Part shown: one piece after another, positions 1 to 61,210 of the stretch
Layout of the letters: every line of letters begins with the position of its first letter
Position numbering within the stretch: the stretch's first letter is position 1
Source: an uncultured Erysipelotrichaceae bacterium
GTDB lineage: Bacteria > Bacillota_I > Bacilli_A > RF39 > UBA660
Length of the DNA: 61,210 bases
Assembly: GCA_902789425.1 (NCBI GenBank)
Contig: CADANX010000009.1
Coordinates: forward strand, 1 to 61,210
Direction of reading: 5' to 3'
Notes under the pieces: generated by a model
Databases searched by the model: none
What the model was told of the DNA's origin: nothing
Seen by the model: only the letters and a program-made list of their open reading frames with translations
Position numbers and translations under genes: made by a program

Positions 1-1706
1 TCTACTCCACCATATAAATCTTTACCTATTACTTTTTGAGAGTATTCCTCATCAGCACTAAAACTAAAGCTATAAGATGGTTCTTCATCTTCTAGACCTA
101 AGTTTACTCTCATTGCTTTTTTAATTGCATTTAATGATTCTGTTGATGGTACATATTCATATAAATTCATATTCATAATTCCATCTTTAATTAGTCCACC
201 AGAACCGTTTAAATATAATTTTTGCATATTAATTACATCATTTGAATCAGTAAGATCTTTACTATTAATTAATATATTTTTAAATACATTGTAGAACGAT
301 AATATTTGTTTTCTATCCATATTAGTAGTCATACTACTACCAACAGCCTCTAAAACATTATAAAATTGTGTAATATTATCCATTGATCTTGCTTTATTAA
401 TAATAGCATTTACAACAAGTTGTTGGTTTTGTCCTCTTACAAAGTCGTTACGAACACCTTTATTCCATTCAGGACCACAACTAGCATATGTTTTTCTGTT
501 TCTAGATAAACCTAAAGCTTGTTCACCATTTAAGTGTTGATGACCTTCTTTAACATATGTCATATATGTTTCTGTTCTCCACATTGTAGTTTCACATAGA
601 GAATATGGAACATCTACATCAATACCACCTAATGCATCAACAAGTTTCATAAGTCCTCTAAAGTTGATTTTTGCATAATAATCTATATTAATATCTAAGA
701 AATTTTCAATAGTACTTATCATACATTTGTCTCCACCTGAAGCAGCATGAGTTATTTTACTATTAACATTTCTATAGCATGTAATTGGTACAAAAGTATC
801 TCTTGGAATTGAGAACACTGTTACATTTAAAGTATCAGGATTATAAGTTATCACCATTAATGAATCACCAAGACCACTAGAATCTGATAGATTTTCTTCA
901 GTTGAATCAACACCCATTAAAAGTATAGTAAATGGTTCAGTTATACTTTTAGTTGATGCAACTACATCTATTTCTTTTTGTACTTTTAATTTCTTTTTAA
1001 CTGAATCAAGTACAATAGTTTCACTTTCAATGTTTTCAAATTTATCCATTGTTTTATAAGTTTCTCTATAACTACTTGTAATAAATACAGCATCTATTTT
1101 ACCTTCATATAAATCATAAAGCATAGAAATAGAATCATCATAATCTACGATTTGACTTTCAGAAATCTTATCTTTTTTCATTATATCTTTAGTTAAAACA
1201 TAAGCTTCATAATCTTTTTTATTAGCATTTACTCTACCTATTTTAGTAGATTCAGTAATATCTTTTTTAGTTTTTAAATTACCTGATGACATAGCAACTA
1301 AACTAGAGGAATAATTTCTATATTTACCTATAGAAATGTTTTCTACTACATTTAAACCTTTATTGATGGTTTTAGCTATAAAAAATTCACCAGCACCAAA
1401 AATTAGTAAACAAAAGAATATAACTAAATATCTGCTAATAAGAGGTTTTCTCATTGCTTTAAACCATTTTATAAGTAAAAATATATCTAAAAATCCAAGT
1501 AAAAACATTACTATATACCTAATAATAGTTTCTATTCCTGTTAATCTATACAAATTATATATAAGATAAGCAGAAATCATTAAAAACATTCCAAAAAGTA
1601 TGTTAAAAAATAAATTAAACTTCTTAAGCTTACCTTTTTTTCTATTTTCAATAACTTTAGCATTAATTTTTTCTTTTTTTAATTTCTTTTTTTCAATCTT
1701 TGTCAT
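1..1706 (-). CDS. LytR-CpsA-Psr (LCP) family wall-polymer ligase, 3' end outside window
   Basis: About 568 residues are visible from ATG at 1706 (AAAGGAG 7 bases upstream) to the window edge with no stop. The N terminus is Lys-rich and followed by three hydrophobic segments in the first ~120 residues. Next comes an extracellular accessory region, then the LCP catalytic core with LLMGVDSTEE, the acidic GLGDSLMVITYNP, the Arg-bearing SIPRD, and a downstream NDFVRGQNQQ. In the family these residues bind the polyprenyl-pyrophosphate lipid and Mg2+, and the enzyme transfers wall teichoic acid or capsule-type polymers to peptidoglycan. It is the last visible gene of an envelope unit and lies just after an LTA synthase-like gene, which fits a wall-polymer role. 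The polymer is unknown. Confidence 0.9.
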   Translation of the reverse strand, partial: MTKIEKKKLKKEKINAKVIENRKKGKLKKFNLFFNILFGMFLMISAYLIYNLYRLTGIETIIRYIVMFLLGFLDIFLLIKWFKAMRKPLISRYLVIFFCLLIFGAGEFFIAKTINKGLNVVENISIGKYRNYSSSLVAMSSGNLKTKKDITESTKIGRVNANKKDYEAYVLTKDIMKKDKISESQIVDYDDSISMLYDLYEGKIDAVFITSSYRETYKTMDKFENIESETIVLDSVKKKLKVQKEIDVVASTKSITEPFTILLMGVDSTEENLSDSSGLGDSLMVITYNPDTLNVTVFSIPRDTFVPITCYRNVNSKITHAASGGDKCMISTIENFLDINIDYYAKINFRGLMKLVDALGGIDVDVPYSLCETTMWRTETYMTYVKEGHQHLNGEQALGLSRNRKTYASCGPEWNKGVRNDFVRGQNQQLVVNAIINKARSMDNITQFYNVLEAVGSSMTTNMDRKQILSFYNVFKNILINSKDLTDSNDVINMQKLYLNGSGGLIKDGIMNMNLYEYVPSTESLNAIKKAMRVNLGLEDEEPSYSFSFSADEEYSQKVIGKDLYGGV

Positions 1707-1722
1707 TAGAAAACTCCTTTAT

Positions 1723-2394
1723 TTATTCTTCATCACCAATTAGTTTAGCAACTGAATATTTTTTACCATCTTTTACAACTATTAAAGTACTACTAGTTTC
1801 ATACCCTAAATCTTTTTTATATGTCCAAGATAGATTAATTTTATATGCACTTTCTATATTCTTAAGTTCATCTGAATCAAAATATTCACTTGTACTAACT
1901 TCTTCAGAAGATTCAACTTTAATAGTTGATACTTCAGGTAATTCTTGATTACGATCGTCATTTAAGTTATTCTTAACATATTTATAGAATTCATCTCTAG
2001 CTTTATCAATAAAAGTTGCTTTGTAATTAGTATATACAAATTGAACTCCACCTATATCATTTTTACTTACCTTATTATCTAGTGTATAAAAATCTATTAC
2101 AAATAATTCAGCAACTAATTCTGAATATTTTTTATTATCTATTTCTTTTTTATTAAGTTCTCTTTTTAATTCATTAAATTTATTCTTAAATAATTTTGTA
2201 CTAGTATCACTTATTGTATATCCATATTCTTTAATAGAATCAACTACCTTTGATTTAGCTTTTACTGGTTCTTTTGAACTAGGTCTATTTGTTAAATAAA
2301 AATATACACCACATGAAATTAAAGCAAGAATAATTATTAAACTAAATATTCTTTTTGCTTTTTTATTTTTAACATTTTTATTCTTTTTACTCAT
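1723..2394 (-). CDS. Membrane-anchored extracellular protein of unknown function
   Basis: This 223-residue protein starts at ATG 2394. A GTG lies three codons earlier, but AGGTGA fits the ATG. It has a Lys/Asn-rich cytoplasmic start, one membrane segment (about residues 15-37) and a polar domain rich in Lys, Glu and Ser. I recognise no family. Its ATG lies one base after the stop of the LTA synthase-like gene, and the LCP gene follows 16 bases downstream, so the three are almost certainly cotranscribed. An accessory role in wall-polymer assembly is inference from position only. Confidence 0.75.
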   Translation of the reverse strand: MSKKNKNVKNKKAKRIFSLIIILALISCGVYFYLTNRPSSKEPVKAKSKVVDSIKEYGYTISDTSTKLFKNKFNELKRELNKKEIDNKKYSELVAELFVIDFYTLDNKVSKNDIGGVQFVYTNYKATFIDKARDEFYKYVKNNLNDDRNQELPEVSTIKVESSEEVSTSEYFDSDELKNIESAYKINLSWTYKKDLGYETSSTLIVVKDGKKYSVAKLIGDEE

Positions 2395-2395
2395 A

Positions 2396-4444
2396 TTACT
2401 CACCTTCAGACTTATTTAATTTATCTTTCTCAGTTTTAATTAAATCATATAAAATAATATCATTAGAAATTTCTATTTTCTTAGATGCAATTTTATTATT
2501 ATTATCAATTTCCTCTTTGCTTATAACAGCATTATTATTAAGTACTTTATATTCATTTTTATTACTATTATAATAAATATCGTTAGATAGCCAATTTCCA
2601 TTAGGAAAAACAACTATATTATCTTTTAAATTCATTATATCATTACCTAAATTATATTTAGGATCAAGCGAAAACATATTAGATACAGTTGGCATTACAT
2701 CAATCATACCCATTGCTGTTTTAACTTCTTTTTCAAAAGTTTTATCTTTACTCCATATAACTAATGGAACTTTTCTATCTAGTTCATATTTGAAGAAGTC
2801 AACATCTACATATTCTTCGTTATCTTTATCTTTTATTGAGTCAGTTTCTTTGTTATAGTTATATAGTCTTACATAATCTTTTTTAGGTAGTCTTGCATCA
2901 TGATCTCCATAATAAAGTATTACTGAATTATCAAGAAGACCTTCCTCATCAAGTGAAGTAATTAATTCACCTAAAGCTGAATCTGCATAATGTGCTGATT
3001 TAAAATAGTTACCCATAGTTGTACCTTCCATATAAGGATAACTAACAGTTTTAGATACAGTTTCACCTGTTTCAGTTGTTTCTTTAATATCTTCTTTTAT
3101 ATCTACAGAAAATTCTCCGTATTTGTCTACATCACTAAATGGTGTGTGATTAGAAAGCATAATCAATGTTGCCATAAATTTACCATTTTTATCATATTCT
3201 TTCTTTAATAATTTTGTTGATTGCTTAAAGAAAGCTTTATCACTTATACCAAGACCAATTGAATTTTCTTCAGTTACTTTATATGAATTTTTACTATAAA
3301 ATTTATTGTATCCAAGTGAATTATGAAAATTATTTCTATTCCAGAAATCTCCATTATTACCATGGAAACTTAATGTATTATAATCTTTTTCTTTAAATAA
3401 TTTTTGAACAGATTCGTATTCTCTATTCCAATAACTTACTGCTACTGCACCATTAGTAACTGGTAATAATGAGGTTGAGAATGTAAATTCTGCATCAGAA
3501 CTAGTACCACTACTTACTTGTGAATAGAAGTTACTAAAATATATTCCTTCTTTCGCCATTTTATTAAGAACTGGTGTTACTTCTTTACCATTAAATTGTT
3601 GTTGCATAGCAAGTACTTGCATACTTTCACCATGGATTACAATTAAATTTTTATTCTTAAATATTCCAGTATATTTGTTTGTTTTTTTAGTATTATCTTT
3701 AGTATTATAATAATCTCTAAATTGTTTAGCAGCATTATCATAACCAAACAATGTATTAAATTTAGCATCTAAACTCTTTATTAAATCATTCATTTGATAT
3801 GTATAAACACCAAATTTTGTAACTAAAAATTCTCTATTCCATTGTTTAGAAAGTCTACTGTATTCTAAAGCCGTAACTGTCATAAAGAATAATGCATAAA
3901 CACTTATTCCAGTAACAAGTGTACCTAAGAATTTTTTCTTTCTATTTTCACTCATTTGTACTCTATTATAGTAATCTTTTCTTTTTAACAAATGATGTAC
4001 TACTATTAATAGTATTGGTTGCCACAAAAATAAGAAATCCTTATATTCAAGCACATTTTCAACAACAGCATCACCAACATCAACAACTGATAAACTAACA
4101 GCAATTAATGAGAATGAGGCAAAACTCATATAATATGTGTAATATAATGTATTAACAATACATACTAAAGTAAATATTACAGATAAAATAAGTAAATAAG
4201 TAAATCTCTTTTTATTCTTAAATAAATATACAAAGGATCCAAATAAAAGAATTATCGCAAGATCTGCAAGTATTGGTTTAATTGCAAAATAGTTTTTAAC
4301 TGTAAAAAATCTAAGTAATGTTGAATTTAATAATGATGAAATTACAAATGTTAAAAATAACTTATTAGTATTTGCGTATTCTTTATATTGAAATTCTTTA
4401 AAAAATTTCATTATCTTTTTGAATGTTTTTTTAATCTTTTTCAT
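2396..4444 (-). CDS. LTA synthase-like membrane sulfatase-fold transferase (LtaS family)
   Basis: The protein has 682 residues and starts at ATG 4444 behind GCAGGAGG. About five hydrophobic segments fill the first ~190 residues, followed by an extracellular sulfatase/alkaline-phosphatase-type domain. Metal-ligand Glu is seen in VIHGESMQ (~273), the presumed nucleophile Thr in SSGTSSDAEF (~314), and the metal Asp-His pair in YYGDHDAR. LtaS enzymes polymerise glycerol phosphate from phosphatidylglycerol on the outer membrane face; related members transfer phosphoglycerol or phosphoethanolamine. The domain order matches LtaS and the length is close. Neighbours are YihY upstream and an LCP ligase downstream. 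The substrate cannot be fixed from sequence, so no symbol is given. Confidence 0.88.
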   Translation of the reverse strand: MKKIKKTFKKIMKFFKEFQYKEYANTNKLFLTFVISSLLNSTLLRFFTVKNYFAIKPILADLAIILLFGSFVYLFKNKKRFTYLLILSVIFTLVCIVNTLYYTYYMSFASFSLIAVSLSVVDVGDAVVENVLEYKDFLFLWQPILLIVVHHLLKRKDYYNRVQMSENRKKKFLGTLVTGISVYALFFMTVTALEYSRLSKQWNREFLVTKFGVYTYQMNDLIKSLDAKFNTLFGYDNAAKQFRDYYNTKDNTKKTNKYTGIFKNKNLIVIHGESMQVLAMQQQFNGKEVTPVLNKMAKEGIYFSNFYSQVSSGTSSDAEFTFSTSLLPVTNGAVAVSYWNREYESVQKLFKEKDYNTLSFHGNNGDFWNRNNFHNSLGYNKFYSKNSYKVTEENSIGLGISDKAFFKQSTKLLKKEYDKNGKFMATLIMLSNHTPFSDVDKYGEFSVDIKEDIKETTETGETVSKTVSYPYMEGTTMGNYFKSAHYADSALGELITSLDEEGLLDNSVILYYGDHDARLPKKDYVRLYNYNKETDSIKDKDNEEYVDVDFFKYELDRKVPLVIWSKDKTFEKEVKTAMGMIDVMPTVSNMFSLDPKYNLGNDIMNLKDNIVVFPNGNWLSNDIYYNSNKNEYKVLNNNAVISKEEIDNNNKIASKKIEISNDIILYDLIKTEKDKLNKSEGE

Positions 4445-4508
4445 ATATTCCTCCTGCACATTTAATTATACCATATTTATAATTTTTTTTCCTTATAAAC
4501 AAGTATCT

Positions 4509-5330
4509 TTACATATTTATTGATTCACTATATTTAGTTCTAGTTACATTAATAACCATACCAAACACAAATATATACGAAATAATATAAACCCATAAAA
4601 GTAAAATTACTAAATTTGCTGCACTACCATAAAATAAGTTATATGATGAGAAATGAACAACATAATATGAATAAATAATTGTTACTAATACCCACATGCA
4701 TGTAGTCGTAATTGCACCTAAAGTAACATCTTTTGCTTTGACTTTTTTATTAGGTGCAATAGTGTAAACTATTTTTATTACAAAATAAATAATAAAGAAT
4801 GTCATTGGCCATCTAAACATATTATATATAGTAAGATAATTATTATCTAAATGAGCAAATGATACTAAAATAGTTAATATTTTTTCACCAAATACTGATA
4901 TTACAGCAATAAAGACAAATAATAATGCAAGAAGTACTGTAATAATAATTGATTTTATTATATTTTGAATAGTTTTATGTTCTTTTACTCCATAAACAGT
5001 ACTTGATGCAATAATAATTGATTTAGTTCCTTTTGATATAAGATAAATTGATGATAATATTAAAATCATAATATTTATATCAAAACTTTTACCAGTTAAT
5101 AAAGGTAAAATTGCTTTACTTGTATTTGCTGGTAAGGACATTTTAACAAATTCTACAATTTTTACCATCGAAATATCAAAAGTTGGTGCTATAACACCTA
5201 GAATAAGAATTATCGGGAAAATTGAAAGCACAAAAAAGAAAGCTACTTGTCCTGGCAAGATTTGCATAACAGGATTAGTTAGCGTTTCCATAAATAATTT
5301 ATAAATTTTGTTTTTTCTAATTTTTTCCAT
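4509..5330 (-). CDS. YihY/BrkB family inner-membrane protein
   Basis: This 273-residue protein is nearly all membrane, with about six helices. Family hallmarks are the early PVMQILPGQVAFFFVLSIFP stretch and the late AANLVILLLWVYIISYIFVFG stretch. ATG at 5330 is preferred because GGTGA precedes it; an ATG four codons earlier overlaps the upstream stop and has no binding site. The biochemical role of YihY/BrkB proteins is not settled (once called ribonuclease BN, now considered wrong). It sits between a signalling-like receptor and the LTA synthase-like gene. Confidence 0.85.
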   Translation of the reverse strand: MEKIRKNKIYKLFMETLTNPVMQILPGQVAFFFVLSIFPIILILGVIAPTFDISMVKIVEFVKMSLPANTSKAILPLLTGKSFDINIMILILSSIYLISKGTKSIIIASSTVYGVKEHKTIQNIIKSIIITVLLALLFVFIAVISVFGEKILTILVSFAHLDNNYLTIYNMFRWPMTFFIIYFVIKIVYTIAPNKKVKAKDVTLGAITTTCMWVLVTIIYSYYVVHFSSYNLFYGSAANLVILLLWVYIISYIFVFGMVINVTRTKYSESINM

Positions 5331-5341
5331 TATTTTCACCA

Positions 5342-7402
5342 TTATTCATCTTCAGCATTATTCATTTCTTTACTTGTTTTAATTTCAAGAACAGCTTCAT
5401 TCATAGCATCATCTATAGTTTTAACATCATCTAAGATCATACTATAACCAAGTAAAACACCAAAACCATAAGGTAAAGTTTTAAATTCTTTATATAATTT
5501 TCTCATATAACTAATAACTTTATTTTCTTCATAACCTACTAAATATATTAAGAATTCATCTCCGTTTGTTCTTACAATATCACTTTGTTCTAATTGATTA
5601 GTTATTAATATATTTGCAGCTTTTTTAATAACCATATCCCCTTCTTCATGACCATATACATCATTAATATGTCCTACTTTATTAAGTTCTATTATAATTA
5701 TAGCTTGAGGATATATTTTGTTTTGTTGCCATTTTGGATAATTTTGATTAAGATAATTTCTATTTTTTAAAGAAGTTAAATAATCAACATATTTAATTTT
5801 TTCTGCTTTTTTAACTATTTTAGAAGTTTTTGATTTTTTATAAAGTAATGAGAATGCAATTAGTAAAAATACTAGGAATATTGCAGCATAAATATACTTC
5901 ATATCTATCATTTTTTCATCTGATTTTAATTTTTTATAAGCTTTTGCTTGATATAAACTTGAATTAATATCAGATAAATAATATTTAAATAAACCATTAA
6001 AAGCTTTATTAACATTTGAATTAAGTACAATAAAATTATAACTAATATCAATATAATCTTCATATAATACTTGATAATCATTTAACTTAGTATTTCTATA
6101 ATAATTATATGTATTATAATCAAGTACTAAAATATCATCTACATCTACTGATCTAAATAAAGCATTATCATTTTTATATTTATCAAATTTTAATTCATAA
6201 TTATTTTTAATGTAATTAGATAATTTAGAATCAATCATAGCCACATCATAGTTTTTTAATGATTTTAATGAAAATATACTTACATCACTATTATTTTGAT
6301 GTGATAATACAACTATTTTTTCTGTATAAGGAGAAAATGTATTATCAAAATTATTTGTATCTAAATCATTATAATTATAATAATTAAATGCTACATCAAC
6401 TTTTCCATTATTAAGTGCCTTTGTTAATTTTTCTACTGATGAAAATTCTTTTATTTTAAATGTAATACCCATTCTTTTTGAAAAATCATCTAATATTTCA
6501 CTATTATAACCTATAAATTCAGTGTTAATTTTAGATTCATACGGAAGATTTTTAACAAATCCATATGTATATTCTTTACTTAAGAAATTAGATTTTGTTA
6601 CATCATCTATTTCTTTTTTATCAAAATATAGATCAAAAATTCTACTATTATATGATTTAGATAATTTTTTATTACTCCATCTAATATAGAATTTTCTTAA
6701 AATACTATTTAATACACTATTATCACCATTTACTTTTAAAATATAATTAGTAGATAATTCATGAGCATTATATACAATATAATAATTATTCTTAAATATT
6801 TCTTCAATATAAAGATTCTTAGGAATTATTGCATATGATACATCATTATTATTAAGAGAAGTTACAATTGATGAAATATTTGTATAACTATTATATATAA
6901 TTTGATTATTCTCTGAAAAATAATTTTTAACAACATTTAAATCAGATTCTAAAGCTGCTAATGTTGTATTAGATAGTTCTGATATGTCTTTTATTTTATT
7001 ATTATCTTTACTAACTATAACAAAATTATCTCTATAAAATAATAATTCATTATCAGATAATTTAGATTTATTATTTATTTCAAAATAATATTTATTAGTT
7101 GATGATTTTTTATTAATTGAATAAGGAAGCATATTAAATTTAATATTATTTTCTTTTGTAAAATCATTTAGATAATCAAAAAATACACCATCACCATCTT
7201 GTCCAAATACTGGTAAATCATTAGTAATTCCAACATCAATTATTTCAGATTGATTTTTTTCAATCCATCTTTTTTCAAGAACAGAAAATACTCCTCTTGC
7301 GTCATTTTTGTTATTTATCATAATAGATATTAAAACTAATATTGATATAACAAATATAGGAATTAAAACTAATAATAGTCTTTTATAATTCTTTTTTTTC
7401 AT
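5342..7402 (-). CDS. Membrane receptor with tandem solute-binding-like domains and a degenerate GGDEF domain
   Basis: The protein has 686 residues. ATG at 7402 is chosen because AGGTG lies just upstream; a longer reading frame begins inside the previous gene. It has a membrane anchor (~7-30), then two successive extracellular regions resembling bacterial extracellular solute-binding family 3 (each with VGI/YGF-type starts and YAII/DVAF motifs), a second membrane segment (~500-520), and a GGDEF fold. The fold keeps DYLTSLKNRN, HINDVYGHEEGD and RTNGDEFLIYL. The signature is NGDEF rather than GGDEF, and the first metal Asp is Glu (IIIIELN), so cyclic-di-GMP synthesis is doubtful. It may bind nucleotide or act as a phosphodiesterase-like or structural sensor. 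It overlaps no neighbour but is 7 bases from the upstream stop. Confidence 0.85.
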   Translation of the reverse strand: MKKKNYKRLLLVLIPIFVISILVLISIMINNKNDARGVFSVLEKRWIEKNQSEIIDVGITNDLPVFGQDGDGVFFDYLNDFTKENNIKFNMLPYSINKKSSTNKYYFEINNKSKLSDNELLFYRDNFVIVSKDNNKIKDISELSNTTLAALESDLNVVKNYFSENNQIIYNSYTNISSIVTSLNNNDVSYAIIPKNLYIEEIFKNNYYIVYNAHELSTNYILKVNGDNSVLNSILRKFYIRWSNKKLSKSYNSRIFDLYFDKKEIDDVTKSNFLSKEYTYGFVKNLPYESKINTEFIGYNSEILDDFSKRMGITFKIKEFSSVEKLTKALNNGKVDVAFNYYNYNDLDTNNFDNTFSPYTEKIVVLSHQNNSDVSIFSLKSLKNYDVAMIDSKLSNYIKNNYELKFDKYKNDNALFRSVDVDDILVLDYNTYNYYRNTKLNDYQVLYEDYIDISYNFIVLNSNVNKAFNGLFKYYLSDINSSLYQAKAYKKLKSDEKMIDMKYIYAAIFLVFLLIAFSLLYKKSKTSKIVKKAEKIKYVDYLTSLKNRNYLNQNYPKWQQNKIYPQAIIIIELNKVGHINDVYGHEEGDMVIKKAANILITNQLEQSDIVRTNGDEFLIYLVGYEENKVISYMRKLYKEFKTLPYGFGVLLGYSMILDDVKTIDDAMNEAVLEIKTSKEMNNAEDE

Positions 7403-7409
7403 ACTACAC

Positions 7410-7853
7410 CTACCAAACAAATTTATTATTTTTAGTATTCTTATATCCAATCATTGGAAAATCAGTACTATCTTTAGCATCTTTTTTTCTTACAAACACT
7501 TGTACATCATATAAACTCTTAATATCATCGGATAATTTTTCAAGTATTTTTCCAGAAATTGCTTTAGCTTCATCTACAGTGCCATCATCACTTATTGTGA
7601 AAATTACATTTATAATTTTACCTTGAACATTTACACTGCAATCAGATGCTTTTGCCTCTTTTTCTATTGCTTCTTTTATCGAATCTTTTTCTTTGTTAGA
7701 TACTTTAACATTTTTGATACTATCTAATCTATTACCATATTTACCTGTTTCACTATTTGAAAAAGCAAATTTAATTATTGATAATAAAACAATAACGCAT
7801 ACTACAAGTATTATTATAAGAACTTTTTTATTTTTAATTTTTAATGATTTCAT
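7410..7853 (-). CDS. Small anchored protein of unknown function
   Basis: The protein has 147 residues with one membrane segment (~9-30) after a Lys-rich start, then an alternating alpha/beta domain with NVQGKIINVIFTISDDGTVDEA and SLYDVQVFVRKK stretches. This pattern is reminiscent of small extracytoplasmic alpha-beta sandwich domains, but no family is recognised. A ribosome site (AAGGAGAAA) precedes ATG 7853. It is placed 12 bases after the 126-residue gene and 7 before the receptor gene, so it probably belongs to the same unit and may partner the receptor. That partnership is a guess. Confidence 0.7.
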   Translation of the reverse strand: MKSLKIKNKKVLIIILVVCVIVLLSIIKFAFSNSETGKYGNRLDSIKNVKVSNKEKDSIKEAIEKEAKASDCSVNVQGKIINVIFTISDDGTVDEAKAISGKILEKLSDDIKSLYDVQVFVRKKDAKDSTDFPMIGYKNTKNNKFVW

Positions 7854-7865
7854 GATATTTCTCCT

Positions 7866-8246
7866 TTATATTAAGTTTTTATTTTCTACAGGGTTCTTTT
7901 TAGAAATATTTATTAATTGTTCAGAAGTTAAATTCATTGTTTTAACATTGCTATCTTCCATATAAGCACTAATATTATCAGAAATACTAACAATATCATA
8001 AAGTGGTTTACTTTGAAGATTTTGCATTTCTGCAATCATTTCTTCTTTAGTAGGTTCTACTTCACTAATTAAACTATCCATCGAAGTAATTTCGCTAGTA
8101 CTTATAACAGGAGCTCCATTTGCTAAACTTTCGCTTATTTGTTTTAAATTAGCAATTTCTTCTTTTAATTCATTTTTAGTTTCATTTAATTCCTTTAAAA
8201 CTTCATCATATGCAAGTTTTGTAGGATTTACAAAATTATCATTCAT
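7866..8246 (-). CDS. Small acidic cytoplasmic protein with coiled coil, unknown
   Basis: The protein has 126 residues. ATG 8246 follows a perfect AGGAGG in the end of the DUF1292 gene, giving an 8-base overlap and likely translational coupling. Residues ~10-45 (ELNETKNELKEEIANLKQI) are a predicted coiled coil. A later segment SMDSLISEVE resembles SMDSLIAEEE in the unrelated small protein at 36944-37126. It has no membrane segment and no recognised family. Confidence 0.7.
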   Translation of the reverse strand: MNDNFVNPTKLAYDEVLKELNETKNELKEEIANLKQISESLANGAPVISTSEITSMDSLISEVEPTKEEMIAEMQNLQSKPLYDIVSISDNISAYMEDSNVKTMNLTSEQLINISKKNPVENKNLI

Positions 8247-8511
8247 GATTTTCCTCCTGATTATCAGCAATTTTTACAATTATATTTTTAACTTCTTGCC
8301 ATTCATTATCATCTGTAATAGCATCTAAAAAATATTGTCCATTCGTTTCTCTAAGTCTAGATGTATAAGTTTTATAATTATTATTATCATCTTTTTCATT
8401 AAAAGTATAAACAATATAATCTTTGTCAGTTGAATTAACTTTAAAGACAGTAATTATATCAGCATCTACTTTTTGACCTAAAGAATTTGTGATTTCTATC
8501 TTCTTATTCAT
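8239..8511 (-). CDS. DUF1292 family protein (YrzB-like)
   Basis: This 90-residue acidic protein has the DUF1292 pattern: DYIVYTFNEKDD followed by YTSRL and a late DDNEWQEVKNII helix. The family is widespread in Bacillota, small and cytoplasmic, and has no established biochemical function. It starts at ATG 8511 with AAGGAGG upstream. It is the first gene of the envelope operon running down to the LCP gene, with a good promoter 30 bases before it. Confidence 0.8.
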   Translation of the reverse strand: MNKKIEITNSLGQKVDADIITVFKVNSTDKDYIVYTFNEKDDNNNYKTYTSRLRETNGQYFLDAITDDNEWQEVKNIIVKIADNQEENHE

Positions 8512-8542
8512 TCAAATGCCCCTCCTTATTACATATAGATTA

Positions 8543-8571
8543 ATTATATCATTTTTTCATATAATATACAA
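8543..8571 (-). promoter_or_regulatory. Promoter of the envelope operon (TTGTAT-17-TATAAT, extended -10)
   Basis: On the minus strand the -10 TATAAT (8543-8548) is preceded by TGA, an extended -10, and TTGTAT lies 17 bases upstream. The element sits just ahead of the DUF1292 gene and just downstream of the terminator of the previous gene, so it is the expected start of the operon. Confidence 0.6.
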
Positions 8572-8582
8572 TATTATATAAA

Positions 8583-8608
8583 TAAAAAAAGCATTAAATA
8601 ATGCTTTT
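8583..8608 (-). terminator. Intrinsic terminator after the beta-propeller-like gene
   Basis: AAAAGCATT and AATGCTTTT form a stem with a four-base loop, followed on the minus strand by seven T. The stop codon of the gene lies inside the hairpin. Confidence 0.75.
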
Positions 8609-10577
8609 AATTTGCTACATATAAACCATAAACATCTTTTGATTTTTCAGTAGATTTTACAATGATTAATAAATTACCATTTGCATTCTTCTTAACAGTT
8701 GATAATTCAACATTTCTAATTTTTCTAAGTACTCTTGCTTTATGAGATACTATTTTAACGTTTTTATTAGAACTATTATTAACAACTATAACTCCTCTAT
8801 ATGGATTTACCATTTCACCAAACTCGTCATTTAATTTTTCATTACTACGTAATTTATATCTTTTTGTTCTATTATTAACTGAATTATAAATTTTAAGATC
8901 ATTGTTATCTAAATATACAATATAGTTATTTGTATAAGATAAATAACTAGAAGCAGGAATATCAATAATCTTGTTTCCGTTTAACTTGTAAATTAAAGTT
9001 CTATTCTTTTTAGTATTGAATCTAAAGAAAATATTATCTCCAAGTTCAATTTTAGTAGCTAAATTTGTATTTTTATTTAGTACTTTCTTTTCTTTTACAG
9101 AATAAATTGCAAGTCCACTTGTTCTAACTGAACCAACTAATAATTTTTTATCAACTATTGCCATTGCAAAATCATTACTTGCAACTTTCTTATTCTTTTT
9201 ATCATAAATAAATGAATTACCAGCATATTCACTATCATCTGAAGAATATGAATATTTTACAACTTTATATGAATCATTATATAAAGCAAATTCTGATATA
9301 ATTACATCACTTTTATTTTCTTTATATATTTGTTTATTTCTAGTTAAGTTATAAATATAATTTTGAGTTTCACCACAATAGTATTTAGAACATGTAATTC
9401 TTAAATAAACATCTTTTTCATTATCAATTACTGTTACAATTGCACCTAGTGATGATGATGTTCCTGAATAATCAAATAATTTGTTAAATTTATTATTTTT
9501 AATATTTAAAATACCAAGGCTTCTTTTTTCTTTATCATTCGCAACAACAAATTTTTGTTTTGCACTATTAATACCATATCTATAAACATAGTATTTTTCA
9601 CTATCTACTTTTTTAACTATTTTATCATACACATTATCTGTATCATCAGTATATTCTACTTGTTTTCCATTATCCTTTAATAAATATCTTTTTGTTTCTT
9701 CATTCATTCTTTTTGATATAATTACATTTTTATCTTCATCAACAGTATAACTATCAAATTTTTCACCTACTATTTTTGCTTTTTTTACATCAAAATATGA
9801 ATATGAATCATTTTTTGTACTCTTAACTATTAAGAATCTTGTTTCATCATTTTCATTTTTAATTTCTTCAGAAATATAATATTTTTTTAATGCTTCTTCA
9901 CCTTGTGCATTAGCAATATATTTATTTTTCTTTACAGTAACATTAAAATATTTACCATCAGCATATTTATCATAAGAATCAATATCACTAATAATTATTT
10001 TTCCATTTTTATCAACAATATTAAATGATGATTCATCTCTTGCTGCAACTAATTTATCATTAATTATATCTATTCTATCTTTTGAAGTATATTTCTTCTT
10101 ACCTTTTGTACTACGAAGTACATAAGAGAATCTTTTGTTATTTGTTGTTCTAGTAATTATAAAATTGTCAGTTGCATCAACTATATCTGTAGATTTAGCA
10201 GATTTTTTACTGTAATCAATTTTAAATGTAGCAACCTTTCTTCCACTTAAATTAAATACATTGTATGTAGTCTTTTTAAGTGAATCTCCTGTTGTACCAA
10301 CAACATATTCGCATTTTGTACCTACACAAGATATATCATTATATTTTGTACTAAGTATTTTTTTAACGCTTTTTATATCATCCTTTACATTAGCTTTTCC
10401 AATATTACCACTAAAAATAAAGTTAATAAACAAAAGAATAACTAATATAGCAGCAACAAGTCCTGTTACTATAACAATATTATTATCTACTTTTTTATTT
10501 TCTTCTTTTTTAGTAATAGTTTTAGTTTCTTTTTCAGTCTTTTTATTTTCTTTAACTTTAGTTTCCTTTTTACTCAT
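8607..10577 (-). CDS. Membrane-anchored beta-propeller-like protein, unknown
   Basis: The protein has 656 residues. A Lys/Glu-rich cytoplasmic tail of ~32 residues precedes one membrane segment (VIVTGLVAAILVILLFINFI). The remainder is repeated short beta-strand units with Asp/Asn-Gly turns such as FNIVDKNGKIII, SFIYDKKNKKVAS and LAIYSVKEKKVL. The pattern resembles WG-repeat or WD-like propeller blades facing outside. Two cysteine pairs (SCVGTKCE near residue 95; TCSKYYCG near 400) could form disulfides. It is probably monocistronic, between a terminator and the GH5 gene. Ligand-binding or wall-scaffold roles are possible but not shown. Confidence 0.75.
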   Translation of the reverse strand: MSKKETKVKENKKTEKETKTITKKEENKKVDNNIVIVTGLVAAILVILLFINFIFSGNIGKANVKDDIKSVKKILSTKYNDISCVGTKCEYVVGTTGDSLKKTTYNVFNLSGRKVATFKIDYSKKSAKSTDIVDATDNFIITRTTNNKRFSYVLRSTKGKKKYTSKDRIDIINDKLVAARDESSFNIVDKNGKIIISDIDSYDKYADGKYFNVTVKKNKYIANAQGEEALKKYYISEEIKNENDETRFLIVKSTKNDSYSYFDVKKAKIVGEKFDSYTVDEDKNVIISKRMNEETKRYLLKDNGKQVEYTDDTDNVYDKIVKKVDSEKYYVYRYGINSAKQKFVVANDKEKRSLGILNIKNNKFNKLFDYSGTSSSLGAIVTVIDNEKDVYLRITCSKYYCGETQNYIYNLTRNKQIYKENKSDVIISEFALYNDSYKVVKYSYSSDDSEYAGNSFIYDKKNKKVASNDFAMAIVDKKLLVGSVRTSGLAIYSVKEKKVLNKNTNLATKIELGDNIFFRFNTKKNRTLIYKLNGNKIIDIPASSYLSYTNNYIVYLDNNDLKIYNSVNNRTKRYKLRSNEKLNDEFGEMVNPYRGVIVVNNSSNKNVKIVSHKARVLRKIRNVELSTVKKNANGNLLIIVKSTEKSKDVYGLYVAN

Positions 10578-10633
10578 TTCTTCCTCCTACTTTACTAATA
10601 TACATTATAATACATTATTTATTTAAATTCAAT

Positions 10634-10652
10634 AAAAAAGAAACAATTTCTT
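10634..10652 (-). terminator. Weak intrinsic terminator after GH5 gene
   Basis: A short AAGAAA/TTTCTT stem with a three-base loop is followed on the minus strand by six T, just downstream of the endoglucanase stop. Stem strength is low. Confidence 0.45.
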
Positions 10653-10658
10653 ATTTCT

Positions 10659-11729
10659 TTACTTCTTCTTTAGTTGATTAATAATATATTTTCCACTTTC
10701 ACTTAAATTGTTATCATTAACAACACCATTTGTATTTTCCTTTAAAAGTGCTGATGATTCATTTTTATCTGTTAATGACCAATTTACCCAAGATAAATTA
10801 TTTTCATTTATAAAACTCATCCATTTATCTGCTTCATCAAGATAAACACCGCCATTTCCAGATGCATCAGATACACCCCATTCACTTACAAATATAGGAA
10901 TTTTATTTAAAGCTTCTTTTGCTCTATCACGAAGCCATGATGTATGAGTTCCTGAATAAAAATGAAGTGAATACATAACATAATCATCATTAAGTGGATG
11001 CTCTGCTGCTTTATCAACATCTTGTGACCATGTTGGTGTTCCAACGATAACTATAGCATCTTTTTTATTTTTTCTAATAACAGATAATACTTCTTTAGCA
11101 TAAGGTCTTACATTATTATCCCAAGTTACATTACCATTTGGTTCATTACATATTTCATATATTACATTATCATAATCTTTATATTTTTTAGATACTTCAT
11201 CAAAAAACTCTTTTGACTCATTTAAATGTTTTAATGGATCTCCATCACTTAATATATGCCAGTCAATTATTACATACATATCATTTTTTATAACTAAGTC
11301 CATCATTTTAAAAGCATCATTCTTAAGAGATTTATTAACTGTATATCCATTTTCTTCTGTATACATTGCAATTCTAAATACATTTGCTCCGTATTTTTTT
11401 AAAGTTTTTATATTATCATCATTAACATATTCTTTAAACCATTGAATACCATGAGAACTTATACCTTTTAACTGAAAAGATTCACCATTTTTATTAACAA
11501 TTTTTTTATCTTTTAAATTTAATTTACCATTATAAGAATAATAAATATTCTTTTTTACTTCTGTTTCTTCTTTTTTTACTTTTTTATTTTGTTTACTAAC
11601 TACTTTATTCTTTTCTCTTAAAGCTTCTTTTCTTCCATTTATTGTACCTATTTTATATGTTATAACTCCTATTAAAAATATAAAACATATAAGTGCTAAC
11701 ACTGTAATAATTTTATTTAGTTTTTCCAT
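10659..11729 (-). CDS. Membrane-anchored glycoside hydrolase family 5 endoglucanase-like enzyme
   Basis: The protein has 356 residues. An N-terminal membrane segment (~8-28) and a charged linker precede a GH5 TIM barrel starting at FQLKGISSHGIQWF. Landmarks are ANVFRIAMY, YVIIDWHI, the acid/base Glu in YEICNEPNG, SLHFYSGTH, the nucleophile Glu in IFVSEWGVSD, and the closing SWVNWSLTD. This is the GH5_2 bacterial cellulase pattern: hydrolysis of beta-1,4-glucan or related chains outside the cell. ATG 11729 has AGGAGG and lies inside the 3' end of the upstream regulator gene (17-base overlap), implying coupled translation. A wall- or mucilage-directed substrate is as possible as plant cellulose. 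Confidence 0.9.
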   Translation of the reverse strand: MEKLNKIITVLALICFIFLIGVITYKIGTINGRKEALREKNKVVSKQNKKVKKEETEVKKNIYYSYNGKLNLKDKKIVNKNGESFQLKGISSHGIQWFKEYVNDDNIKTLKKYGANVFRIAMYTEENGYTVNKSLKNDAFKMMDLVIKNDMYVIIDWHILSDGDPLKHLNESKEFFDEVSKKYKDYDNVIYEICNEPNGNVTWDNNVRPYAKEVLSVIRKNKKDAIVIVGTPTWSQDVDKAAEHPLNDDYVMYSLHFYSGTHTSWLRDRAKEALNKIPIFVSEWGVSDASGNGGVYLDEADKWMSFINENNLSWVNWSLTDKNESSALLKENTNGVVNDNNLSESGKYIINQLKKK

Positions 11730-12969
11730 ATTTCTTCCTCCTAATAAGTTTTAGATTATGAGAATATTCTTTATAGTATAATTCAATATATAACTGATAA
11801 GCATCACTTATTAATTTTATTATATAATCATCATTATGTTTTGTAACTAATTTTATTTCATTAATTGAATAATCACTTACAAAGAATAAAAATATTATTT
11901 CTTTATCTACTGGTGATAAATCATATTTTTTTAGAATTCTAAATAATAAATTATAATTTACTATTGATGAATTAAACTTATTATTAGTAATATGGTCTTT
12001 TACTTTATTATCAGTATCTATTAGAGATTCTAATATTAATTTACTACATAATAAATTCTTTTTTTCTACTTCTAAATATCTAATATAAAGTAAATCACAT
12101 AAAGCATAATATATTTTTTCTTTTTCTTCTTTACTGGTAAGTTTACTTCCAGATAATAATCTTTTTAATTCATAAGATGACATATCAAGAGAAACAAATA
12201 AATCTCTTTGTGAAATATTATTTATCTTCATAACTTCTCCAAAAGAACTAATATTACATTTATCATTTTCTTCTTTAATTATATTATCTACTTCTTCAGA
12301 TATTTTTTTATACATTTTATAAGACATTAAATATTTATTATTTACATAACATGAAATTGAATTTCTTGAAAGAGATACTCTTCTTGCAATATCTGTATAT
12401 TTAATATTATTATCTTTTATTCTTTGTTTTAAATCATCATCTTCTACTCTATATCTTTTTAATTCAATTATTTTTTCTTTAATATTTTTATCATTATTTT
12501 CTACTTTTTCTTTTAATTCGTTAATAGACTTAACATCAAAAAAATATAATATACTATCTAAATAATCATTATTTAATTTAATACCTTTTGTAACAGCATT
12601 TTTAAATGATGTTATAGGAATATTTAATTCTTTGGCAAAAGAAGCTACTGAAACATTTTCTTTAAGTAAAAATCCTTTAAAAAAAGTAAGATCAGGTGAT
12701 TTATCCATTTGTTCATTAATAAATCTTATTGCTTCTTCTTTTAATTCTTCATATGAAGAAAAAGAAAGAACATTAAGAAGACCATTAAAAATATTTTTTT
12801 TCATTTTAGTTTTATTATTAACACAATTTCTTAAATAAGATGAAGAGACATTTAACTCTTTTGAAAGTTTATTGTATGATATTTTTTTAAGTAACAAATA
12901 ATCTTTTAAAAATGATAAATCCTCTGTAATAAATCTCTTACTATAAAATGCTTTATTCTCTTCTTTCAT
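11713..12969 (-). CDS. Tandem helix-turn-helix regulator with sigma region 4-like C terminus
   Basis: The protein has 418 residues. At least four HTH-like units recur: LKDYLLLKKISYNKLSKELN (~18-55), FKGFLLKENVSVASFAKELN (~98-130), LKQRIKDNNIKYTDIARRVS (~180-215) and FGEVMKINNISQRDLFVSLD (~243-275). Each has the XRE-like pattern of an activating helix then a recognition helix. The C terminus (~350-405: LSPVDKEIIFLFFVSDYSIN) resembles sigma-70 region 4 or a LuxR-type HTH. It probably controls the overlapping GH5 gene and itself. I know no family with this layout; it parallels the Myb-like arrays at 18.9-22.4 kb without clear sequence kinship. Confidence 0.7.
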   Translation of the reverse strand: MKEENKAFYSKRFITEDLSFLKDYLLLKKISYNKLSKELNVSSSYLRNCVNNKTKMKKNIFNGLLNVLSFSSYEELKEEAIRFINEQMDKSPDLTFFKGFLLKENVSVASFAKELNIPITSFKNAVTKGIKLNNDYLDSILYFFDVKSINELKEKVENNDKNIKEKIIELKRYRVEDDDLKQRIKDNNIKYTDIARRVSLSRNSISCYVNNKYLMSYKMYKKISEEVDNIIKEENDKCNISSFGEVMKINNISQRDLFVSLDMSSYELKRLLSGSKLTSKEEKEKIYYALCDLLYIRYLEVEKKNLLCSKLILESLIDTDNKVKDHITNNKFNSSIVNYNLLFRILKKYDLSPVDKEIIFLFFVSDYSINEIKLVTKHNDDYIIKLISDAYQLYIELYYKEYSHNLKLIRRKKYGKTK

Positions 12970-13074
12970 ATAGGCACCCCAAACTGGTATTATTATACAT
13001 CTTTTTAGTATAGGAATAAAGAATTTTATACAAAATAAATAAAAATAATATATAATTATATTAGGGTGAAAAAT

Positions 13075-14253
13075 ATGAAGAAAAAAATAGTTCTAATTTT
13101 ATTAATAATATCTATTTGTGGTTGTTCATACGATCCATACGAAATACCAAAAGATGTATACATTAATATTCAAAAGGATAATATAAATGTATATGATAAA
13201 AAGAAAGTAAAAGATATAGTAAAAGATAGTAATGTAAAAATAACTAATCAAAATAAATATTTAAATACTAATAAAATAAATAAACAAGAAGTTATAATTG
13301 ATTATATTTATAAAAAAAGAAAATATAAATATAGAGCAAAATATAATGTTATTGATAATGAAAAGCCAATATTAATAAATTATTCATCTAATAAAACAAT
13401 TATTGTAAATGAAGAAAAAGACTTTTGTAAAAATATTAGTTATATAGATAATTATGATAGAAATCCTAAATGCAAAATAACTGGTGATATTAATTATAAT
13501 GAAGTTGGAACTTATTATTTAAAATATAATATTATAGATAGTTCAAATAATACTCTAGAAGAAGATTTAACAGTTAATATTGTTAATGAAATTAATGAGG
13601 ATAATGGTTCTTATACACCAGAGGTAAAAGAATTTAGTGATATTATAAATAATTATAAAAATGATAACACAATGATTGGTATAGATGTATCAGAATGGCA
13701 GGGAGATATAGATTTTAATAAATTAAAAGAAAATGGTTGTGAATTTGTTATTATTAGAATGGCATTTTCATCTCATAAAAATGAAGATTTAAAATTAGAT
13801 AAATATTATAAAACTAATATTAAAAATGCAAAAAAAGCAGGTCTAAAAGTTGGTGTATATTTTTATACTAATGCTGGATCAATAAATGAAATTAATAAAC
13901 AAAGTAAATTTATATTAAAACATTTAAAAGGTTATAAATTAGAATTACCTATTGCATATGATTTTGAATCATGGAATGACTTTAATGAACTACATTTAAA
14001 TTCTAATGATTTAGATAATTTATATAGTGTGTTTGAAAAGAATATGAATAAAAAAGGATATAAAACTATGCTTTATTCTAGTAAATATTATTTAGAAAAA
14101 GTTTGGCTTAATAAAAATAATTCTAATATATGGCTTGCCCACTATACAGATAATACTAATTATGATAAAGAATATATGCTTTGGCAAATGAGTAATAGCG
14201 GTAGAATAAACGGAATTTATGGTGATGTTGATATAGATATTTTATATAAATAA
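13075..14253 (+). CDS. GH25 lysozyme lipoprotein with Ig-like domain
   Basis: The protein has 392 residues. ATG 13075 is favoured over an in-frame GTG at 13066 because AGGGTG then serves as the ribosome site. The signal peptide ends in a lipobox with Cys ~17 (SICGC). An Ig-like DUF5011-type domain (~90-170, DNEKPIL...GTYYLKYNI) is followed by a GH25 barrel (~195-392). The barrel has IGIDVSEWQGDIDF (catalytic Asp), VIIRMAF, KVGVYFYTNAG, the catalytic pair region PIAYDFESW, and closing LWQMSNSG. GH25 enzymes cleave the beta-1,4 bond between MurNAc and GlcNAc. It is probably a membrane-tethered wall-remodelling muramidase, transcribed divergently from the tandem-HTH gene. Confidence 0.92.
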   Translation: MKKKIVLILLIISICGCSYDPYEIPKDVYINIQKDNINVYDKKKVKDIVKDSNVKITNQNKYLNTNKINKQEVIIDYIYKKRKYKYRAKYNVIDNEKPILINYSSNKTIIVNEEKDFCKNISYIDNYDRNPKCKITGDINYNEVGTYYLKYNIIDSSNNTLEEDLTVNIVNEINEDNGSYTPEVKEFSDIINNYKNDNTMIGIDVSEWQGDIDFNKLKENGCEFVIIRMAFSSHKNEDLKLDKYYKTNIKNAKKAGLKVGVYFYTNAGSINEINKQSKFILKHLKGYKLELPIAYDFESWNDFNELHLNSNDLDNLYSVFEKNMNKKGYKTMLYSSKYYLEKVWLNKNNSNIWLAHYTDNTNYDKEYMLWQMSNSGRINGIYGDVDIDILYK

Positions 14254-14254
14254 T

Positions 14255-14279
14255 AAAAAAGCTTATGCTAAGCTTTTTT
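14255..14279. terminator. Bidirectional terminator between convergent genes
   Basis: AAAAAAGCTTA, a three-base TGC loop and TAAGCTTTTTT form a symmetric hairpin flanked by A and T runs on both sides. It ends the GH25 gene and also the convergent small gene, whose stop codon lies inside it. Confidence 0.85.
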
Positions 14280-14550
14280 TATTTTCACTTAAATATTCTT
14301 TTTCAGCCATATATAAAAGTACATATGCATTATATAAAGCTATTTTATGTATTTCATAATCACGTTCATGTCTTAAAACAGTTTTAATACCATTTAAGTA
14401 TGTTATATCATTACTTGTAATTTTATCATCAAATACGGCATAATTTTTCTTTAAAACTATACTATAGTCAAGATCTATCATATTATCTATTTCTTCATAT
14501 GTTAAACCACGTTTTAAAAGTTTATAATATTTTTTTGTTATATTATCCAT
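14263..14550 (-). CDS. Small protein of unknown function
   Basis: The protein has 95 residues. The start at ATG 14550 is set by GGGAGG just upstream; a longer frame would run into exoA. It has no membrane segment and is Lys/Tyr-rich. TYEEIDNMIDLDYSIV near residue 15 could be a short helix-turn-helix. It lies 53 bases after the exonuclease gene and may be cotranscribed. Confidence 0.6.
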   Translation of the reverse strand: MDNITKKYYKLLKRGLTYEEIDNMIDLDYSIVLKKNYAVFDDKITSNDITYLNGIKTVLRHERDYEIHKIALYNAYVLLYMAEKEYLSENKKSLA

Positions 14551-14603
14551 AATAACCTCCCTTTTTTTAAGCCAGGTTATTATATAATTAATCATATTAT
14601 TTG

Positions 14604-15359
14604 TCAAATTAAATCAATATCAAGTTTTATAGGACAGTGATCACTACCTTTTATATCATCATGTATTTCAATTAATTTAACTTTATCAATTATACTTTTA
14701 GATGTTATAAAATAATCTATTCTCCACCCTACATTATTTTCTCTTGCTTTACCCATGTAACTCCACCATGTATATTGTTCTTTATCTGAATTAAAATATC
14801 TAAAAACGTCAATAAATCCTGCATCAACAAGTTCTGTAAATTTACCTCTTTCTTCATATGTAAATCCCGCATTACCAATATTTGCTTTAGCATTTTTTAT
14901 ATCTATCTCTTCATGTGCAACATTTAAATCACCACACATAACAACTGGTTTTGTTTCTTCTAGTTTTTTTAAATAACCTCTTATTTCATCTTCCCAATCC
15001 ATTCTATAATCAAGTCTAGATAAATCTCTTTTTACATTTGGTACATACATAGTTACTAAATAAAAATCTTCAAATTCTAAAGTAATTACTCTACCTTCAT
15101 CATCATATAATTCTTTGCCTATTCCAAATGTAACATTAATAGGTTTTATTTTTGTATATACCATTGTTCCAGAATAACCTTTTCTTTCTGCTGGATTTAA
15201 ATAAGAATAATAACCTTCTGGATTAAATGGGATTTGATCCATAGTTGCTTTTACTTCTTGAAGACAAAATACGTCTGCATTTACTTCATTAAAATATTCT
15301 TCAAAACCTTTTTTTAAACAAGCTCTAAACCCCGCTACATTCCATGATACTATTTTCAT
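14604..15359 (-). CDS. xth: Exonuclease III / AP endonuclease
   Basis: The protein has 251 residues, full length for the ExoA/Xth family. Motifs are MKIVSWNVAGFRA (metal-binding Asn), FCLQEVKA (metal Glu), the Tyr of TMYVPNV, the GDLNVAHEEIDI active-site Asp/Asn, the GKARENNVGWRIDY segment and the terminal GSDHCPI His. It incises DNA 5' to abasic sites and trims 3' ends in base excision repair in the cytoplasm. GGAG precedes ATG 15359. The upstream 219-residue gene ends 10 bases away, so the two may share a transcript. Confidence 0.95.
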   Translation of the reverse strand: MKIVSWNVAGFRACLKKGFEEYFNEVNADVFCLQEVKATMDQIPFNPEGYYSYLNPAERKGYSGTMVYTKIKPINVTFGIGKELYDDEGRVITLEFEDFYLVTMYVPNVKRDLSRLDYRMDWEDEIRGYLKKLEETKPVVMCGDLNVAHEEIDIKNAKANIGNAGFTYEERGKFTELVDAGFIDVFRYFNSDKEQYTWWSYMGKARENNVGWRIDYFITSKSIIDKVKLIEIHDDIKGSDHCPIKLDIDLI

Positions 15360-15369
15360 AATTTTACTC

Positions 15370-16029
15370 CTATAAATAATTTATATTTTTTTCTATTTTT
15401 ATTAAAGGATATTCCTTTTTTAACACTTTTTTATAAGTATTACCTGTAAATACTTTTTCTTCTGAAAAATTACTTAAATTTATATTATCTAATAATTTAT
15501 CTGCAAATATTACTGAGTATACTTCCTCTTTTTTTGTTTCATCAGTTTGTTTTCTATTAATAATTTTATTAAGTTCTTCTTCATAATAATAAAGTTCATT
15601 AATATGCTTCATATCTTTGAAATTACATTTACTTAAATAATTTATTTGAGAATTTATATAATCAATAATATTACATCTATATTTTTCATTATGAATATAA
15701 GTATTTAAATATATATTAAAATTATTTCTCATTATTATAGATAATAATTCTTTATTAAACATATTTACTGATATACCAGATGATGTTTTCTTATAACTAA
15801 TTTTTTCTTCTTCTAAAAAATCTTTTACTTTTGTAATTAAATTATAATAAACAATATCTTTGTATATTTTTATGTTTTTAAATACTTCTCTATCTTTATC
15901 AGTAATATAATTATTATCTAAAGCTGAAACTTCTAAAAATAATAGTCTTTTTAAATAACTAATAAATTCACTAGATAATGCAATTTCATATTCATTTAAT
16001 TCTTCTAATAATCTTATGCTCTCTTCCAT
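15370..16029 (-). CDS. Unknown helical cytoplasmic protein
   Basis: The protein has 219 residues, predicted mostly alpha-helical, with no membrane segment and no recognised domain. It starts at ATG 16029 behind a G-run ribosome site (AGGGGGAAAA). It is preceded by the terminator of the lipoprotein gene and followed closely by exonuclease III, suggesting a two- or three-gene unit. Confidence 0.65.
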   Translation of the reverse strand: MEESIRLLEELNEYEIALSSEFISYLKRLLFLEVSALDNNYITDKDREVFKNIKIYKDIVYYNLITKVKDFLEEEKISYKKTSSGISVNMFNKELLSIIMRNNFNIYLNTYIHNEKYRCNIIDYINSQINYLSKCNFKDMKHINELYYYEEELNKIINRKQTDETKKEEVYSVIFADKLLDNINLSNFSEEKVFTGNTYKKVLKKEYPLIKIEKNINYL

Positions 16030-16080
16030 TTTTCCCCCTATAATTAATTATTACATTTTTATTATACATTAATTAGAAGT

Positions 16081-16103
16081 AAAAAAAAAGACATTAAGTC
16101 TTT
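16081..16103 (-). terminator. Intrinsic terminator after lipoprotein gene
   Basis: AAAGAC and GTCTTT form a hairpin followed on the minus strand by at least six T, 11 bases downstream of the lipoprotein stop. Confidence 0.75.
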
Positions 16104-16113
16104 ATTTATAAAA

Positions 16114-16509
16114 TTACTCACAAACAAAACTATGAGATTCATAATATTCTTTAAAGTCTTCCTTAGTCATATTTTTTAATTCACTTTGACGTTGAGAAAC
16201 ATAATAATTTTTAGGACCAAAAGTAACTTCAATTTTTTTACCTTTTAATGTAATTTTATCATATACTTGTGTTTTATATGTTTTCTTATTATATATTAAT
16301 CTATCATACATTTCTTTTGCACTTTTTTCATCATCAGATTCCATAACAGTTTTTCCATTTAAAAACTTATTATTTGAATCAAAATAAAAAGTATCAACAC
16401 TCTTTCCTGAAGTACAAACTAATTTGTTATTACTATTACCTTTAATAGTACATCCAGTAATTATAACTAAAGCAATAAGAAAAATAAAACGATAAAATAT
16501 TTTCTTCAT
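16114..16509 (-). CDS. Small secreted lipoprotein, unknown
   Basis: The protein has 131 residues. ATG 16509 is set by GGAGG. The signal peptide ends at the lipobox VIITGC, so the mature protein should be lipid-anchored. The rest is a small alpha/beta domain with cysteines near both ends of the mature chain (LVCTSG and the C-terminal SFVCE), which could form a disulfide. It resembles the small YehR/DUF1307-type lipoproteins in size and layout, but the match is not firm. Confidence 0.75.
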   Translation of the reverse strand: MKKIFYRFIFLIALVIITGCTIKGNSNNKLVCTSGKSVDTFYFDSNNKFLNGKTVMESDDEKSAKEMYDRLIYNKKTYKTQVYDKITLKGKKIEVTFGPKNYYVSQRQSELKNMTKEDFKEYYESHSFVCE

Positions 16510-16555
16510 ATTTTCCTCCAATATTATTTTTATTAATTATATAATATTTTTACAT

Positions 16556-16578
16556 AAAAAAAAAGACATAAGTCTTTT
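16556..16578 (-). terminator. Second (downstream) terminator after tRNA-Met
   Basis: AAAAGAC and GTCTTTT pair across a four-base loop and are followed on the minus strand by a T run. It lies just past the first terminator and would stop leftover readthrough from the tRNA. Confidence 0.6.
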
Positions 16579-16584
16579 AAAGTG

Positions 16585-16610
16585 TAAAAAAACGAACTTA
16601 ATAGTTCGTT
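16585..16610 (-). terminator. Intrinsic terminator of tRNA-Met
   Basis: AACGAACT and AGTTCGTT form a strong hairpin with a four-base loop, followed on the minus strand by TTTTT, ten bases after the encoded CCA end. Confidence 0.85.
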
Positions 16611-16620
16611 AATATTCATA

Positions 16621-16697
16621 TGGTAGCGATGGAGGGGGTCGAACCCACGACCTTTCGGGTATGAACCGAACGCTCTAGCCAACTGAGCTACATCGCT
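16621..16697 (-). tRNA. tRNA-Met (CAU), elongator type
   Basis: This 77-nt tRNA has CCA encoded. The acceptor stem AGCGATG/CATCGCT is fully paired, the D arm is GCTC/GAGC, the anticodon loop TTCATAC gives CAU, and the T arm GTGGG/CCCCC closes a TTCGACC loop. A paired A1-U72 rules out the initiator type. It closely resembles elongator tRNA-Met of Bacilli. It has its own promoter and double terminator. Confidence 0.93.
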
Positions 16698-16715
16698 AGA
16701 AAAATTACAATAAAA

Positions 16716-16744
16716 ATTATATCAAAAATTATTGTAATATTCAA
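16716..16744 (-). promoter_or_regulatory. Promoter of tRNA-Met (TTGAAT-17-TATAAT, extended -10)
   Basis: Minus strand TTGAAT (16739-16744) and TATAAT (16716-16721) are separated by 17 bases, with TGA before the -10. It lies ~19 bases ahead of the mature tRNA 5' end. Confidence 0.75.
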
Positions 16745-16753
16745 GTATTTTTT

Positions 16754-17179
16754 TTATTTTTTCTTTTTTAATAAATCTCTTATTTCTTCAAGTAAAATAG
16801 TTTCATCAGTTTTTACTATTTCTTCTACTTTTTCTTCTTTCTTATTTCCTGTCATTATTTTATTAACAGTCTTAAGCATAACAAATAATACAAAAGCCAT
16901 AATAACAAAATTAATAACTGATGTTAAAAAATCACCCCAGTTAAGATATTGACCACCATATATCTTAATTCTTCCTGCAACTTCTGCTCCACCTATTCCG
17001 TTTATAAGCGGATTAATAAAATCATTTGTTAATGCAGTTACTATATCTGAAAAAGCTGCACCTATAATTATACCTATTGCCATATCCATAACATTACCTC
17101 TTAAGATAAATGTTTTAAATTCAGATATAAATCCTTTACTTTTATTAACTAATTCTTTCTTATTAATTTCTTTTTTCAT
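16754..17179 (-). CDS. mscL: Large-conductance mechanosensitive channel MscL
   Basis: The protein has 141 residues, normal for MscL. It has an amphipathic N-terminal helix, TM1 with GNVMDMAIGIIIGAAFSDIV (pore-lining Gly/Ala pattern), the extracellular loop containing DFLTSVINF, TM2 (FVIMAFVLFVMLK) and a charged C-terminal helix bundle. It forms a homopentameric tension-gated channel that releases solutes on hypo-osmotic shock. GGAGG precedes ATG 17179. It appears to be a single-gene unit. Confidence 0.96.
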   Translation of the reverse strand: MKKEINKKELVNKSKGFISEFKTFILRGNVMDMAIGIIIGAAFSDIVTALTNDFINPLINGIGGAEVAGRIKIYGGQYLNWGDFLTSVINFVIMAFVLFVMLKTVNKIMTGNKKEEKVEEIVKTDETILLEEIRDLLKKKK

Positions 17180-17215
17180 AATAATCCTCCATTAGTTATA
17201 TAATAGCACAAATTA

Positions 17216-17677
17216 TTATTTAAACCAATACTTTAATTTATATGAAGGATTTCGTTTTAAAATAGTATCTTTTTCTTTTAATTCATCATATTGCTTATTA
17301 TCTAGTCCCATTTTATCTAAATAATTATTAATATTATTTATTTCAACTAAATCTATAAATTTATTATTTTTAACCATTAATAATTCTTTTTTTATTTCAT
17401 ACATTTTTTTATATTTAGAATCAGTATTAATTATCATTACACCATTTCTTATTTCATAATCATCTTGGTGTGTATAAAAAGTTCTAATTATTTTTCTTTC
17501 TTTTTCATTAAAAATAATATGTCTACCTTTTAATAAATCAATATCATCTTTATATAATCTTATACACATTTCATAAAAAGTAGCTGTTACACTATCTTTT
17601 TTTGTATATTCTTTTGGTAAAATAATACCGCCATTATCTACTTTTTTAACCGATAAAATAAATTCATTATTTTTCAT
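17216..17677 (-). CDS. Small protein of unknown function
   Basis: The protein has 153 residues. ATG 17677 is chosen because GAGGGG sits upstream. The first third has beta-like stretches (FILSVKKVDNGGIILPKEYT) and a conserved-looking RHIIFNEKERKIIR segment; the rest is helical and Lys-rich. It has no membrane segment and no family I recognise. It lies between tRNA-Gln and mscL on the same strand. Confidence 0.6.
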   Translation of the reverse strand: MKNNEFILSVKKVDNGGIILPKEYTKKDSVTATFYEMCIRLYKDDIDLLKGRHIIFNEKERKIIRTFYTHQDDYEIRNGVMIINTDSKYKKMYEIKKELLMVKNNKFIDLVEINNINNYLDKMGLDNKQYDELKEKDTILKRNPSYKLKYWFK

Positions 17678-17741
17678 AGAAACCCCTCTTTTTCTAAGCA
17701 CATATTATAGCATATTTAGTAAAAATAAGCAAAAAAAAAGA

Positions 17742-17816
17742 TGGTTGCCCCAGCAGGATTCGAACCTGCGCATAATAGATTCAGAGTCTACCGCCTTACC
17801 GCTTGGCCATGGGGCA
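17742..17816 (-). tRNA. tRNA-Gln (CUG)
   Basis: This 75-nt tRNA has CCA encoded. The acceptor is TGCCCCA/TGGGGCA, and the D arm GCC-AAGCGGTAA-GGC is typical of bacterial tRNA-Gln. The anticodon stem is GTAGA/TCTAT, the loop CTCTGAA gives CUG, and the T arm is GCAGG/CCTGC. It reads CAG, a codon uncommon beside CAA in this AT-rich DNA. It begins 19 bases after the sigma-factor stop with no separate promoter seen, and runs straight into a nine-T tract on the minus strand after CCA. A small inverted repeat (17821-17836, AATTGG/CCAATT) lies between the sigma gene and the tRNA and may be a processing site. Confidence 0.92.
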
Positions 17817-17835
17817 ATATAATTGGAAATACCAA

Positions 17836-18942
17836 TTATTTATTTAAGTAATGTAATATTTTTACAGTATTCTTTGGATGACGTAATTTATTAAGAGCTC
17901 TTGCTTCTAATTGTCTTACTCTTTCTCTTGTAATACCAAATATTTTACCTACTTCCTCTAAAGTTCTTTTCTTTCCATCCTTTATTCCATATCTAAGTAT
18001 AATTACTTCTCTTTCTCTTTTAGTTAGCATATTAAGTACATCATTAACACTATCTGACAATTCTTCTTTAAACACTTTATCTAAAGCAACATCTTCAACA
18101 TCAATATTATCTGAAATAAATTCATCTAAAGTTGTATCATCATCACCTACTGTTTGATTGATTGAAACAGGTTCATTATATAATAAAAGATCTTTCAATA
18201 TTTGAACTGAAAAGCCTGTCTTTTCTGATAAATACTCAAGACTAGGCATTTTTTCATATTCATTCTTATACTTCTCAATCTCATTTTTTACATTATCATA
18301 ACCTTGTGATACATATCTAGGTAATCTTATAATTCTTGCTTTATCTAAAATTGTATTATTTATAGCCGTTTTTATATAATAAACAGCGTAAGTTGAAAAT
18401 CTAGTACCTCTTGTATAGTCATATTTATCAATTGCTTTTAAAAGAGCAATATTTGCTTCTTGAATTAAATCTAATAATTCTATTCCTCTATCTCTTTTTT
18501 TATTTGCAAAATACAGCACTAATCTTAAATTAGACTTAAATATTATTTCTTTTATTTTTGGATCTTTAGTTCTATTATATTCTTTAAATAAATTGCATGT
18601 TTCTTCATAATCTAGCATTTTATATTTTTGAATTTCTCTAACAAATGCTTTTTTAGAATCCACTTCAAAATAATCATCATCTATTTCATCTTCTAATTTC
18701 TCATCATCAAATATAAAGTTAAATCCATTATTATCAAAATATATTAAAACTATTTTTAAAATATTATCATTTAAATTTAAATCTTCAAATTTACTTGCAT
18801 CTATATTTTTATCAGGAAAACAATTATCTAATAATTTTTTTAATTCATTGTCTTCATTTATTAATTTATTAATATCTTCTTTATTTTTATTAGATAAATC
18901 AATTTTTAGACTCTTCAATATTTTAATTTTCTCCATGTTCAT
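17836..18942 (-). CDS. Alternative sigma-70 family RNA polymerase sigma factor
   Basis: The protein has about 368 residues. ATG 18942 is favoured (GGTGAT upstream); other ATGs lie at 18963 and 18936. The acidic N-terminal ~90 residues match nothing. A region 1.2-like segment (KKAFVREIQKYKMLDYEE) precedes region 2 with SNLRLVLYFANKKRDRGIELLDLIQEANIALLKA, split by family-typical spacing. Region 2.3/2.4 is divergent: the housekeeping aromatic pair of YATWWIRQ is YAVYYIKT, and the -10-reading stretch ends ARIIRLPRYV. Region 3 and a near-canonical region 4.2 (TLEEVGKIFGITRERVRQLE) follow. It should recognise a TTGACA-like -35 and an altered -10. The gene overlaps the 11-repeat array gene upstream by about 20 bases. 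Confidence 0.88.
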   Translation of the reverse strand: MNMEKIKILKSLKIDLSNKNKEDINKLINEDNELKKLLDNCFPDKNIDASKFEDLNLNDNILKIVLIYFDNNGFNFIFDDEKLEDEIDDDYFEVDSKKAFVREIQKYKMLDYEETCNLFKEYNRTKDPKIKEIIFKSNLRLVLYFANKKRDRGIELLDLIQEANIALLKAIDKYDYTRGTRFSTYAVYYIKTAINNTILDKARIIRLPRYVSQGYDNVKNEIEKYKNEYEKMPSLEYLSEKTGFSVQILKDLLLYNEPVSINQTVGDDDTTLDEFISDNIDVEDVALDKVFKEELSDSVNDVLNMLTKREREVIILRYGIKDGKKRTLEEVGKIFGITRERVRQLEARALNKLRHPKNTVKILHYLNK

Positions 18943-20923
18943 CTTTATCACCATCTTTTGCATAATATACGTCTCTTTTTAATAATAATTGTTTTTTTAA
19001 AGTGATTGGCTTATACTCTTTATCACTTTTTCTTTTTTCTATAAGCCAATCAGGTTCTATACCTAGTATATTTTCTTCAAGATATGTACTATTCCAAACA
19101 TCTTGATTATTATAAAGAAAATCCATTAAATCTTTTTGTTCTACATAACTAAATTCTTTAAAATTAGATATCTTTTTAATTTTAACATTTAAACCTAGCA
19201 AAATCCAGTCATTAAGTTTAATTCGGGAAATACTAAATATTCTGCATATATCACCTAATGATATTCCATTAATAAAATTATCATTAAAAGAACCTAGATT
19301 CAATAAAAAAACTCTATTTCTTATACTAGATACACTTCTATTTAATCTATTTGCTATATATTCTACTGAATAATTTCCCCAAAGATCTGAAAGTAATTCT
19401 TCCTCCTCTTTTGTCCAAATCCTTCTTTTTTCTTCTTTCTTTTCTTCCTTTTTAGGTGTACCTTTCTTAATCTTTAATCTATTTGCTTTATTTATAATAG
19501 ATGATTCTGTTTTATTTAATTCTAGTGCTATATCGCTAGTACTAATCTTATTATAATTATCAATTAAGTAATTTATTTCTTCAGGTGTCCAGTATACTTT
19601 ATTAATAACTTGTTTTATGTTTAAAGTACTTAGCATGTATTCAATAGAGCTAGTAGATCTACCTAATTCTTTAGCTATTTCATTTATTGTCATTGTTTTT
19701 GACAGAATTTCTAGTTTTTCTTTTTCTTCTTCTGTCCAATTCTTTCTTGAATTATAATTTGGAGTAATACTTAATTCTTTTAATTTTGTAACTATTGTAT
19801 TTGTCGCTAAATTAAATTTTTCAGCTATTTCTTCAGGAGTATAATCTTTATTATATTCTATTAACATATTTATTTTTTCTTCAGTCCAGAATTCTTTTTT
19901 TAAGGATATATTATATTTAGATGCCATTCTTCTTATACTATCTTCAGATCTATTTAATATTTTTGATGTTTCAGACAAATTATGAACTAAAAGTAGTTCT
20001 TTTAATCTTATTATTTCTTCTTCTGTCCATCTTTTATTTTTAGTAGGAAATACATTTAATCTTTTTAAATAATTATTAATACTTATTTCAGGAATAGATG
20101 TTTTTTTTGAAATCTCAATAATATCTTTTCCTTCACTATAGAGTTTTAATACTTCTTCCTTTTGCTCTATTGTCCACATAAATTTTTTTGTAACGGCTTT
20201 TATCTTATATTTTGATAGCAAACATGATATTTGATTAGTGGATGTCTTGTATTTTTTAGCTAGCTGTTCCTTAGTCATTGTTTTAGCATCTTCTCTAATT
20301 TTATTAATAATTTCATCTGTCCACTTCCTATTTTGTTGTAAAGTTGGTAAATTTAGTTCTTTTTTATATCTTTGTATAACTGAATAAGATGTGTTTAATT
20401 CTTTTGCTATTTCACTTATTGTTAATTTGCCCCAATTATCTTTAATAAACTCTTTTTCTTTTTTTGAAAAAGTAGTATATTCACTAATATGTTTAATTCT
20501 TAAATCATGTATTTTATAACTAATTGCCCCGATTGATCTATTAGGTAAATATTTAACAAGCTCAGTATAATGACATTTTGGAGCATACTTTTTCAATATT
20601 CTAATTTCATCATCAGTCCAATCAGTAGCATATAAAGAAGGAACAATATTTAATTCTTTTAATTTTTTATTTATTTGATATGGAGTAATTTCAATAAATT
20701 TACTAATTTCATTAATTGATTTTTTATTAACATTATCCTTTAAATAATCTTCCTTCCATTTAACCCATATATCTTTTTTGCCATGAAGTTCTATTCCAAG
20801 TTTAAGTGCTTTTTTTTGAATAGCAACAACACTTTTATTCATTTTTTTGGCAATTGTTTTAGTAATATATTTTTTAGAGTATTCTCTAAGTAAATTTTCT
20901 TCTTCAGGAGTCCATCTAGTCAT
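18923..20923 (-). CDS. Protein of eleven tandem Myb/SANT-like HTH repeats
   Basis: The protein has 666 residues. ATG 20923 follows AAAGGA and lies 4 bases after the stop of its paralogue. Eleven repeats of ~47-55 residues follow one another. Most start W-T-x-E-E and continue with an IA-KxLxRSxxSI-type turn and second helix, e.g. RWTPEEENLLREYSKK (1), RWTEEEIIRLKELL (7), NWTEEEKEKLEIL (9), IWTKEEEELLSDLWG (11). Repeats 2 and 4 lack the initial WT (VKWKED, FSKKEK). After repeat 11 comes a ~100-residue domain (ISLGDICRIFSISRI ... YVEQKDLMDFL ... ENILGIEPDWLIEKRK) also present in the paralogue, then a charged tail that overlaps the sigma gene. It is probably a sequence-reading DNA-binding array. 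The function is unknown. Confidence 0.8.
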   Translation of the reverse strand: MTRWTPEEENLLREYSKKYITKTIAKKMNKSVVAIQKKALKLGIELHGKKDIWVKWKEDYLKDNVNKKSINEISKFIEITPYQINKKLKELNIVPSLYATDWTDDEIRILKKYAPKCHYTELVKYLPNRSIGAISYKIHDLRIKHISEYTTFSKKEKEFIKDNWGKLTISEIAKELNTSYSVIQRYKKELNLPTLQQNRKWTDEIINKIREDAKTMTKEQLAKKYKTSTNQISCLLSKYKIKAVTKKFMWTIEQKEEVLKLYSEGKDIIEISKKTSIPEISINNYLKRLNVFPTKNKRWTEEEIIRLKELLLVHNLSETSKILNRSEDSIRRMASKYNISLKKEFWTEEKINMLIEYNKDYTPEEIAEKFNLATNTIVTKLKELSITPNYNSRKNWTEEEKEKLEILSKTMTINEIAKELGRSTSSIEYMLSTLNIKQVINKVYWTPEEINYLIDNYNKISTSDIALELNKTESSIINKANRLKIKKGTPKKEEKKEEKRRIWTKEEEELLSDLWGNYSVEYIANRLNRSVSSIRNRVFLLNLGSFNDNFINGISLGDICRIFSISRIKLNDWILLGLNVKIKKISNFKEFSYVEQKDLMDFLYNNQDVWNSTYLEENILGIEPDWLIEKRKSDKEYKPITLKKQLLLKRDVYYAKDGDKDEHGEN

Positions 20924-20927
20924 TTTT

Positions 20928-22448
20928 TCAATCCTTTCTAAGTGAAAGAACTTTTGTTTTCTTTCGATTTTTATAAAAATCATCAGTTAATGTGCTATCT
21001 CTTTTTCTTTTTTCAACTAGCCAATCTGGTTCTAATCCAAAAATATTTTCTTCAAGAAGTCTACTATCAAATAAATTTTGATTATTTTCAAGAAAAGTCA
21101 TTAGATCATCTATTTTTACATAATTATAACTTTTATTATTAGTAATATTTCTTTCTTTAACTTTCAAACCAAGTGATACCCATAAAATAGAAATATCATG
21201 TATACTAATATTAAATATTCTTGATAGATCTGTAAGTAGTATTCCATCAAAAAAGTAATCAACAATGTTACCCAGTCCTAGTTGATATGCTTTATTATTA
21301 ATAGAACTAGCACTTCTTTTTAATTTGGTTGCTATTTGATTTATTGATTTTTTTCCCCATAAATCACAAAGTAAATCTTCTTCTTCCTTTGTCCAAAACT
21401 TTTTATTGCCAAAAGAATGATCTATTTTTTCTCTTTGAATTCTTAAAATTACTGCAGTTTGTTCTCTATTTAACATTTTAGCTATCTCTTCAATCGATTT
21501 ATCTTCACTAACATATTTTTTTAATAGTTCTATTTCATCTTTTGTCCATCTTCTTAAATTAGTAACATTTAAATTAAGTTCTTTAGCTCTATTTTTTATA
21601 GATACAGTTGATCTATTTAATTCAATAACTATATCACTTAAACTTTTATTCTTTGAAAGATTAATTAGTTTTTCATCATCTTCTGGTGTCCAAGGAATCT
21701 CTTCATCTAAAATAATATTAAATCCATATTTTTTTAGATAAGAAATTATCATAGTGTCTGTTTTTTCCATTTTTTTTGATATTTGAAGAACAGTCATATT
21801 TTTACTTGATAAATCTTTTAACATTATCTCATCTTCTTTTGTCCATGTTCTTTTATCTTTTCTTATACTTATATTTTCAAGATCAGCTTTCCTACAAATA
21901 CTTTGTTCTGTTTTACCAAGAATAATTGAAAGTTCCTTAGATGTTTTTTGGGGGCCATTTTTTCTTAAAAATTCTACTTCCTCTTCTGTCCATTTTACTT
22001 TTCCATCTAGAAGTTTAATATTATATTTATGAGCAGTTGAACTAATACCTGCCTTTGTAGTTTTATATTTTATTGCAAGATCATCTAAAGTCATTGTCTT
22101 AGCATCAATTCTTAATTCTTCTAATCTTTCTTCTGTCCATTTTAATTGTACTTTTTTCGGAGGAAGACCAAGATCACTAGCTATTTTTTTAATTGCTAAT
22201 CTATTTACATTTATATTTCTTGCAATATCAGAAATACTCATCTTATTCCAATTATCTTTAACATATTTTATTTCATCGTCTGTAATATTCTCTTCTTTAG
22301 TACTAATTAATCCCTTACTTCTTAATCTAATTATTTTTGTTTTAATTGCACCTGGTGTTTTATCAAAAAAAAGAGAAAGATCCTTAATCTTATATATTTC
22401 ATATAATTTAATTAATTTTTCTTCCTCTTCTTTTGTCCATCTATCCAT
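20928..22448 (-). CDS. Protein of eight tandem Myb/SANT-like HTH repeats
   Basis: The protein has 506 residues and starts at ATG 22448 behind AGGAGG. Repeats begin RWTKEEEEKLIKLY (1), ITDDEIKYVKDNW (2, lacking Trp), then WTEERLEELR, WTEEEVEFLR, WTKEDEIMLK, WTPEDDEKLI, WTKDEIELLK and WTKEEEDLLCDLWG (8). Each unit is three-helix sized (~47-52 residues) with a turn such as IAKMLNRE or IATKLKRS. The C-terminal ~100 residues (LTDLSRIFNISIHDI ... IDDLMTFLENNQ ... GLEPDWLVEKRKRD) match the end of the 11-repeat protein, so the two arose by duplication with repeat gain or loss. Gene spacing of 10 and 4 bases to the neighbours indicates one operon. Confidence 0.8.
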   Translation of the reverse strand: MDRWTKEEEEKLIKLYEIYKIKDLSLFFDKTPGAIKTKIIRLRSKGLISTKEENITDDEIKYVKDNWNKMSISDIARNINVNRLAIKKIASDLGLPPKKVQLKWTEERLEELRIDAKTMTLDDLAIKYKTTKAGISSTAHKYNIKLLDGKVKWTEEEVEFLRKNGPQKTSKELSIILGKTEQSICRKADLENISIRKDKRTWTKEDEIMLKDLSSKNMTVLQISKKMEKTDTMIISYLKKYGFNIILDEEIPWTPEDDEKLINLSKNKSLSDIVIELNRSTVSIKNRAKELNLNVTNLRRWTKDEIELLKKYVSEDKSIEEIAKMLNREQTAVILRIQREKIDHSFGNKKFWTKEEEDLLCDLWGKKSINQIATKLKRSASSINNKAYQLGLGNIVDYFFDGILLTDLSRIFNISIHDISILWVSLGLKVKERNITNNKSYNYVKIDDLMTFLENNQNLFDSRLLEENIFGLEPDWLVEKRKRDSTLTDDFYKNRKKTKVLSLRKD

Positions 22449-22458
22449 AGTAATCCTC

Positions 22459-23163
22459 CTAGTAATCAATCTTTTTTAATAGTTTTTCATATGTTAATGA
22501 ATAAGTAACTAAATCCCATTTATCAAGTATATTAAAATCACTTAATAATTCTTTTGTTATTTTTTCTCTTAAAAGGACATCTCTTACTTCTTTTAATAAA
22601 TATAATTCATCATCTTTAAATATCTTATATAAAAGCATAGCGTAATAATAAGATATTAAATATACATCATATTTATAATTTTCTTTATCTAACTCATCAT
22701 CTGTTAATCTATATTTATATTTTTTATTAAAAACATCTTTTCTTTCTTTTAAATCTTTTAATTCATTTAATCTTCTTATAACTATATTATGAGTAATATC
22801 TTTCGGTTGAGATTTTGTAAATATTAATTCACATAAATATGGAATCGTATAAATATAATCCTTACTTGATGTTATCTCATCTATACTTTGATTTTTTAAA
22901 TCAAATAATAAATCACTACCAATAGATGCAAACGTTGATTTATCGATAAAACCATATTTTGTTTTATAATCCCTATTATTTAATAATATATGTTTTAATT
23001 CTTCTTTAGTACATACACCAAATAAATCTTCAACTTTATTTAAAGCTTTATTCTTTTCTTTTATAAAAGTATCTTCTTTTAAGTGATGTAGTTCCTTTTT
23101 TTCATAACTATCTAATTTTAATCTAACTGTATCAAGTAATATTCTGTTTTCGTTAATATTCAT
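22459..23163 (-). CDS. Unknown helical protein of the Myb-array/sigma operon
   Basis: The protein has 234 residues. ATG 23163 has AGAGGA upstream. It is highly charged and predicted almost wholly alpha-helical, with no membrane segment, no zinc ligands and no recognised family. It ends 10 bases before the 8-repeat gene and starts 23 bases after the XRE gene, so it belongs to the same transcript. A role as cofactor or anti-sigma-like partner is conceivable, but the sequence does not show it. Confidence 0.7.
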   Translation of the reverse strand: MNINENRILLDTVRLKLDSYEKKELHHLKEDTFIKEKNKALNKVEDLFGVCTKEELKHILLNNRDYKTKYGFIDKSTFASIGSDLLFDLKNQSIDEITSSKDYIYTIPYLCELIFTKSQPKDITHNIVIRRLNELKDLKERKDVFNKKYKYRLTDDELDKENYKYDVYLISYYYAMLLYKIFKDDELYLLKEVRDVLLREKITKELLSDFNILDKWDLVTYSLTYEKLLKKIDY

Positions 23164-23186
23164 CTTGTTTTCCTCTTTCTGTTTTT

Positions 23187-23747
23187 TCAATAAATAAGTA
23201 TAGTTCTACCAAAATGAGCAGATAAATTAACACTTTTATATGATGGAACATATTTGTGATGACATTTTTGACATTCATAATAACCAGCAACTTGTTCTAT
23301 TTTTACTAGTACTAGTGCTGTTATAAAAAATGCAATTAATCCTGATGTAATAATAATTATTCTAGCTGTATTTGTCATATCTACATATGATGCTGTAAAT
23401 ATTAATATTAAAAATAATATTGATATAATGTATCCTATTATTGTTTCTAAGCTAAGTAATCTTTTATCTGATTCCTCTTTCATTCTAGTCATTTCAAGTA
23501 AGTTTTCTTCTAATTTCACTTCATTTTTTTTCATATCAACCACTTCACCAGAAAATAAATCATTAATGGTAATATTCAATATTTCACATAGTTTTGGCAT
23601 ATTACCTGCATCTGGTAAGCATACACCATTTTCCCATTTAGATATTGCTCTATCAGATATATATAGCATTTCAGCAAGTTCGCTTTGTGTTATATTTTTT
23701 TCCTTTCTTTTTTGACTTATAAATTTACCAATCTTGATTAAATCCAT
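23187..23747 (-). CDS. XRE-family regulator with two membrane segments and a cut-short zinc ribbon
   Basis: The protein has 186 residues and starts at ATG 23747 (AAGGAG). The N-terminal HTH (~6-60) is canonical: ISQKRKEKNITQSELAEMLY and DRAISKWENGVCLPD. Two hydrophobic segments follow (~105-128, 132-152), then YYECQKCHHKYVPSYKS and HFGRT. Relatives with this layout usually continue past GRT into a second Cys-pair that completes a zinc ribbon; here TGA follows after five residues (ILIY stop), leaving one CxxC. It is first gene of the Myb-array/sigma operon and presumably represses it. A 14-bp palindrome lies over its promoter region. Confidence 0.85.
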   Translation of the reverse strand: MDLIKIGKFISQKRKEKNITQSELAEMLYISDRAISKWENGVCLPDAGNMPKLCEILNITINDLFSGEVVDMKKNEVKLEENLLEMTRMKEESDKRLLSLETIIGYIISILFLILIFTASYVDMTNTARIIIITSGLIAFFITALVLVKIEQVAGYYECQKCHHKYVPSYKSVNLSAHFGRTILIY

Positions 23748-23783
23748 AGTGTTTCTCCTTTCATACAAATAATATACACCCTA

Positions 23784-23797
23784 TTATTTATAAATAA
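23784..23797. promoter_or_regulatory. Perfect 14-bp palindrome, likely operator of the XRE/Myb/sigma operon
   Basis: TTATTTATAAATAA is its own reverse complement and sits 37 bases upstream of the XRE start codon. It overlaps the expected -35/spacer zone of a minus-strand TATATT -10 at 23771-23776. A second small inverted repeat (AACC-TGT-GGTT) lies at 23802-23812. The location suggests autoregulation. AT palindromes also arise by chance here, so confidence is moderate. Confidence 0.4.
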
Positions 23798-23867
23798 CAC
23801 GAACCTGTGGTTGAGTTATATTTTTATTAATTATAACATAATTTCTTCTTTATTTATATTAATAATA

Positions 23868-23876
23868 TGATATAAT
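23868..23876 (+). promoter_or_regulatory. Extended -10 promoter for the 245-residue gene
   Basis: TGATATAAT (extended -10) lies 23 bases ahead of the ATG at 23900. No strong -35 is visible 16-18 bases upstream, as expected when the extended motif compensates. Confidence 0.6.
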
Positions 23877-23899
23877 ATACTTCGCGAAGGAGAATAAAT

Positions 23900-24637
23900 A
23901 TGAATAAGGGATATACATGTATTAATGGAAAAGTAATTATTAGTGATGAAAATGGAAATCATAAAGAATATGATTATATGAATAATATAAATGAAATATT
24001 AGTAAAAGAAAATGTTATTGAAAATATTGAAGATAGAATAAAAGCACTTAATAAGATAATAAAAGATTATGACCAAAAAAATAGTGCTTATAAAATTTTA
24101 TTTGGTGCATTAATAGGTGCTTTAACATCATCCACTTTAGTAATATGGACATTAACTGGTCAAAATCCTTTTACTGCATCGATGGATACAGTTTATGGAT
24201 CAATTGATTTACTTAAAGCAACTGGAATGATATCAACTGGTGTCATGCCGTTTGCAGCTTTATTTGCAGCTGATGAACATTATAAATATAAAATATCTAT
24301 TAAGAAAAAAGATGGAATCATTAGTGAGATTAAATTTTTATATAAAGAATTAAAAATAGAAAAATCTAATTTAAGAACACTAAAAAAAGAAAATACTATA
24401 AGAACTTCACTACCTGAAGAAAAAAGTGAAATAGTAAATGATAAACAAAAACTTGACGAATTAAAAGAAAAATCAAAATTATATTTTATGTTAGGATATA
24501 ATAATAAAAAATATAATAATTATTATAATAAAAATAAACTTGATGAAAAATTAAAAAATACATTTAATGAAGATGAAATTAAAATAGCTAAAGATTATTA
24601 TAAGAAAAAGAATAAAACATTAACTTTAAAAAAATAA
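23900..24637 (+). CDS. Membrane protein of unknown function
   Basis: The protein has 245 residues. GCGAAGGAG precedes the ATG. A charged N-terminal third is followed by two hydrophobic segments (~67-90 and ~105-130), then a long Lys/Glu coiled-coil-like tail with ISEIKFLYKELKIEKSNL and an Asn/Tyr/Lys-rich end. Both ends are probably cytoplasmic. I recognise no family. It is a single-gene unit, divergent from the XRE operon, with its own promoter and terminator. Confidence 0.7.
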   Translation: MNKGYTCINGKVIISDENGNHKEYDYMNNINEILVKENVIENIEDRIKALNKIIKDYDQKNSAYKILFGALIGALTSSTLVIWTLTGQNPFTASMDTVYGSIDLLKATGMISTGVMPFAALFAADEHYKYKISIKKKDGIISEIKFLYKELKIEKSNLRTLKKENTIRTSLPEEKSEIVNDKQKLDELKEKSKLYFMLGYNNKKYNNYYNKNKLDEKLKNTFNEDEIKIAKDYYKKKNKTLTLKK

Positions 24638-24665
24638 AAACAAGCATTAAGCTTGTTTATTTTTT
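24638..24665. terminator. Terminator between convergent membrane-protein gene and tRNA-Leu
   Basis: AAACAAGC and GCTTGTTT pair across a five-base loop. A seven-T stretch follows on the plus strand and an A-rich run (T on the minus strand) precedes it, so it can serve both directions. Confidence 0.8.
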
Positions 24666-24667
24666 TA

Positions 24668-24754
24668 TGGTGCTCGTACTCGGACTTGAACCGAGACTTT
24701 CAAGTGAAAAGTAGATTTTGAGTCTACCGCGTCTACCAATTTCGCCATACGAGC
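24668..24754 (-). tRNA. tRNA-Leu (CAA)
   Basis: This 87-nt class II tRNA has CCA encoded. Acceptor GCTCGTA/TACGAGC is fully paired with discriminator A. The anticodon stem GTAGA/TCTAC encloses loop CTCAAAA, anticodon CAA, reading UUG. A long variable arm and T arm CTCGG/CCGAG are present. It has its own strong promoter. Confidence 0.93.
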
Positions 24755-24764
24755 ATACAATTAA

Positions 24765-24793
24765 ATTATAACAAAATATAATTTAATTATCAA
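24765..24793 (-). promoter_or_regulatory. Promoter of tRNA-Leu (TTGATA-17-TATAAT, extended -10)
   Basis: Minus strand TTGATA (24788-24793) and TATAAT (24765-24770) are separated by 17 bases, with TGT before the -10. The -35 directly abuts the stop codon of the upstream transpeptidase gene. Confidence 0.8.
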
Positions 24794-25747
24794 TTATTGA
24801 ACTATATATACTGGTGTTCCAACATCTACCATATAGAATAACTCAGCAATTTTTGAATATGGCATATTTACGCAACCATGGCTACCATTATATCTATATA
24901 TTTGTCCACCAAATGTACTTCTCCAAGTTGCATCATGAATTCCATAATTACTACCTTTAAAAGCCATCCAGTAATAAACAAATGATGTATAATCTTTTCC
25001 TTTAAGTTCAGTATTTGTTGTTTTATATAGTACACTAAAACTACCTAATGGTGTACCATTATTAATTCCAGTTACTACAGGTGAAGAAAATACAACTTCA
25101 TTAAATTCATAATACTTTAATTCTTGATTAGAAATTGATACTTCAATATATGGATTTTTATCTTTTACATGAACTATTACTTTTTCTACTGTTTTATTAC
25201 CTGATGAATCTTCGACAGTATAAGAAACATCATAATCACCAACAACTGAAGTATTTACACTACTTCTTATATCAACTTTAGTAGATAAATCACCATCATA
25301 GTTATCATTAGCTGTTGCAAGAGATGGCATAAAATTGTCATTTACTTTTGCTATTACTTCTTTATCTCCATTAATAGTTATAACTGGTGGTGTTGTATCA
25401 ACTATATGTACTTTTCTTTGTATAGTTTTTCCAAGTTTAATATATTTCATATATAATGTATAACTTACTGTATAATTACCTACTTTTGATGTATTAACAT
25501 TAGAAATAACAGATACATTATTTCTATAATCAGTGTTATTGAAGACCGCAACAAAACCTGGCTCCTTATATTTTTCACCGACCTCAAGTGTGATATCAGT
25601 ATCACCTACTAAATAAAATTTAGGTCTAATATCATCAACAGAAAATCTAAAATATAATAAGAAACCAAGTGTAATTACTAAAACTAAAATTAATAATCTT
25701 ACCATTAATAATAACTTAACTTGTCTATTTTCCACTTCAACCACCAT
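24794..25747 (-). CDS. L,D-transpeptidase (YkuD) with two Ig-like domains
   Basis: The protein has up to 317 residues. The start is uncertain: ATG 25747 lacks a good ribosome site, and a GTG four codons later (25735) has GGTGG. It has one membrane anchor (~16-36), two DUF5011-like Ig domains (~55-115 EVGEKYKEPGF; ~118-195 DTTPPVITINGD), then a YkuD catalytic domain with SNYGIHDATW and the signature GSHGCVNMP carrying the catalytic Cys. It forms 3-3 peptidoglycan crosslinks or attaches proteins outside the membrane. The Ig domains resemble the one in the GH25 lipoprotein at 13 kb. Confidence 0.92.
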   Translation of the reverse strand: MVVEVENRQVKLLLMVRLLILVLVITLGFLLYFRFSVDDIRPKFYLVGDTDITLEVGEKYKEPGFVAVFNNTDYRNNVSVISNVNTSKVGNYTVSYTLYMKYIKLGKTIQRKVHIVDTTPPVITINGDKEVIAKVNDNFMPSLATANDNYDGDLSTKVDIRSSVNTSVVGDYDVSYTVEDSSGNKTVEKVIVHVKDKNPYIEVSISNQELKYYEFNEVVFSSPVVTGINNGTPLGSFSVLYKTTNTELKGKDYTSFVYYWMAFKGSNYGIHDATWRSTFGGQIYRYNGSHGCVNMPYSKIAELFYMVDVGTPVYIVQ

Positions 25748-25798
25748 TTGTTTTCTTTTTATATAATATCATATTTTTTTTAAATGTAAAAACATTTT

Positions 25799-26509
25799 TT
25801 AATTACTTATAAAACTTTTTCCAGTTTTGTAGTCTAAATGAACTTTATCTTGAACATTATAAATAAAAATATTAAATTTAATACCCTTACCTTTATCCTC
25901 TACAGAGTACCCCATCATATGAACACCTTTTGCAAGCATATTACCATTTTCAAATATAGGTGTTACTTTATATAGCACATGATTATTTGTTTTCTTTATA
26001 TAACTAGCAATCATATTTTCATATTCAAGCATAATTCCAGTATTCATTTGTCTTGTGCATGTTATTAAATTTTTTTTGTTTGCATTTTCACCTGTTAATT
26101 GATATCCAATTAAATGACATCTATTGTATAAAAATTTACCATCTATAAAATCATATTTAACAGTTTGCCAACCTGTTGGTTTTATCATACCAATACTTTC
26201 TCTTTTTTTAGTTGGCATTATTTTTTTTGAAACATTAGCATATGCATATGTACATCTACCTAGATAATCAAGTTCACCATATTCTTCAAAATCTCTATAC
26301 ATATCATTTTCAGCAAATTCTGGAACATTATTATTTATATAAATAAAATCACTAGATCCGTCATAATCTTTAACTTCATCTAGAGTAATATTTTCATTTA
26401 TAAAAACACTACCTAAAATATAATTATATATATCATCTTTATAATTATTATAAATATAAATAACTGAAGATATTAATATTATTAATAAAATATTCTTTAC
26501 TTTTTTCAT
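25799..26509 (-). CDS. Membrane-anchored DNA/RNA non-specific endonuclease (EndA/DNA-entry nuclease family)
   Basis: The protein has 236 residues with an N-terminal membrane segment (~5-22). The beta-beta-alpha-metal nuclease core holds YNRCHLIGYQLTGE (catalytic His, where the family has D-R-G-H) and the metal Asn in NKKNLITCTRQMN. An upstream RESIGMIKPTGWQ matches the EndA/DNA-entry family. Such enzymes degrade extracellular nucleic acid, sometimes during DNA uptake. The NRCH variant keeps Arg and His. AGGTGA precedes ATG 26509. It is probably separate from the downstream transpeptidase, 50 bases away. Confidence 0.87.
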   Translation of the reverse strand: MKKVKNILLIILISSVIYIYNNYKDDIYNYILGSVFINENITLDEVKDYDGSSDFIYINNNVPEFAENDMYRDFEEYGELDYLGRCTYAYANVSKKIMPTKKRESIGMIKPTGWQTVKYDFIDGKFLYNRCHLIGYQLTGENANKKNLITCTRQMNTGIMLEYENMIASYIKKTNNHVLYKVTPIFENGNMLAKGVHMMGYSVEDKGKGIKFNIFIYNVQDKVHLDYKTGKSFISN

Positions 26510-26567
26510 ATTTTCACCTATTATAATTATAACATATTTATTCCAAATTGAAGGGGGAAAATTTAAT

Positions 26568-27350
26568 ATGACAGTTAATTATAATGCACTAATATATAAA
26601 AGTGGACTATGTGATCTAGATAATTTAAAAGAATTTAAAAGAATATCAAAAGAATTCAAACAAATAATTGAATATTTTGAAACTAAAACTACTGTTGATG
26701 AAAAGTTTATAAATATGATTATTTTTTCTTATAAATATTATGATAAAAAAATAATGATTAAAAATAGAATTAATTTAATTAGAGGAATAGCTTATTCAAG
26801 ACATTATATAGATATATCAGATATAGATAGTTTTTTAGAACTACTTCATATTAATGATACATATCATGATCTAGTTAATATAACTATGTGGAGTAAAATT
26901 GAACTTGATGAAGATTATTTAGTTAGTATGTCTGATTTAATGAGTTCTGATAATGATTTAATATATTCGGCAAATAAAATTCAAGAAAGAATGCATATGA
27001 ATGAATTATTTAAAGAAGCAGGTACTGATGGAATAATTAGCTATGATAATTCAACAACAACAGATGAACTTGATAATGATGAAGATGATGATTTAGATGA
27101 AGATGATGAATATAGAAGTGAAATGACAATTACACCAGAAGATAAACTAGAATATTTTGATTTACAATTTAATAATTACAAAAAAGAAATATATAAAGCA
27201 AAAGAATTAAAAGATAAAAAAGAAATTAAGTATATAAGTATAGGTATGGATATTTGGTTTAAATTTATTATGGGAGAATTAAAAACATTATATGATATTA
27301 ATAAAAAGCAAAGATTAAGAGATCCTAAAAATTTACATTTATCTATTTAG
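26568..27350 (+). CDS. Unknown cytoplasmic protein with acidic stretch
   Basis: The protein has 260 residues with a G-run ribosome site (GAAGGGGGAAA). It is helical with a run of Asp/Glu around residues 165-182 (DELDNDEDDDLDEDDE) and no membrane segment. I recognise no domain. It lies 54 bases upstream of the ZIP transporter on the same strand and may be cotranscribed. Confidence 0.65.
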   Translation: MTVNYNALIYKSGLCDLDNLKEFKRISKEFKQIIEYFETKTTVDEKFINMIIFSYKYYDKKIMIKNRINLIRGIAYSRHYIDISDIDSFLELLHINDTYHDLVNITMWSKIELDEDYLVSMSDLMSSDNDLIYSANKIQERMHMNELFKEAGTDGIISYDNSTTTDELDNDEDDDLDEDDEYRSEMTITPEDKLEYFDLQFNNYKKEIYKAKELKDKKEIKYISIGMDIWFKFIMGELKTLYDINKKQRLRDPKNLHLSI

Positions 27351-27404
27351 CCCATACTTTTTTTCTGTATTTTAATAAAATATTATTAGAATATGGAGGA
27401 AAGT

Positions 27405-28193
27405 ATGTTAAATGTTATATTTAATTTAAATTTAGTACTTCAAGCATTAATTGCAGGATTATTTACTTTTTCTATTACAGTTATAGGTGCAGCAGTAGTC
27501 TTTATATTTAAGAATAAGAATAAAAAGTTTATGAATATAAACTTAAGTCTATCAGCAGGTATTATGCTAGCAGCATCATTTTTTTCACTATTAATGCCAT
27601 CTATTAAAATGAGTGAAGAACTTAAATTAATACCATGGTTAATTGTATTAATAGGTTTTACTTTAGGAAGTGCCCTATTATTCTTTTCAGACTTATTCTT
27701 TAAAAGAATTATAAAAAATAATATTGATGCTAAAAAAAGATGTTATATGATATTTTCATCTATAACACTTCATAATATTCCTGAAGGAATGGCTGTGGGT
27801 GTTGCTTTTGGATCAGTCCTATATCATCTTGATGGAGCCACAATTATTGCAGCTTGGACACTTGCATTATCAATAGCTATTCAAAATTTTCCAGAAGGAA
27901 GTGCAATAAGTCTACCACTTTATTCATCAGGCATGAAAAAGAAAAAAGCATTTATGTTTTCGGTTCTAAGCGCTATAGTTGAACCAATATCTAGCGTAAT
28001 TGGTGCAGTGCTTGTTATGAAAATAAGAATATTACTTCCAATACTTCTTGCTTTTGCAGCTGGGGCAATGATTTATGTTGTTGTAAAAGAAATAATACCT
28101 GAAAGCCAAAACGAAAAGAATAATGATTTAATTGGAATTTATGCAATAATTGGATTTGTGATAATGATGGTACTTGATTTAAGTTTAGGATAA
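27405..28193 (+). CDS. ZIP family divalent metal transporter
   Basis: The protein has 262 residues. ATG 27405 is chosen because GGAGGA lies immediately before; an earlier ATG overlaps that site. It has about eight membrane helices. Metal-site motifs of ZIP helices IV and V are present: LHNIPEGMAVGVAFGS and IQNFPEGSAISLPL. The central loop is short and lacks a His-rich stretch. ZIP proteins import zinc, iron or manganese. The metal is not predictable here. Confidence 0.92.
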   Translation: MLNVIFNLNLVLQALIAGLFTFSITVIGAAVVFIFKNKNKKFMNINLSLSAGIMLAASFFSLLMPSIKMSEELKLIPWLIVLIGFTLGSALLFFSDLFFKRIIKNNIDAKKRCYMIFSSITLHNIPEGMAVGVAFGSVLYHLDGATIIAAWTLALSIAIQNFPEGSAISLPLYSSGMKKKKAFMFSVLSAIVEPISSVIGAVLVMKIRILLPILLAFAAGAMIYVVVKEIIPESQNEKNNDLIGIYAIIGFVIMMVLDLSLG

Positions 28194-28194
28194 A

Positions 28195-28219
28195 AAAAAC
28201 TCTTTTTTGAGAGTTTTTA
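28195..28219. terminator. Bidirectional terminator between ZIP gene and DUF5305 gene
   Basis: AAAACTCT and AGAGTTTT pair across a six-base loop, flanked by A and T runs. The stop codon of the minus-strand gene lies in it. Confidence 0.8.
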
Positions 28220-29284
28220 TTTTGTTAATGTATATTTATAAACATACTTATCTGTTACTATTACAAACCATGATTCAGTATTAGGCATAACTTCGTAATA
28301 GATAATTGGTGATTTAATTTCTTCTTCAATATCTACCATATCCTCAAAAGTTTTAACATCTAATACTTCAAGATCATTAAAATCAGGTAATGTTTCAACT
28401 TCAATTATTATTTCACTATAATTTTTCATAAGTTTAGATAATAATTTATTATATAAACTCTTATTTGTTGTAAATAATGCTGGAAGAGATAATAGAGTTA
28501 AAATACTACCTATTACAAGCAATATAAATCCAGTCATAATATATTTTTTATTTTCATAATGAATATTTTTCTTACTTAGCTGTTTTGAATCACTTTTTGG
28601 ACACATATTTGCATTATTACAATTTTTACTAATACTTACTGTAGATGAAGTAAGTGGTATATTAAGTTCTATAACATCTTTTTTAAGTTCACTTGCATTT
28701 ATAGATGGTATAGTTGTTTTATAATTAATCTTTAATTTAACATTTAAATATGCATCAATTGCAAGACGAAACTTAGTTTTAAAATTACTAACTATTTTAT
28801 TATAATCAGTATATTTTATTTTTACATTTTCATTAACATTAAATGCTGTTGTATCAAATAAACTTTTATTTTGATTTTCTTTTATCGTATATTTCTTTTT
28901 CCATAGTTCACTTCTTCCACTAGATGAATTTTCATATTCACCAATAATTGTTGCAATTATATCGTATGAATAGTTAAAATTAGCTGTTCTTGAGCCATTC
29001 ATATTATAAGAATAATCTATATCAATATAATCTATTAACTCAGACGGATATTGTTTATTTTCATCCAAATATTCTTCTTCATAGAATTCATTATTTTTTA
29101 AATATACTTTATATTTAACATCGCCTTTTGTATTATAGGTATAACTTGGTATACTTTTATCTGAAGGATTTTTCCCGTAATAAATAAATGTTGTAGAAAT
29201 AAGCATGAAAAACGCTAAAATGCATATTAAACACATTCTAGCCCATGGTCTTAATATTCTTTTCCTTCTTTTTTGATTACTCAT
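28217..29284 (-). CDS. DUF5305 family membrane protein
   Basis: The protein has 355 residues. ATG 29284 is preferred (AGGTGG upstream). It has an N-terminal membrane segment (~18-40), an extracellular beta-rich domain with VKYKVYLKNNEF, a second membrane segment (~250-272), and a cytoplasmic tail ending LEVLDVKTFEDMVDIEEEIKSP, the DUF5305 hallmark. Such proteins are repeatedly encoded beside SipW-type peptidases and TasA-like proteins. It ends the surface cluster. Confidence 0.82.
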   Translation of the reverse strand: MSNQKRRKRILRPWARMCLICILAFFMLISTTFIYYGKNPSDKSIPSYTYNTKGDVKYKVYLKNNEFYEEEYLDENKQYPSELIDYIDIDYSYNMNGSRTANFNYSYDIIATIIGEYENSSSGRSELWKKKYTIKENQNKSLFDTTAFNVNENVKIKYTDYNKIVSNFKTKFRLAIDAYLNVKLKINYKTTIPSINASELKKDVIELNIPLTSSTVSISKNCNNANMCPKSDSKQLSKKNIHYENKKYIMTGFILLVIGSILTLLSLPALFTTNKSLYNKLLSKLMKNYSEIIIEVETLPDFNDLEVLDVKTFEDMVDIEEEIKSPIIYYEVMPNTESWFVIVTDKYVYKYTLTK

Positions 29285-29293
29285 ACCAACCAC

Positions 29294-30460
29294 CTATTTT
29301 ATTTCTACTTTTGCCTCCTGATGTTTAAAAATATCATCTAGCCAAACTGTAGGAAATCCTATATATTTAATTGATTTAGAATAACTTCCTATTATTTGGT
29401 CAGTTTCAACAGGGTCCATGTCATTAGATTCGTTAGCATCACCTTTTGTTACATAATATAGTGTTCCCTTTTTATAATATTTATTTACAATTCTATGTAC
29501 TACTGCCTGGCCTTCTCTACTATATACAATTATAGTATTTACCTGTAAATTTTGCAAGTCTTTCTCATTTAATTTACGATATATTACCACATCACCCCTT
29601 GAAAAAACAGGAACCATAGAATTTGATAAAATGGCTATTGGCTCATAAACAAATACACCAGCCATAAATAATACAAATAAAATTATTACCGATAAAAATG
29701 GTACATATGTAAAAAGAGATGTTTTTTTTCTTTTCTTCTTATCTCTTTCTACTACCCTATTTGAGTAATATCTAAATACAATATAAACTATAACAGATGA
29801 TAGTATTGCAAATATACCTTTCATAAACCAGTCAAACGAAGGCATAATTGGAACAACTAGATATGAAAATTCTATTATAAGTCTATATATTAAAGATAAT
29901 CTATATGATCCAGTTTTAACAAGATAAGTATACAGTATATTTGAAAATACTAAAGGTATTATATTATACCCAATATATTCAAACATTTGAGAATTATTAC
30001 TTGTATAACTTAATAATGTTGTAATATCAAGTTCAACTATAATAAATAATAAAGTAATTAAAAAATGTGATAAAAACCCTTTATTTTCATTTATTACATA
30101 ACTTCTTGCATATTCAATACCAATAATAGGTATTAATAATTGAAACGAATTTATTAATATAACTGTAATTTTATGTGAATATGGACTTCTTGCATACGTA
30201 AAAACAAGTCCACTTAAATAATAAATAATTATATAAAATAAAGTAAGAATTAATATTGTTTTTTTATTTTCATCTAAATTAGAAAATCTTCCATGATTAT
30301 TTCCAGTTTCTCTGCAAATAACAAGTGTTGTAATTATCCAAAATATTGGACTTATTATTTGAAAGAATACTTTAGATGATATGAAGTTTGAAAAAACAAA
30401 AGAAGATATAATATAAATAATTAAAACAACATATAATATATTAAATCTAAATTTACTCAT
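29294..30460 (-). CDS. SipW-type signal peptidase I with long membrane N terminus
   Basis: The protein has 388 residues. Six or more membrane helices fill the first ~230 residues, an extension not found in short SipW. The last helix is followed by the catalytic domain: LSNSMVPVFSRGD (Ser nucleophile), VNTIIVYSREGQAVVHRIV (His in place of the bacterial Lys, as in ER/SipW types), and TKGDANESNDMDPV. It processes a special set of exported proteins, here most likely the TasA-like proteins upstream. AAGGAGG precedes ATG 30460, and it lies 9 bases downstream of the Big2 gene. Confidence 0.9.
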   Translation of the reverse strand: MSKFRFNILYVVLIIYIISSFVFSNFISSKVFFQIISPIFWIITTLVICRETGNNHGRFSNLDENKKTILILTLFYIIIYYLSGLVFTYARSPYSHKITVILINSFQLLIPIIGIEYARSYVINENKGFLSHFLITLLFIIVELDITTLLSYTSNNSQMFEYIGYNIIPLVFSNILYTYLVKTGSYRLSLIYRLIIEFSYLVVPIMPSFDWFMKGIFAILSSVIVYIVFRYYSNRVVERDKKKRKKTSLFTYVPFLSVIILFVLFMAGVFVYEPIAILSNSMVPVFSRGDVVIYRKLNEKDLQNLQVNTIIVYSREGQAVVHRIVNKYYKKGTLYYVTKGDANESNDMDPVETDQIIGSYSKSIKYIGFPTVWLDDIFKHQEAKVEIK

Positions 30461-30469
30461 ATATCCTCC

Positions 30470-31861
30470 TTATTCAAATTCTATACTATCAATTGGAAAG
30501 TCTAGATATTGTTGTGGTATTACTTTTACAGCACCACCCCAAGGATTAAATCCATCTTCCAAGTATTTTTCAGGATAAGTTACACTACCACTTATTGAAT
30601 ATGTTCCATTTGCTGGAATAACATTATTTTGTGCAACTATCATTTCATGAACATTTCCATTAAAACTAACAATATGTGATTGCCAGTTAGACCAAGTCAA
30701 ATCATCTGGTAAATCATAAGTAATTTTAATATATGGAATATCTTCATCTGTTAAATTTTCTATATCAATTCTAAACTGAACTGTATCACCACCCATGTAA
30801 CCACCACCAATAAGTTCATGAGTAATATTGACATCAGATGATGAAATAGCATTTGCTACTTTTATTGAGCAAGTTGCTGTAATATTTCCATTTGCTGTCG
30901 CTGTTATTGTTGCTTGACCAACAGATACACCTGTAACTCTACCGTTTTGATCTACTGAAGCAACTGTAGGATCACTACTAGACCATACTACAGCTGCGGC
31001 TGCGTTACTTGGAGTTCTATTAACTTGAAGAGTTACTTCTTCAGAAACAGTCATTCTATAACTTGACGGTGTAATCGAAATTGATTCAAGAATTACAGTT
31101 GATTCTGTAACAGTAATAGTTGATGTTGCACTAATTCCCTCGCATGTTGCTGTTATTGTTGCTTGACCAACACTTACTCCTGTAACAGTACCATCATTAC
31201 TAACTGTTGCAACTGATGTATTACTACTAGTCCATGTTATTTGAGATTTATTAAATACAGGTGTTCTAATAGGTGTTAATATTTCTACTTCACCTGCTGC
31301 TATAGAAAAACTATTAGGTGTTATATCAAGAGCTGTAAGTGTACTATCAAGGCTTCCACCATTTCCATAAAATACACATCCATCAAGTGACATAGCATTA
31401 AATATAAGTTCATCCTCAACTGTTGATACATTAAAACTTAATGAAAAAGTATCTCCAGCTTCAATTGTATTGTTATAAGATAATGGAGTAGCAACAATAA
31501 TACCACTATCAATTGTGTATGTTGCATTAATCCAGTTAATATCAACATCAGAAGGGCCATCAATAACTAGTTCCCAATTTACGATATCTTCTTCTCCTCT
31601 ATTTTCAATAGATATGGTAACATCATAATAATATAATCCATTTGTATTCCAAGAATTGTTTACTTGATAATCACCCACAATTGAAATATCACATTGATTT
31701 CCATTATCTATTGTTGCTCTACCACCAATACTAAGAGTTGTTTGTAAAAGAGCGTAACCTGAAGACAACATAAAAACAAACACAAAAAGAGCGACAATTA
31801 AATACTTTATTTTATGATCATGCACTTTCTGTTTAAATCTTCGCCATTTAAGTCTATTCAA
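30470..31861 (-). CDS. Surface protein with CBM2-like domain and two Big2 Ig-like domains
   Basis: The protein has 463 residues. The start is TTG 31861 behind AAGGAGGTG; no nearby ATG fits. A basic N terminus leads to a hydrophobic stretch and GYALLQTTLSIGG, the SipW-dependent signal type. Next come a CBM2-like beta domain (~55-165: NSWNTNGLYYYDVTISIENRG, GCVFYG), two Big2 domains (~170-255, ~258-340) with the near-identical VTGVSVGQATITAT, and a final beta domain (~345-463) with adhesion-type repeats. It is probably a secreted or wall-associated companion of the TasA-like fibre. The Big2 parts are duplicated at DNA level. Confidence 0.85.
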   Translation of the reverse strand: MNRLKWRRFKQKVHDHKIKYLIVALFVFVFMLSSGYALLQTTLSIGGRATIDNGNQCDISIVGDYQVNNSWNTNGLYYYDVTISIENRGEEDIVNWELVIDGPSDVDINWINATYTIDSGIIVATPLSYNNTIEAGDTFSLSFNVSTVEDELIFNAMSLDGCVFYGNGGSLDSTLTALDITPNSFSIAAGEVEILTPIRTPVFNKSQITWTSSNTSVATVSNDGTVTGVSVGQATITATCEGISATSTITVTESTVILESISITPSSYRMTVSEEVTLQVNRTPSNAAAAVVWSSSDPTVASVDQNGRVTGVSVGQATITATANGNITATCSIKVANAISSSDVNITHELIGGGYMGGDTVQFRIDIENLTDEDIPYIKITYDLPDDLTWSNWQSHIVSFNGNVHEMIVAQNNVIPANGTYSISGSVTYPEKYLEDGFNPWGGAVKVIPQQYLDFPIDSIEFE

Positions 31862-31879
31862 GTTAACACCTCCTTTATT

Positions 31880-31907
31880 AAAAAAGAGTGATAATTAAAT
31901 ATCACTC
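31880..31907 (-). terminator. Partial terminator between TasA-like gene and downstream surface genes
   Basis: GAGTGATA and TATCACTC pair across a six-base loop and are followed on the minus strand by TTTTTT. It lies between the highly promoted TasA-like gene and the CBM2/Big2 gene, whose ribosome site follows at once. Partial readthrough would give excess fibre subunit over peptidase and companion proteins. Confidence 0.75.
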
Positions 31908-31921
31908 GGTCTAATTATCAA

Positions 31922-32452
31922 TTAGCTACCACTAGTATTTTGTACATATTCAAGAGTTGCTGTTAAACTTTTTGTTTTTTGATCATTAGTTAAAGCAGCG
32001 ATTTGTTCATCAGTTAATGTACTATCAAAAGTAACAGTAATTGTACAAGTTGTTGTTGCACCAGCTGCTAGTACTGAATTTGCTGCAGGAGCACCAGTTA
32101 CATCATAGATAATTGGTGAACTATCATATCCACTTGCTGGAGAGAAAGTTATGTTATTTAACTTAGCATCAATTGTACCTTTGTTTTGAATTGTAATAGC
32201 ATAAGACATTGAATCTCCTTTTGCTTGTAGTATTGTATCAAATGTTGCTGTAGATGAAGTAAATGATGGTGCTACTCTATCAAGTGCAGTTCCTGTTGGT
32301 GTACCTGCTATAGCAGTTATTTCTACATCCCATGTAGCAATTGCAGCAGTACCATTAATAGTTAATGTTTGTTGTAAAGCGGCATAACCTATACTCATAG
32401 CTACAACTGCAAAAAGTAAAGCTCCTATTAATATATTTTTCTTATCTTTCAT
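31922..32452 (-). CDS. TasA/CalY-like major surface-fibre subunit
   Basis: The protein has 176 residues. The signal region IGYAALQQTLTINGTA is of SipW type. The mature part is a Thr/Ala/Ser-rich beta domain with WDVEITAI, SMSYAITIQNKGTIDAKL and a final LTATLEYVQ strand, the layout of TasA/camelysin matrix proteins. Base composition and codon use are richer in G/C and Ala than the neighbours, as for a heavily expressed surface protein. It has its own promoter (32482-32510), AGGAGG, and a terminator after it. Assignment as TasA-like rests on fold pattern and the adjacent SipW-type gene. Confidence 0.82.
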   Translation of the reverse strand: MKDKKNILIGALLFAVVAMSIGYAALQQTLTINGTAAIATWDVEITAIAGTPTGTALDRVAPSFTSSTATFDTILQAKGDSMSYAITIQNKGTIDAKLNNITFSPASGYDSSPIIYDVTGAPAANSVLAAGATTTCTITVTFDSTLTDEQIAALTNDQKTKSLTATLEYVQNTSGS

Positions 32453-32481
32453 TAGAATATCCTCCTCTATTTTCTGATTAA

Positions 32482-32510
32482 ATTATATCATGTCATAATT
32501 AAATTGTCTA
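32482..32510 (-). promoter_or_regulatory. Strong promoter of the TasA-like gene (TAGACA-17-TATAAT)
   Basis: Minus strand TAGACA (32505-32510) and TATAAT (32482-32487) are 17 bases apart, with TGA preceding the -10. It lies in the gap after the minor TasA-like gene. Confidence 0.75.
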
Positions 32511-32530
32511 TATTTATTAATAACTTTACA

Positions 32531-33007
32531 CTATTTTTGTACATAATTAAAAATCACTCTTTGATTATCAAAAACATATGGTGCATATTTAACATATTTA
32601 ATATATAATTTGCATTTTACTTCTTCACCTGATTTTAAAATATCTCCATTATTAATTCCACTAAGTTCGTATAGCAAATTATCATTATTTGTTGAAATTA
32701 CAATTTCTTTTAATTTTGCGTCAATTTTACCGTTATTCTTAATAGTAAGTTCATAAGTAATACTATCTCCGACTTCTTTAAAAAACAAATCATATGATGC
32801 AGTTAAAATAGTATGAGATTCTTTTTCATTTTCTACTACTTTTCCATTTATATCAATTCTTTTAAAATCAGTAATTCTAACATCCCAATAATTAACATTA
32901 TTATGATTATTAATAAGTGATGCTACATTACTTATATTTAAATATAAAATAGATAAAAATAAAATAGATAATATTAATAGTAGTATAACCATATCTTTCT
33001 TACTCAT
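32531..33007 (-). CDS. Minor TasA-like protein retaining a membrane anchor
   Basis: The protein has 158 residues. ATG 33007 is one base after the PBP stop and uses AGGTGA inside that gene. It parallels the major subunit: WDVRITDF, DSITYELTIKNNGKIDAKL and a terminal RVIFNYVQ strand. But the N-terminal hydrophobic stretch lacks the GYA-LQ-TL cleavage pattern, so it may stay membrane-bound and act as a nucleator or anchor. It links the division cluster to the fibre cluster. Confidence 0.75.
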   Translation of the reverse strand: MSKKDMVILLLILSILFLSILYLNISNVASLINNHNNVNYWDVRITDFKRIDINGKVVENEKESHTILTASYDLFFKEVGDSITYELTIKNNGKIDAKLKEIVISTNNDNLLYELSGINNGDILKSGEEVKCKLYIKYVKYAPYVFDNQRVIFNYVQK

Positions 33008-33008
33008 A

Positions 33009-35129
33009 CTACTCACCTATAACATCTTTATATTTTTGATCTAGTATTGCATTTATTTTAACTGTTTTGCCAGATTCATCTTTTTCTACATTAAAATCAG
33101 TTACAAATCCAGTTCCTTGCATATTAAGAGTAATATTAAGCATACTAGCAAGTTGTTTTATTTCTTTTGATGAATAGCCTCTGATATCAGGTATTTCATA
33201 ATTCTTATCATTAGTAATAAGTATTACTTTACCATTAACAATAGTATTTTTAAGTGGATATTGATTTATAATTTTATCACCATTTCCAATTACCACGTAA
33301 CTTACAAGTTTAGAGTCAAGTGTTGTTCTTGCATAATCTGTTTTCTTATTTAAGAAATTATCAAGTTTATATATTGTGTTTAAATTATTCTTTTTAGCAG
33401 CTAAATTATAATATGTTTCTATATCAGTTATTAATGTTTTAATTGCTTCTGGCATTGGATTACCAGGTGCATTTTCAACTGCTATATAAAATACATATTT
33501 AGGATCATTTTTTGGATACATACCTTCAAATGATTTAATAGATGCTTCAGTTGATCTATAGTATTGTCCTGTATTTGGATTAACAACTTGTGCTGTTCCT
33601 GTTTTACCTATAATATCATAACCATCCATATAATATATGTGACCAGTTCCATCTTCATTATTAACAACAGAACTCATAAGTTCTTTTACTTTATCAACTG
33701 TAGACTGTTTTATTATTTGTGTTCCTTTTTGTTTTTTGGAACTATATATTACTTTATTAGTATTAGGATCTACTATTTTATCAATTATAGTAGGATTTAA
33801 TATATAACCATCATTTGAAATAGATGTTAATGCTTTAATATGTTGAATTGGTGTAGTTCTAAGACCTTGTCCAAATGTAGCATTAGCTATTTCTATCTCA
33901 TATTTAAATTTCATTTCACCAGATGATTCATCTGGAAGTTCTATACCTGTTTTTTTACCGAATCCTAGTTTTTTATACATATCCATAAGTTCATTTTTAG
34001 TCAGGTATTCTTGTCTCATCTTAGTTGCACCAATATTTGATGATTGAAGATAACCATAATCATAGCTTACTTCACCCCAACCCCAAGTATTCCAGTCTTT
34101 AATTGTATATTCATCAATTTCCATAGTACCAGACATATATGTTTTATTTCCATCATATACGCCTTTATCAATTGCTGCCATATATGAATATGTTTTCATA
34201 GTACTACCTGGTTCAAAACTTATTGATACTATAGGGTTTAAATAATTTTTTATATTTTTAATATTTGGATCAAAACTAGGTTTTGAACTTGCTGCGACCA
34301 CTTTACCAGTTTTAGCTTCTGCTACAACTAAAAGACAACTTTTAGCAGCATTATCAGCCATTATTTTATTTAATACTCTTTCTACCATTAATTGAATATT
34401 ACTATCAATCGTAAGATAAACATTAACTCCATCTAATTTATCAATTTTTATTTCAGGAAGTCCTGCAATTCTATATCCATTTGCATCTTTTTGATATTCG
34501 ATAGAACCATTTGTTCCAGTTAAATCTTCATTGTATTGTTTTTCAATACCCATTTCACCAACCATTTTATTTTTTTCATCAACTTGTACATAACCAAGTG
34601 TATATGATGCAAAATCTAGATTAGGATAATATCTTTTAGAAGATGTAATAAAATCTATACCAGGAAGATTAAGTGCAAGTATTTTTTCTTTTTGAAGTTC
34701 TGTAAGACCTCTTCCTGCATTACCAAATTCAACTTGATATAATCCTTTTTGATTTAATATTTCAAGTATTTTTTCTTTATCCATTTTAATAACTGTAGAT
34801 AATTTTTCAGCTGTTTCTTCCTTATTAACAACATGCTTAGGTGTCTTTTGATTTTTACTTCTTGATTTATCAAGATAAGCAATAACTGTATATGAATCAA
34901 TTGTTTGCGCTAGTATTTCACCTGACTTATCATAAATAACACCTCTTGTTGCTTCGAGTACTTCTTTACTTGTATTACGATTATCAGCAAATTTTTTTAA
35001 ATTTATTCCATCAATTTCAGTTGATAGATTTAAAAATACTAATCTTGCAATTATTATAAGGAATAAAAAAATACCTATTATGATACATAAATTGCTAAAA
35101 TGAACTTTCTTAACATTTTTATTATTCAT
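33009..35129 (-). CDS. Class B penicillin-binding protein of the division cluster (PBP2/FtsI/SpoVD type) with PASTA-like end
   Basis: The protein has 706 residues. It has a cytoplasmic start, one membrane helix (~12-32), a dimerisation domain with ATRGVIYDKSGEILAQ, and a transpeptidase domain. Active-site motifs are SFEPGSTMKTYSY (SxxK Ser), YLQSSNIGA (SxN) and GKTGTAQV (KTG). The C-terminal ~110 residues (YEIPDIRGYSSKEIKQLA) are PASTA-like. It makes septal 4-3 peptidoglycan crosslinks, partnering an SEDS glycosyltransferase. Position after ftsL matches pbpB/spoVD. Whether it is the vegetative or sporulation type is not decided by sequence. Confidence 0.93.
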   Translation of the reverse strand: MNNKNVKKVHFSNLCIIIGIFLFLIIIARLVFLNLSTEIDGINLKKFADNRNTSKEVLEATRGVIYDKSGEILAQTIDSYTVIAYLDKSRSKNQKTPKHVVNKEETAEKLSTVIKMDKEKILEILNQKGLYQVEFGNAGRGLTELQKEKILALNLPGIDFITSSKRYYPNLDFASYTLGYVQVDEKNKMVGEMGIEKQYNEDLTGTNGSIEYQKDANGYRIAGLPEIKIDKLDGVNVYLTIDSNIQLMVERVLNKIMADNAAKSCLLVVAEAKTGKVVAASSKPSFDPNIKNIKNYLNPIVSISFEPGSTMKTYSYMAAIDKGVYDGNKTYMSGTMEIDEYTIKDWNTWGWGEVSYDYGYLQSSNIGATKMRQEYLTKNELMDMYKKLGFGKKTGIELPDESSGEMKFKYEIEIANATFGQGLRTTPIQHIKALTSISNDGYILNPTIIDKIVDPNTNKVIYSSKKQKGTQIIKQSTVDKVKELMSSVVNNEDGTGHIYYMDGYDIIGKTGTAQVVNPNTGQYYRSTEASIKSFEGMYPKNDPKYVFYIAVENAPGNPMPEAIKTLITDIETYYNLAAKKNNLNTIYKLDNFLNKKTDYARTTLDSKLVSYVVIGNGDKIINQYPLKNTIVNGKVILITNDKNYEIPDIRGYSSKEIKQLASMLNITLNMQGTGFVTDFNVEKDESGKTVKINAILDQKYKDVIGE

Positions 35130-35146
35130 AATAAGTACTCCTTTTT

Positions 35147-35446
35147 TTAGTTTTCATCAACTACTACTATATTACCATTATTATACGCTAGTCCTTCAGA
35201 ATTTGCAACAGATTGTATGTTTTCTAATGAAGCTAGCTCATTTATTTTCATTGACAAACTTTGATTTGTCTTTTCTCTAGTTTTAACTTCGTTACTAAGT
35301 CTTTCAACCTCTACGTTTAATGAAGACAAACTTATTTTCGCAAAAAAACTAAGAACCCAAATAGTAACAACAAATATTAGTCCTACTATTCTAAACTTCT
35401 TTTCAAAATCTATAAATTTTAATGTCTTACCCTTTTTCTTTCTCAT
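35147..35446 (-). CDS. ftsL: Cell division protein FtsL
   Basis: The protein has 99 residues with a short basic cytoplasmic start, one membrane helix (~20-42) and a heptad-patterned extracellular coiled coil (LNVEVERLSNEVKTREKTN). FtsL sequences diverge strongly, so the call rests on size, layout and position between rsmH and the PBP gene. It forms a complex with DivIC/DivIB that activates septal synthesis. Confidence 0.85.
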   Translation of the reverse strand: MRKKKGKTLKFIDFEKKFRIVGLIFVVTIWVLSFFAKISLSSLNVEVERLSNEVKTREKTNQSLSMKINELASLENIQSVANSEGLAYNNGNIVVVDEN

Positions 35447-35462
35447 TTATATCACCTTTTTC

Positions 35463-36377
35463 TTATATTTTTTCTACTACTCTAAGTATTGCACTTCTAG
35501 ATCTATTATTCTTTTCTATCTCTTCTTTAGTAGGTTTAATCTTTTTAATTATTTCAAGTTTTGGCTTATATTCATCTGGAATATCAGGCATACCCTTAAA
35601 TATCTTATCAACCGTACTATATTCTTTAAAAATATTTTTACATATTCTATCTTCAAGAGAATGAAATGTAATTACACATAATCTTCCGCCACTATTTAGT
35701 AAATCAATAGAATCAGTTAATGCTTTTTCAAAAACATTAAGTTCATCATTTACTTCGATTCTAATAGCTTGAAAAACTTTTCTCGCTGGATGAGAAGTTC
35801 TTCTATATTTTTCTGGCACATTATTTTTAATAATTTCAGCTAGTTCTAGTGTTGTTTCTATCTTTTTATTTTGTCTATAATTAACTATTGCTTTTGCTAT
35901 TGATTTGCTATATTTCTCTTCAGAATATTTAAAAAATATATCAGTTAGCTCTTCATAAGTATAATTATTAACAATATCATAAGCACTTAGTTCTTGACTT
36001 TGATTCATTCTCATATCAAGTTTTGCATCCTTATGATAACTAAACCCTCTTTCTTCTTCATCAAGTTGTGGTGAAGATACTCCAAGGTCAAATAAAATAC
36101 CGTCTACTTTTTCTATACCTCTTTTATTTAATTCTTCTTTAATATTTACGAAATTACTATTAACAATTTCATAATTATCAGATATTTGATCAAGTTTTAT
36201 TTTTGCATCTTTTATTGCATTAATATCTTGATCGAAGGCGATTAGCTTCCCATTTTTTATTCTTTTTAAAATTTGTGAGCTATGTCCAGCGTATCCTAGT
36301 GTACAATCAACATATATACCATCTTCTTTAATATTTAAATTTTCAATTGATTCATTTAATAAAACACTAACATGCAT
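35463..36377 (-). CDS. rsmH: 16S rRNA (cytosine-1402 N4) methyltransferase RsmH
   Basis: The protein has 304 residues, full length. SAM-binding DCTLGYAGHS, the DGILFDLGVSSPQLDE motif, ERGFSY, RRTSHPARKVFQAIRIEVN and the terminal NNRSRSAILRV are all conserved. It methylates C1402 in the ribosomal P site. ATG 36377 overlaps the mraZ end by 11 bases; the ribosome site (CGGAG) is somewhat distant, suggesting coupled translation. Confidence 0.97.
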   Translation of the reverse strand: MHVSVLLNESIENLNIKEDGIYVDCTLGYAGHSSQILKRIKNGKLIAFDQDINAIKDAKIKLDQISDNYEIVNSNFVNIKEELNKRGIEKVDGILFDLGVSSPQLDEEERGFSYHKDAKLDMRMNQSQELSAYDIVNNYTYEELTDIFFKYSEEKYSKSIAKAIVNYRQNKKIETTLELAEIIKNNVPEKYRRTSHPARKVFQAIRIEVNDELNVFEKALTDSIDLLNSGGRLCVITFHSLEDRICKNIFKEYSTVDKIFKGMPDIPDEYKPKLEIIKKIKPTKEEIEKNNRSRSAILRVVEKI

Positions 36378-36798
36378 TGTTAAATAAATTCTCCGCTACA
36401 TCACTAAAGTTATCAATATTTTCTTCGAAGAACGAATCAAATTTATCTTTAGACCAAATTTCAAGTCTTTCATTCATTCCTATAATAATACATTCTTTAG
36501 TTAGTGATGCAAATTCTGTTAATGGCATAGGTATATTAATTCTTCCACTACGATCAATCTCACATTCAGTGGCTCCTGATAGAAACATTCTAGAAAAGAT
36601 TCTAGCATCTTTAGATGTGAAAGGAAGTTCTTTTAATTTTTCAACTATCTTATTCCATTCAGAAGCAGAATAAACAAACAAGCATCCCTCAAGACCTCTT
36701 GTTACAATAAATCTTTCACCAAGTTCAGCTCTAAATTTTGATGGAATAATAAGTCTTCCTTTTTCATCAATGTTATGATGAAACTCTCCCATGAACAT
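36367..36798 (-). CDS. mraZ: Transcriptional regulator MraZ
   Basis: The protein has 143 residues. ATG 36798 is chosen over longer options because GGGGGAT lies five bases before. Two AbrB-like halves are present: FHHNIDEKGRLIIPSKFR and ATECEIDRSGRINIPMPL, each with the DxxGR(I/L)xIP motif. MraZ forms a ring and binds tandem GTGG-type repeats ahead of its own operon, usually repressing it. The matching boxes are present at 36808-36831. Confidence 0.96.
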   Translation of the reverse strand: MFMGEFHHNIDEKGRLIIPSKFRAELGERFIVTRGLEGCLFVYSASEWNKIVEKLKELPFTSKDARIFSRMFLSGATECEIDRSGRINIPMPLTEFASLTKECIIIGMNERLEIWSKDKFDSFFEENIDNFSDVAENLFNNAC

Positions 36799-36807
36799 AA
36801 TAATCCC

Positions 36808-36831
36808 CCACAATCTACCACTTTTCTCCAC
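36808..36831 (-). promoter_or_regulatory. MraZ operator: three GTGG boxes at 10-bp spacing
   Basis: On the minus strand GTGGAGAAAA, GTGGTAGATT and GTGGGGGATT follow one another, so GTGG recurs exactly every 10 bp (CCAC at 36808, 36818 and 36828 on the plus strand). This is the layout of known MraZ sites in E. coli and Mycoplasma. The last box also holds the G-run ribosome site of mraZ, so bound MraZ would cover the region just after the transcription start. Confidence 0.85.
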
Positions 36832-36841
36832 TGGTAATCTT

Positions 36842-36871
36842 ATTATAATATAAAAAGAGGTATAAAAGCAA
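36842..36871 (-). promoter_or_regulatory. Promoter of the mraZ operon (TTGCTT-18-TATAAT)
   Basis: Minus strand TATAAT (36842-36847) with TTGCTT (36866-36871) 18 bases upstream. Predicted start near 36835 puts the MraZ boxes in the first transcribed bases. Confidence 0.6.
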
Positions 36872-36909
36872 TAAAAAAATAACTTTTTTATTAACTTTAC
36901 ATACCTCTT
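36855..36909. repeat. Long imperfect inverted repeat upstream of mraZ
   Basis: AAGAGGTA (36855-36862) pairs with TACCTCTT (36902-36909), and inside it AATAAAAAA (36870-36878) pairs with TTTTTTATT (36884-36892), both centred near 36882. The element lies between the terminator of the small membrane-protein gene and the mraZ -10, overlapping the presumed -35. It could be a further terminator or a protein site. Confidence 0.6.
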
Positions 36910-36912
36910 TAC

Positions 36913-36942
36913 AAAAAAAGTAAGAAAACAATTTTTTCTTAC
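36913..36942 (-). terminator. Intrinsic terminator after small membrane-protein gene
   Basis: GTAAGAAAA and TTTTCTTAC pair across a five-base loop and are followed on the minus strand by seven T. It separates the 60-residue gene from the mraZ operon. Confidence 0.85.
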
Positions 36943-36943
36943 A

Positions 36944-37126
36944 TTAATCTACTCTAATAAATGGCTTTAAATAATCATAACCAAAGAAATAAACAAGAGT
37001 TCCTACGACTATTAAGACTATTATTAAACCAATTTGAATTCTTTCAATTTTCTTATCTTTAATTACGTTTTCATTATTTACTTCTTCTTCTGCAATTAAA
37101 GAATCCATACTAACTATATTATCCAT
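36944..37126 (-). CDS. Small single-span membrane protein
   Basis: The protein has 60 residues behind AGGAGG. The first ~25 residues are acidic (SMDSLIAEEEV); then comes one membrane helix (IQIGLIIVLIVVGTLVYFFG) and a short outer tail. No family is recognised. The SMDSLI motif also occurs in the protein at 7866-8246. It lies 30 bases after hemW and before a strong terminator, so it may end the hemW transcript. Confidence 0.7.
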   Translation of the reverse strand: MDNIVSMDSLIAEEEVNNENVIKDKKIERIQIGLIIVLIVVGTLVYFFGYDYLKPFIRVD

Positions 37127-37156
37127 AGGACCTCCTACTATATTAATTATACTATT

Positions 37157-38227
37157 TCATATAAAATTTATCAATATTTCATTAGAAACGTATATATAAT
37201 CTTTATTTATAAAAATATTATTACCATCATCTATTAATTTATTACTATTAATTAAATTTTTAATATCAAACACTTCATAAATATCTTTATTATATTTATT
37301 ATAAAATTCTTTCTTATTTACACCGCAAAGTTTTCTTAAACCAAGAATCATTTCATACTTCATTTTATCTAAAGTAGATAGTTTTTCTATTTCTTTTTTA
37401 TTTATACCTTTTAAATATGCACTTAGATTTTTAGTATTAGTAATTCGTTCATCATTTATATAAGACGAACTACTTAGTCCAAATCCATAATATTCTTCAT
37501 TTGACCAATATACTAAATTATGTTTGCTTTCAAAACCTTTTTTTGCATAATTACTTACTTCATAATGAATAAAGCCTTCTTTTTCTAAAGTTTTTTCTAC
37601 CAACTTATACATTTCATAATCTAATTCTTCATCTATTTCTTTTTTATCATAGAACTTAGTATTCTTTTCAATTATCAATGAATAACATGATATATGGTTT
37701 ATATTAAGAGAAATAAATTTATTTAAATCTTCTTTTAAATCATCTATACTTTGATCAAAAAATGCATACATTAAATCAACATTAATATTATCAAAATACT
37801 TTTTAGCAAGATTAATTTTTTCGTTTATATCTACGTTATATTCTCTATTTATTTCTTTTAATATTTTCTTATTAAAAGTTTGAATACCAATACTTAGTCT
37901 ATTAACATTATTTTCTTTAAGTAACTTTAATTTTTCATCCGTAATATCTTCGACATTACACTCAATAGTAAATTCTTTTAAATTATTAGTATTAAATACT
38001 TTTATAATATCAAATAATGTTTTAAGTTCATCAATACTTAAAGACGATGGTGTTCCACCACCAATATATAATGTATATATTTCTTCATTTTTATATGTTT
38101 CTTTTATTTCATTTTCTAAACAATTTAAATAATTATTAATCCACTTTTTATCATAAAAGAATTTACAAAAATCACAATATGAACAAATCTTCCTGCAGAA
38201 AGGAATATGTATATAAACACTTTTCAT
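37157..38227 (-). CDS. hemW: HemW-like radical SAM protein
   Basis: The protein has 356 residues. The cluster motif is CRKICSYCDFC (Cys 11, 15, 18, 21, the HemW pattern). The YIGGGTPSSLSIDEL, ECNVEDIT, RLSIGIQTF and EVSNYAKKG motifs are typical, and a C-terminal HemW winged domain is present. HemW binds heme and acts as a heme chaperone; older annotation as oxygen-independent coproporphyrinogen oxidase is not supported for this subgroup. ATG 38227 shares a base with the upstream stop (TAATG), implying coupled translation. No heme pathway gene is in the window. Confidence 0.9.
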   Translation of the reverse strand: MKSVYIHIPFCRKICSYCDFCKFFYDKKWINNYLNCLENEIKETYKNEEIYTLYIGGGTPSSLSIDELKTLFDIIKVFNTNNLKEFTIECNVEDITDEKLKLLKENNVNRLSIGIQTFNKKILKEINREYNVDINEKINLAKKYFDNINVDLMYAFFDQSIDDLKEDLNKFISLNINHISCYSLIIEKNTKFYDKKEIDEELDYEMYKLVEKTLEKEGFIHYEVSNYAKKGFESKHNLVYWSNEEYYGFGLSSSSYINDERITNTKNLSAYLKGINKKEIEKLSTLDKMKYEMILGLRKLCGVNKKEFYNKYNKDIYEVFDIKNLINSNKLIDDGNNIFINKDYIYVSNEILINFI

Positions 38228-38940
38228 TATCTAGTAGCTACTACTTTTTCTCTTTCTTCTAAATATTTTTGTGCTTCTTCATAACGTGCTTTCATATTTT
38301 TACCTTCAATAGGTATATAATAATTATCATCTCTTATAATTCTTTGTTCATGTGAATCATAATCTTTAACATCAACATTATAATATCCATCACCTATTTT
38401 TGCTATACCAGCAATTGGTCTTTTATCATTTGTATTATCAATAAATACATATAAAGTATCATAATCTACTCTTTCATTTGAATTAACATTATAAGTTATT
38501 CCATATTCGTAACTACCATCATTTCTTTGAAACATATAAGGAGCATTTTGAGTAGCTACACCTAAATCTTTTAAAGTAAGCGTTTTACCAAGGCCGTTAT
38601 ATCTTTCAAGTATATATGTAGTTAAATCTTTTTCATTTTGAACATCTAATGGTTCCATTACTTCAGTTTTATCAGATAAGTATTCATCATTATCTTCTTT
38701 TTCATAATTTATTGTAATTGGAACAGTATGTTTTCCTTCAGTAAATCCATTTTCATATCCAGCATCATAACCTGTTTCAAACCCAATATTTTCTCCTTCT
38801 ATTTGACCAATCATTTTACCAGTATCAAAAATAATACTACCTGCTCCCATTCCAAGAAGAATAGAACTTCCTAGTAAAATATGTTTAAAATGTCTTTTTT
38901 TAATTTTATTTATCTTTTTTACTATTTTTTCTTTTTCCAT
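38227..38940 (-). CDS. Anchored extracellular protein with glycine-rich stalk, unknown
   Basis: The protein has 237 residues with a basic start, one membrane segment (~20-40), then a Gly-repeat IGQIEGENIGFETGYDAGYENGFTEGK that resembles a helical glycine-zipper stalk. A C-terminal domain follows with QRNDGSYEYGITYNVNSN and GYYNVDVKDYDS. No family is recognised. It has AGGAGG and its own extended -10 promoter, and is translationally coupled to hemW. Confidence 0.7.
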   Translation of the reverse strand: MEKEKIVKKINKIKKRHFKHILLGSSILLGMGAGSIIFDTGKMIGQIEGENIGFETGYDAGYENGFTEGKHTVPITINYEKEDNDEYLSDKTEVMEPLDVQNEKDLTTYILERYNGLGKTLTLKDLGVATQNAPYMFQRNDGSYEYGITYNVNSNERVDYDTLYVFIDNTNDKRPIAGIAKIGDGYYNVDVKDYDSHEQRIIRDDNYYIPIEGKNMKARYEEAQKYLEEREKVVATR

Positions 38941-38962
38941 AAAAAGTATTCCTCCTATAATA

Positions 38963-38971
38963 ATTATAGCA
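38963..38971 (-). promoter_or_regulatory. Extended -10 promoter of the 237-residue gene / hemW unit
   Basis: The minus-strand extended -10 TGCTATAAT lies 22 bases upstream of the start codon. The same nine bases recur ahead of recG, uvrC and smc. Confidence 0.6.
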
Positions 38972-39020
38972 CAATTTGTAATTATTACATTACTATTATT
39001 AGAGTTTTACATTTTTTTAT

Positions 39021-39120
39021 AAAAAAAAATCGGAGAGCGGCGGTGCTCTCCATTCAGGGGGTTTTGGTTACACTTTCACTAATTCTTGTAAAAGTGTCAC
39101 GTGATATTTACTATCACGCT
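39021..39120 (-). ncRNA. Predicted small RNA 1 (C-rich linker) downstream of recG
   Basis: This is a ~100-nt minus-strand transcript unit with promoter (39127-39155) and terminator. In order 5' to 3': hairpin CGTGATA/TATCACG; hairpin ACACTTT/AAAGTGT with A/U-rich loop; an unpaired linker containing ACCCCCUGAAU; terminator stem GGAGAGC/GCTCTCC followed by eight T. No start codon with a ribosome site opens a frame inside. Its G/C-rich stems stand out in AT-rich surroundings. Unpaired C-runs in Bacillota small RNAs (RsaE/RoxS, csRNAs) pair with ribosome binding sites, so regulation of G-run sites is plausible. It also ends recG transcription. It matches no riboswitch I know. Confidence 0.7.
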
Positions 39121-39126
39121 ATAATA

Positions 39127-39155
39127 ATGATATATTATTTTACCCCAATTGTCAA
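39127..39155 (-). promoter_or_regulatory. Promoter of small RNA 1 (TTGACA-17-TATCAT)
   Basis: Minus strand consensus TTGACA (39150-39155) overlaps the recG stop codon, and TATCAT (39127-39132) follows after 17 bases. Predicted start is near 39120. Confidence 0.7.
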
Positions 39156-41116
39156 TCCATATTAATTGATTTTTTTAATATCTCTTTTAAATCTTTATAA
39201 GTGTTTATTTCATCTAATATTTTTTCACTATCTTCCTTTGCTTTAAGTACCATTTTATAGTCTTTAGCAAGATCAGCTAATTTAAATGTCATATCACCAC
39301 TTTGTCTTGTTCCAAATAAATCTCCGTACCCTCTTAATTTAAAATCCTCTTCTGCAAGTTTAAATCCATCATATGTATTTTCCATTATTTTAAGTCTTTG
39401 TGTTTCTTTTGATGAAACAAGTAAACAATAACATTGAAAATCATTTCTTCCGACTCTACCTCTTAATTGATGTAGAGTTGCAAGTCCAAATAAATTTGAA
39501 TCAAATATAACCATCATACTTGCATTAAATACATCTACTCCGACTTCAATAACTGTAGTTGAAATTAAAATATCTACTTTACCATCTTTAAAATCATTCA
39601 TTATTTCTTCTTTTTCTTTTGCTTTCATTTTTCCGTGTAATATAGCAATATTTTTATTTTTAAAAGCAAGAGAAAATTTTCTATAAAGTTTATTAGTATC
39701 TTCCTTATCATCATCTGCATTTTCAATTAATGGAGAAACAATATATATTTGATGTTTTAAATCAAGTTCTTCTTTTATTTTTTCAAGTACTTTTTTTACA
39801 TCTTTATTATCATAAACTTTTGTTATTACATCTTTTCTTCCATTTGGTTTTTCTTTTATAATTGAAATATCCATATCACCATAAATAGTAAGTGCATATG
39901 TTCTTGGTATTGGTGTAGCACTCATATAAAGAACATCTGGCATATTACCTTTATTTCTTAAACTATTTCTTTGATTAACACCAAAACGATGTTGTTCATC
40001 TGTAATAATTAAACCAAGATTTGAAAAAGATATATCTTCTTGAACTAAAGTATGAGTTCCAATAACTATATCTACTTCATTATTTTTTATTTTTTCTTTT
40101 ATTTTTTCTTTACAAGTTTTTGTTTGACTACCAATCAATAATTCAATATTAACATCATAATCTTTAAATAATTCTTTTGCATTTAAATAATGTTGTTTTG
40201 CAAGTATTTCAGTTGGTGCCATTAAGGCACTTTGAAAGTTATTTAATTTCATAATATACATAGCTATCATAGCAACAATTGTTTTACCAGAACCAACATC
40301 ACCCTCAACAAGTCTATTCATTCTTTTTTCACTTTTTAAATCATTTTTAATTTCATCAACTACTTTTAATTGATCAGTAGTTAATTTAAAAGGAATATTA
40401 TTAATAAACTCATTTATTTTTTCTTCATCTATATCTTTTGAATAACCTACAAGTGCATCAGAATTTCTTCTTTTTAAATAATTTATTTTAAGCATAAATA
40501 TAAATAATTCTTCATACTTACATCTAATTATTGCTTCTTTTATTTTATTTAAATATTTTGGAAAGTGAAGAGTTTTTATTGCATCTAATTTACTCATAAA
40601 TCCATATTTAGTGCTAAGATCATAAGGTATATAATCTTTTACTATAATATCTTTAATAGCAGTTGTTATAAAGTCATTTATTTTTTTATTTGTAATACCA
40701 CTTACTAAATGATAAACTGGCTCTATTTCTACTTTTCCTGATATGTCATATAGTTTTATATTATTACAAGTAAATGAATTCTTTTCTTCTTCATATTTAC
40801 CAATTAAAGTTACAGTATTTCCAACTACTAATTGATTTTTTATATATCCTCTATTAAAAATAACAACATTAATTAATTTCTTTTTATATAACGCTCTAAA
40901 TCTTAAGATGTTAACTTTTTTAGAGAAAACTAAACTAGGTCTACTTTCTATAACCACGGGAATTATAGACTTTTCTTCTTTTAAAGAATTTTCTTTTAAT
41001 ACTTCATATCTATATGGATAATAAGTAATTAAATCTTCAGTAGTTGTTATGTTTAATTTGTTCAGACAAGCAATTGATTTTGGACCAATTCCTTTTATAT
41101 TCTTTAAGTCTTCCAT
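39152..41116 (-). CDS. recG: ATP-dependent DNA helicase RecG
   Basis: The protein has 654 residues. ATG 41116 with AAAGGAG is clearly right; a longer frame reaches into the small-RNA region. It has an N-terminal wedge/OB domain (~40-170, ARFRALYKKKLINVV-type), then helicase motifs: EGDVGSGKT (Walker A), MAPTEILAKQH (Ia), ITDEQHRFG (DExH variant), YMSATPIPRTYALT (III), ISTTVIEVGVDV and HQLRGRVGR (V-VI), and the TRQSGDMTF wedge-linked end. It reverses stalled forks and processes Holliday junctions and R-loops. It is transcribed alone, flanked by two small RNA genes. Confidence 0.97.
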   Translation of the reverse strand: MEDLKNIKGIGPKSIACLNKLNITTTEDLITYYPYRYEVLKENSLKEEKSIIPVVIESRPSLVFSKKVNILRFRALYKKKLINVVIFNRGYIKNQLVVGNTVTLIGKYEEEKNSFTCNNIKLYDISGKVEIEPVYHLVSGITNKKINDFITTAIKDIIVKDYIPYDLSTKYGFMSKLDAIKTLHFPKYLNKIKEAIIRCKYEELFIFMLKINYLKRRNSDALVGYSKDIDEEKINEFINNIPFKLTTDQLKVVDEIKNDLKSEKRMNRLVEGDVGSGKTIVAMIAMYIMKLNNFQSALMAPTEILAKQHYLNAKELFKDYDVNIELLIGSQTKTCKEKIKEKIKNNEVDIVIGTHTLVQEDISFSNLGLIITDEQHRFGVNQRNSLRNKGNMPDVLYMSATPIPRTYALTIYGDMDISIIKEKPNGRKDVITKVYDNKDVKKVLEKIKEELDLKHQIYIVSPLIENADDDKEDTNKLYRKFSLAFKNKNIAILHGKMKAKEKEEIMNDFKDGKVDILISTTVIEVGVDVFNASMMVIFDSNLFGLATLHQLRGRVGRNDFQCYCLLVSSKETQRLKIMENTYDGFKLAEEDFKLRGYGDLFGTRQSGDMTFKLADLAKDYKMVLKAKEDSEKILDEINTYKDLKEILKKSINMD

Positions 41117-41138
41117 AGAATTTTCTCCTTTACAAATA

Positions 41139-41147
41139 ATTATAGCA
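41139..41147 (-). promoter_or_regulatory. Extended -10 promoter of recG
   Basis: Minus strand TGCTATAAT lies 22 bases upstream of the recG start. A TTGTCA lies too far upstream (22-base gap) to be an ideal -35. Confidence 0.6.
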
Positions 41148-41165
41148 TATTTTTTTAAAAAGCTA

Positions 41166-41194
41166 TTGACAAAAGAACCTTTTATAAGTAATAT
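41166..41194 (+). promoter_or_regulatory. Promoter of small RNA 2 (TTGACA-17-TAATAT)
   Basis: Plus strand TTGACA (41166-41171) and TAATAT (41189-41194) with exact 17-base spacing, divergent from the recG promoter. The predicted start is near 41200. Confidence 0.75.
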
Positions 41195-41199
41195 ATATG

Positions 41200-41307
41200 G
41201 TACCAATTCCCGATAAGGCGAATTGGCTGCTAGTATCACACTAGCCAACCCCTTTTTATTCTTTTTTATGAAACTGTTCTTCAGGGGGGCAGTTTCAATT
41301 TTTTTTG
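41200..41307 (+). ncRNA. Predicted small RNA 2 (G-rich terminator loop) upstream of recG
   Basis: This is a ~107-nt plus-strand transcript unit. In order: stem CCAATTC/GAATTGG around a ten-base loop; stem GCTAGT/ACTAGC; an unpaired linker with CAACCCCUUUUU; terminator stem GAAACTG/CAGTTTC with a 13-base loop holding UUCAGGGGGG; then a T-rich tail. An ATG at 41197 opens no useful frame. The loop is perfectly complementary over nine bases to CCCCCUGAA of small RNA 1. It is convergent with rfbD and divergent from recG. Neither flanking gene is in sense, so it is not a leader. Confidence 0.7.
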
Positions 41308-41311
41308 AAAT

Positions 41312-41341
41312 AAAATAGATTATCAATTGATAATCTATTTT
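41312..41341. terminator. Bidirectional terminator between rfbD and small RNA 2
   Basis: AAAATAGATTATC and GATAATCTATTTT pair across an AATT loop with A/T runs on both sides. The rfbD stop lies within it, and it backs up the small-RNA terminator on the other strand. Confidence 0.8.
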
Positions 41342-42222
41342 TTTATTAATTTAAGTTCTTTTGAATATCTCTTAGTAGCATCTTGCCAAGATGGTAATCT
41401 TTCAAATCCATTTTCTTCTAATTTAGATTTATCTAATTTAGAATTTCTTGGTCTATATGCTATTTTAGACATATCTTTTCCTTCATAATACTTTTCTGTT
41501 GATACTGGAATTATTTCAGTATTTTTTTCATTTACTTCCATTATGTATTTCGCAAATTCTGCCCATGAACAATAACCTTCATTATTGACATTATATGTAC
41601 CATATTTGTCAGTACTTGCCATATCAACAAGTATTTTAGCTAAATCTACAGTATATGTTGGTGATCCTATTTGATCATCTACTACTGTTAATTTATCATG
41701 ATTATCTGATAACTTTAACATAGTTTTTATAAAGTTATTTCCATTAATTCCAAATACCCAAGATATTCTTGTTATAAAGTGATTTGGATTTCTTTTAACT
41801 TCTTGTTCACCTAAATATTTAGTAAGACCATACATTGATTTAGGATTAGCAATATCATCTTCTGTATAAATTCCTTCTTTTGTTCCATCAAAAACATAAT
41901 CAGTTGACATATAGAATAATTTAGCACCTACTTTAATTGATGCATCAGTCATATTTTTTGTTCCATATACGTTTATTGCTCTTACCATATCTTCTAAAGA
42001 AGGATCTTCTGCTTTATCAACAGCAGTCCATGCTGCGCAGTGAAATATTACATCTGGATTATAGTTTTCAACTACTTGCATTACTTTTTCTCTATCAGTA
42101 ATATCCATTTCATCTACATCTAATGCTAAATAATCATGCATTCCTCTTTTTTCAAGTTCACGCACAATATCATATCCTAGTTGACCTTTAAAACCGGTTA
42201 TTAAGTATTTATTTTCTTTCAT
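41335..42222 (-). CDS. rfbD: dTDP-4-dehydrorhamnose reductase
   Basis: The protein has 295 residues. The Rossmann start is YLITGFKGQLGYDIV. Other RmlD features are FHCAAWTAVDKAEDP, MSTDYVFDGTKEGIYTEDD, the catalytic Tyr/Lys in YGLTKYLGE and TRISWVFGINGNNFI. It reduces dTDP-4-keto-rhamnose to dTDP-L-rhamnose with NAD(P)H for envelope polysaccharide. It lies 9 bases after rfbA. The dehydratase (rfbB) and epimerase (rfbC) are not in the window. Confidence 0.95.
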   Translation of the reverse strand: MKENKYLITGFKGQLGYDIVRELEKRGMHDYLALDVDEMDITDREKVMQVVENYNPDVIFHCAAWTAVDKAEDPSLEDMVRAINVYGTKNMTDASIKVGAKLFYMSTDYVFDGTKEGIYTEDDIANPKSMYGLTKYLGEQEVKRNPNHFITRISWVFGINGNNFIKTMLKLSDNHDKLTVVDDQIGSPTYTVDLAKILVDMASTDKYGTYNVNNEGYCSWAEFAKYIMEVNEKNTEIIPVSTEKYYEGKDMSKIAYRPRNSKLDKSKLEENGFERLPSWQDATKRYSKELKLIKK

Positions 42223-42231
42223 AATTTCTCC

Positions 42232-43101
42232 TTATAGTATTTTGTTTAAATATTTTCCATAATTATTTTTTTGAAGTACAAGTGCTCTTTTTTTAAGAGT
42301 TTCTCTATCTATCCAACCATTATTATATGCAATTTGTTCAGGACAACAAATAATCTTACCTTTCGTTGTTTCAATAGTGCATATCATATTAGCAGCATCA
42401 AGTTGACTATCAAAAGTACCTGTATCAAACCAAGTAAAACTTTCATCAAGTACTACTGCTTTTAACTTATCTTCTTTTAAGTACATATCATTAAGTGATG
42501 TTATTTCAAGTTCATTTCTATCTGATGGAATTACTTGTTTTGCTTTTTCACTAACTCCTTTTGGATAAAAATATAAACCAGTTATTGCATAGTTAGATTT
42601 TGGATTTTGTGGTTTTTCTTCAACTGATAAAACTTTGTTAGTTTCCTTATCGATCTCCATTATTCCAAATCTTTCTGGATCACGTACTTCAGTGCCAAAT
42701 ATAGTTGCATATCCACTATTAGCATGATCTCTTGCATTTACTAGTGCATCATAAAAACCATTTCCATAGAAAATGTTATCACCAAGCACCATTGCACAAG
42801 AATCATCACCAATAAACTCTTCACCTAAAATAAAAGCTTCTGCAAGACCATTTGGTGATGGTTGAATTACATAACTTATATTTAGTCCAAATTGAGAACC
42901 ATCTTTTAATAGTTTTATAAAATTAGGTTGATCTTCTTTTGTAGTAATAACTAGAATATCTTTAATACCAGCAAGCATAAGTGTTGATAATGGATAATAT
43001 ATCATTGGTTTATCATATATTGGCATTAATTGTTTACTTATACCTTCAGTAATTGGATATAATCTAGTTCCAGATCCACCTGCTAAAATTATACCTTTCA
43101 T
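42232..43101 (-). CDS. rfbA: Glucose-1-phosphate thymidylyltransferase
   Basis: The protein has 289 residues. ATG 43101 has CAGGAGG. The nucleotidyltransferase signature is GIILAGGSGTRLYPITEGISKQL. AMVLGDNIFYGNGF, FGIMEID, SVEEKPQNPKSNYAITGLYFY and FTWFDTGTFDS match RmlA. It makes dTDP-glucose, the first step toward dTDP-rhamnose. It is coupled with rfbD. Confidence 0.96.
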   Translation of the reverse strand: MKGIILAGGSGTRLYPITEGISKQLMPIYDKPMIYYPLSTLMLAGIKDILVITTKEDQPNFIKLLKDGSQFGLNISYVIQPSPNGLAEAFILGEEFIGDDSCAMVLGDNIFYGNGFYDALVNARDHANSGYATIFGTEVRDPERFGIMEIDKETNKVLSVEEKPQNPKSNYAITGLYFYPKGVSEKAKQVIPSDRNELEITSLNDMYLKEDKLKAVVLDESFTWFDTGTFDSQLDAANMICTIETTKGKIICCPEQIAYNNGWIDRETLKKRALVLQKNNYGKYLNKIL

Positions 43102-43167
43102 ATAAACCTCCTGTACTTTAATTATAGTAAAGAATAAAAAAATATACAATACAATAAAAAAAGATTA

Positions 43168-43953
43168 TTAAAAGAAATTTAATAATCTAAGTTTAAATTT
43201 TAAATAAGATACTTTACTTGATATATTAAGTCTAGGAACTTTATAATCATCATCAACTCTTCTTGCTTTTCTATAATCTTTTCTAGGACCAAATCCAAAA
43301 GCCATCTTATAATTATTATTTTTAAGTTCTTTAATCATTCTATCATCATAAACACCAAATGGATATGCATAATATTTAAAATCACCTATTCTTTTTATAT
43401 TTTTTAAATCATTTTTGATTTCGTCTAAAGAATAATCTGTTACTGGTTTTGCATGCATATTATATGAATGAGGCATAAATTCAATATTTGGATATTCTTT
43501 CTTTGCTTTTTCAATAAGTTTTAATGACATACAATCATAAATAGAACCTTTTTCTACTCCATTTTCTGCTTGAGAACCAACAAAAAATACTACAGCATTA
43601 AAATCATATTTTTTAAGTACATCAAAAGCATACATGTAATTAGACAGATTACCATCATCAATAGTTATTAAAACACTATTTCTAGGAACTTTGCATTTTC
43701 CTTTTTTCCAACAATAAAATTCATCTAAAGTAAGCGTTTTATAATTATGTTTTTTTAAATACTTCATTTGCTTTTCAAATTCATTTATATCATTAATAAA
43801 TTCATCGTTTTTATCTCTTAGTTCACCTTTATATTTATAAAAAGAATGATAACCAAGTATTGGTACTTTTTGTTCATGATAAAGAATAAAAGTACATATT
43901 ATTACTAGAAATAAAAAAACTGATAAGATAATAATTAATTTATTTTTTTTCAT
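43168..43953 (-). CDS. Membrane-anchored polysaccharide deacetylase (CE4/NodB-like)
   Basis: The protein has 261 residues. ATG 43953 is set by AGGTGA. It has an N-terminal membrane anchor (~5-25), then PILGYHSFYK, the metal and catalytic stretch LITIDDGNLSNY (TFDDG variant), FFVGSQAE, the metal His pair in FMPHSYNMH and the substrate-groove YYAYPFGVYDD. It removes acetyl groups from GlcNAc-containing polymers on the outer surface. It lies next to rhamnose genes but in a separate unit (67 bases from rfbA). Confidence 0.9.
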   Translation of the reverse strand: MKKNKLIIILSVFLFLVIICTFILYHEQKVPILGYHSFYKYKGELRDKNDEFINDINEFEKQMKYLKKHNYKTLTLDEFYCWKKGKCKVPRNSVLITIDDGNLSNYMYAFDVLKKYDFNAVVFFVGSQAENGVEKGSIYDCMSLKLIEKAKKEYPNIEFMPHSYNMHAKPVTDYSLDEIKNDLKNIKRIGDFKYYAYPFGVYDDRMIKELKNNNYKMAFGFGPRKDYRKARRVDDDYKVPRLNISSKVSYLKFKLRLLNFF

Positions 43954-43984
43954 CTTTTTCACCTATAATAATTTTAGTATAGTA

Positions 43985-44013
43985 ATAAAAAAAAGTAAAG
44001 ATTACTTTACTTT
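43985..44013 (-). terminator. Intrinsic terminator after the 171-residue gene
   Basis: AAAGTAAAG and CTTTACTTT pair across an ATTA loop and are followed on the minus strand by about nine T. The gene's stop codon overlaps the stem. Confidence 0.8.
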
Positions 44014-44527
44014 ATTTATTCATTGTTTGATTAGGTACTATATTTTGTGACATGTTAATATTAGTATCTTCATTTTCTGTTGCTTTTCTTATGTATAAAT
44101 TATTATCTTTTTCACTTAGGAAAGCTCCGTCCTCAATCTTAAATGTGAAATCAGGAAGTGCTTCACCAAATTGTTCAGTTAATAACCATTCAATTTTTAA
44201 AGTTAAAACCTTATCTTTCACACTATATGTTCCTGTATAATATTGATTTCCAGATTGACTTGATGCATATGAATATACAAATTTATTATTATCATATAAA
44301 TATATACTTGCCTTTGTTTCAATACCATCAGTTTCGTATTTTCCAAAATAAAAACCTTTTAGTGCTTTTTCTTCATCTGTTGGAGTTACTTCTTTCTTTT
44401 CTACTTCTTTAATTACTTTTTTAGTAACTACTTTTACTTTAGGTGCCTTAGTTGTTTCAATATAAAAAAGACATCCAAATGTAACTGTTAATACCACAAA
44501 AATACCTATTAATAAATTCTTAATCAT
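44012..44527 (-). CDS. Anchored extracellular protein of unknown function
   Basis: The protein has 171 residues with one membrane segment (~4-24) and a Lys/Glu-rich spacer. It then has a small beta domain: KGFYFGKYE, KASIYLYDNNKFVYSYASSQSG, YYTGTYSVKDKVLTLKIEW and NNLYIRKATE. The pattern of short strands with GxY turns suggests a lipocalin-like or META-type beta barrel. No family is certain. It has AAGGAG upstream and its own terminator, so it is a single-gene unit. Confidence 0.7.
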   Translation of the reverse strand: MIKNLLIGIFVVLTVTFGCLFYIETTKAPKVKVVTKKVIKEVEKKEVTPTDEEKALKGFYFGKYETDGIETKASIYLYDNNKFVYSYASSQSGNQYYTGTYSVKDKVLTLKIEWLLTEQFGEALPDFTFKIEDGAFLSEKDNNLYIRKATENEDTNINMSQNIVPNQTMNK

Positions 44528-44608
44528 AATAATTCTCCTTTTTTATCATTATAATACTAATATATATTAATTAATCATTTAAAAAATTAATTATACGCAT
44601 ATTTTACG

Positions 44609-44617
44609 TGTTATAAT
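44609..44617 (+). promoter_or_regulatory. Extended -10 promoter of the sirtuin gene
   Basis: Plus-strand extended -10 TGTTATAAT lies 16 bases before the start codon of the sirtuin gene, giving a very short leader holding AGGTGA. Confidence 0.6.
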
Positions 44618-44633
44618 AAATTTAGGTGATATT

Positions 44634-45350
44634 ATGGATAAAATAGGAAAACTAAATGAAATAATTAACAATTCAAAATATATTGTATTTTTTGGAGGTG
44701 CTGGAGTATCTACTGCATCTGGAATACCTGACTTTAGAAGTCAAAATGGATTATTTAATGAGGATTATATTTATCCACCTGAAGTAATTTTATCTCATAC
44801 TTTTTTTATGAGTAATCCTAAAGAATTTTATAAATTTTACTTTGATAAAATGATCTATTTAGATTCTAAATGTAATAAGTGCCATACTAAATTAAAAGAA
44901 CTTGAAGATAAAGGAATTTTAAAAGCAATTATAACTCAAAATATTGATGGTCTTCATGAAAAAGCAGGAAGCAATAATGTATATAATCTTCATGGAACAA
45001 TTTATAAAAATCACTGCATAAAGTGTAATAAAAGTTATTCACTTGATTATATGATTAAAAATAAAGATAATCTAATTTGTTCTTGCGGAGGCACTATTAA
45101 ACCTGATGTTGTATTATACGAAGAAATGCTTGATGAAAAGACTCTAAATGATTCAGTAAATCATATTAAAAAAGCAGATACTTTAATAATTGGTGGAACA
45201 TCTCTTAATGTATATCCTGCAGCTTCATTAATTAATTATTTTAATGGAAAAAATATAATACTTATTAATAAAACTAAAACACCTTATGATAATTATGCTA
45301 CTCTTGTTATTAATGATGATATAAATAAAGTTTTTGACAAAATAAAATAA
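44634..45350 (+). CDS. Sir2 family NAD-dependent protein deacylase
   Basis: The protein has 238 residues. Motifs are FFGGAGVSTASGIPDFRS (NAD site), TQNIDGLHEKAG, the catalytic His in NLHGTIYKNH, zinc ligands CIKCNK and CSCGG, PDVVLYEEML and GGTSLNVYPAAS. It removes acyl groups from lysines in the cytoplasm, giving nicotinamide and O-acyl-ADP-ribose. Length and domain order are normal for bacterial CobB/SrtN types. Confidence 0.95.
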   Translation: MDKIGKLNEIINNSKYIVFFGGAGVSTASGIPDFRSQNGLFNEDYIYPPEVILSHTFFMSNPKEFYKFYFDKMIYLDSKCNKCHTKLKELEDKGILKAIITQNIDGLHEKAGSNNVYNLHGTIYKNHCIKCNKSYSLDYMIKNKDNLICSCGGTIKPDVVLYEEMLDEKTLNDSVNHIKKADTLIIGGTSLNVYPAASLINYFNGKNIILINKTKTPYDNYATLVINDDINKVFDKIK

Positions 45351-45372
45351 CATGATTACATGTTATTTTTTA
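45346..45372. terminator. Bidirectional terminator between sirtuin and uvrC
   Basis: AATAACATG and CATGTTATT pair across an ATTA loop, with T and A runs on the two sides. The stops of both convergent genes lie in or beside it. Confidence 0.8.
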
Positions 45373-47128
45373 AATAATCTAAAAGTAATTTAGCTTGAGC
45401 TTCTGGAAGAATTTTTTTAAGATCTTCTTCTTTTGCATTCTTTATATTATTTACACTTCTAAATTCTTTTATTAAATTTTTCTTTCTAACTTTACCTATT
45501 CCAGGAACATTATCAAGTACACTTTCTAAACTTCCTTTACTTCTTATTTCTTTATGATAAGAAATCGCAAATCTATGCACTTCTTCACTTATTTGTTCTA
45601 AGTAATGAAACAAATTACTATTCTTTTCTATTTCTATTTCATTTGAATTACTATCAACTAAAGCACAAATTCTATGCTTATCATTCTTTTTCATACCATA
45701 AACTGGAATATCTAAGTTTAAACTATCTAATACTTCTTTTGTTGCATTTATTTGAATTATTCCACCATCTGTTAATATTAAATCAGGTCTTTGTAAATTA
45801 TCATCTATTACTCTTTTATATCTTCTTAAAACTACTTCTTTCATTAAATGATAATCATCTTTAGCATCACTTATAATTTTATACTTTCTATAGTCTTTTG
45901 TACTCTTTTTACCATTAATATAAACTACCATACCAGAGACAGTATAAGTACCAAATAAATGTGAATTATCAAATGATTCTATTCTATGAATATTTCTATT
46001 TAATAGTTTTGATAATTCTTCATTTGCATGAATTGATCTATCTAAATCATTTTTTATTAAATCAAATTTTTCTTCTACTTTAATTTTTGCATTTTCTTTT
46101 GCCATTAAAATAAGTTTTTGTTTAGGCCCTCTACTTGGTGATAAAACTCTTATTCCAAGTGAATCACTTAATAAACTACTATCTATACTACCTGGAACAA
46201 GTACTTCTTTTGGATAATCTGTTGTATTTTCATAAAATGAAATAATAAAACTTAAAAGCACATCATTTTCATCTTCATTAAGTTCATAAATATAACTATC
46301 TCTTTCAACAAGTTTACCACCTCTTGAATGAAGAACTTGAATAGAAATATAATCTTTATAAACATAATAGTTAAATATATCCCTATTAACATTATCACTT
46401 AAATCTATTTTTTGTTTTTCAAGAAGTACATCAATGTAATCAAGAGCTTCTTTCATTTCTTTTGCTTTTTCAAAATTAAGCTTTTCTGATGCTTCATACA
46501 TTTCATTTTCTATTTTTTTCTTTATTTCAGAGTATCCACCATTTAGAAAAGAAGTTATCTCGTTAATCATATTATCTATTTTTTCTTTATCTACATTTTT
46601 TTGGCAATAACCAAGACATTCACCTATATGATAATATAAACATGGTTTACTTTTAAATGTTTTACATTTTCTAAGTGGATACATTCTATTTAATAAATGA
46701 ACTATTTTTCTTGCTGCAATACTATTTGGATATGGACCAAATAATTTAACATTCTTTCTTTTTGATTTTTTATTAGGTCTTATTACCTCAAGTGTTGGTG
46801 CATCTGAAAGTGATAACATAATATATGGATATTGTTTGTCATCTCTAAAAATAATATTATACTTTGGATCATATTTTTTAATTAAATTGATTTCAAGTAA
46901 AAGGGCTTCTTTTTCAGAACCGGTTACTATATATTCAAAATCAACTATATTTGATACAAGCACTTTAGTTTTTCCTGTTTTTTCACCAACAAAATAGCTT
47001 GTTACTCTATTTTTTAAAATTTTAGCTTTTCCTACATAAATAATTGTTCCAGATGAATCTTTCATTAAATAACATCCTGGACTTTTAGGAAGTAAGGCAA
47101 GTTTTTTCTTTATTAAATCATTACACAT
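45356..47128 (-). CDS. uvrC: Excinuclease ABC subunit UvrC
   Basis: The protein has 590 residues. The GIY-YIG nuclease (~10-95) has SPGCYLMKDSSGTIIYVGKAK. A Cys-rich stretch follows (CKTFKSKPCLYYHIGECLGYC), then a UVR motif (~205-240, KLNFEKAKEMKEAL), an RNase H-like 5' nuclease (~375-540, IESFDNSHLFG, LILTDGG) and C-terminal helix-hairpin-helix (NVPGIGKVRKKNLIKEF). It makes both incisions in nucleotide excision repair. The length is normal. Confidence 0.97.
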   Translation of the reverse strand: MCNDLIKKKLALLPKSPGCYLMKDSSGTIIYVGKAKILKNRVTSYFVGEKTGKTKVLVSNIVDFEYIVTGSEKEALLLEINLIKKYDPKYNIIFRDDKQYPYIMLSLSDAPTLEVIRPNKKSKRKNVKLFGPYPNSIAARKIVHLLNRMYPLRKCKTFKSKPCLYYHIGECLGYCQKNVDKEKIDNMINEITSFLNGGYSEIKKKIENEMYEASEKLNFEKAKEMKEALDYIDVLLEKQKIDLSDNVNRDIFNYYVYKDYISIQVLHSRGGKLVERDSYIYELNEDENDVLLSFIISFYENTTDYPKEVLVPGSIDSSLLSDSLGIRVLSPSRGPKQKLILMAKENAKIKVEEKFDLIKNDLDRSIHANEELSKLLNRNIHRIESFDNSHLFGTYTVSGMVVYINGKKSTKDYRKYKIISDAKDDYHLMKEVVLRRYKRVIDDNLQRPDLILTDGGIIQINATKEVLDSLNLDIPVYGMKKNDKHRICALVDSNSNEIEIEKNSNLFHYLEQISEEVHRFAISYHKEIRSKGSLESVLDNVPGIGKVRKKNLIKEFRSVNNIKNAKEEDLKKILPEAQAKLLLDYLKNNM

Positions 47129-47151
47129 AATATACTTCCTTTCTTTAGATT

Positions 47152-47160
47152 ATTATAGCA
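47152..47160 (-). promoter_or_regulatory. Extended -10 promoter of uvrC
   Basis: Minus strand TGCTATAAT lies 24 bases ahead of the uvrC start. A plus-strand TATAAT (47179-47184) serving the divergent small IMPACT gene lies 20 bases away. Confidence 0.55.
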
Positions 47161-47200
47161 TATAATATATTTTTATAGTATAATTAATTTAGGTGAAAAT

Positions 47201-47554
47201 ATGCTAGAAAATGAAATAATAATTAAAAAGTCAAAATTTATAACAAAAATATATGAAATAAATGATGTTAATAGTATAAAATCAATAATTGATGAACTTC
47301 AAAAGGAATATAAAAAAGCTACTCATATATGTTATGCATACATTATTAATGGTCAAGAAAAAGCTGTTGATGATGGTGAACCATCAAAAACTGCAGGATG
47401 GCCAATACTAAATGTACTTCAAAAAAGAAATTTAAATGAAATTTTAGTTGTTGTTATAAGATATTTTGGTGGTGTAAAATTAGGTGCTGGTGGTCTAGTT
47501 AGAGCATACACAAAATGTACATCTGAAATAGTTAAGTTATATGAAAAGAGATAA
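47201..47554 (+). CDS. Short YigZ/IMPACT family protein
   Basis: The protein has 117 residues behind AGGTGA. It contains the IMPACT N-terminal domain (UPF0029): KKSKFITKIYEI, ATHICYAYII, AVDDGEPSKTAGWPILNVL and VVVIRYFGGVKLGAGGLVRAYT. Usual YigZ proteins have ~200 residues with a second DUF1949 domain, which is absent here. The frame ends cleanly in a terminator, so this looks like a stable short form rather than a broken gene. The bacterial role is unclear; the eukaryotic relative modulates translation stress. Confidence 0.9.
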   Translation: MLENEIIIKKSKFITKIYEINDVNSIKSIIDELQKEYKKATHICYAYIINGQEKAVDDGEPSKTAGWPILNVLQKRNLNEILVVVIRYFGGVKLGAGGLVRAYTKCTSEIVKLYEKR

Positions 47555-47569
47555 ATAATTATCTCTTTT
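47544..47569. terminator. Bidirectional terminator between IMPACT and amidoligase-like genes
   Basis: AAAAGAGATAA and TTATCTCTTTT pair across a four-base loop with flanking A and T runs. Stop codons of both convergent genes overlap it. Confidence 0.8.
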
Positions 47570-48413
47570 TATATTGCATCATAAATTTATTTACTGATTT
47601 TTCATCATCAAAAATAATATTTGCAAATTCTTTAGCTTTATCATTTTTCATTGCCGAAAAATAATTAGTAGGTTTATATTTTGCTTCATTAATTCTTTCA
47701 TTTATAAGTTCCATATCAATATCATTCTTTGCTCTTTTGATAAGTGCTATTACAGTATTTACTTCATTTAATACAGTTTTAAAATCAAATGTTGCATTAA
47801 ACATTCTAAATTCAAAAGATTTAGGCATATTAGGATTATTTCTATCATGAAAATCAAGTCCATGTTGTTTTTTTAAAAGTACCATATTAATAAAACTAAT
47901 ATATGAATAAAATGATATTGAATCATAATGAGCATTTAATATAGTTTGAAGTTTATAATCACAAGGTTTTGCAAATGTAGTTATACTCTCTCTTGGATTT
48001 CCTCCATTATAACCAAATTTATAAATTATATCTTCATAAGCATAATATAGTTTTAAAAAATTATATACATACTTATTATTTTCTTCAAAAATATCATTAG
48101 ATACTCTAACTTGAAGAGATTGATTACCATTAGTTGTTGCATTTAATTTTTTTAACTTCTTTAATACATATTTTAAGTCATTAAGAGATTTTTCATCGTT
48201 TGATAAGATTGGTGAAGCTATTTCTCCACCAAAAATAGAACCTTTTCTAATTTCAGAAAAGGTTTCCCTACTAAAAGTCCAAGTATTAAATTCTTCTTCA
48301 TTATTAGGTTCTATGCTACTAAGCATTTTAATAACATTATCACTTTTAACACTTGCAAATTCTATTTCTAAACCAAATTTTTCCTTATCAAACTCTAAGT
48401 CAAATTTATTCAT
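47559..48413 (-). CDS. Amidoligase-family (glutamine synthetase-fold) protein
   Basis: The protein has 284 residues. Family marks are KFGLEIEFAS near the start, GSIFGGEIASPIL (~75), QSLQVRVSND (~110) in place of the usual H-x-H segment, and SFEFRMFNAT (~195). The family is predicted to form amide bonds in an ATP-dependent way, for wall or peptide modification. Usual metal His residues appear replaced by Gln/Ser, so activity is uncertain. It has a G-run ribosome site (AAGGGG). It stands alone between terminators with no peptide precursor or gamma-glutamyl cyclotransferase nearby. Confidence 0.65.
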   Translation of the reverse strand: MNKFDLEFDKEKFGLEIEFASVKSDNVIKMLSSIEPNNEEEFNTWTFSRETFSEIRKGSIFGGEIASPILSNDEKSLNDLKYVLKKLKKLNATTNGNQSLQVRVSNDIFEENNKYVYNFLKLYYAYEDIIYKFGYNGGNPRESITTFAKPCDYKLQTILNAHYDSISFYSYISFINMVLLKKQHGLDFHDRNNPNMPKSFEFRMFNATFDFKTVLNEVNTVIALIKRAKNDIDMELINERINEAKYKPTNYFSAMKNDKAKEFANIIFDDEKSVNKFMMQYKKR

Positions 48414-48468
48414 AATAAAACCCCTTAAAAGCTACATTATAATAGCATAAAACATGTTTTTTTGCAAA

Positions 48469-48500
48469 TAAAAAAGAAATAATAATACTATTATTTCTTT
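48469..48500 (-). terminator. Intrinsic terminator after smc
   Basis: AAAGAAATAATA and TATTATTTCTTT form a 12-base-pair stem with a four-base loop and a following T run on the minus strand. The smc stop is inside. Confidence 0.8.
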
Positions 48501-51439
48501 AAATCTTCTAGTTTAACACTAACGAGTTTTGAAACACCACTCTCTTGCATTGTAATACCATAAAGTACATTAGCATATTCCATAGTTTTTTTCTTATGTG
48601 TTATAACTATAAATTGTGTTTTATCTCTAAAATTAGATAAGAATTTACCAAATGTATCAACATTTACTTCATCAAGTGCTGCCTCTACTTCATCTAGTAT
48701 TGCAAAAGGAACTGGTCTAGTTCTTAAAATTGCAAATAATAAAGCAATTGCAGTAAGAGTTTTTTCTCCACCTGATAGTAGTGAAATATGTTGTAATTTC
48801 TTTCCTGGTGGAAGAGCCACAATATCAATACCTGTTTCTAAAACATTACTTGGATCAGTAAGTTTAAGTTCTGCATCTCCGCCCCTAAATAATTCTTTAA
48901 ACACTTCTTTAAATTCTTTTTGAATTATTTTAAATGCTTCGATGAATTTTTCTTTCATAACTTCATCCATTTGTTTAATAATATCAAGAAGCATATCTTC
49001 TGCTTTCAATAAATCATCTTTTTGAGAATTTAAGAAATTATATCTTTCTGATACTCTTTCATATTCTTCAATTGCACCAAGATTAATTGGTCCTAGTGAC
49101 TTAATTTCATTTTTTAATTTATTAACAAGTTTTCTTGCATCTTCTTCTTTCATTTCAAGTATGAAGTTAGCTTTAGCTCTGTCATATGTTATTTGATAAT
49201 CATTTGTAAGTGTATTTAATAAATTATCAAGTTTTACATCTAATCTATTTACTTTAATTTCATTTTGTTTAAGTTCATTATTTAATTTTGTATATTCATT
49301 ATTATTTAATTTTAATAATGATTCATTGTTAGTAAGTTCTTCTTTAACATTTTCTAGACTTTTTCTAGTTTCATCTATTTCTATTATTTTCTTTTCTTTA
49401 TTTTCAAGAACTTTATAATACTCATTAATTAAGTTTTCTTCTTCTTTTGTAAGTACTCCATCAATAATATTTTGATTATTATTAATATCTTTTCTAGTAC
49501 TTTCAAGTCTATAAGAAAGTTCTGTAAGTCTCTCTGTTTTATTATTTATTATTTCATTATTAGAGTTATAAAGAATATTTAAACTATTTTTTTCTTCTTC
49601 TTTATTACTTAATAATTCATCATTTTCATTTATTCTATTTTCTAGTTCACTAACAACATTAGTTTTCTTAGTAATATCTTTTAGAATATTTTCAAGTTCA
49701 TATTTTTCAGATAGTATACTATTTTTATTTTTATAATTACCACCTGTAATAGAACCACCTATATTAACAACATCACCAAGTAATGTTACTACTTTATATT
49801 TATGATTAATAATTCTAGATATCTTATTTGCACTATCTATATTTTTAACAACAATTACATTACCTAATAAGTTAAGAATAATATTTTTATATTTAGTATC
49901 AAATTTAACTAAGTTTGATGCTATATCAACAAAGTCATTTTCTCTTTTTACTTTTTCATAGCTTTCTTCATCTATTATTCTTGGTTTAATAATATTAAGT
50001 GGATAAAAAGTAGCTCTACCTAATTTTTTATCTTTCAAGTAATTTATTGCTTCTTTTGCATTACCTTCATTATCACATATTATATATGAAGATGATGCTC
50101 CAAGTGCTATATCAATTGCACTAGAATAACTTTCATCATATTCAATTACTTTACCAACAATATTGTGTATACCAATTAATTTTGGATTATTAAGTACACT
50201 TTTAACACCAAGTGGTAATAACGAATTATTTTCGATTGATGATGATATAACATCTCTTTTATGTTTTAATTCAAGTAAGTTTTTAAGTTCTAATTTAAGT
50301 TCATTATCAAGAGATAATTTTTTATTATTAACTTCTTTTAACTTTTCTATTAATATATTTATTTTACTTAATATTTCATTATTTTCTTTTTTTGTTACTT
50401 CAAGTTCTGTTTTAATTACTTCTTCTTCTTTTTCTATCTCTTTTTCTTTTTCTTTTAAAGATAAAATATTATCATGTAATTTAACATCTTTAGAATTATA
50501 TTTACTTCTTTCAGTAATAAGATTTTTTTCGCCTTGAAGCCTTTCTACATTTGATGATATTTCAACAAGTTCTTGTTGCTTTTTATATAAGTCATTATTT
50601 AAATCATTTATTTTAACTTTTATATTTTCTATTAAAGCTTGTTCTTTTGATGTACTTGAAAGCATATTAGTAATTTTATCTGTTAATACTTCAACTTTTT
50701 CTTTTGCTTCTTTATATTCATAATTAAATTTTTCTACATCATTTACAATTAAAGCTATTTCTACATTTTCAAGTTCATTTTTATCTTTTTTATATATCTT
50801 AGCTTGTTCACTTTGAATCTTTAATGGTTCTATATTAACACTTATTTCATCAATAATATCATTAACTCTTGTTAAATTATCTTTAGTCTTTTGAAGTTTT
50901 CTAAGGGCCTCTTCTTTACGTTTTTTATATTTTAATACTCTAGCAGCATCCTCAAATATTGCTCTTCTTTCTTCTGGTTTACTAGAAAGTATTTTTCCGA
51001 TATCACCTTGTGAAATAATATTATATGATTCTTTTGATGCACCAGTATCAGTAAGCATATCTGTTATATCTTTTAATCTACATTTTTCATCATTAATATA
51101 ATATTCGTTTTCACCATTTTTAAATACCGTTCTTTTTATAGATACAAGATCAAAATCAAGTGGTAAGTATCTATCAGAATTATCAAAAACTAGTGTTACA
51201 CTAGCATAATTAGATCCTTTTCTTGATTTACTTCCTGTAAATATAACATCAGTCATAGAACCTTCACCACGAAGTTGTTTTACTGATTGTTCTCCTAGAA
51301 CCCATCTAACAGCATCTACTACATTACTTTTACCAGATCCATTTGGTCCTACTATACCTGATATACCACTTGTAAGTTCTATATCGATTTTATCTGCAAA
51401 AGATTTAAATCCTGTTGCTTTTATTTGCTTTAAATACAT
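48491..51439 (-). CDS. smc: Chromosome segregation protein SMC (short form)
   Basis: The protein has 982 residues against about 1,180 in typical Bacilli. The N-terminal head has GPNGSGKSN (Walker A, ~31) and VLGEQSVKQLRG. The first coiled-coil arm (~165-400) is followed by a hinge (~405-560, LPLGVKSVLNNPKLIGIHN ... GGSITGG), the second arm (~570-830), and the C-terminal head with LLSGGEKTLTAIALLFA signature and FAILDEVEAALDEVN (Walker B, D loop). It is a DNA-loop-extruding ATPase working with ScpAB. Both heads and the hinge look intact, so the shortening is in the coiled-coil arms. Confidence 0.96.
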   Translation of the reverse strand: MYLKQIKATGFKSFADKIDIELTSGISGIVGPNGSGKSNVVDAVRWVLGEQSVKQLRGEGSMTDVIFTGSKSRKGSNYASVTLVFDNSDRYLPLDFDLVSIKRTVFKNGENEYYINDEKCRLKDITDMLTDTGASKESYNIISQGDIGKILSSKPEERRAIFEDAARVLKYKKRKEEALRKLQKTKDNLTRVNDIIDEISVNIEPLKIQSEQAKIYKKDKNELENVEIALIVNDVEKFNYEYKEAKEKVEVLTDKITNMLSSTSKEQALIENIKVKINDLNNDLYKKQQELVEISSNVERLQGEKNLITERSKYNSKDVKLHDNILSLKEKEKEIEKEEEVIKTELEVTKKENNEILSKINILIEKLKEVNNKKLSLDNELKLELKNLLELKHKRDVISSSIENNSLLPLGVKSVLNNPKLIGIHNIVGKVIEYDESYSSAIDIALGASSSYIICDNEGNAKEAINYLKDKKLGRATFYPLNIIKPRIIDEESYEKVKRENDFVDIASNLVKFDTKYKNIILNLLGNVIVVKNIDSANKISRIINHKYKVVTLLGDVVNIGGSITGGNYKNKNSILSEKYELENILKDITKKTNVVSELENRINENDELLSNKEEEKNSLNILYNSNNEIINNKTERLTELSYRLESTRKDINNNQNIIDGVLTKEEENLINEYYKVLENKEKKIIEIDETRKSLENVKEELTNNESLLKLNNNEYTKLNNELKQNEIKVNRLDVKLDNLLNTLTNDYQITYDRAKANFILEMKEEDARKLVNKLKNEIKSLGPINLGAIEEYERVSERYNFLNSQKDDLLKAEDMLLDIIKQMDEVMKEKFIEAFKIIQKEFKEVFKELFRGGDAELKLTDPSNVLETGIDIVALPPGKKLQHISLLSGGEKTLTAIALLFAILRTRPVPFAILDEVEAALDEVNVDTFGKFLSNFRDKTQFIVITHKKKTMEYANVLYGITMQESGVSKLVSVKLEDLKK

Positions 51440-51472
51440 CTTTTCTTCACGCCCTTACTATTATCAGTATCA

Positions 51473-51481
51473 ATTATAGCA
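51473..51481 (-). promoter_or_regulatory. Extended -10 promoter of smc
   Basis: Minus strand TGCTATAAT lies 33 bases upstream of the smc start codon. Confidence 0.55.
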
Positions 51482-51498
51482 TATTTTGTCTTTAAATA

Positions 51499-51527
51499 AA
51501 AGAAAAATAGGCAAATTATTGCCTATT
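51499..51527 (-). terminator. Intrinsic terminator after the 147-residue membrane gene
   Basis: AATAGGCAA and TTGCCTATT pair across a four-base loop and are followed on the minus strand by TTTTTC. It overlaps the gene's stop and isolates smc. Confidence 0.8.
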
Positions 51528-51969
51528 AATTATTAGTAAATTTATTTACTGTTAAAATTCTTTTAAATTTTTTATTAAAATCATACTCAATATCATAATC
51601 ATTGTTTGATTCATCAAGTATTTCAAGTATACTTTTATTATTCTTTTTTTCTTCGTTTTCTTTTATTTGAGTTTCTAATTCATCAAGTACTTTATCAAAT
51701 TTATCTTCATTTAAAGTAAATTCTAAATCTTGTTGCATTTCTTTTGCTTTATTTAATTTATTAAAAGAAATAACAAGTGGTTTAATAACATATAATAAAG
51801 TTATAGAACTTATTATTGTTACAGCTAGTATTAATGCATTAATTAATCTTACACCAATTGGAAACATATTCATTATTGATGAGAATAATACAACAATACT
51901 AATCATAATAGTATATTCTAAATAAAATCTAAATTCTTCTCTTAACTTAGATATATTAATTGACTCCAT
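51526..51969 (-). CDS. Two-span membrane protein, unknown
   Basis: The protein has 147 residues with a G-run ribosome site (AAAGGGGG). Two adjacent membrane helices (~18-36, ~42-66) are followed by a cytoplasmic helical tail rich in Glu and Lys (DKVLDELETQIKENEE). No family is recognised. It lies downstream of the 266-residue gene on the same strand. Confidence 0.7.
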   Translation of the reverse strand: MESINISKLREEFRFYLEYTIMISIVVLFSSIMNMFPIGVRLINALILAVTIISSITLLYVIKPLVISFNKLNKAKEMQQDLEFTLNEDKFDKVLDELETQIKENEEKKNNKSILEILDESNNDYDIEYDFNKKFKRILTVNKFTNN

Positions 51970-52035
51970 AGAAAAACCCCCTTTTTCTTTTTTGTGCCGA
52001 ATATATTAGCATATTACACTAAAATTGTCAAAAAT

Positions 52036-52836
52036 TTAGATAATTCTTACTTTATCATAAAATTCGTTTTGTCTAAGTCTCATATCAGTTCTAAGATCAT
52101 TAACAACGTATCTTTCAGTTGGAAGACCCATTATTAATCTTTTATAATTATCAAATGATGCTGTTCTTGATAATTCTTCTCTTGCTTTTTTCTTTTTACC
52201 AAATAAGAATATTCTTTCATATGGTGAAACTGATTTATCTTCTTCAACTACATATTCTTTAGTAAGTTCATTAACTATTTCTCTATTTATTTCTTCAGAA
52301 TCAGTAATTTCATTAAATAATGGTGAAATTTCTTGTATTTTAGTTAATGCTTTATAAAATCCAATATATCTTGCTTCATGTTCTGTTGGTAATAAATCAA
52401 ATGATTTTTCATAAACATAACATGGAAAGTTTTTACATTCTTTAACTATTAAAGCATATTTTTCCATTTCAAGTAATTCACTTGGTCTCATTTCATCTTT
52501 ATATTTTTCATAATACCAAAGAATTTTTCTTTGTTGAAGTCTATTAAGTTCTCCATATAATTCTTCAAGTAAATATCTATAAATATTAATTAAATCCTTT
52601 TCTCCAAGTTCTTTTTCATCCATCATTTTTGATAATAATTTTATACCAAATATAATTGTTTTATTTTTTATAATAGTATCACTTGTTTTAGTAGTAAATT
52701 TAACATCTTTAATAGTGTTTGACAAGTCCATTTTATTTACTTCATCCATTATTAAAAATCTAACAAGATCAAGTGAAACATAACCATTTTTTACAGAATA
52801 ATCAAATTCTTTTACTATTTCTTCGTAATTTTGCAT
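52036..52836 (-). CDS. Unknown helical protein with a possible HEAR motif
   Basis: The protein has 266 residues behind AAAGGGGG. It is predicted mostly helical; a central segment LLPTEHEARYIGFYKAL contains His-Glu residues that could bind metal, but no H-E-x-x-H signature is present. It also has SYERIFLFGKKKKA-type basic stretches. No family is recognised. Its ribosome site shares the G5 run with the next gene downstream. Confidence 0.65.
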   Translation of the reverse strand: MQNYEEIVKEFDYSVKNGYVSLDLVRFLIMDEVNKMDLSNTIKDVKFTTKTSDTIIKNKTIIFGIKLLSKMMDEKELGEKDLINIYRYLLEELYGELNRLQQRKILWYYEKYKDEMRPSELLEMEKYALIVKECKNFPCYVYEKSFDLLPTEHEARYIGFYKALTKIQEISPLFNEITDSEEINREIVNELTKEYVVEEDKSVSPYERIFLFGKKKKAREELSRTASFDNYKRLIMGLPTERYVVNDLRTDMRLRQNEFYDKVRII

Positions 52837-52947
52837 AATTATCCCCCTTTTTTTAGCGTGATTATATTACCATATTTTTCTTTTTTAGTCAAAAATATAG
52901 CGTGTTTTTAAAATATAGTATATAATTTTTTTAGAGGTGTTTTATTT

Positions 52948-53982
52948 ATGAGTAAAAAAATATCAATTAATATGTTATCAAGTGCAGATAAAGTACCAGG
53001 ACAAGGTGTTGGAAGTGCCTATATAGAATTAATAAAACTATTAAACGAAAAAGCTAAAGATAAATTTAATGTTGAGATAAATAAAGGTATTAAATACGAT
53101 ATATTACATGCACATACTGTAGATTTACCTAATTATATTAAATTAAAGCTTACAAAAGGTAAAAAAGTAGCTTATGTTCACTTTTTACCAGATACTTTAG
53201 ATGGTTCTATTAAATTACCAAAACCTATTTTTAAGATATTTAAAAATTATGTTATAAGTTTTTATAAAAGTGCTGATAAATTAGTTGTTGTTAACCCCAT
53301 TTTTATTAAAGATATGGTAAATGCTGGTTTAGATAGAAAAAAAATAGTATATATTCCAAATTTTGTTTCAAAAGAAGAGTTTTATAAAATTGATAATAAA
53401 AAAAGATATGAAATTCGTAAAAAATATAATTTATCTGAAGATGACTTTGTAGTACTAGGAGCTGGACAAGTTCAAACAAGAAAAGGTGTTCTTGATTTTG
53501 TAAAAGTAGCTGAAAGTATGCCTGATGTTAAATTTGTTTGGGCTGGTGGATTTAGTTTTGGTGCTGTTACTGATGGATATAAAGAACTTAAAGAAATTAT
53601 GGATAATCCACCAAAGAATGTTCAATTTATTGGAATTATTCCAAGAGAAGAAATGAATGGTCTTTATAATATAGCAGATACTTTATTTGTTCCATCATAT
53701 AATGAATTATTTCCTATGACAATTTTAGAAGCACTTTCTTGTGAAACGCCAATAGTACTTAGAGATCTTGATTTATATAAAGATATATTGTTTGAAAAGT
53801 ATTTAAAAGGAAGTAATAATAAAGATTTTACTAAAAGAATTAGAGCTCTTAAAGATAATAAAGCTATTTATAATAAAGCAGTTAAAAATGCAATTGAAGT
53901 ATCTAATTTCTATAGTAAAGAACATATATTTAAACTTTGGGATGAATTTTATAATGACTTATATAATGAAAGTAATGATTAA
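52948..53982 (+). CDS. GT4 family glycosyltransferase, possibly glycolipid synthase
   Basis: The protein has 344 residues with AGAGGTG upstream. It is a GT-B fold. The N-terminal domain starts ISINMLSSADKVPGQGVGSAY and has YDILHAHTVD; the C-terminal domain has GAGQVQTRKGVLDFVKVAE, FVWAGGFSFG, VQFIGIIPREEM and the donor-binding FVPSYNELFPMTILEAL (E-x7-E). The N-terminal pattern resembles Bacilli diacylglycerol glycosyltransferases that extend glycolipid anchors of lipoteichoic acid. With an LTA synthase-like gene also in the window, a glycolipid role is plausible. It is a single-gene unit. Confidence 0.85.
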   Translation: MSKKISINMLSSADKVPGQGVGSAYIELIKLLNEKAKDKFNVEINKGIKYDILHAHTVDLPNYIKLKLTKGKKVAYVHFLPDTLDGSIKLPKPIFKIFKNYVISFYKSADKLVVVNPIFIKDMVNAGLDRKKIVYIPNFVSKEEFYKIDNKKRYEIRKKYNLSEDDFVVLGAGQVQTRKGVLDFVKVAESMPDVKFVWAGGFSFGAVTDGYKELKEIMDNPPKNVQFIGIIPREEMNGLYNIADTLFVPSYNELFPMTILEALSCETPIVLRDLDLYKDILFEKYLKGSNNKDFTKRIRALKDNKAIYNKAVKNAIEVSNFYSKEHIFKLWDEFYNDLYNESND

Positions 53983-53996
53983 TCATTACTTTTTTT
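53971..53996 (+). terminator. Intrinsic terminator of the glycosyltransferase gene
   Basis: The 20-base palindrome AGTAATGATTAATCATTACT is followed by seven T. The stop codon lies in its centre. Confidence 0.85.
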
Positions 53997-54002
53997 ATGC
54001 AT

Positions 54003-54022
54003 AAAAAAACTAGGTTTCCCTA
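54003..54022 (-). terminator. Short GAAA-loop terminator after the 162-residue gene
   Basis: On the minus strand TAGG-GAAA-CCTA is followed by G and seven T. The stem is only four pairs plus flanks, but it carries a stable GNRA loop, as in the rplT terminator. Confidence 0.6.
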
Positions 54023-54040
54023 TTTTTTTTTAACTTTATC

Positions 54041-54529
54041 CTAATTAACTAAAAATTTTCTCTCTATACCATCAATCTTCATTTTAATAAGATAAGCTTC
54101 TGAATTGATTTTAATACTCTTATTTTTTCTATAGTTAAAAAAACTACCTAAACTCTTTCCAGATTCATCTTTAACTTGATATTTTTCTGCATAAACAGTT
54201 GAATCTATTGGAATTTCAATTTTACCCACTTTATCATCAGATGAATCATCTTCATCATATACAGCCTCTTTAGAATCAACAATTACTACTTTTTTAAAAG
54301 AATAATCATTTTTATTAATAATATTATATTCTTTTATCAAAGTATATATATAATAAAAATAACAAAATAGAAATCCACAAATAATAAAGATTCCAAAAAA
54401 AGAATGTTCACTGCTATTTATTATAAAAATATAGAACAATAAAAGTGTAACTAATAAAAATATAATCATTTCTTTTAAATTAAGAATTATAAAATTCTTT
54501 TTTAAAATTCTTTTTACTTCTTCATCCAT
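54041..54529 (-). CDS. Two-span membrane protein with extracytoplasmic or cytoplasmic beta domain, unknown
   Basis: The protein has 162 residues. ATG 54529 is chosen for AAGGTG. Two membrane helices (~20-40, ~45-65) are followed by a soluble part with FKKVVIVDSKEAVYDEDDSSDDK, IPIDSTVYAEKYQVKDESGK and AYLIKMKIDGIERKFLV, suggesting a small beta domain. No family is recognised. A promoter TTGACT-18-TATAAT with TGA before the -10 is at 54561-54590. Confidence 0.7.
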   Translation of the reverse strand: MDEEVKRILKKNFIILNLKEMIIFLLVTLLLFYIFIINSSEHSFFGIFIICGFLFCYFYYIYTLIKEYNIINKNDYSFKKVVIVDSKEAVYDEDDSSDDKVGKIEIPIDSTVYAEKYQVKDESGKSLGSFFNYRKNKSIKINSEAYLIKMKIDGIERKFLVN

Positions 54530-54604
54530 ACAAACCAACACCTTTTCTATTATTGACCTAATTATATCAAATTCTATAAAAAAGAGTCAACATTATTTTT
54601 TTTA

Positions 54605-54632
54605 GAAAAAAAAAATTAGGTTTCCCTAATTT
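54605..54632 (-). terminator. Intrinsic terminator of the infC-rpmI-rplT operon
   Basis: AAATTAGG-GAAA-CCTAATTT on the minus strand, followed by ten T, directly after rplT. Strong. Confidence 0.88.
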
Positions 54633-55234
54633 TATTTTAAAGCATTAATTAAGTCTGCTTTTTTCATTGAAGTATAACCTTCAACTTTTTTCTTTTTAGC
54701 CATTTCTTTTAGTTCTGCTACAGTTAATTTTGATAAATCAGTTTTAGTTTCTTTTTTTTCTGCTTTTTTAGCAGGTTCTTTTTTAGTAGTTTCTTTTTTT
54801 ACTTCTTTAACTTCTTCTTTTTTAGTTTCTTTCTTTTCTTCTTTTACTGCTTTTTTAGCTTCAACTTTAGGCATTTTACCATTTAAAGCATCTTTAGCAA
54901 TATCAACTATTTTCTTAAATTCTTTTTCATCTTCTATAGCTATTTGAGAAAGCATTTTTCTATTAATAACTATTCCAGCTTTTGAAAGACCATTCATAAA
55001 TTTAGAATAACTTAAGTCATATTGACGAACTGCTGCGTTAATACGAGTAATCCATAATTTTCTAAAGTTTCTTTTATTTTGTCTTCTATCTCTAAATGCA
55101 TATTGACCTTGATGCATAACAGATTCTTTAGCTGTTTTATATAATCTATGTCTACTACCAAAAAATCCTTTAGCTTGTTTTAATACTTTCTTATGTCTTG
55201 CTTTCGTAATTGATCCAGATTTTACTCTTGCCAT
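54632..55234 (-). CDS. rplT: 50S ribosomal protein L20 with C-terminal Rho_N/SAP-like extension
   Basis: The protein has 200 residues; normal L20 has ~118. Residues 1-116 are standard ([61 protein letters not shown]). Then comes a ~45-residue Lys/Glu-rich linker ([19 protein letters not shown]) and a terminal ~36-residue helical module [20 protein letters not shown]...[11 protein letters not shown]. The module matches the Rho N-terminal/SAP nucleic-acid-binding fold. The gene has no internal stop or frameshift. L20 is essential for 50S assembly and represses its own operon in Bacilli; the extension may add RNA contact. Confidence 0.95.
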
Positions 55235-55246
55235 TATTTACACCTC

Positions 55247-55453
55247 TTATCTCATCATATCTATTATTCTTGCTAATCTTTTTGCATCAGCAGATGATAA
55301 ATTTGATGCCTTTCTTAATTTTCTCATTCTTTTTGTTGAATATCCAACAGTATTGTGGTTAGCACCTGGTCTTTTAAATTTAACAGAACCACTGTTTCTT
55401 ACTTGAAACTTTTTAGCGCTAGCTTTATGTGTTTTTTGTTTAATTTTTTTCAT
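55247..55453 (-). CDS. rpmI: 50S ribosomal protein L35
   Basis: The protein has 68 residues and is typical: MKKIKQKTHKASAKKFQV, FKRPGANHNTVGYSTKRMRKLRK. ATG 55453 lies within the infC 3' end (14-base overlap, AAGGAG inside infC), and rplT starts 12 bases after its stop. It is part of the 50S central region. Confidence 0.96.
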   Translation of the reverse strand: MKKIKQKTHKASAKKFQVRNSGSVKFKRPGANHNTVGYSTKRMRKLRKASNLSSADAKRLARIIDMMR

Positions 55454-55988
55454 TATTTTCTCCTTCTTTCTTAATAGGTCTAATCATCATAAACATACTT
55501 CTCATTTCCATTTTAGGTTTTTCTTCGATTTCACCATATTCTTTTACTGCTTCAGCAAATCTATTTAAAACATCTTCACCAAGTTCAGTATGTGCCATCT
55601 CTCTACCTTTAAAACGAATTGTTGCTTTGATTTTATGACCTTTTTGTAAATATTTAACAACTTGATTTACTCTTGTATTAAAATCATGTACGTCAATATT
55701 AACAGATAATCTAAATTCTTTGGTTTCATTTGCATTAACTCTTTGTTTTTTTAATGCTTCTTTTTGTTTCTTTTGTTTTTCATACTTATATTTGTTATAA
55801 TCCATAAGTTTACATACTGGATTATTTGGATTAGTACCAACTTGTACTAAGTCAAAACCAGCTGCATTTGCAAGTATTAAAGCATCTTCTCTACTTTTTT
55901 TACCTAACTGTTCTCCGCTAGGTCCAATAACTAAAACTTCTTCTGCACGAATTTGTTCATTAACAAGTGCATTATTATCTTTTGCTAT
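55440..55988 (-). CDS. infC: Translation initiation factor IF-3 with ATA start codon
   Basis: The protein has about 182 residues. GGAGGT (minus strand) is followed after eight bases by ATA, then codons AKDNNALVNEQIRAEEV, matching the IF-3 N terminus; no ATG, GTG or TTG lies at the right place, and the nearest upstream TTG leaves the ribosome site inside the frame. Conserved parts are DLVQVGTNPNNPVCKLMDYNKYKYEK, EFRLSVNIDVHDFNTRV and KVKATIRFKGREM-like KIKATIRFKGREM. IF-3 rejects non-AUG starts, so an AUA start gives self-limiting synthesis, as known for infC AUU in E. coli. Confidence 0.93.
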   Translation of the reverse strand: MAKDNNALVNEQIRAEEVLVIGPSGEQLGKKSREDALILANAAGFDLVQVGTNPNNPVCKLMDYNKYKYEKQKKQKEALKKQRVNANETKEFRLSVNIDVHDFNTRVNQVVKYLQKGHKIKATIRFKGREMAHTELGEDVLNRFAEAVKEYGEIEEKPKMEMRSMFMMIRPIKKEGENNEKN

Positions 55989-56135
55989 AGTAAAACACCT
56001 CCATAATAAAAGTGAATACAAAAGTATCCACCCGAAAAATCAAATCAAATATTAGTATATTTGGCTTTGACCCATTGCTTACTCGCAATCAGGTGAGACT
56101 TTTATAAATCTACTTTCCTCTTTTTTTTAGCTACG
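55989..56135 (-). promoter_or_regulatory. infC leader with attenuator-like hairpin (candidate L20 leader)
   Basis: About 147 untranslated bases lie between the predicted start (~56135) and infC. On the minus strand a G/C-richer segment (AGTCTCACC ... GCGAGTAAGC ... ATGGGTCAAAGCC) is followed by CAAATAT/ATATTTG (56046-56063) and a T-rich tail, i.e. an intrinsic terminator inside the leader. In Bacilli this operon is controlled by L20 binding a leader that mimics its rRNA site and promotes termination. Whether this segment fits that fold needs a covariance-model search. Confidence 0.7.
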
Positions 56136-56141
56136 TGGTAT

Positions 56142-56170
56142 ATTATATACCATATTTCATATTTTGTAAA
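56142..56170 (-). promoter_or_regulatory. Promoter of infC-rpmI-rplT (TTTACA-17-TATAAT)
   Basis: Minus strand TTTACA (56165-56170) and TATAAT (56142-56147) with exactly 17 bases between. Confidence 0.75.
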
Positions 56171-56228
56171 GTCTTTATTTCAAGTAACAACCTTATTATA
56201 TATGCATAATATATATTAGGTGAAATAT

Positions 56229-56426
56229 ATGAATAATTTTATACAAAATTTACTTGTTAATACTAAGAAACTTATATGTTTTTTATTTATTATGTCATTT
56301 TTTATAATATTTATATATCAAATGGTTTTATTAATATTTATAACTACTCCATTTAATGTTTTTCTATTAATTCTTATGTTTTCTTTATTCCTCATTAGTA
56401 CTTTTCTCTTTTTCTTCAAATTGTAA
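56229..56426 (+). CDS. Possible 65-residue two-span membrane protein
   Basis: ATG 56229 has a well-placed AGGTGA (the same context as the sirtuin and IMPACT genes). The product is almost entirely hydrophobic: two membrane helices (ICFLFIMSFFIIFIYQMVLL and FNVFLLILMFSLFLISTFLF). Its 3' end overlaps the convergent YsxE-like gene by 42 bases. It could be a small membrane protein or a chance frame in AT-rich DNA, where T-rich codons mimic membrane helices. Confidence 0.4.
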   Translation: MNNFIQNLLVNTKKLICFLFIMSFFIIFIYQMVLLIFITTPFNVFLLILMFSLFLISTFLFFFKL

Positions 56427-57284
56427 TATTTCATTACTTTTAAACACTTTATCTAAAAACATTCTTATATTATGAGTATCTTCATATTCTTTTTTAGTAA
56501 ATGATATTTTATCAACTAAAGAAATATTAATTAAATATAAATCTTTTTCTAAAGATGTTAAAGGATTTATCTTTTCATATTCAGTTACTAAAGAAATAAA
56601 GTCAAAATCAAGTGCTCTTTTATTATAAAAATTTATAATATCATTAATTGGAGAACCAATTGTATTTTTATCCCAAGAAATTAGATATGTTTTATCATTT
56701 TTAAGCAAATTAGATGTATCTACATTATTATGAAGAGTTACTACTCTTTTTCTTTTTTCATTCTTATATTTTTCATAAAATTCATTTAATTTATTTTTTG
56801 AATAATAAATAAGAGAAAATACAAAAGATATATTTCTAAGAAGTAAGTATTCTGAAGGAGATGGATATATCTTATTTTCTATTATATTTACTAAATCATT
56901 ATAATAATTAAATGATTCATCTATTTTACTTATTAAGGATTCATATAGTTTTTTATATTCAAACTCAGTTATTTCTTTATAATAACTAGTTTTTTTATGA
57001 AGCAGTGCAATATATTTAATTAAATCAAGTGCTCTTTCTTCTTCGTCATATTTAATATCATCTATATATTCATATATAGTATTTTCTCTATTATAATCAA
57101 TTACTTTTGGAAAACTATCAAATTCTTTAGAATATAAGTATTTAAATAGTTTTACATTATTACCACTTTTTAAAACATATTTATCTTTTGGTGTATCTAT
57201 TATTAGTGCCTTACCTTTTAATGTATATTTTTTTACTATCAAATCATTTTTAATTATTAAATCATTAAAATTATTCATTAACAT
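56385..57284 (-). CDS. CotS/YsxE-like kinase-fold protein with degenerate active site
   Basis: The protein has 299 residues. An ATG two codons in (57278) is equally possible. It overlaps the SpoVID-like gene by 14 bases. The aminoglycoside-phosphotransferase/CotS fold is seen in KYTLKGKALIIDTPKDKYVLKSG (N lobe, Lys) and VVTLHNNVDTSNLL followed by YLISWDKNTIGSPINDI. The catalytic loop H-x-D is HNN and the metal Asp motif I-D-W is ISW, so phosphotransfer is doubtful: probably a pseudokinase. In B. subtilis ysxE follows spoVID in the same order, near lonA, supporting orthology. Confidence 0.7.
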   Translation of the reverse strand: MLMNNFNDLIIKNDLIVKKYTLKGKALIIDTPKDKYVLKSGNNVKLFKYLYSKEFDSFPKVIDYNRENTIYEYIDDIKYDEEERALDLIKYIALLHKKTSYYKEITEFEYKKLYESLISKIDESFNYYNDLVNIIENKIYPSPSEYLLLRNISFVFSLIYYSKNKLNEFYEKYKNEKRKRVVTLHNNVDTSNLLKNDKTYLISWDKNTIGSPINDIINFYNKRALDFDFISLVTEYEKINPLTSLEKDLYLINISLVDKISFTKKEYEDTHNIRMFLDKVFKSNEILQFEEKEKSTNEE

Positions 57285-57897
57285 ATGGAATTATTATTTT
57301 AGATCCTAATGTGATTTCACTTATATCATTATACTTTTCTATTTCACTTAATTTTACTTTATAATCTTTGCATATTTTATCTATAGTATCATCATCTCTT
57401 ACTATATGAACATTATATGTAACATATTCTTCATTAAATGAACCAATATCACTTATTACTTTTATTTCTTCTTGTGATGCTTTTTCTTCTTCTTTTTCTT
57501 GATCTTCTTTTTCTAAGGCAACTTTTCTTTCATCACTTTCTATTTTTATATCAGGAACTATTTCTTCTTTTATTAATTTTACTCCATTTAATAATACATT
57601 AATATTTACTCTTAGTACTTCTTCATCAATTATTTCATAACTAAAATCATCTATATCAATTTCTAGTGTATTTGGATCATATAAATCACTTGTTACTATT
57701 TCAAAAGGTAGTGTTTGAATAAAAGATTCATTATTAAAAGAAGATGATGTTACTTTATAATCACCAGTAACTATAAATTCTCCTTTTATTAAATTATCAT
57801 TTTTCAATTTTAAATCATGTTCAAGTGATATACTATTAATCTCAAATATTTTAGTACTAAATTCTATATCACTAGTAAATGGTATTATTTTTTTCAT
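57271..57897 (-). CDS. SpoVID-like LysM protein (spore-coat encasement family)
   Basis: The protein has 208 residues. ATG 57897 has GAGGGA. The N-terminal ~120 residues match the SpoVID N-domain pattern: ISLEHDLKL, IKGEFIVTGDYKV, TLPFEIVTSDLYD, LEIDIDDFSYEI. A short Glu/Lys linker follows (KEDQEKEEEKASQEE; SpoVID has a far longer one), then a C-terminal LysM (~160-208, VHIVRDDDTIDKICKDYKVKLSEIEKYND). SpoVID drives coat encasement of the forespore. Presence here suggests past or present spore formation, or reuse. It is coupled to the YsxE-like gene. Confidence 0.72.
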   Translation of the reverse strand: MKKIIPFTSDIEFSTKIFEINSISLEHDLKLKNDNLIKGEFIVTGDYKVTSSSFNNESFIQTLPFEIVTSDLYDPNTLEIDIDDFSYEIIDEEVLRVNINVLLNGVKLIKEEIVPDIKIESDERKVALEKEDQEKEEEKASQEEIKVISDIGSFNEEYVTYNVHIVRDDDTIDKICKDYKVKLSEIEKYNDISEITLGSKIIIPYVNE

Positions 57898-57923
57898 TAT
57901 ATCCCTCATTTCTAATTAAATAT

Positions 57924-57951
57924 ATGAAAAAGAGTTCTAAATTAGAACTCT
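57924..57951 (-). terminator. Intrinsic terminator of lon
   Basis: AGAGTTCTA and TAGAACTCT pair across a three-base loop and are followed on the minus strand by TTTTTC. It separates lon from the SpoVID-like gene 34 bases further. Confidence 0.8.
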
Positions 57952-60271
57952 ATTTTTTAAATAATACATCAAATACTTCTTTATAATCTTTAACAAAATA
58001 AAATTTAATATTATTTTTTATTTCATCTGGAAGTTCATCTATATCATTTTTATTATCAAATGGAATAAATATTTTTTTAACTCCCTTATTATATGCACCA
58101 GTTATTTTTTCTCTAAGGCCACCTACTTTAAGTACTTTACCTTTTAAAGAAATTTCACCAGTCATTGCATATTCATTTGATATAGAATGATCCTTTAATG
58201 AAGAAAGGATTGCACTTGTTAATGCTATACCTGCACTTGGACCATCTTTAGGTACTGCAGCTTCAAGTGCATTAATATGTATATCATTTTCATCTATTAG
58301 TTTTAAGTTTAAATTTAGTTCTTTAATATGACTCTTTATATAACCAAGAGCAATATTAGCACTTTCTTTCATTACGTCACCTAAAGAACCTGTTAGAATA
58401 ATATTTCCTTTTCCTTTATAATAAGTAACTTCAAGAGGAATGATTTCACCACCATATGGGGTATAACCAAGAGCATTAACTATACCACTATCCATAATTT
58501 CATTGTTTTCTAAATGAGAATATTTTTCTTTTCCAAGAAGTTCATTAATTGTTTTTTTAGTAAGCTTAATATTAACATCACTGTTACTTAATACTATTTT
58601 TTTACTTACTTTTCTCATTAAACTAGAAAGTACTCTTTGAAGTTCTCTTACACCTGCTTCTTTTGTATAATAATCAATTAAATATTTAAGTGAATTATCA
58701 GTAAATGAAATATTATCTTCTTTTAATCCATTTTCTGTAAGTAATTTATTAAACATATATTTTTTAACAATATCTATTTTTTCATATTCAGTATAACTAT
58801 TAACATTTATTATTTCTAGTCTATCTCTTAAAGCATATGGAATACCATTTATATCATTAGCAGTCAGTACAAACATTATTTTAGATAAATCATATTCTTC
58901 ATCTATATAATTATCTTTAAACATTTTATTTTGTTCTTTATCTAGGACTTCTAATAAAGCTGATGCTGGATCACCTTTTATATCTTTTGTCATTTTATCT
59001 ATTTCATCTATTAGAAATAAAGGATTAGATGATTTAGCTTTTATAAGACCATTTATTATTCTACCTGGATAAGCACCAATATATGTTTTTCTATGTCCTA
59101 AGATTTCTGATTCATCACTTACTCCACCAACAGACATTTTTACAAATTTTCTATTTAGTGCTTTAGCAATAGAAATAGCAAGAGATGTTTTACCAACACC
59201 AGGAGGGCCTACTAAACATATAATTGGAGACACTTCTGCATTTGTAAGTTCTTTTACAGCAATATATTCAAGTATTCTTTCTTTAACATCATCAAGTCCA
59301 AAATGAGTTTTATTTAATTCTTCAGATATTTTCTTTAAATCTTTTTTATCTTTTGTATATATACCAAAAGGCAGTGATAAAACTGTATCAATATAATTTT
59401 TAGATATAGAGACTTCAGGTGATGTTATAGGATAATTTTCATATTTTTTAAGTTCTGATAAAAGTCTAGTTTTAATATTCTTTGGTGCTTTTAAGTTATC
59501 TATTTTTTCTTTTATTTCTTTTATCTCTTTTTCTTTTTCATCTTTTTCTCCAAGTTCATCTTTTATAACATTTATCTTTTCTCTTAAAATATATTCTTTT
59601 TGTGCTTTATCTAGTTCAACTTTTAATTTATTTTCTAAATTTCTTTCTATCTTACTTACTTCTTTTTCTTTAACTAGAATCTCAAGTAATCTATCTGCTC
59701 TTTTAATTGAATCATTTTCATCAATAAATTCTCTTTTTTCTTCAAAAGATAAAGTTAAAATATTAGTAATTATATCAGTGAGTCTATCAAGAGAAGTTTC
59801 TTCATTAGTTCTAACTGTAATATTATTTGATATATTTGGAGTTGCTATAACATAAGATGAGAAAGCCTTTTTAAGTAATCTTAATTTAGCTTCCTCTTCT
59901 ACTTCATCATTTTCTTTTATTTCAAATGGACCAATTATAGCATCTATTATTTCATCATTACTATTTGGTTTAGAATATTCAAATATATTTGCCCTATTAA
60001 TACCTAGAATTGAAAGTCTAACATTTTTATTTGGAAGTTCAAAATTACTTGTTATTTTACCTATTGTTCCATACATTGGTAAATCATCAATATCAAGTTT
60101 ATCGTCCGTAAAAAAAGAAGGTGATATTAGAAGTAAAAATCCATTATGATTATTAACTGCAAGTGATATTATATCTTTATCAGCTTCTTCTGAAATCTCT
60201 ATTCTTATTTCTCCATGAGGAAGCAAAATTGTGTTTCTTAAAACTATAACTGGTAATTTAGTTTTTATCAT
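57950..60271 (-). CDS. lon: ATP-dependent protease LonA
   Basis: The protein has 773 residues, normal for LonA. It has an N-terminal substrate domain starting LPVIVLRNTILLPHGEI, a coiled coil (~185-250), an AAA+ module with LVGPPGVGKTSLAISIAKAL (Walker A, ~350), LFLIDEIDKM (Walker B) and arginine finger region, and a Ser-Lys protease domain with PKDGPSAGIALTSAI (Ser) and KVGGLREKITGAYNKGVKKI (Lys). It degrades misfolded and regulatory proteins. GAGGAGG precedes ATG 60271. No CtsR or CIRCE operator was seen at the promoter. Confidence 0.97.
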   Translation of the reverse strand: MIKTKLPVIVLRNTILLPHGEIRIEISEEADKDIISLAVNNHNGFLLLISPSFFTDDKLDIDDLPMYGTIGKITSNFELPNKNVRLSILGINRANIFEYSKPNSNDEIIDAIIGPFEIKENDEVEEEAKLRLLKKAFSSYVIATPNISNNITVRTNEETSLDRLTDIITNILTLSFEEKREFIDENDSIKRADRLLEILVKEKEVSKIERNLENKLKVELDKAQKEYILREKINVIKDELGEKDEKEKEIKEIKEKIDNLKAPKNIKTRLLSELKKYENYPITSPEVSISKNYIDTVLSLPFGIYTKDKKDLKKISEELNKTHFGLDDVKERILEYIAVKELTNAEVSPIICLVGPPGVGKTSLAISIAKALNRKFVKMSVGGVSDESEILGHRKTYIGAYPGRIINGLIKAKSSNPLFLIDEIDKMTKDIKGDPASALLEVLDKEQNKMFKDNYIDEEYDLSKIMFVLTANDINGIPYALRDRLEIINVNSYTEYEKIDIVKKYMFNKLLTENGLKEDNISFTDNSLKYLIDYYTKEAGVRELQRVLSSLMRKVSKKIVLSNSDVNIKLTKKTINELLGKEKYSHLENNEIMDSGIVNALGYTPYGGEIIPLEVTYYKGKGNIILTGSLGDVMKESANIALGYIKSHIKELNLNLKLIDENDIHINALEAAVPKDGPSAGIALTSAILSSLKDHSISNEYAMTGEISLKGKVLKVGGLREKITGAYNKGVKKIFIPFDNKNDIDELPDEIKNNIKFYFVKDYKEVFDVLFKK

Positions 60272-60310
60272 TTTGCATTTCCTCCTCTAGTAATTCTAAT
60301 AACAATGTTT

Positions 60311-60338
60311 ATTATAAATTATTTGAAAAAATTGTCAA
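60311..60338 (-). promoter_or_regulatory. Vegetative promoter of lon (TTGACA-16-TATAAT)
   Basis: Minus strand TTGACA (60333-60338) and TATAAT (60311-60316), 16 bases apart, 40 bases upstream of the lon start. Confidence 0.75.
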
Positions 60339-60378
60339 TAAGATTTAAAAATATTTTAAATTAAATATTGATAAGAAT

Positions 60379-61210
60379 TTAATTTCTTACCTTTTTCTTT
60401 ATTAATAGTAATATAAATGTCATTAAACCAATTATTATAGTTATTAAACTATATCTAATTATGTTATTTCCTGTTTGAATATTTACTATCATATTTGCTT
60501 CAGATGAAGCTAGAAGATTATTTGGTGTATATTTATCATTTATATATGCTGTTCTAATGCTTCCTGTTAAATTTCCTTCATTATCAATTGTAAATGTTGA
60601 AGTGCTTCCATTATCTCCTTCTAGTTTATATTCTCCATCAGGAATATTCATTATTGTTACATTTCCATTATAACTTCTTATTTTATCATTTGAACTTGTT
60701 GTTGCCACTTTATATCTTCCTGGTATACTTTCTTCTTCTATATCTATTTCTTCGTATACTCCGTTATTATTATATAAAAGTGTATATTCTTCAGATGATG
60801 ATAATTTATTTCCAGAATCATCATTATATATAACTATATTCTTTCTAACATTTATATTTCCTATATTAAGTAATTCTCTAATTGTTCCAAGTAAACTTGT
60901 TCCATTAGCGTATCTTACTGCTATATTGTTTCCTGTAAATGTAAATCCGTTTAAGTCTAATGTAAATCCTCTTGTATCAATTATTATTGTTGCATTATCT
61001 GGTACTGTTAAATTACTTGATAGAGTTATATCTTTATAAAGAACTAATTCATTATCAGCATTACCAACAGCACTATTTAAAGCTGTTTGAATATTTGGAT
61101 AAAATCCTCCGTTTAATGAAACAATTCTTTCAACTGTTGCATCTATTGTAAGTGTTGCAATTTCATACCCAGAAAGATCATCTGTTCCATCATCTTTTGC
61201 TACTTTATAT
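60379..61210 (-). CDS. C-terminal part of a large beta-helix surface protein with NxQTG-type sorting tail (5' end outside window)
   Basis: The frame is open from the window edge to TAA at 60379-60381 (276 residues seen). It holds a right-handed beta-helix-like segment (YPNIQTALNSAVGN, DITLSSNLTVPDNATIIID, TRGFTLDLNGFTFTG), then EESIPGRYKVATTSSND-type strands echoing YKVAKDDG at the window edge, so units are repeated. The end is VNIQTGNN, a hydrophobic helix (YSLITIIIGLMTFILLLI) and KKKVRN: the layout of a sortase signal with NIQTG in place of LPxTG, close to the NPxTG class. It is probably a wall-anchored adhesin. A GTG within the frame should not be taken as the start. Confidence 0.82.
   Translation of the reverse strand, partial: YKVAKDDGTDDLSGYEIATLTIDATVERIVSLNGGFYPNIQTALNSAVGNADNELVLYKDITLSSNLTVPDNATIIIDTRGFTLDLNGFTFTGNNIAVRYANGTSLLGTIRELLNIGNINVRKNIVIYNDDSGNKLSSSEEYTLLYNNNGVYEEIDIEEESIPGRYKVATTSSNDKIRSYNGNVTIMNIPDGEYKLEGDNGSTSTFTIDNEGNLTGSIRTAYINDKYTPNNLLASSEANMIVNIQTGNNIIRYSLITIIIGLMTFILLLIKKKVRN

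Follow-up and report, generated by a model that had tools for sequence, protein, structure and literature searches.

GcrA, a sigma-binding activator that serves as a sigma70 cofactor in Alphaproteobacteria (PMC7403470), combines a single HTH with a sigma-interaction domain. Duplicated HTHs chained along a DNA repeat are known from Cbp1 and Cbp2, archaeal and CRISPR-linked proteins with two to three HTHs, and Cbp1-like proteins are chromatin-like factors (PMC10883916). In eukaryotes, SNAP190 of SNAPc and other tandem Myb proteins use several repeats (2 to 4.5) to read a promoter element as part of the initiation machinery of another polymerase, while in TALEs a modular chain reads a long DNA address. 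PHROG 323 ('transcriptional regulator, D5-like') comprises short arrays of phages and plasmids; the relatives examined have 1-5 units and are located in phage or plasmid replication regions, with no adjoining sigma gene in the maps made. Phage T5 D5 is tied to the arrays described below through the PHROG 323 name alone. No relevant report of tandem Myb- or GcrA-like arrays paired with a sigma factor was found in the open-access literature searched.

In the window, the whole stretch of 61,210 nucleotides that was analysed, five minus-strand genes are packed such that their ORF ends overlap or nearly touch, as described in the first-pass annotation. In the direction of transcription, these genes encode an XRE-type repressor with a membrane segment (23187..23768; Pfam HTH_19/HTH_3), a helical protein of 243 aa (22459..23190), the arrays A2 (20928..22469; 513 aa) and A1 (18923..20983; 686 aa), and a divergent RpoD-type sigma factor of 375 aa (17836..18963; regions 2, 3 and 4). 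An iterated unit HMM returned exactly the previously counted 8 canonical units in A2 (21273..22439; residues 11-49 to 359-399) and 11 in A1 (19295..20914; residues 24-65 to 523-563; trihelical in the model), followed in both proteins by one degenerate HTH. A2 also carries a module after its units, and the C-terminal module of A1 (19022..19279), delimited by alignment and structure model, consists of a winged HTH and a EPDWLIEKRKSD tail, modelled as an HTH, a hairpin and a helix. The true starts are probably internal, at 'MTRWTPEEE' near 20923 for A1 and at 'MDRWTKEEE' near 22448 for A2, so that the overlap between the two array genes is probably not real; residues 1-22 form the lowest-confidence stretch of the A1 structure model. 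The five genes had been taken for one operon, but the conserved core is formed by the arrays and the sigma factor, and the co-directional XRE and helical genes, which fall outside the conserved cassette, were seen next to the arrays at no other locus. The helical protein is close to private, with two weak matches among 145 genomes and no family match in profile searches.

By orthology and unit maps, A1 and A2 are shortened members of two families, beta and alpha, which have 13 and 11 units, respectively; the gamma family has 5. A1 shows 39-43% identity with beta orthologues over its full length, and A2 38-39% with alpha orthologues. The tandem units are trihelical, comprise about 49 residues each and have a positively charged helix 3. 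Across genomes, a unit matched the one with the same number in 672 of 672 cases for alpha, and in 560 of 588 and 936 of 936 cases in the other comparisons. Units with different indices are about 27% identical to each other, the within- versus between-index differences being scattered across many columns of the unit alignment, and dN/dS values of 0.10-0.20 point to purifying selection on the array families. The TALE-like logic suggested earlier was not borne out: the units are old and diverged, differ in fold from those of TALEs and follow no two-residue code, the likeness being one of idea.

The reading of the repeats as HTHs holds, since in the structure models each unit is a trihelical HTH whose nearest structural neighbour is the GcrA DNA-binding domain. 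This domain was the top fold match (Z 8.2 and 8.1 to 5yiu and 5yiv), with an rmsd of 1.0 over 44 residues between the unit model and 5yiv, and with 39% identity to 7ye1 chain G. Both A1 and A2 (34.1 and 28.0 bits) exceed the 26.9 cut-off of PF07750, the matches covering the HTH part or two successive units. GcrA binds methylated promoter DNA as well as domain 2 of sigma. In contrast to it, the arrays possess 8-13 HTHs and a dedicated sigma factor encoded in the same operon, and no separate sigma-interaction domain was recognised in them. They resemble Cbp1 and Cbp2 by profile and structure, although the NCBIfam Cbp1 cut-off was not reached (51.1 and 20.6 bits versus 140), and profile and structural matches were also obtained to SNAP190 and tandem Myb proteins. 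PHROG 323 was matched by A1, A2 and gamma with E-values of 6.8e-88, 5.3e-57 and 6.7e-42, respectively, and has in common with the arrays the unit, the flanking units, and a module composed of a unit, a winged HTH and EPxWLxEKRxxD. Gamma has the architecture of PHROG 323, whereas alpha and beta are chromosomal, comprise 11-13 units and have a sigma gene alongside.

Alpha, beta and gamma together with a sigma gene constitute a conserved cassette, of which the window holds one copy. Within a single Bacilli family, 20 genomes have the sigma gene directly downstream of the arrays, at 20 intact loci and a broken one: at 12 of the 13 intact loci having an array of at least 8 units, at 8 gamma-only loci and at the broken one, most of which descend from one cassette and are thus not independent. 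As background, the whole 1.03 Mb genome holds about 10 sigma genes. The array-sigma coupling first noticed in the window is therefore conserved, and homologues of the giant arrays do not commonly lie far from sigma genes. The 8-unit array of genome G321 is without sigma. Three further genomes checked for adjacency add no independent test, because the loci of G783 and G845 were in the count from the start and G784 carries a broken gamma. Gamma is found without sigma in genomes G174, G248, G345, G350, G410 and G416, and since roughly one in two of these short arrays is unpaired, a sigma partner is not obligatory for the array family. Independent losses have affected each of the three array families, the sigma gene being kept as arrays were deleted singly. 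No partner gene beyond the arrays and sigma recurred in a fixed place at the compared loci. A tRNA-Gln gene was considered as integration site and rejected, as no tRNA adjoins the cassette at ten other loci.

The window sigma factor matches Sigma70_r2 (3e-15), Sigma70_r4 (4e-19) and, just below threshold, Sigma70_r3 (2e-5), and scores below the RpoD equivalog cut-offs (222.7 bits versus 354). A separate RpoD gene adjoins a primase-like gene, and no orthologue of the window sigma nearer than RpoD was found among 60 relatives. Different sigma classes occupy the same cassette slot across loci, other loci having a small sigma with regions 2 and 4 and without region 3, a lack shared with the SigE/SigK-like genes of the genome. 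Comparison of the sigma tails showed that the window sigma ends in RHPKNT (17866..17883), and that an RHP[K/R]NT tail is present in this protein, in the G041 sigma and in all 17 small array-linked sigmas, compared with 0 of 54 other sigmas inspected, which end in RHPSRS or RHPSRA; the sole array-linked exception is the sigma of locus L115, ending in RHPRIT. The tail provides a sharp, testable signature across array-linked sigmas of different classes; some of the tail shared by G041 could be retained DNA rather than reflect a contact. A small-sigma remnant 3' of the RpoD-type sigma genes of G041 and the window was rejected, only short BLASTN matches and no homologous frame being present.

Based on the precedent of GcrA, a Myb-like HTH cofactor that has the closest fold and binds both DNA and sigma, we give an even chance to the arrays being long-address DNA readers that recruit the holoenzyme of a dedicated sigma factor. 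Each array would lie along a long DNA stretch, with the positively charged third helix of its units toward the DNA, and every unit would specify its own small and constant share of a single composite address. The C-terminal part of the array (winged HTH and EPEWLxEKRxRD tail), or the units themselves, would touch the dedicated sigma, probably via region 4 and the RHP[K/R]NT tail, and this contact would recruit or stabilise RNA polymerase carrying that sigma at promoters beside the address; the three array families would serve one sigma as alternative readers of such addresses. We infer that polymerase is steered in this manner, and the cassette apparently represents an undescribed way to direct it to specific long DNA addresses. 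A tentative and somewhat doubtful extension is that of a new class of initiation system, in which interchangeable giant HTH arrays determine the promoters that a transferable sigma uses; each array would read one composite address, tens of base pairs long and perhaps up to 100, and the arrays would be plug-in components docking on the conserved sigma tail. If true, bacteria would use very long modular DNA readers and pair a sigma with interchangeable address proteins, promoter choice would reach beyond the -35 and -10 hexamers alone, and the cassette would offer both a natural sigma-based transcription tool with long addresses and an example of phage HTH proteins grown into host regulators. 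The array-reader proposal is favoured by the downstream position of sigma, its retention during array loss, the unrelated flanks, the tail shared by sigmas of different classes, the same-index unit matches, the dN/dS values, the positive helix 3 and the GcrA-like fold. Counted against it were the absence of a target site in the sequences compared and of a recognised sigma-interaction domain, the gamma loci and the 8-unit G321 array without sigma, the shared descent of the cassettes, the phage relatives in replication clusters, the L115 tail and the chance that some of the G041 tail is retained DNA.

In viral contigs, short relatives of the arrays have helicase, DnaC-like, clamp, ParB-like and methyltransferase genes as neighbours, and one on a Priestia plasmid is located beside a replication gene, the plasmid matches being short-array relatives. 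These neighbourhoods, the chromatin-like role of chained HTHs in Cbp1-like proteins (PMC10883916) and the occurrence of gamma without sigma would suit proteins derived from phages or plasmids whose primary task is to coat or mark a long site in DNA organisation, replication or segregation, with the sigma merely transcribing the cassette or its surroundings. We consider this unlikely, because a passenger sigma would need neither its retention during array loss, nor its replacement by another class, nor the shared tail. The conserved promoter 5' of alpha, which resembles an ordinary extended -10 promoter, also speaks against it. Since the regions upstream of alpha align chiefly at the extended -10 (TGnTATAAT-like) and the ribosome-binding region, no long conserved operator was identified in this alignment; most direct repeats in the vicinity of the window operon reflect the repeated coding sequence of the units, and neither set of sequences revealed a target site for the arrays.

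The cassette loci lie amid common genes of the chromosome, among them pheST and der. The cassette is patchily distributed among small-genome Bacilli, and its flanks are unrelated between genomes. Such a pattern would also suit a defence or takeover switch, in which the arrays sense mobile-element DNA and the sigma triggers a response, or in which an element redirects host transcription, for example sporulation. The small sigma without region 3, as in SigE/SigK-like genes, would fit this, and sigma genes are reported from a defence system, MZA, as well as from dormancy-altering phages (PMC9429907). A switch of this kind is nevertheless very unlikely, as the window sigma matches MzaA below cut-off (208.6 bits versus 800) and over no more than the sigma part, in the final third of the profile, the remaining PADLOC matches of cassette proteins are to generic HTHs, and no effector genes recur near the cassette loci. 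No relative of gamma or of the cassette sigma was found in viral contigs at the sensitivity used, nor one of A1 among phage records, which also led to rejection of phage or plasmid carriage of the cassette, and the recognition units are conserved instead of diversifying.

Finally, that array and sigma genes are neighbours through inheritance alone, with no functional link, is highly improbable: some arrays do lack a sigma and many loci are of one ancestry, but differing sigma classes fill one slot, the sigma is retained through array loss and shares a common tail, and the dedicated sigma occurs without arrays in only 2 of 386 genomes, G424 (degenerate) and G353 (broken).

Five co-directional open reading frames are placed end to end on the minus strand of the window (17836-23768), of which the two middle ones encode the array proteins A2 (513 aa, minus strand) and A1 (686 aa, minus strand) and the last one a sigma factor. 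Mapping with an iterated HMM of the repeated HTH unit (consensus WTEEEIKYLKELWGKKSISEIAKKLNRSESAISNKAKKLGLK) identified exactly 8 units in A2 and 11 in A1, the same counts as in the first-pass annotation, whose placement of a sigma-70 gene beside the arrays was also borne out: regions 2 and 4 were matched in the last gene, with region 3 slightly below cut-off, and the protein scores below the RpoD cut-offs. The HMM also found one degenerate HTH after each unit set, within a conserved C-terminal module whose layout, as aligned, is a unit, a helix-turn-helix, a hairpin, a helix and the motif NQNxWDSRxLExNxLGIEPEWLxEKRKRD. Upstream of the operon are located an L,D-transpeptidase gene with Ig-like repeats (24794-25747) and, adjoining it, a DNA/RNA non-specific endonuclease gene (25799-26509). 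The host genome (1.03 Mb, 91% complete) carries ten sigma70 region-2 genes, among which we read, from sequence and neighbours, RpoD and SigE, SigG, SigF and SigK-like genes; the genes on contigs C2, C7, C10 and C11 (L022-L029) include the apparent sporulation sigmas (a SigE/SigG pair, one SigF-like, one SigK-like) and two further RpoD-like sigmas, one of which, at 630 aa, is extended far beyond the usual C terminus.

Gene maps resolved three orthologous array families among the mapped loci: alpha (11 units, about 690 aa), shortened in A2; beta (13 units, about 785 aa), shortened in A1; and gamma (three units, the module and two units, about 350 aa), missing from the window. The genes usually follow the order alpha-beta-gamma-sigma, complete in genomes G031 and G278, in locus L103 and, with gamma in first place, in G041; the other combinations are alpha-beta-sigma (window, G219), beta-gamma-sigma (G207, G311), alpha-gamma-sigma (G395), alpha-sigma (L104, L108, and L107 with a broken gamma), gamma-sigma (G043, a second copy in G207, L113, L114, L115, L118, L119, L120) and an insert-split beta followed by sigma (L124). 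Scoring of sigma adjacency across related genomes, a check proposed in the first-pass annotation, placed sigma directly downstream (gap at most about 160 bp) at 12 of the 13 intact loci with arrays of at least 8 units, the exception being an 8-unit array without sigma in G321, and at eight gamma-only loci and one broken locus; these are not independent events, one cassette ancestry being common to most, and L116 and L122, cut by contig ends, are counted on neither side. A gamma in G784 (L223 5028-6474) lies in several broken frames without sigma and is apparently a pseudogene.

Several arrays carry scars of loss: gamma is reduced to its last 31 residues ahead of sigma in L104, an alpha stub of about 60 residues precedes beta in L106, gamma is broken in L107, and beta is interrupted by about 1.1 kb in L124. 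No flanking gene recurred in a fixed position across the loci compared. From these scars and flanks we read the cassette as having moved between genomes, shedding its arrays one by one and retaining sigma. The dedicated sigma occurs without arrays in G424 (degenerate) and G353 (broken) only, the sigmas of G301 and G038 being more distant and separate. The DNA splitting beta in L124 (255-1348) carries a 172-aa ORF.

At most loci the sigma factor has about 218 aa, lacks region 3 and belongs to a clade with 100/100 support; the region 4.2 recognition helix of these small sigmas differs from that of RpoD. In the window and G041 the slot is occupied by RpoD-type sigmas, for which a comparison with 60 relatives each gave no orthologue nearer than RpoD (identities reaching 44% and 51%, respectively), and L115 has a sigma of yet another type. 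A single clade for all array-linked sigmas was rejected, weakly (p-AU 0.039); a clade uniting the window and G041 sigmas was not rejected (p-AU 0.129). All array-linked sigmas end in RHP[K/R]NT, except that of L115 (RHPRIT). Among 56 sigma tails inspected in relatives, RHPxNT was found in two, the window and G041 genes themselves, and almost all of the remaining 54 read RHPSRS or RHPSRA. In the window sigma, YY replaces the region 2.3/2.4 aromatic pair WW; residues contacting DNA or activators are presumed from sigma structure in general. Very long open frames of 1211, 952 and 727 aa contain sigma-like matches (G018:C6:2092-3069, G023:C1:66071-66985 and G030:C9:52531-53556, respectively) and perhaps encode sigma fusion proteins.

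Units match the same-numbered unit of their orthologue in 672 of 672 (alpha), 560 of 588 (beta) and 936 of 936 (gamma) comparisons, with 66-77% identity at the same index and 24-28% at different indices. Among the columns conserved within, not between, units are 27, 29, 31 and 33, where helix 3 begins, and also some of helix 1 and of the first turn. Helix 3 has a charge of +1.8 and helix 1 of -1.5, the array proteins have a pI of 9.2-9.6, and dN/dS is 0.10-0.20. Positional matching, charges, pI and dN/dS together fit a composite recognition surface that is fixed and maintained by purifying selection, and not a code that changes quickly.

Structure prediction modelled the units as trihelical HTHs followed by a winged HTH in both gamma (mean pLDDT 78.5) and A1 (68.9), in models whose unit-to-unit placement is not trustworthy (pTM 0.44 and 0.24, respectively). 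The best structural matches of gamma were GcrA DNA-binding domains (5yiu, Z 8.2; 5yiv, Z 8.1, rmsd 1.0 over 44 residues; 7ye1 chain G, Z 7.1, 39% identity), followed by tandem Myb domains, Tc3, SNAPc and the CRISPR-repeat-binding 2lvs. A Z of about 8 on a small helical domain is weak alone, and the GcrA-like fold is strengthened by agreeing sequence profiles: PF07750 exceeds its cut-off in A1 and A2, and Myb, SNAPc and 2lvs were also found by profile. The working precedent is GcrA, which contacts sigma domain 2 as well as methylated DNA and brings in RNA polymerase (PMC7403470). We propose that the arrays are enlarged cofactors of the GcrA kind that work with a dedicated sigma; several arrays would serve one sigma and contact it through region 4 and its tail. 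Cassette structure, retention of sigma, replacement within the sigma slot, the tail signature and the constraint on units are what the data show; array-sigma contact, target loci and the length of the address are inferred.

The full module was matched in 16 of 386 genomes of the window's family, and a pattern scan run over the 84,980 species representatives of GTDB 220 returned 26 loci, nearly all in MAGs titled Bacilli or Tenericutes, some titles naming goat caecum; all matches in a 392-genome phylum sample and a 288-genome order sample fell within the window's own family. Short relatives are the phage and plasmid proteins of PHROG 323 ('D5-like transcriptional regulator'), in which the same module is flanked by 1-5 units; their neighbours on viral contigs are helicase, DnaC-like, clamp, ParB-like and methyltransferase genes, and on a Priestia plasmid the neighbour is a replication gene. 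Given these relatives and their neighbourhoods, the arrays probably descend from a protein of a mobile element; within what was searched, this Bacilli family alone showed growth to 11-13 units and pairing with sigma. The main evidence against the cofactor reading is that gamma occurs without sigma (G174, G248, G345, G350, G410 twice, G416) and that phage relatives lie in a replication context; both keep alive the rival reading of the arrays as DNA organisers, which we rate as fairly unlikely. Units, module and sigma each come from known families; giant arrays whose units keep strict positional orthology, and the pairing of such arrays with a sigma, are, as far as the open-access literature shows, undescribed, and that the cassette is a new kind of initiation system is conceivable, if doubtful.

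Short-array proteins of this family on Priestia plasmids bear the annotation 'sigma-70 family sigma factor' (e.g. WP_129542384.1, L211 4989-5882, Priestia megaterium plasmid pNCT2_1); their sequence shows HTH units and a winged HTH, and the label is, judging by sequence, probably a misannotation from region-4-like HTHs. On a phage-like contig of the window's genus (G011, L033 2969-3670), a 233-aa protein in which an HNH-type-endonuclease-like part follows two array-type units adjoins DNA-methyltransferase-like genes.
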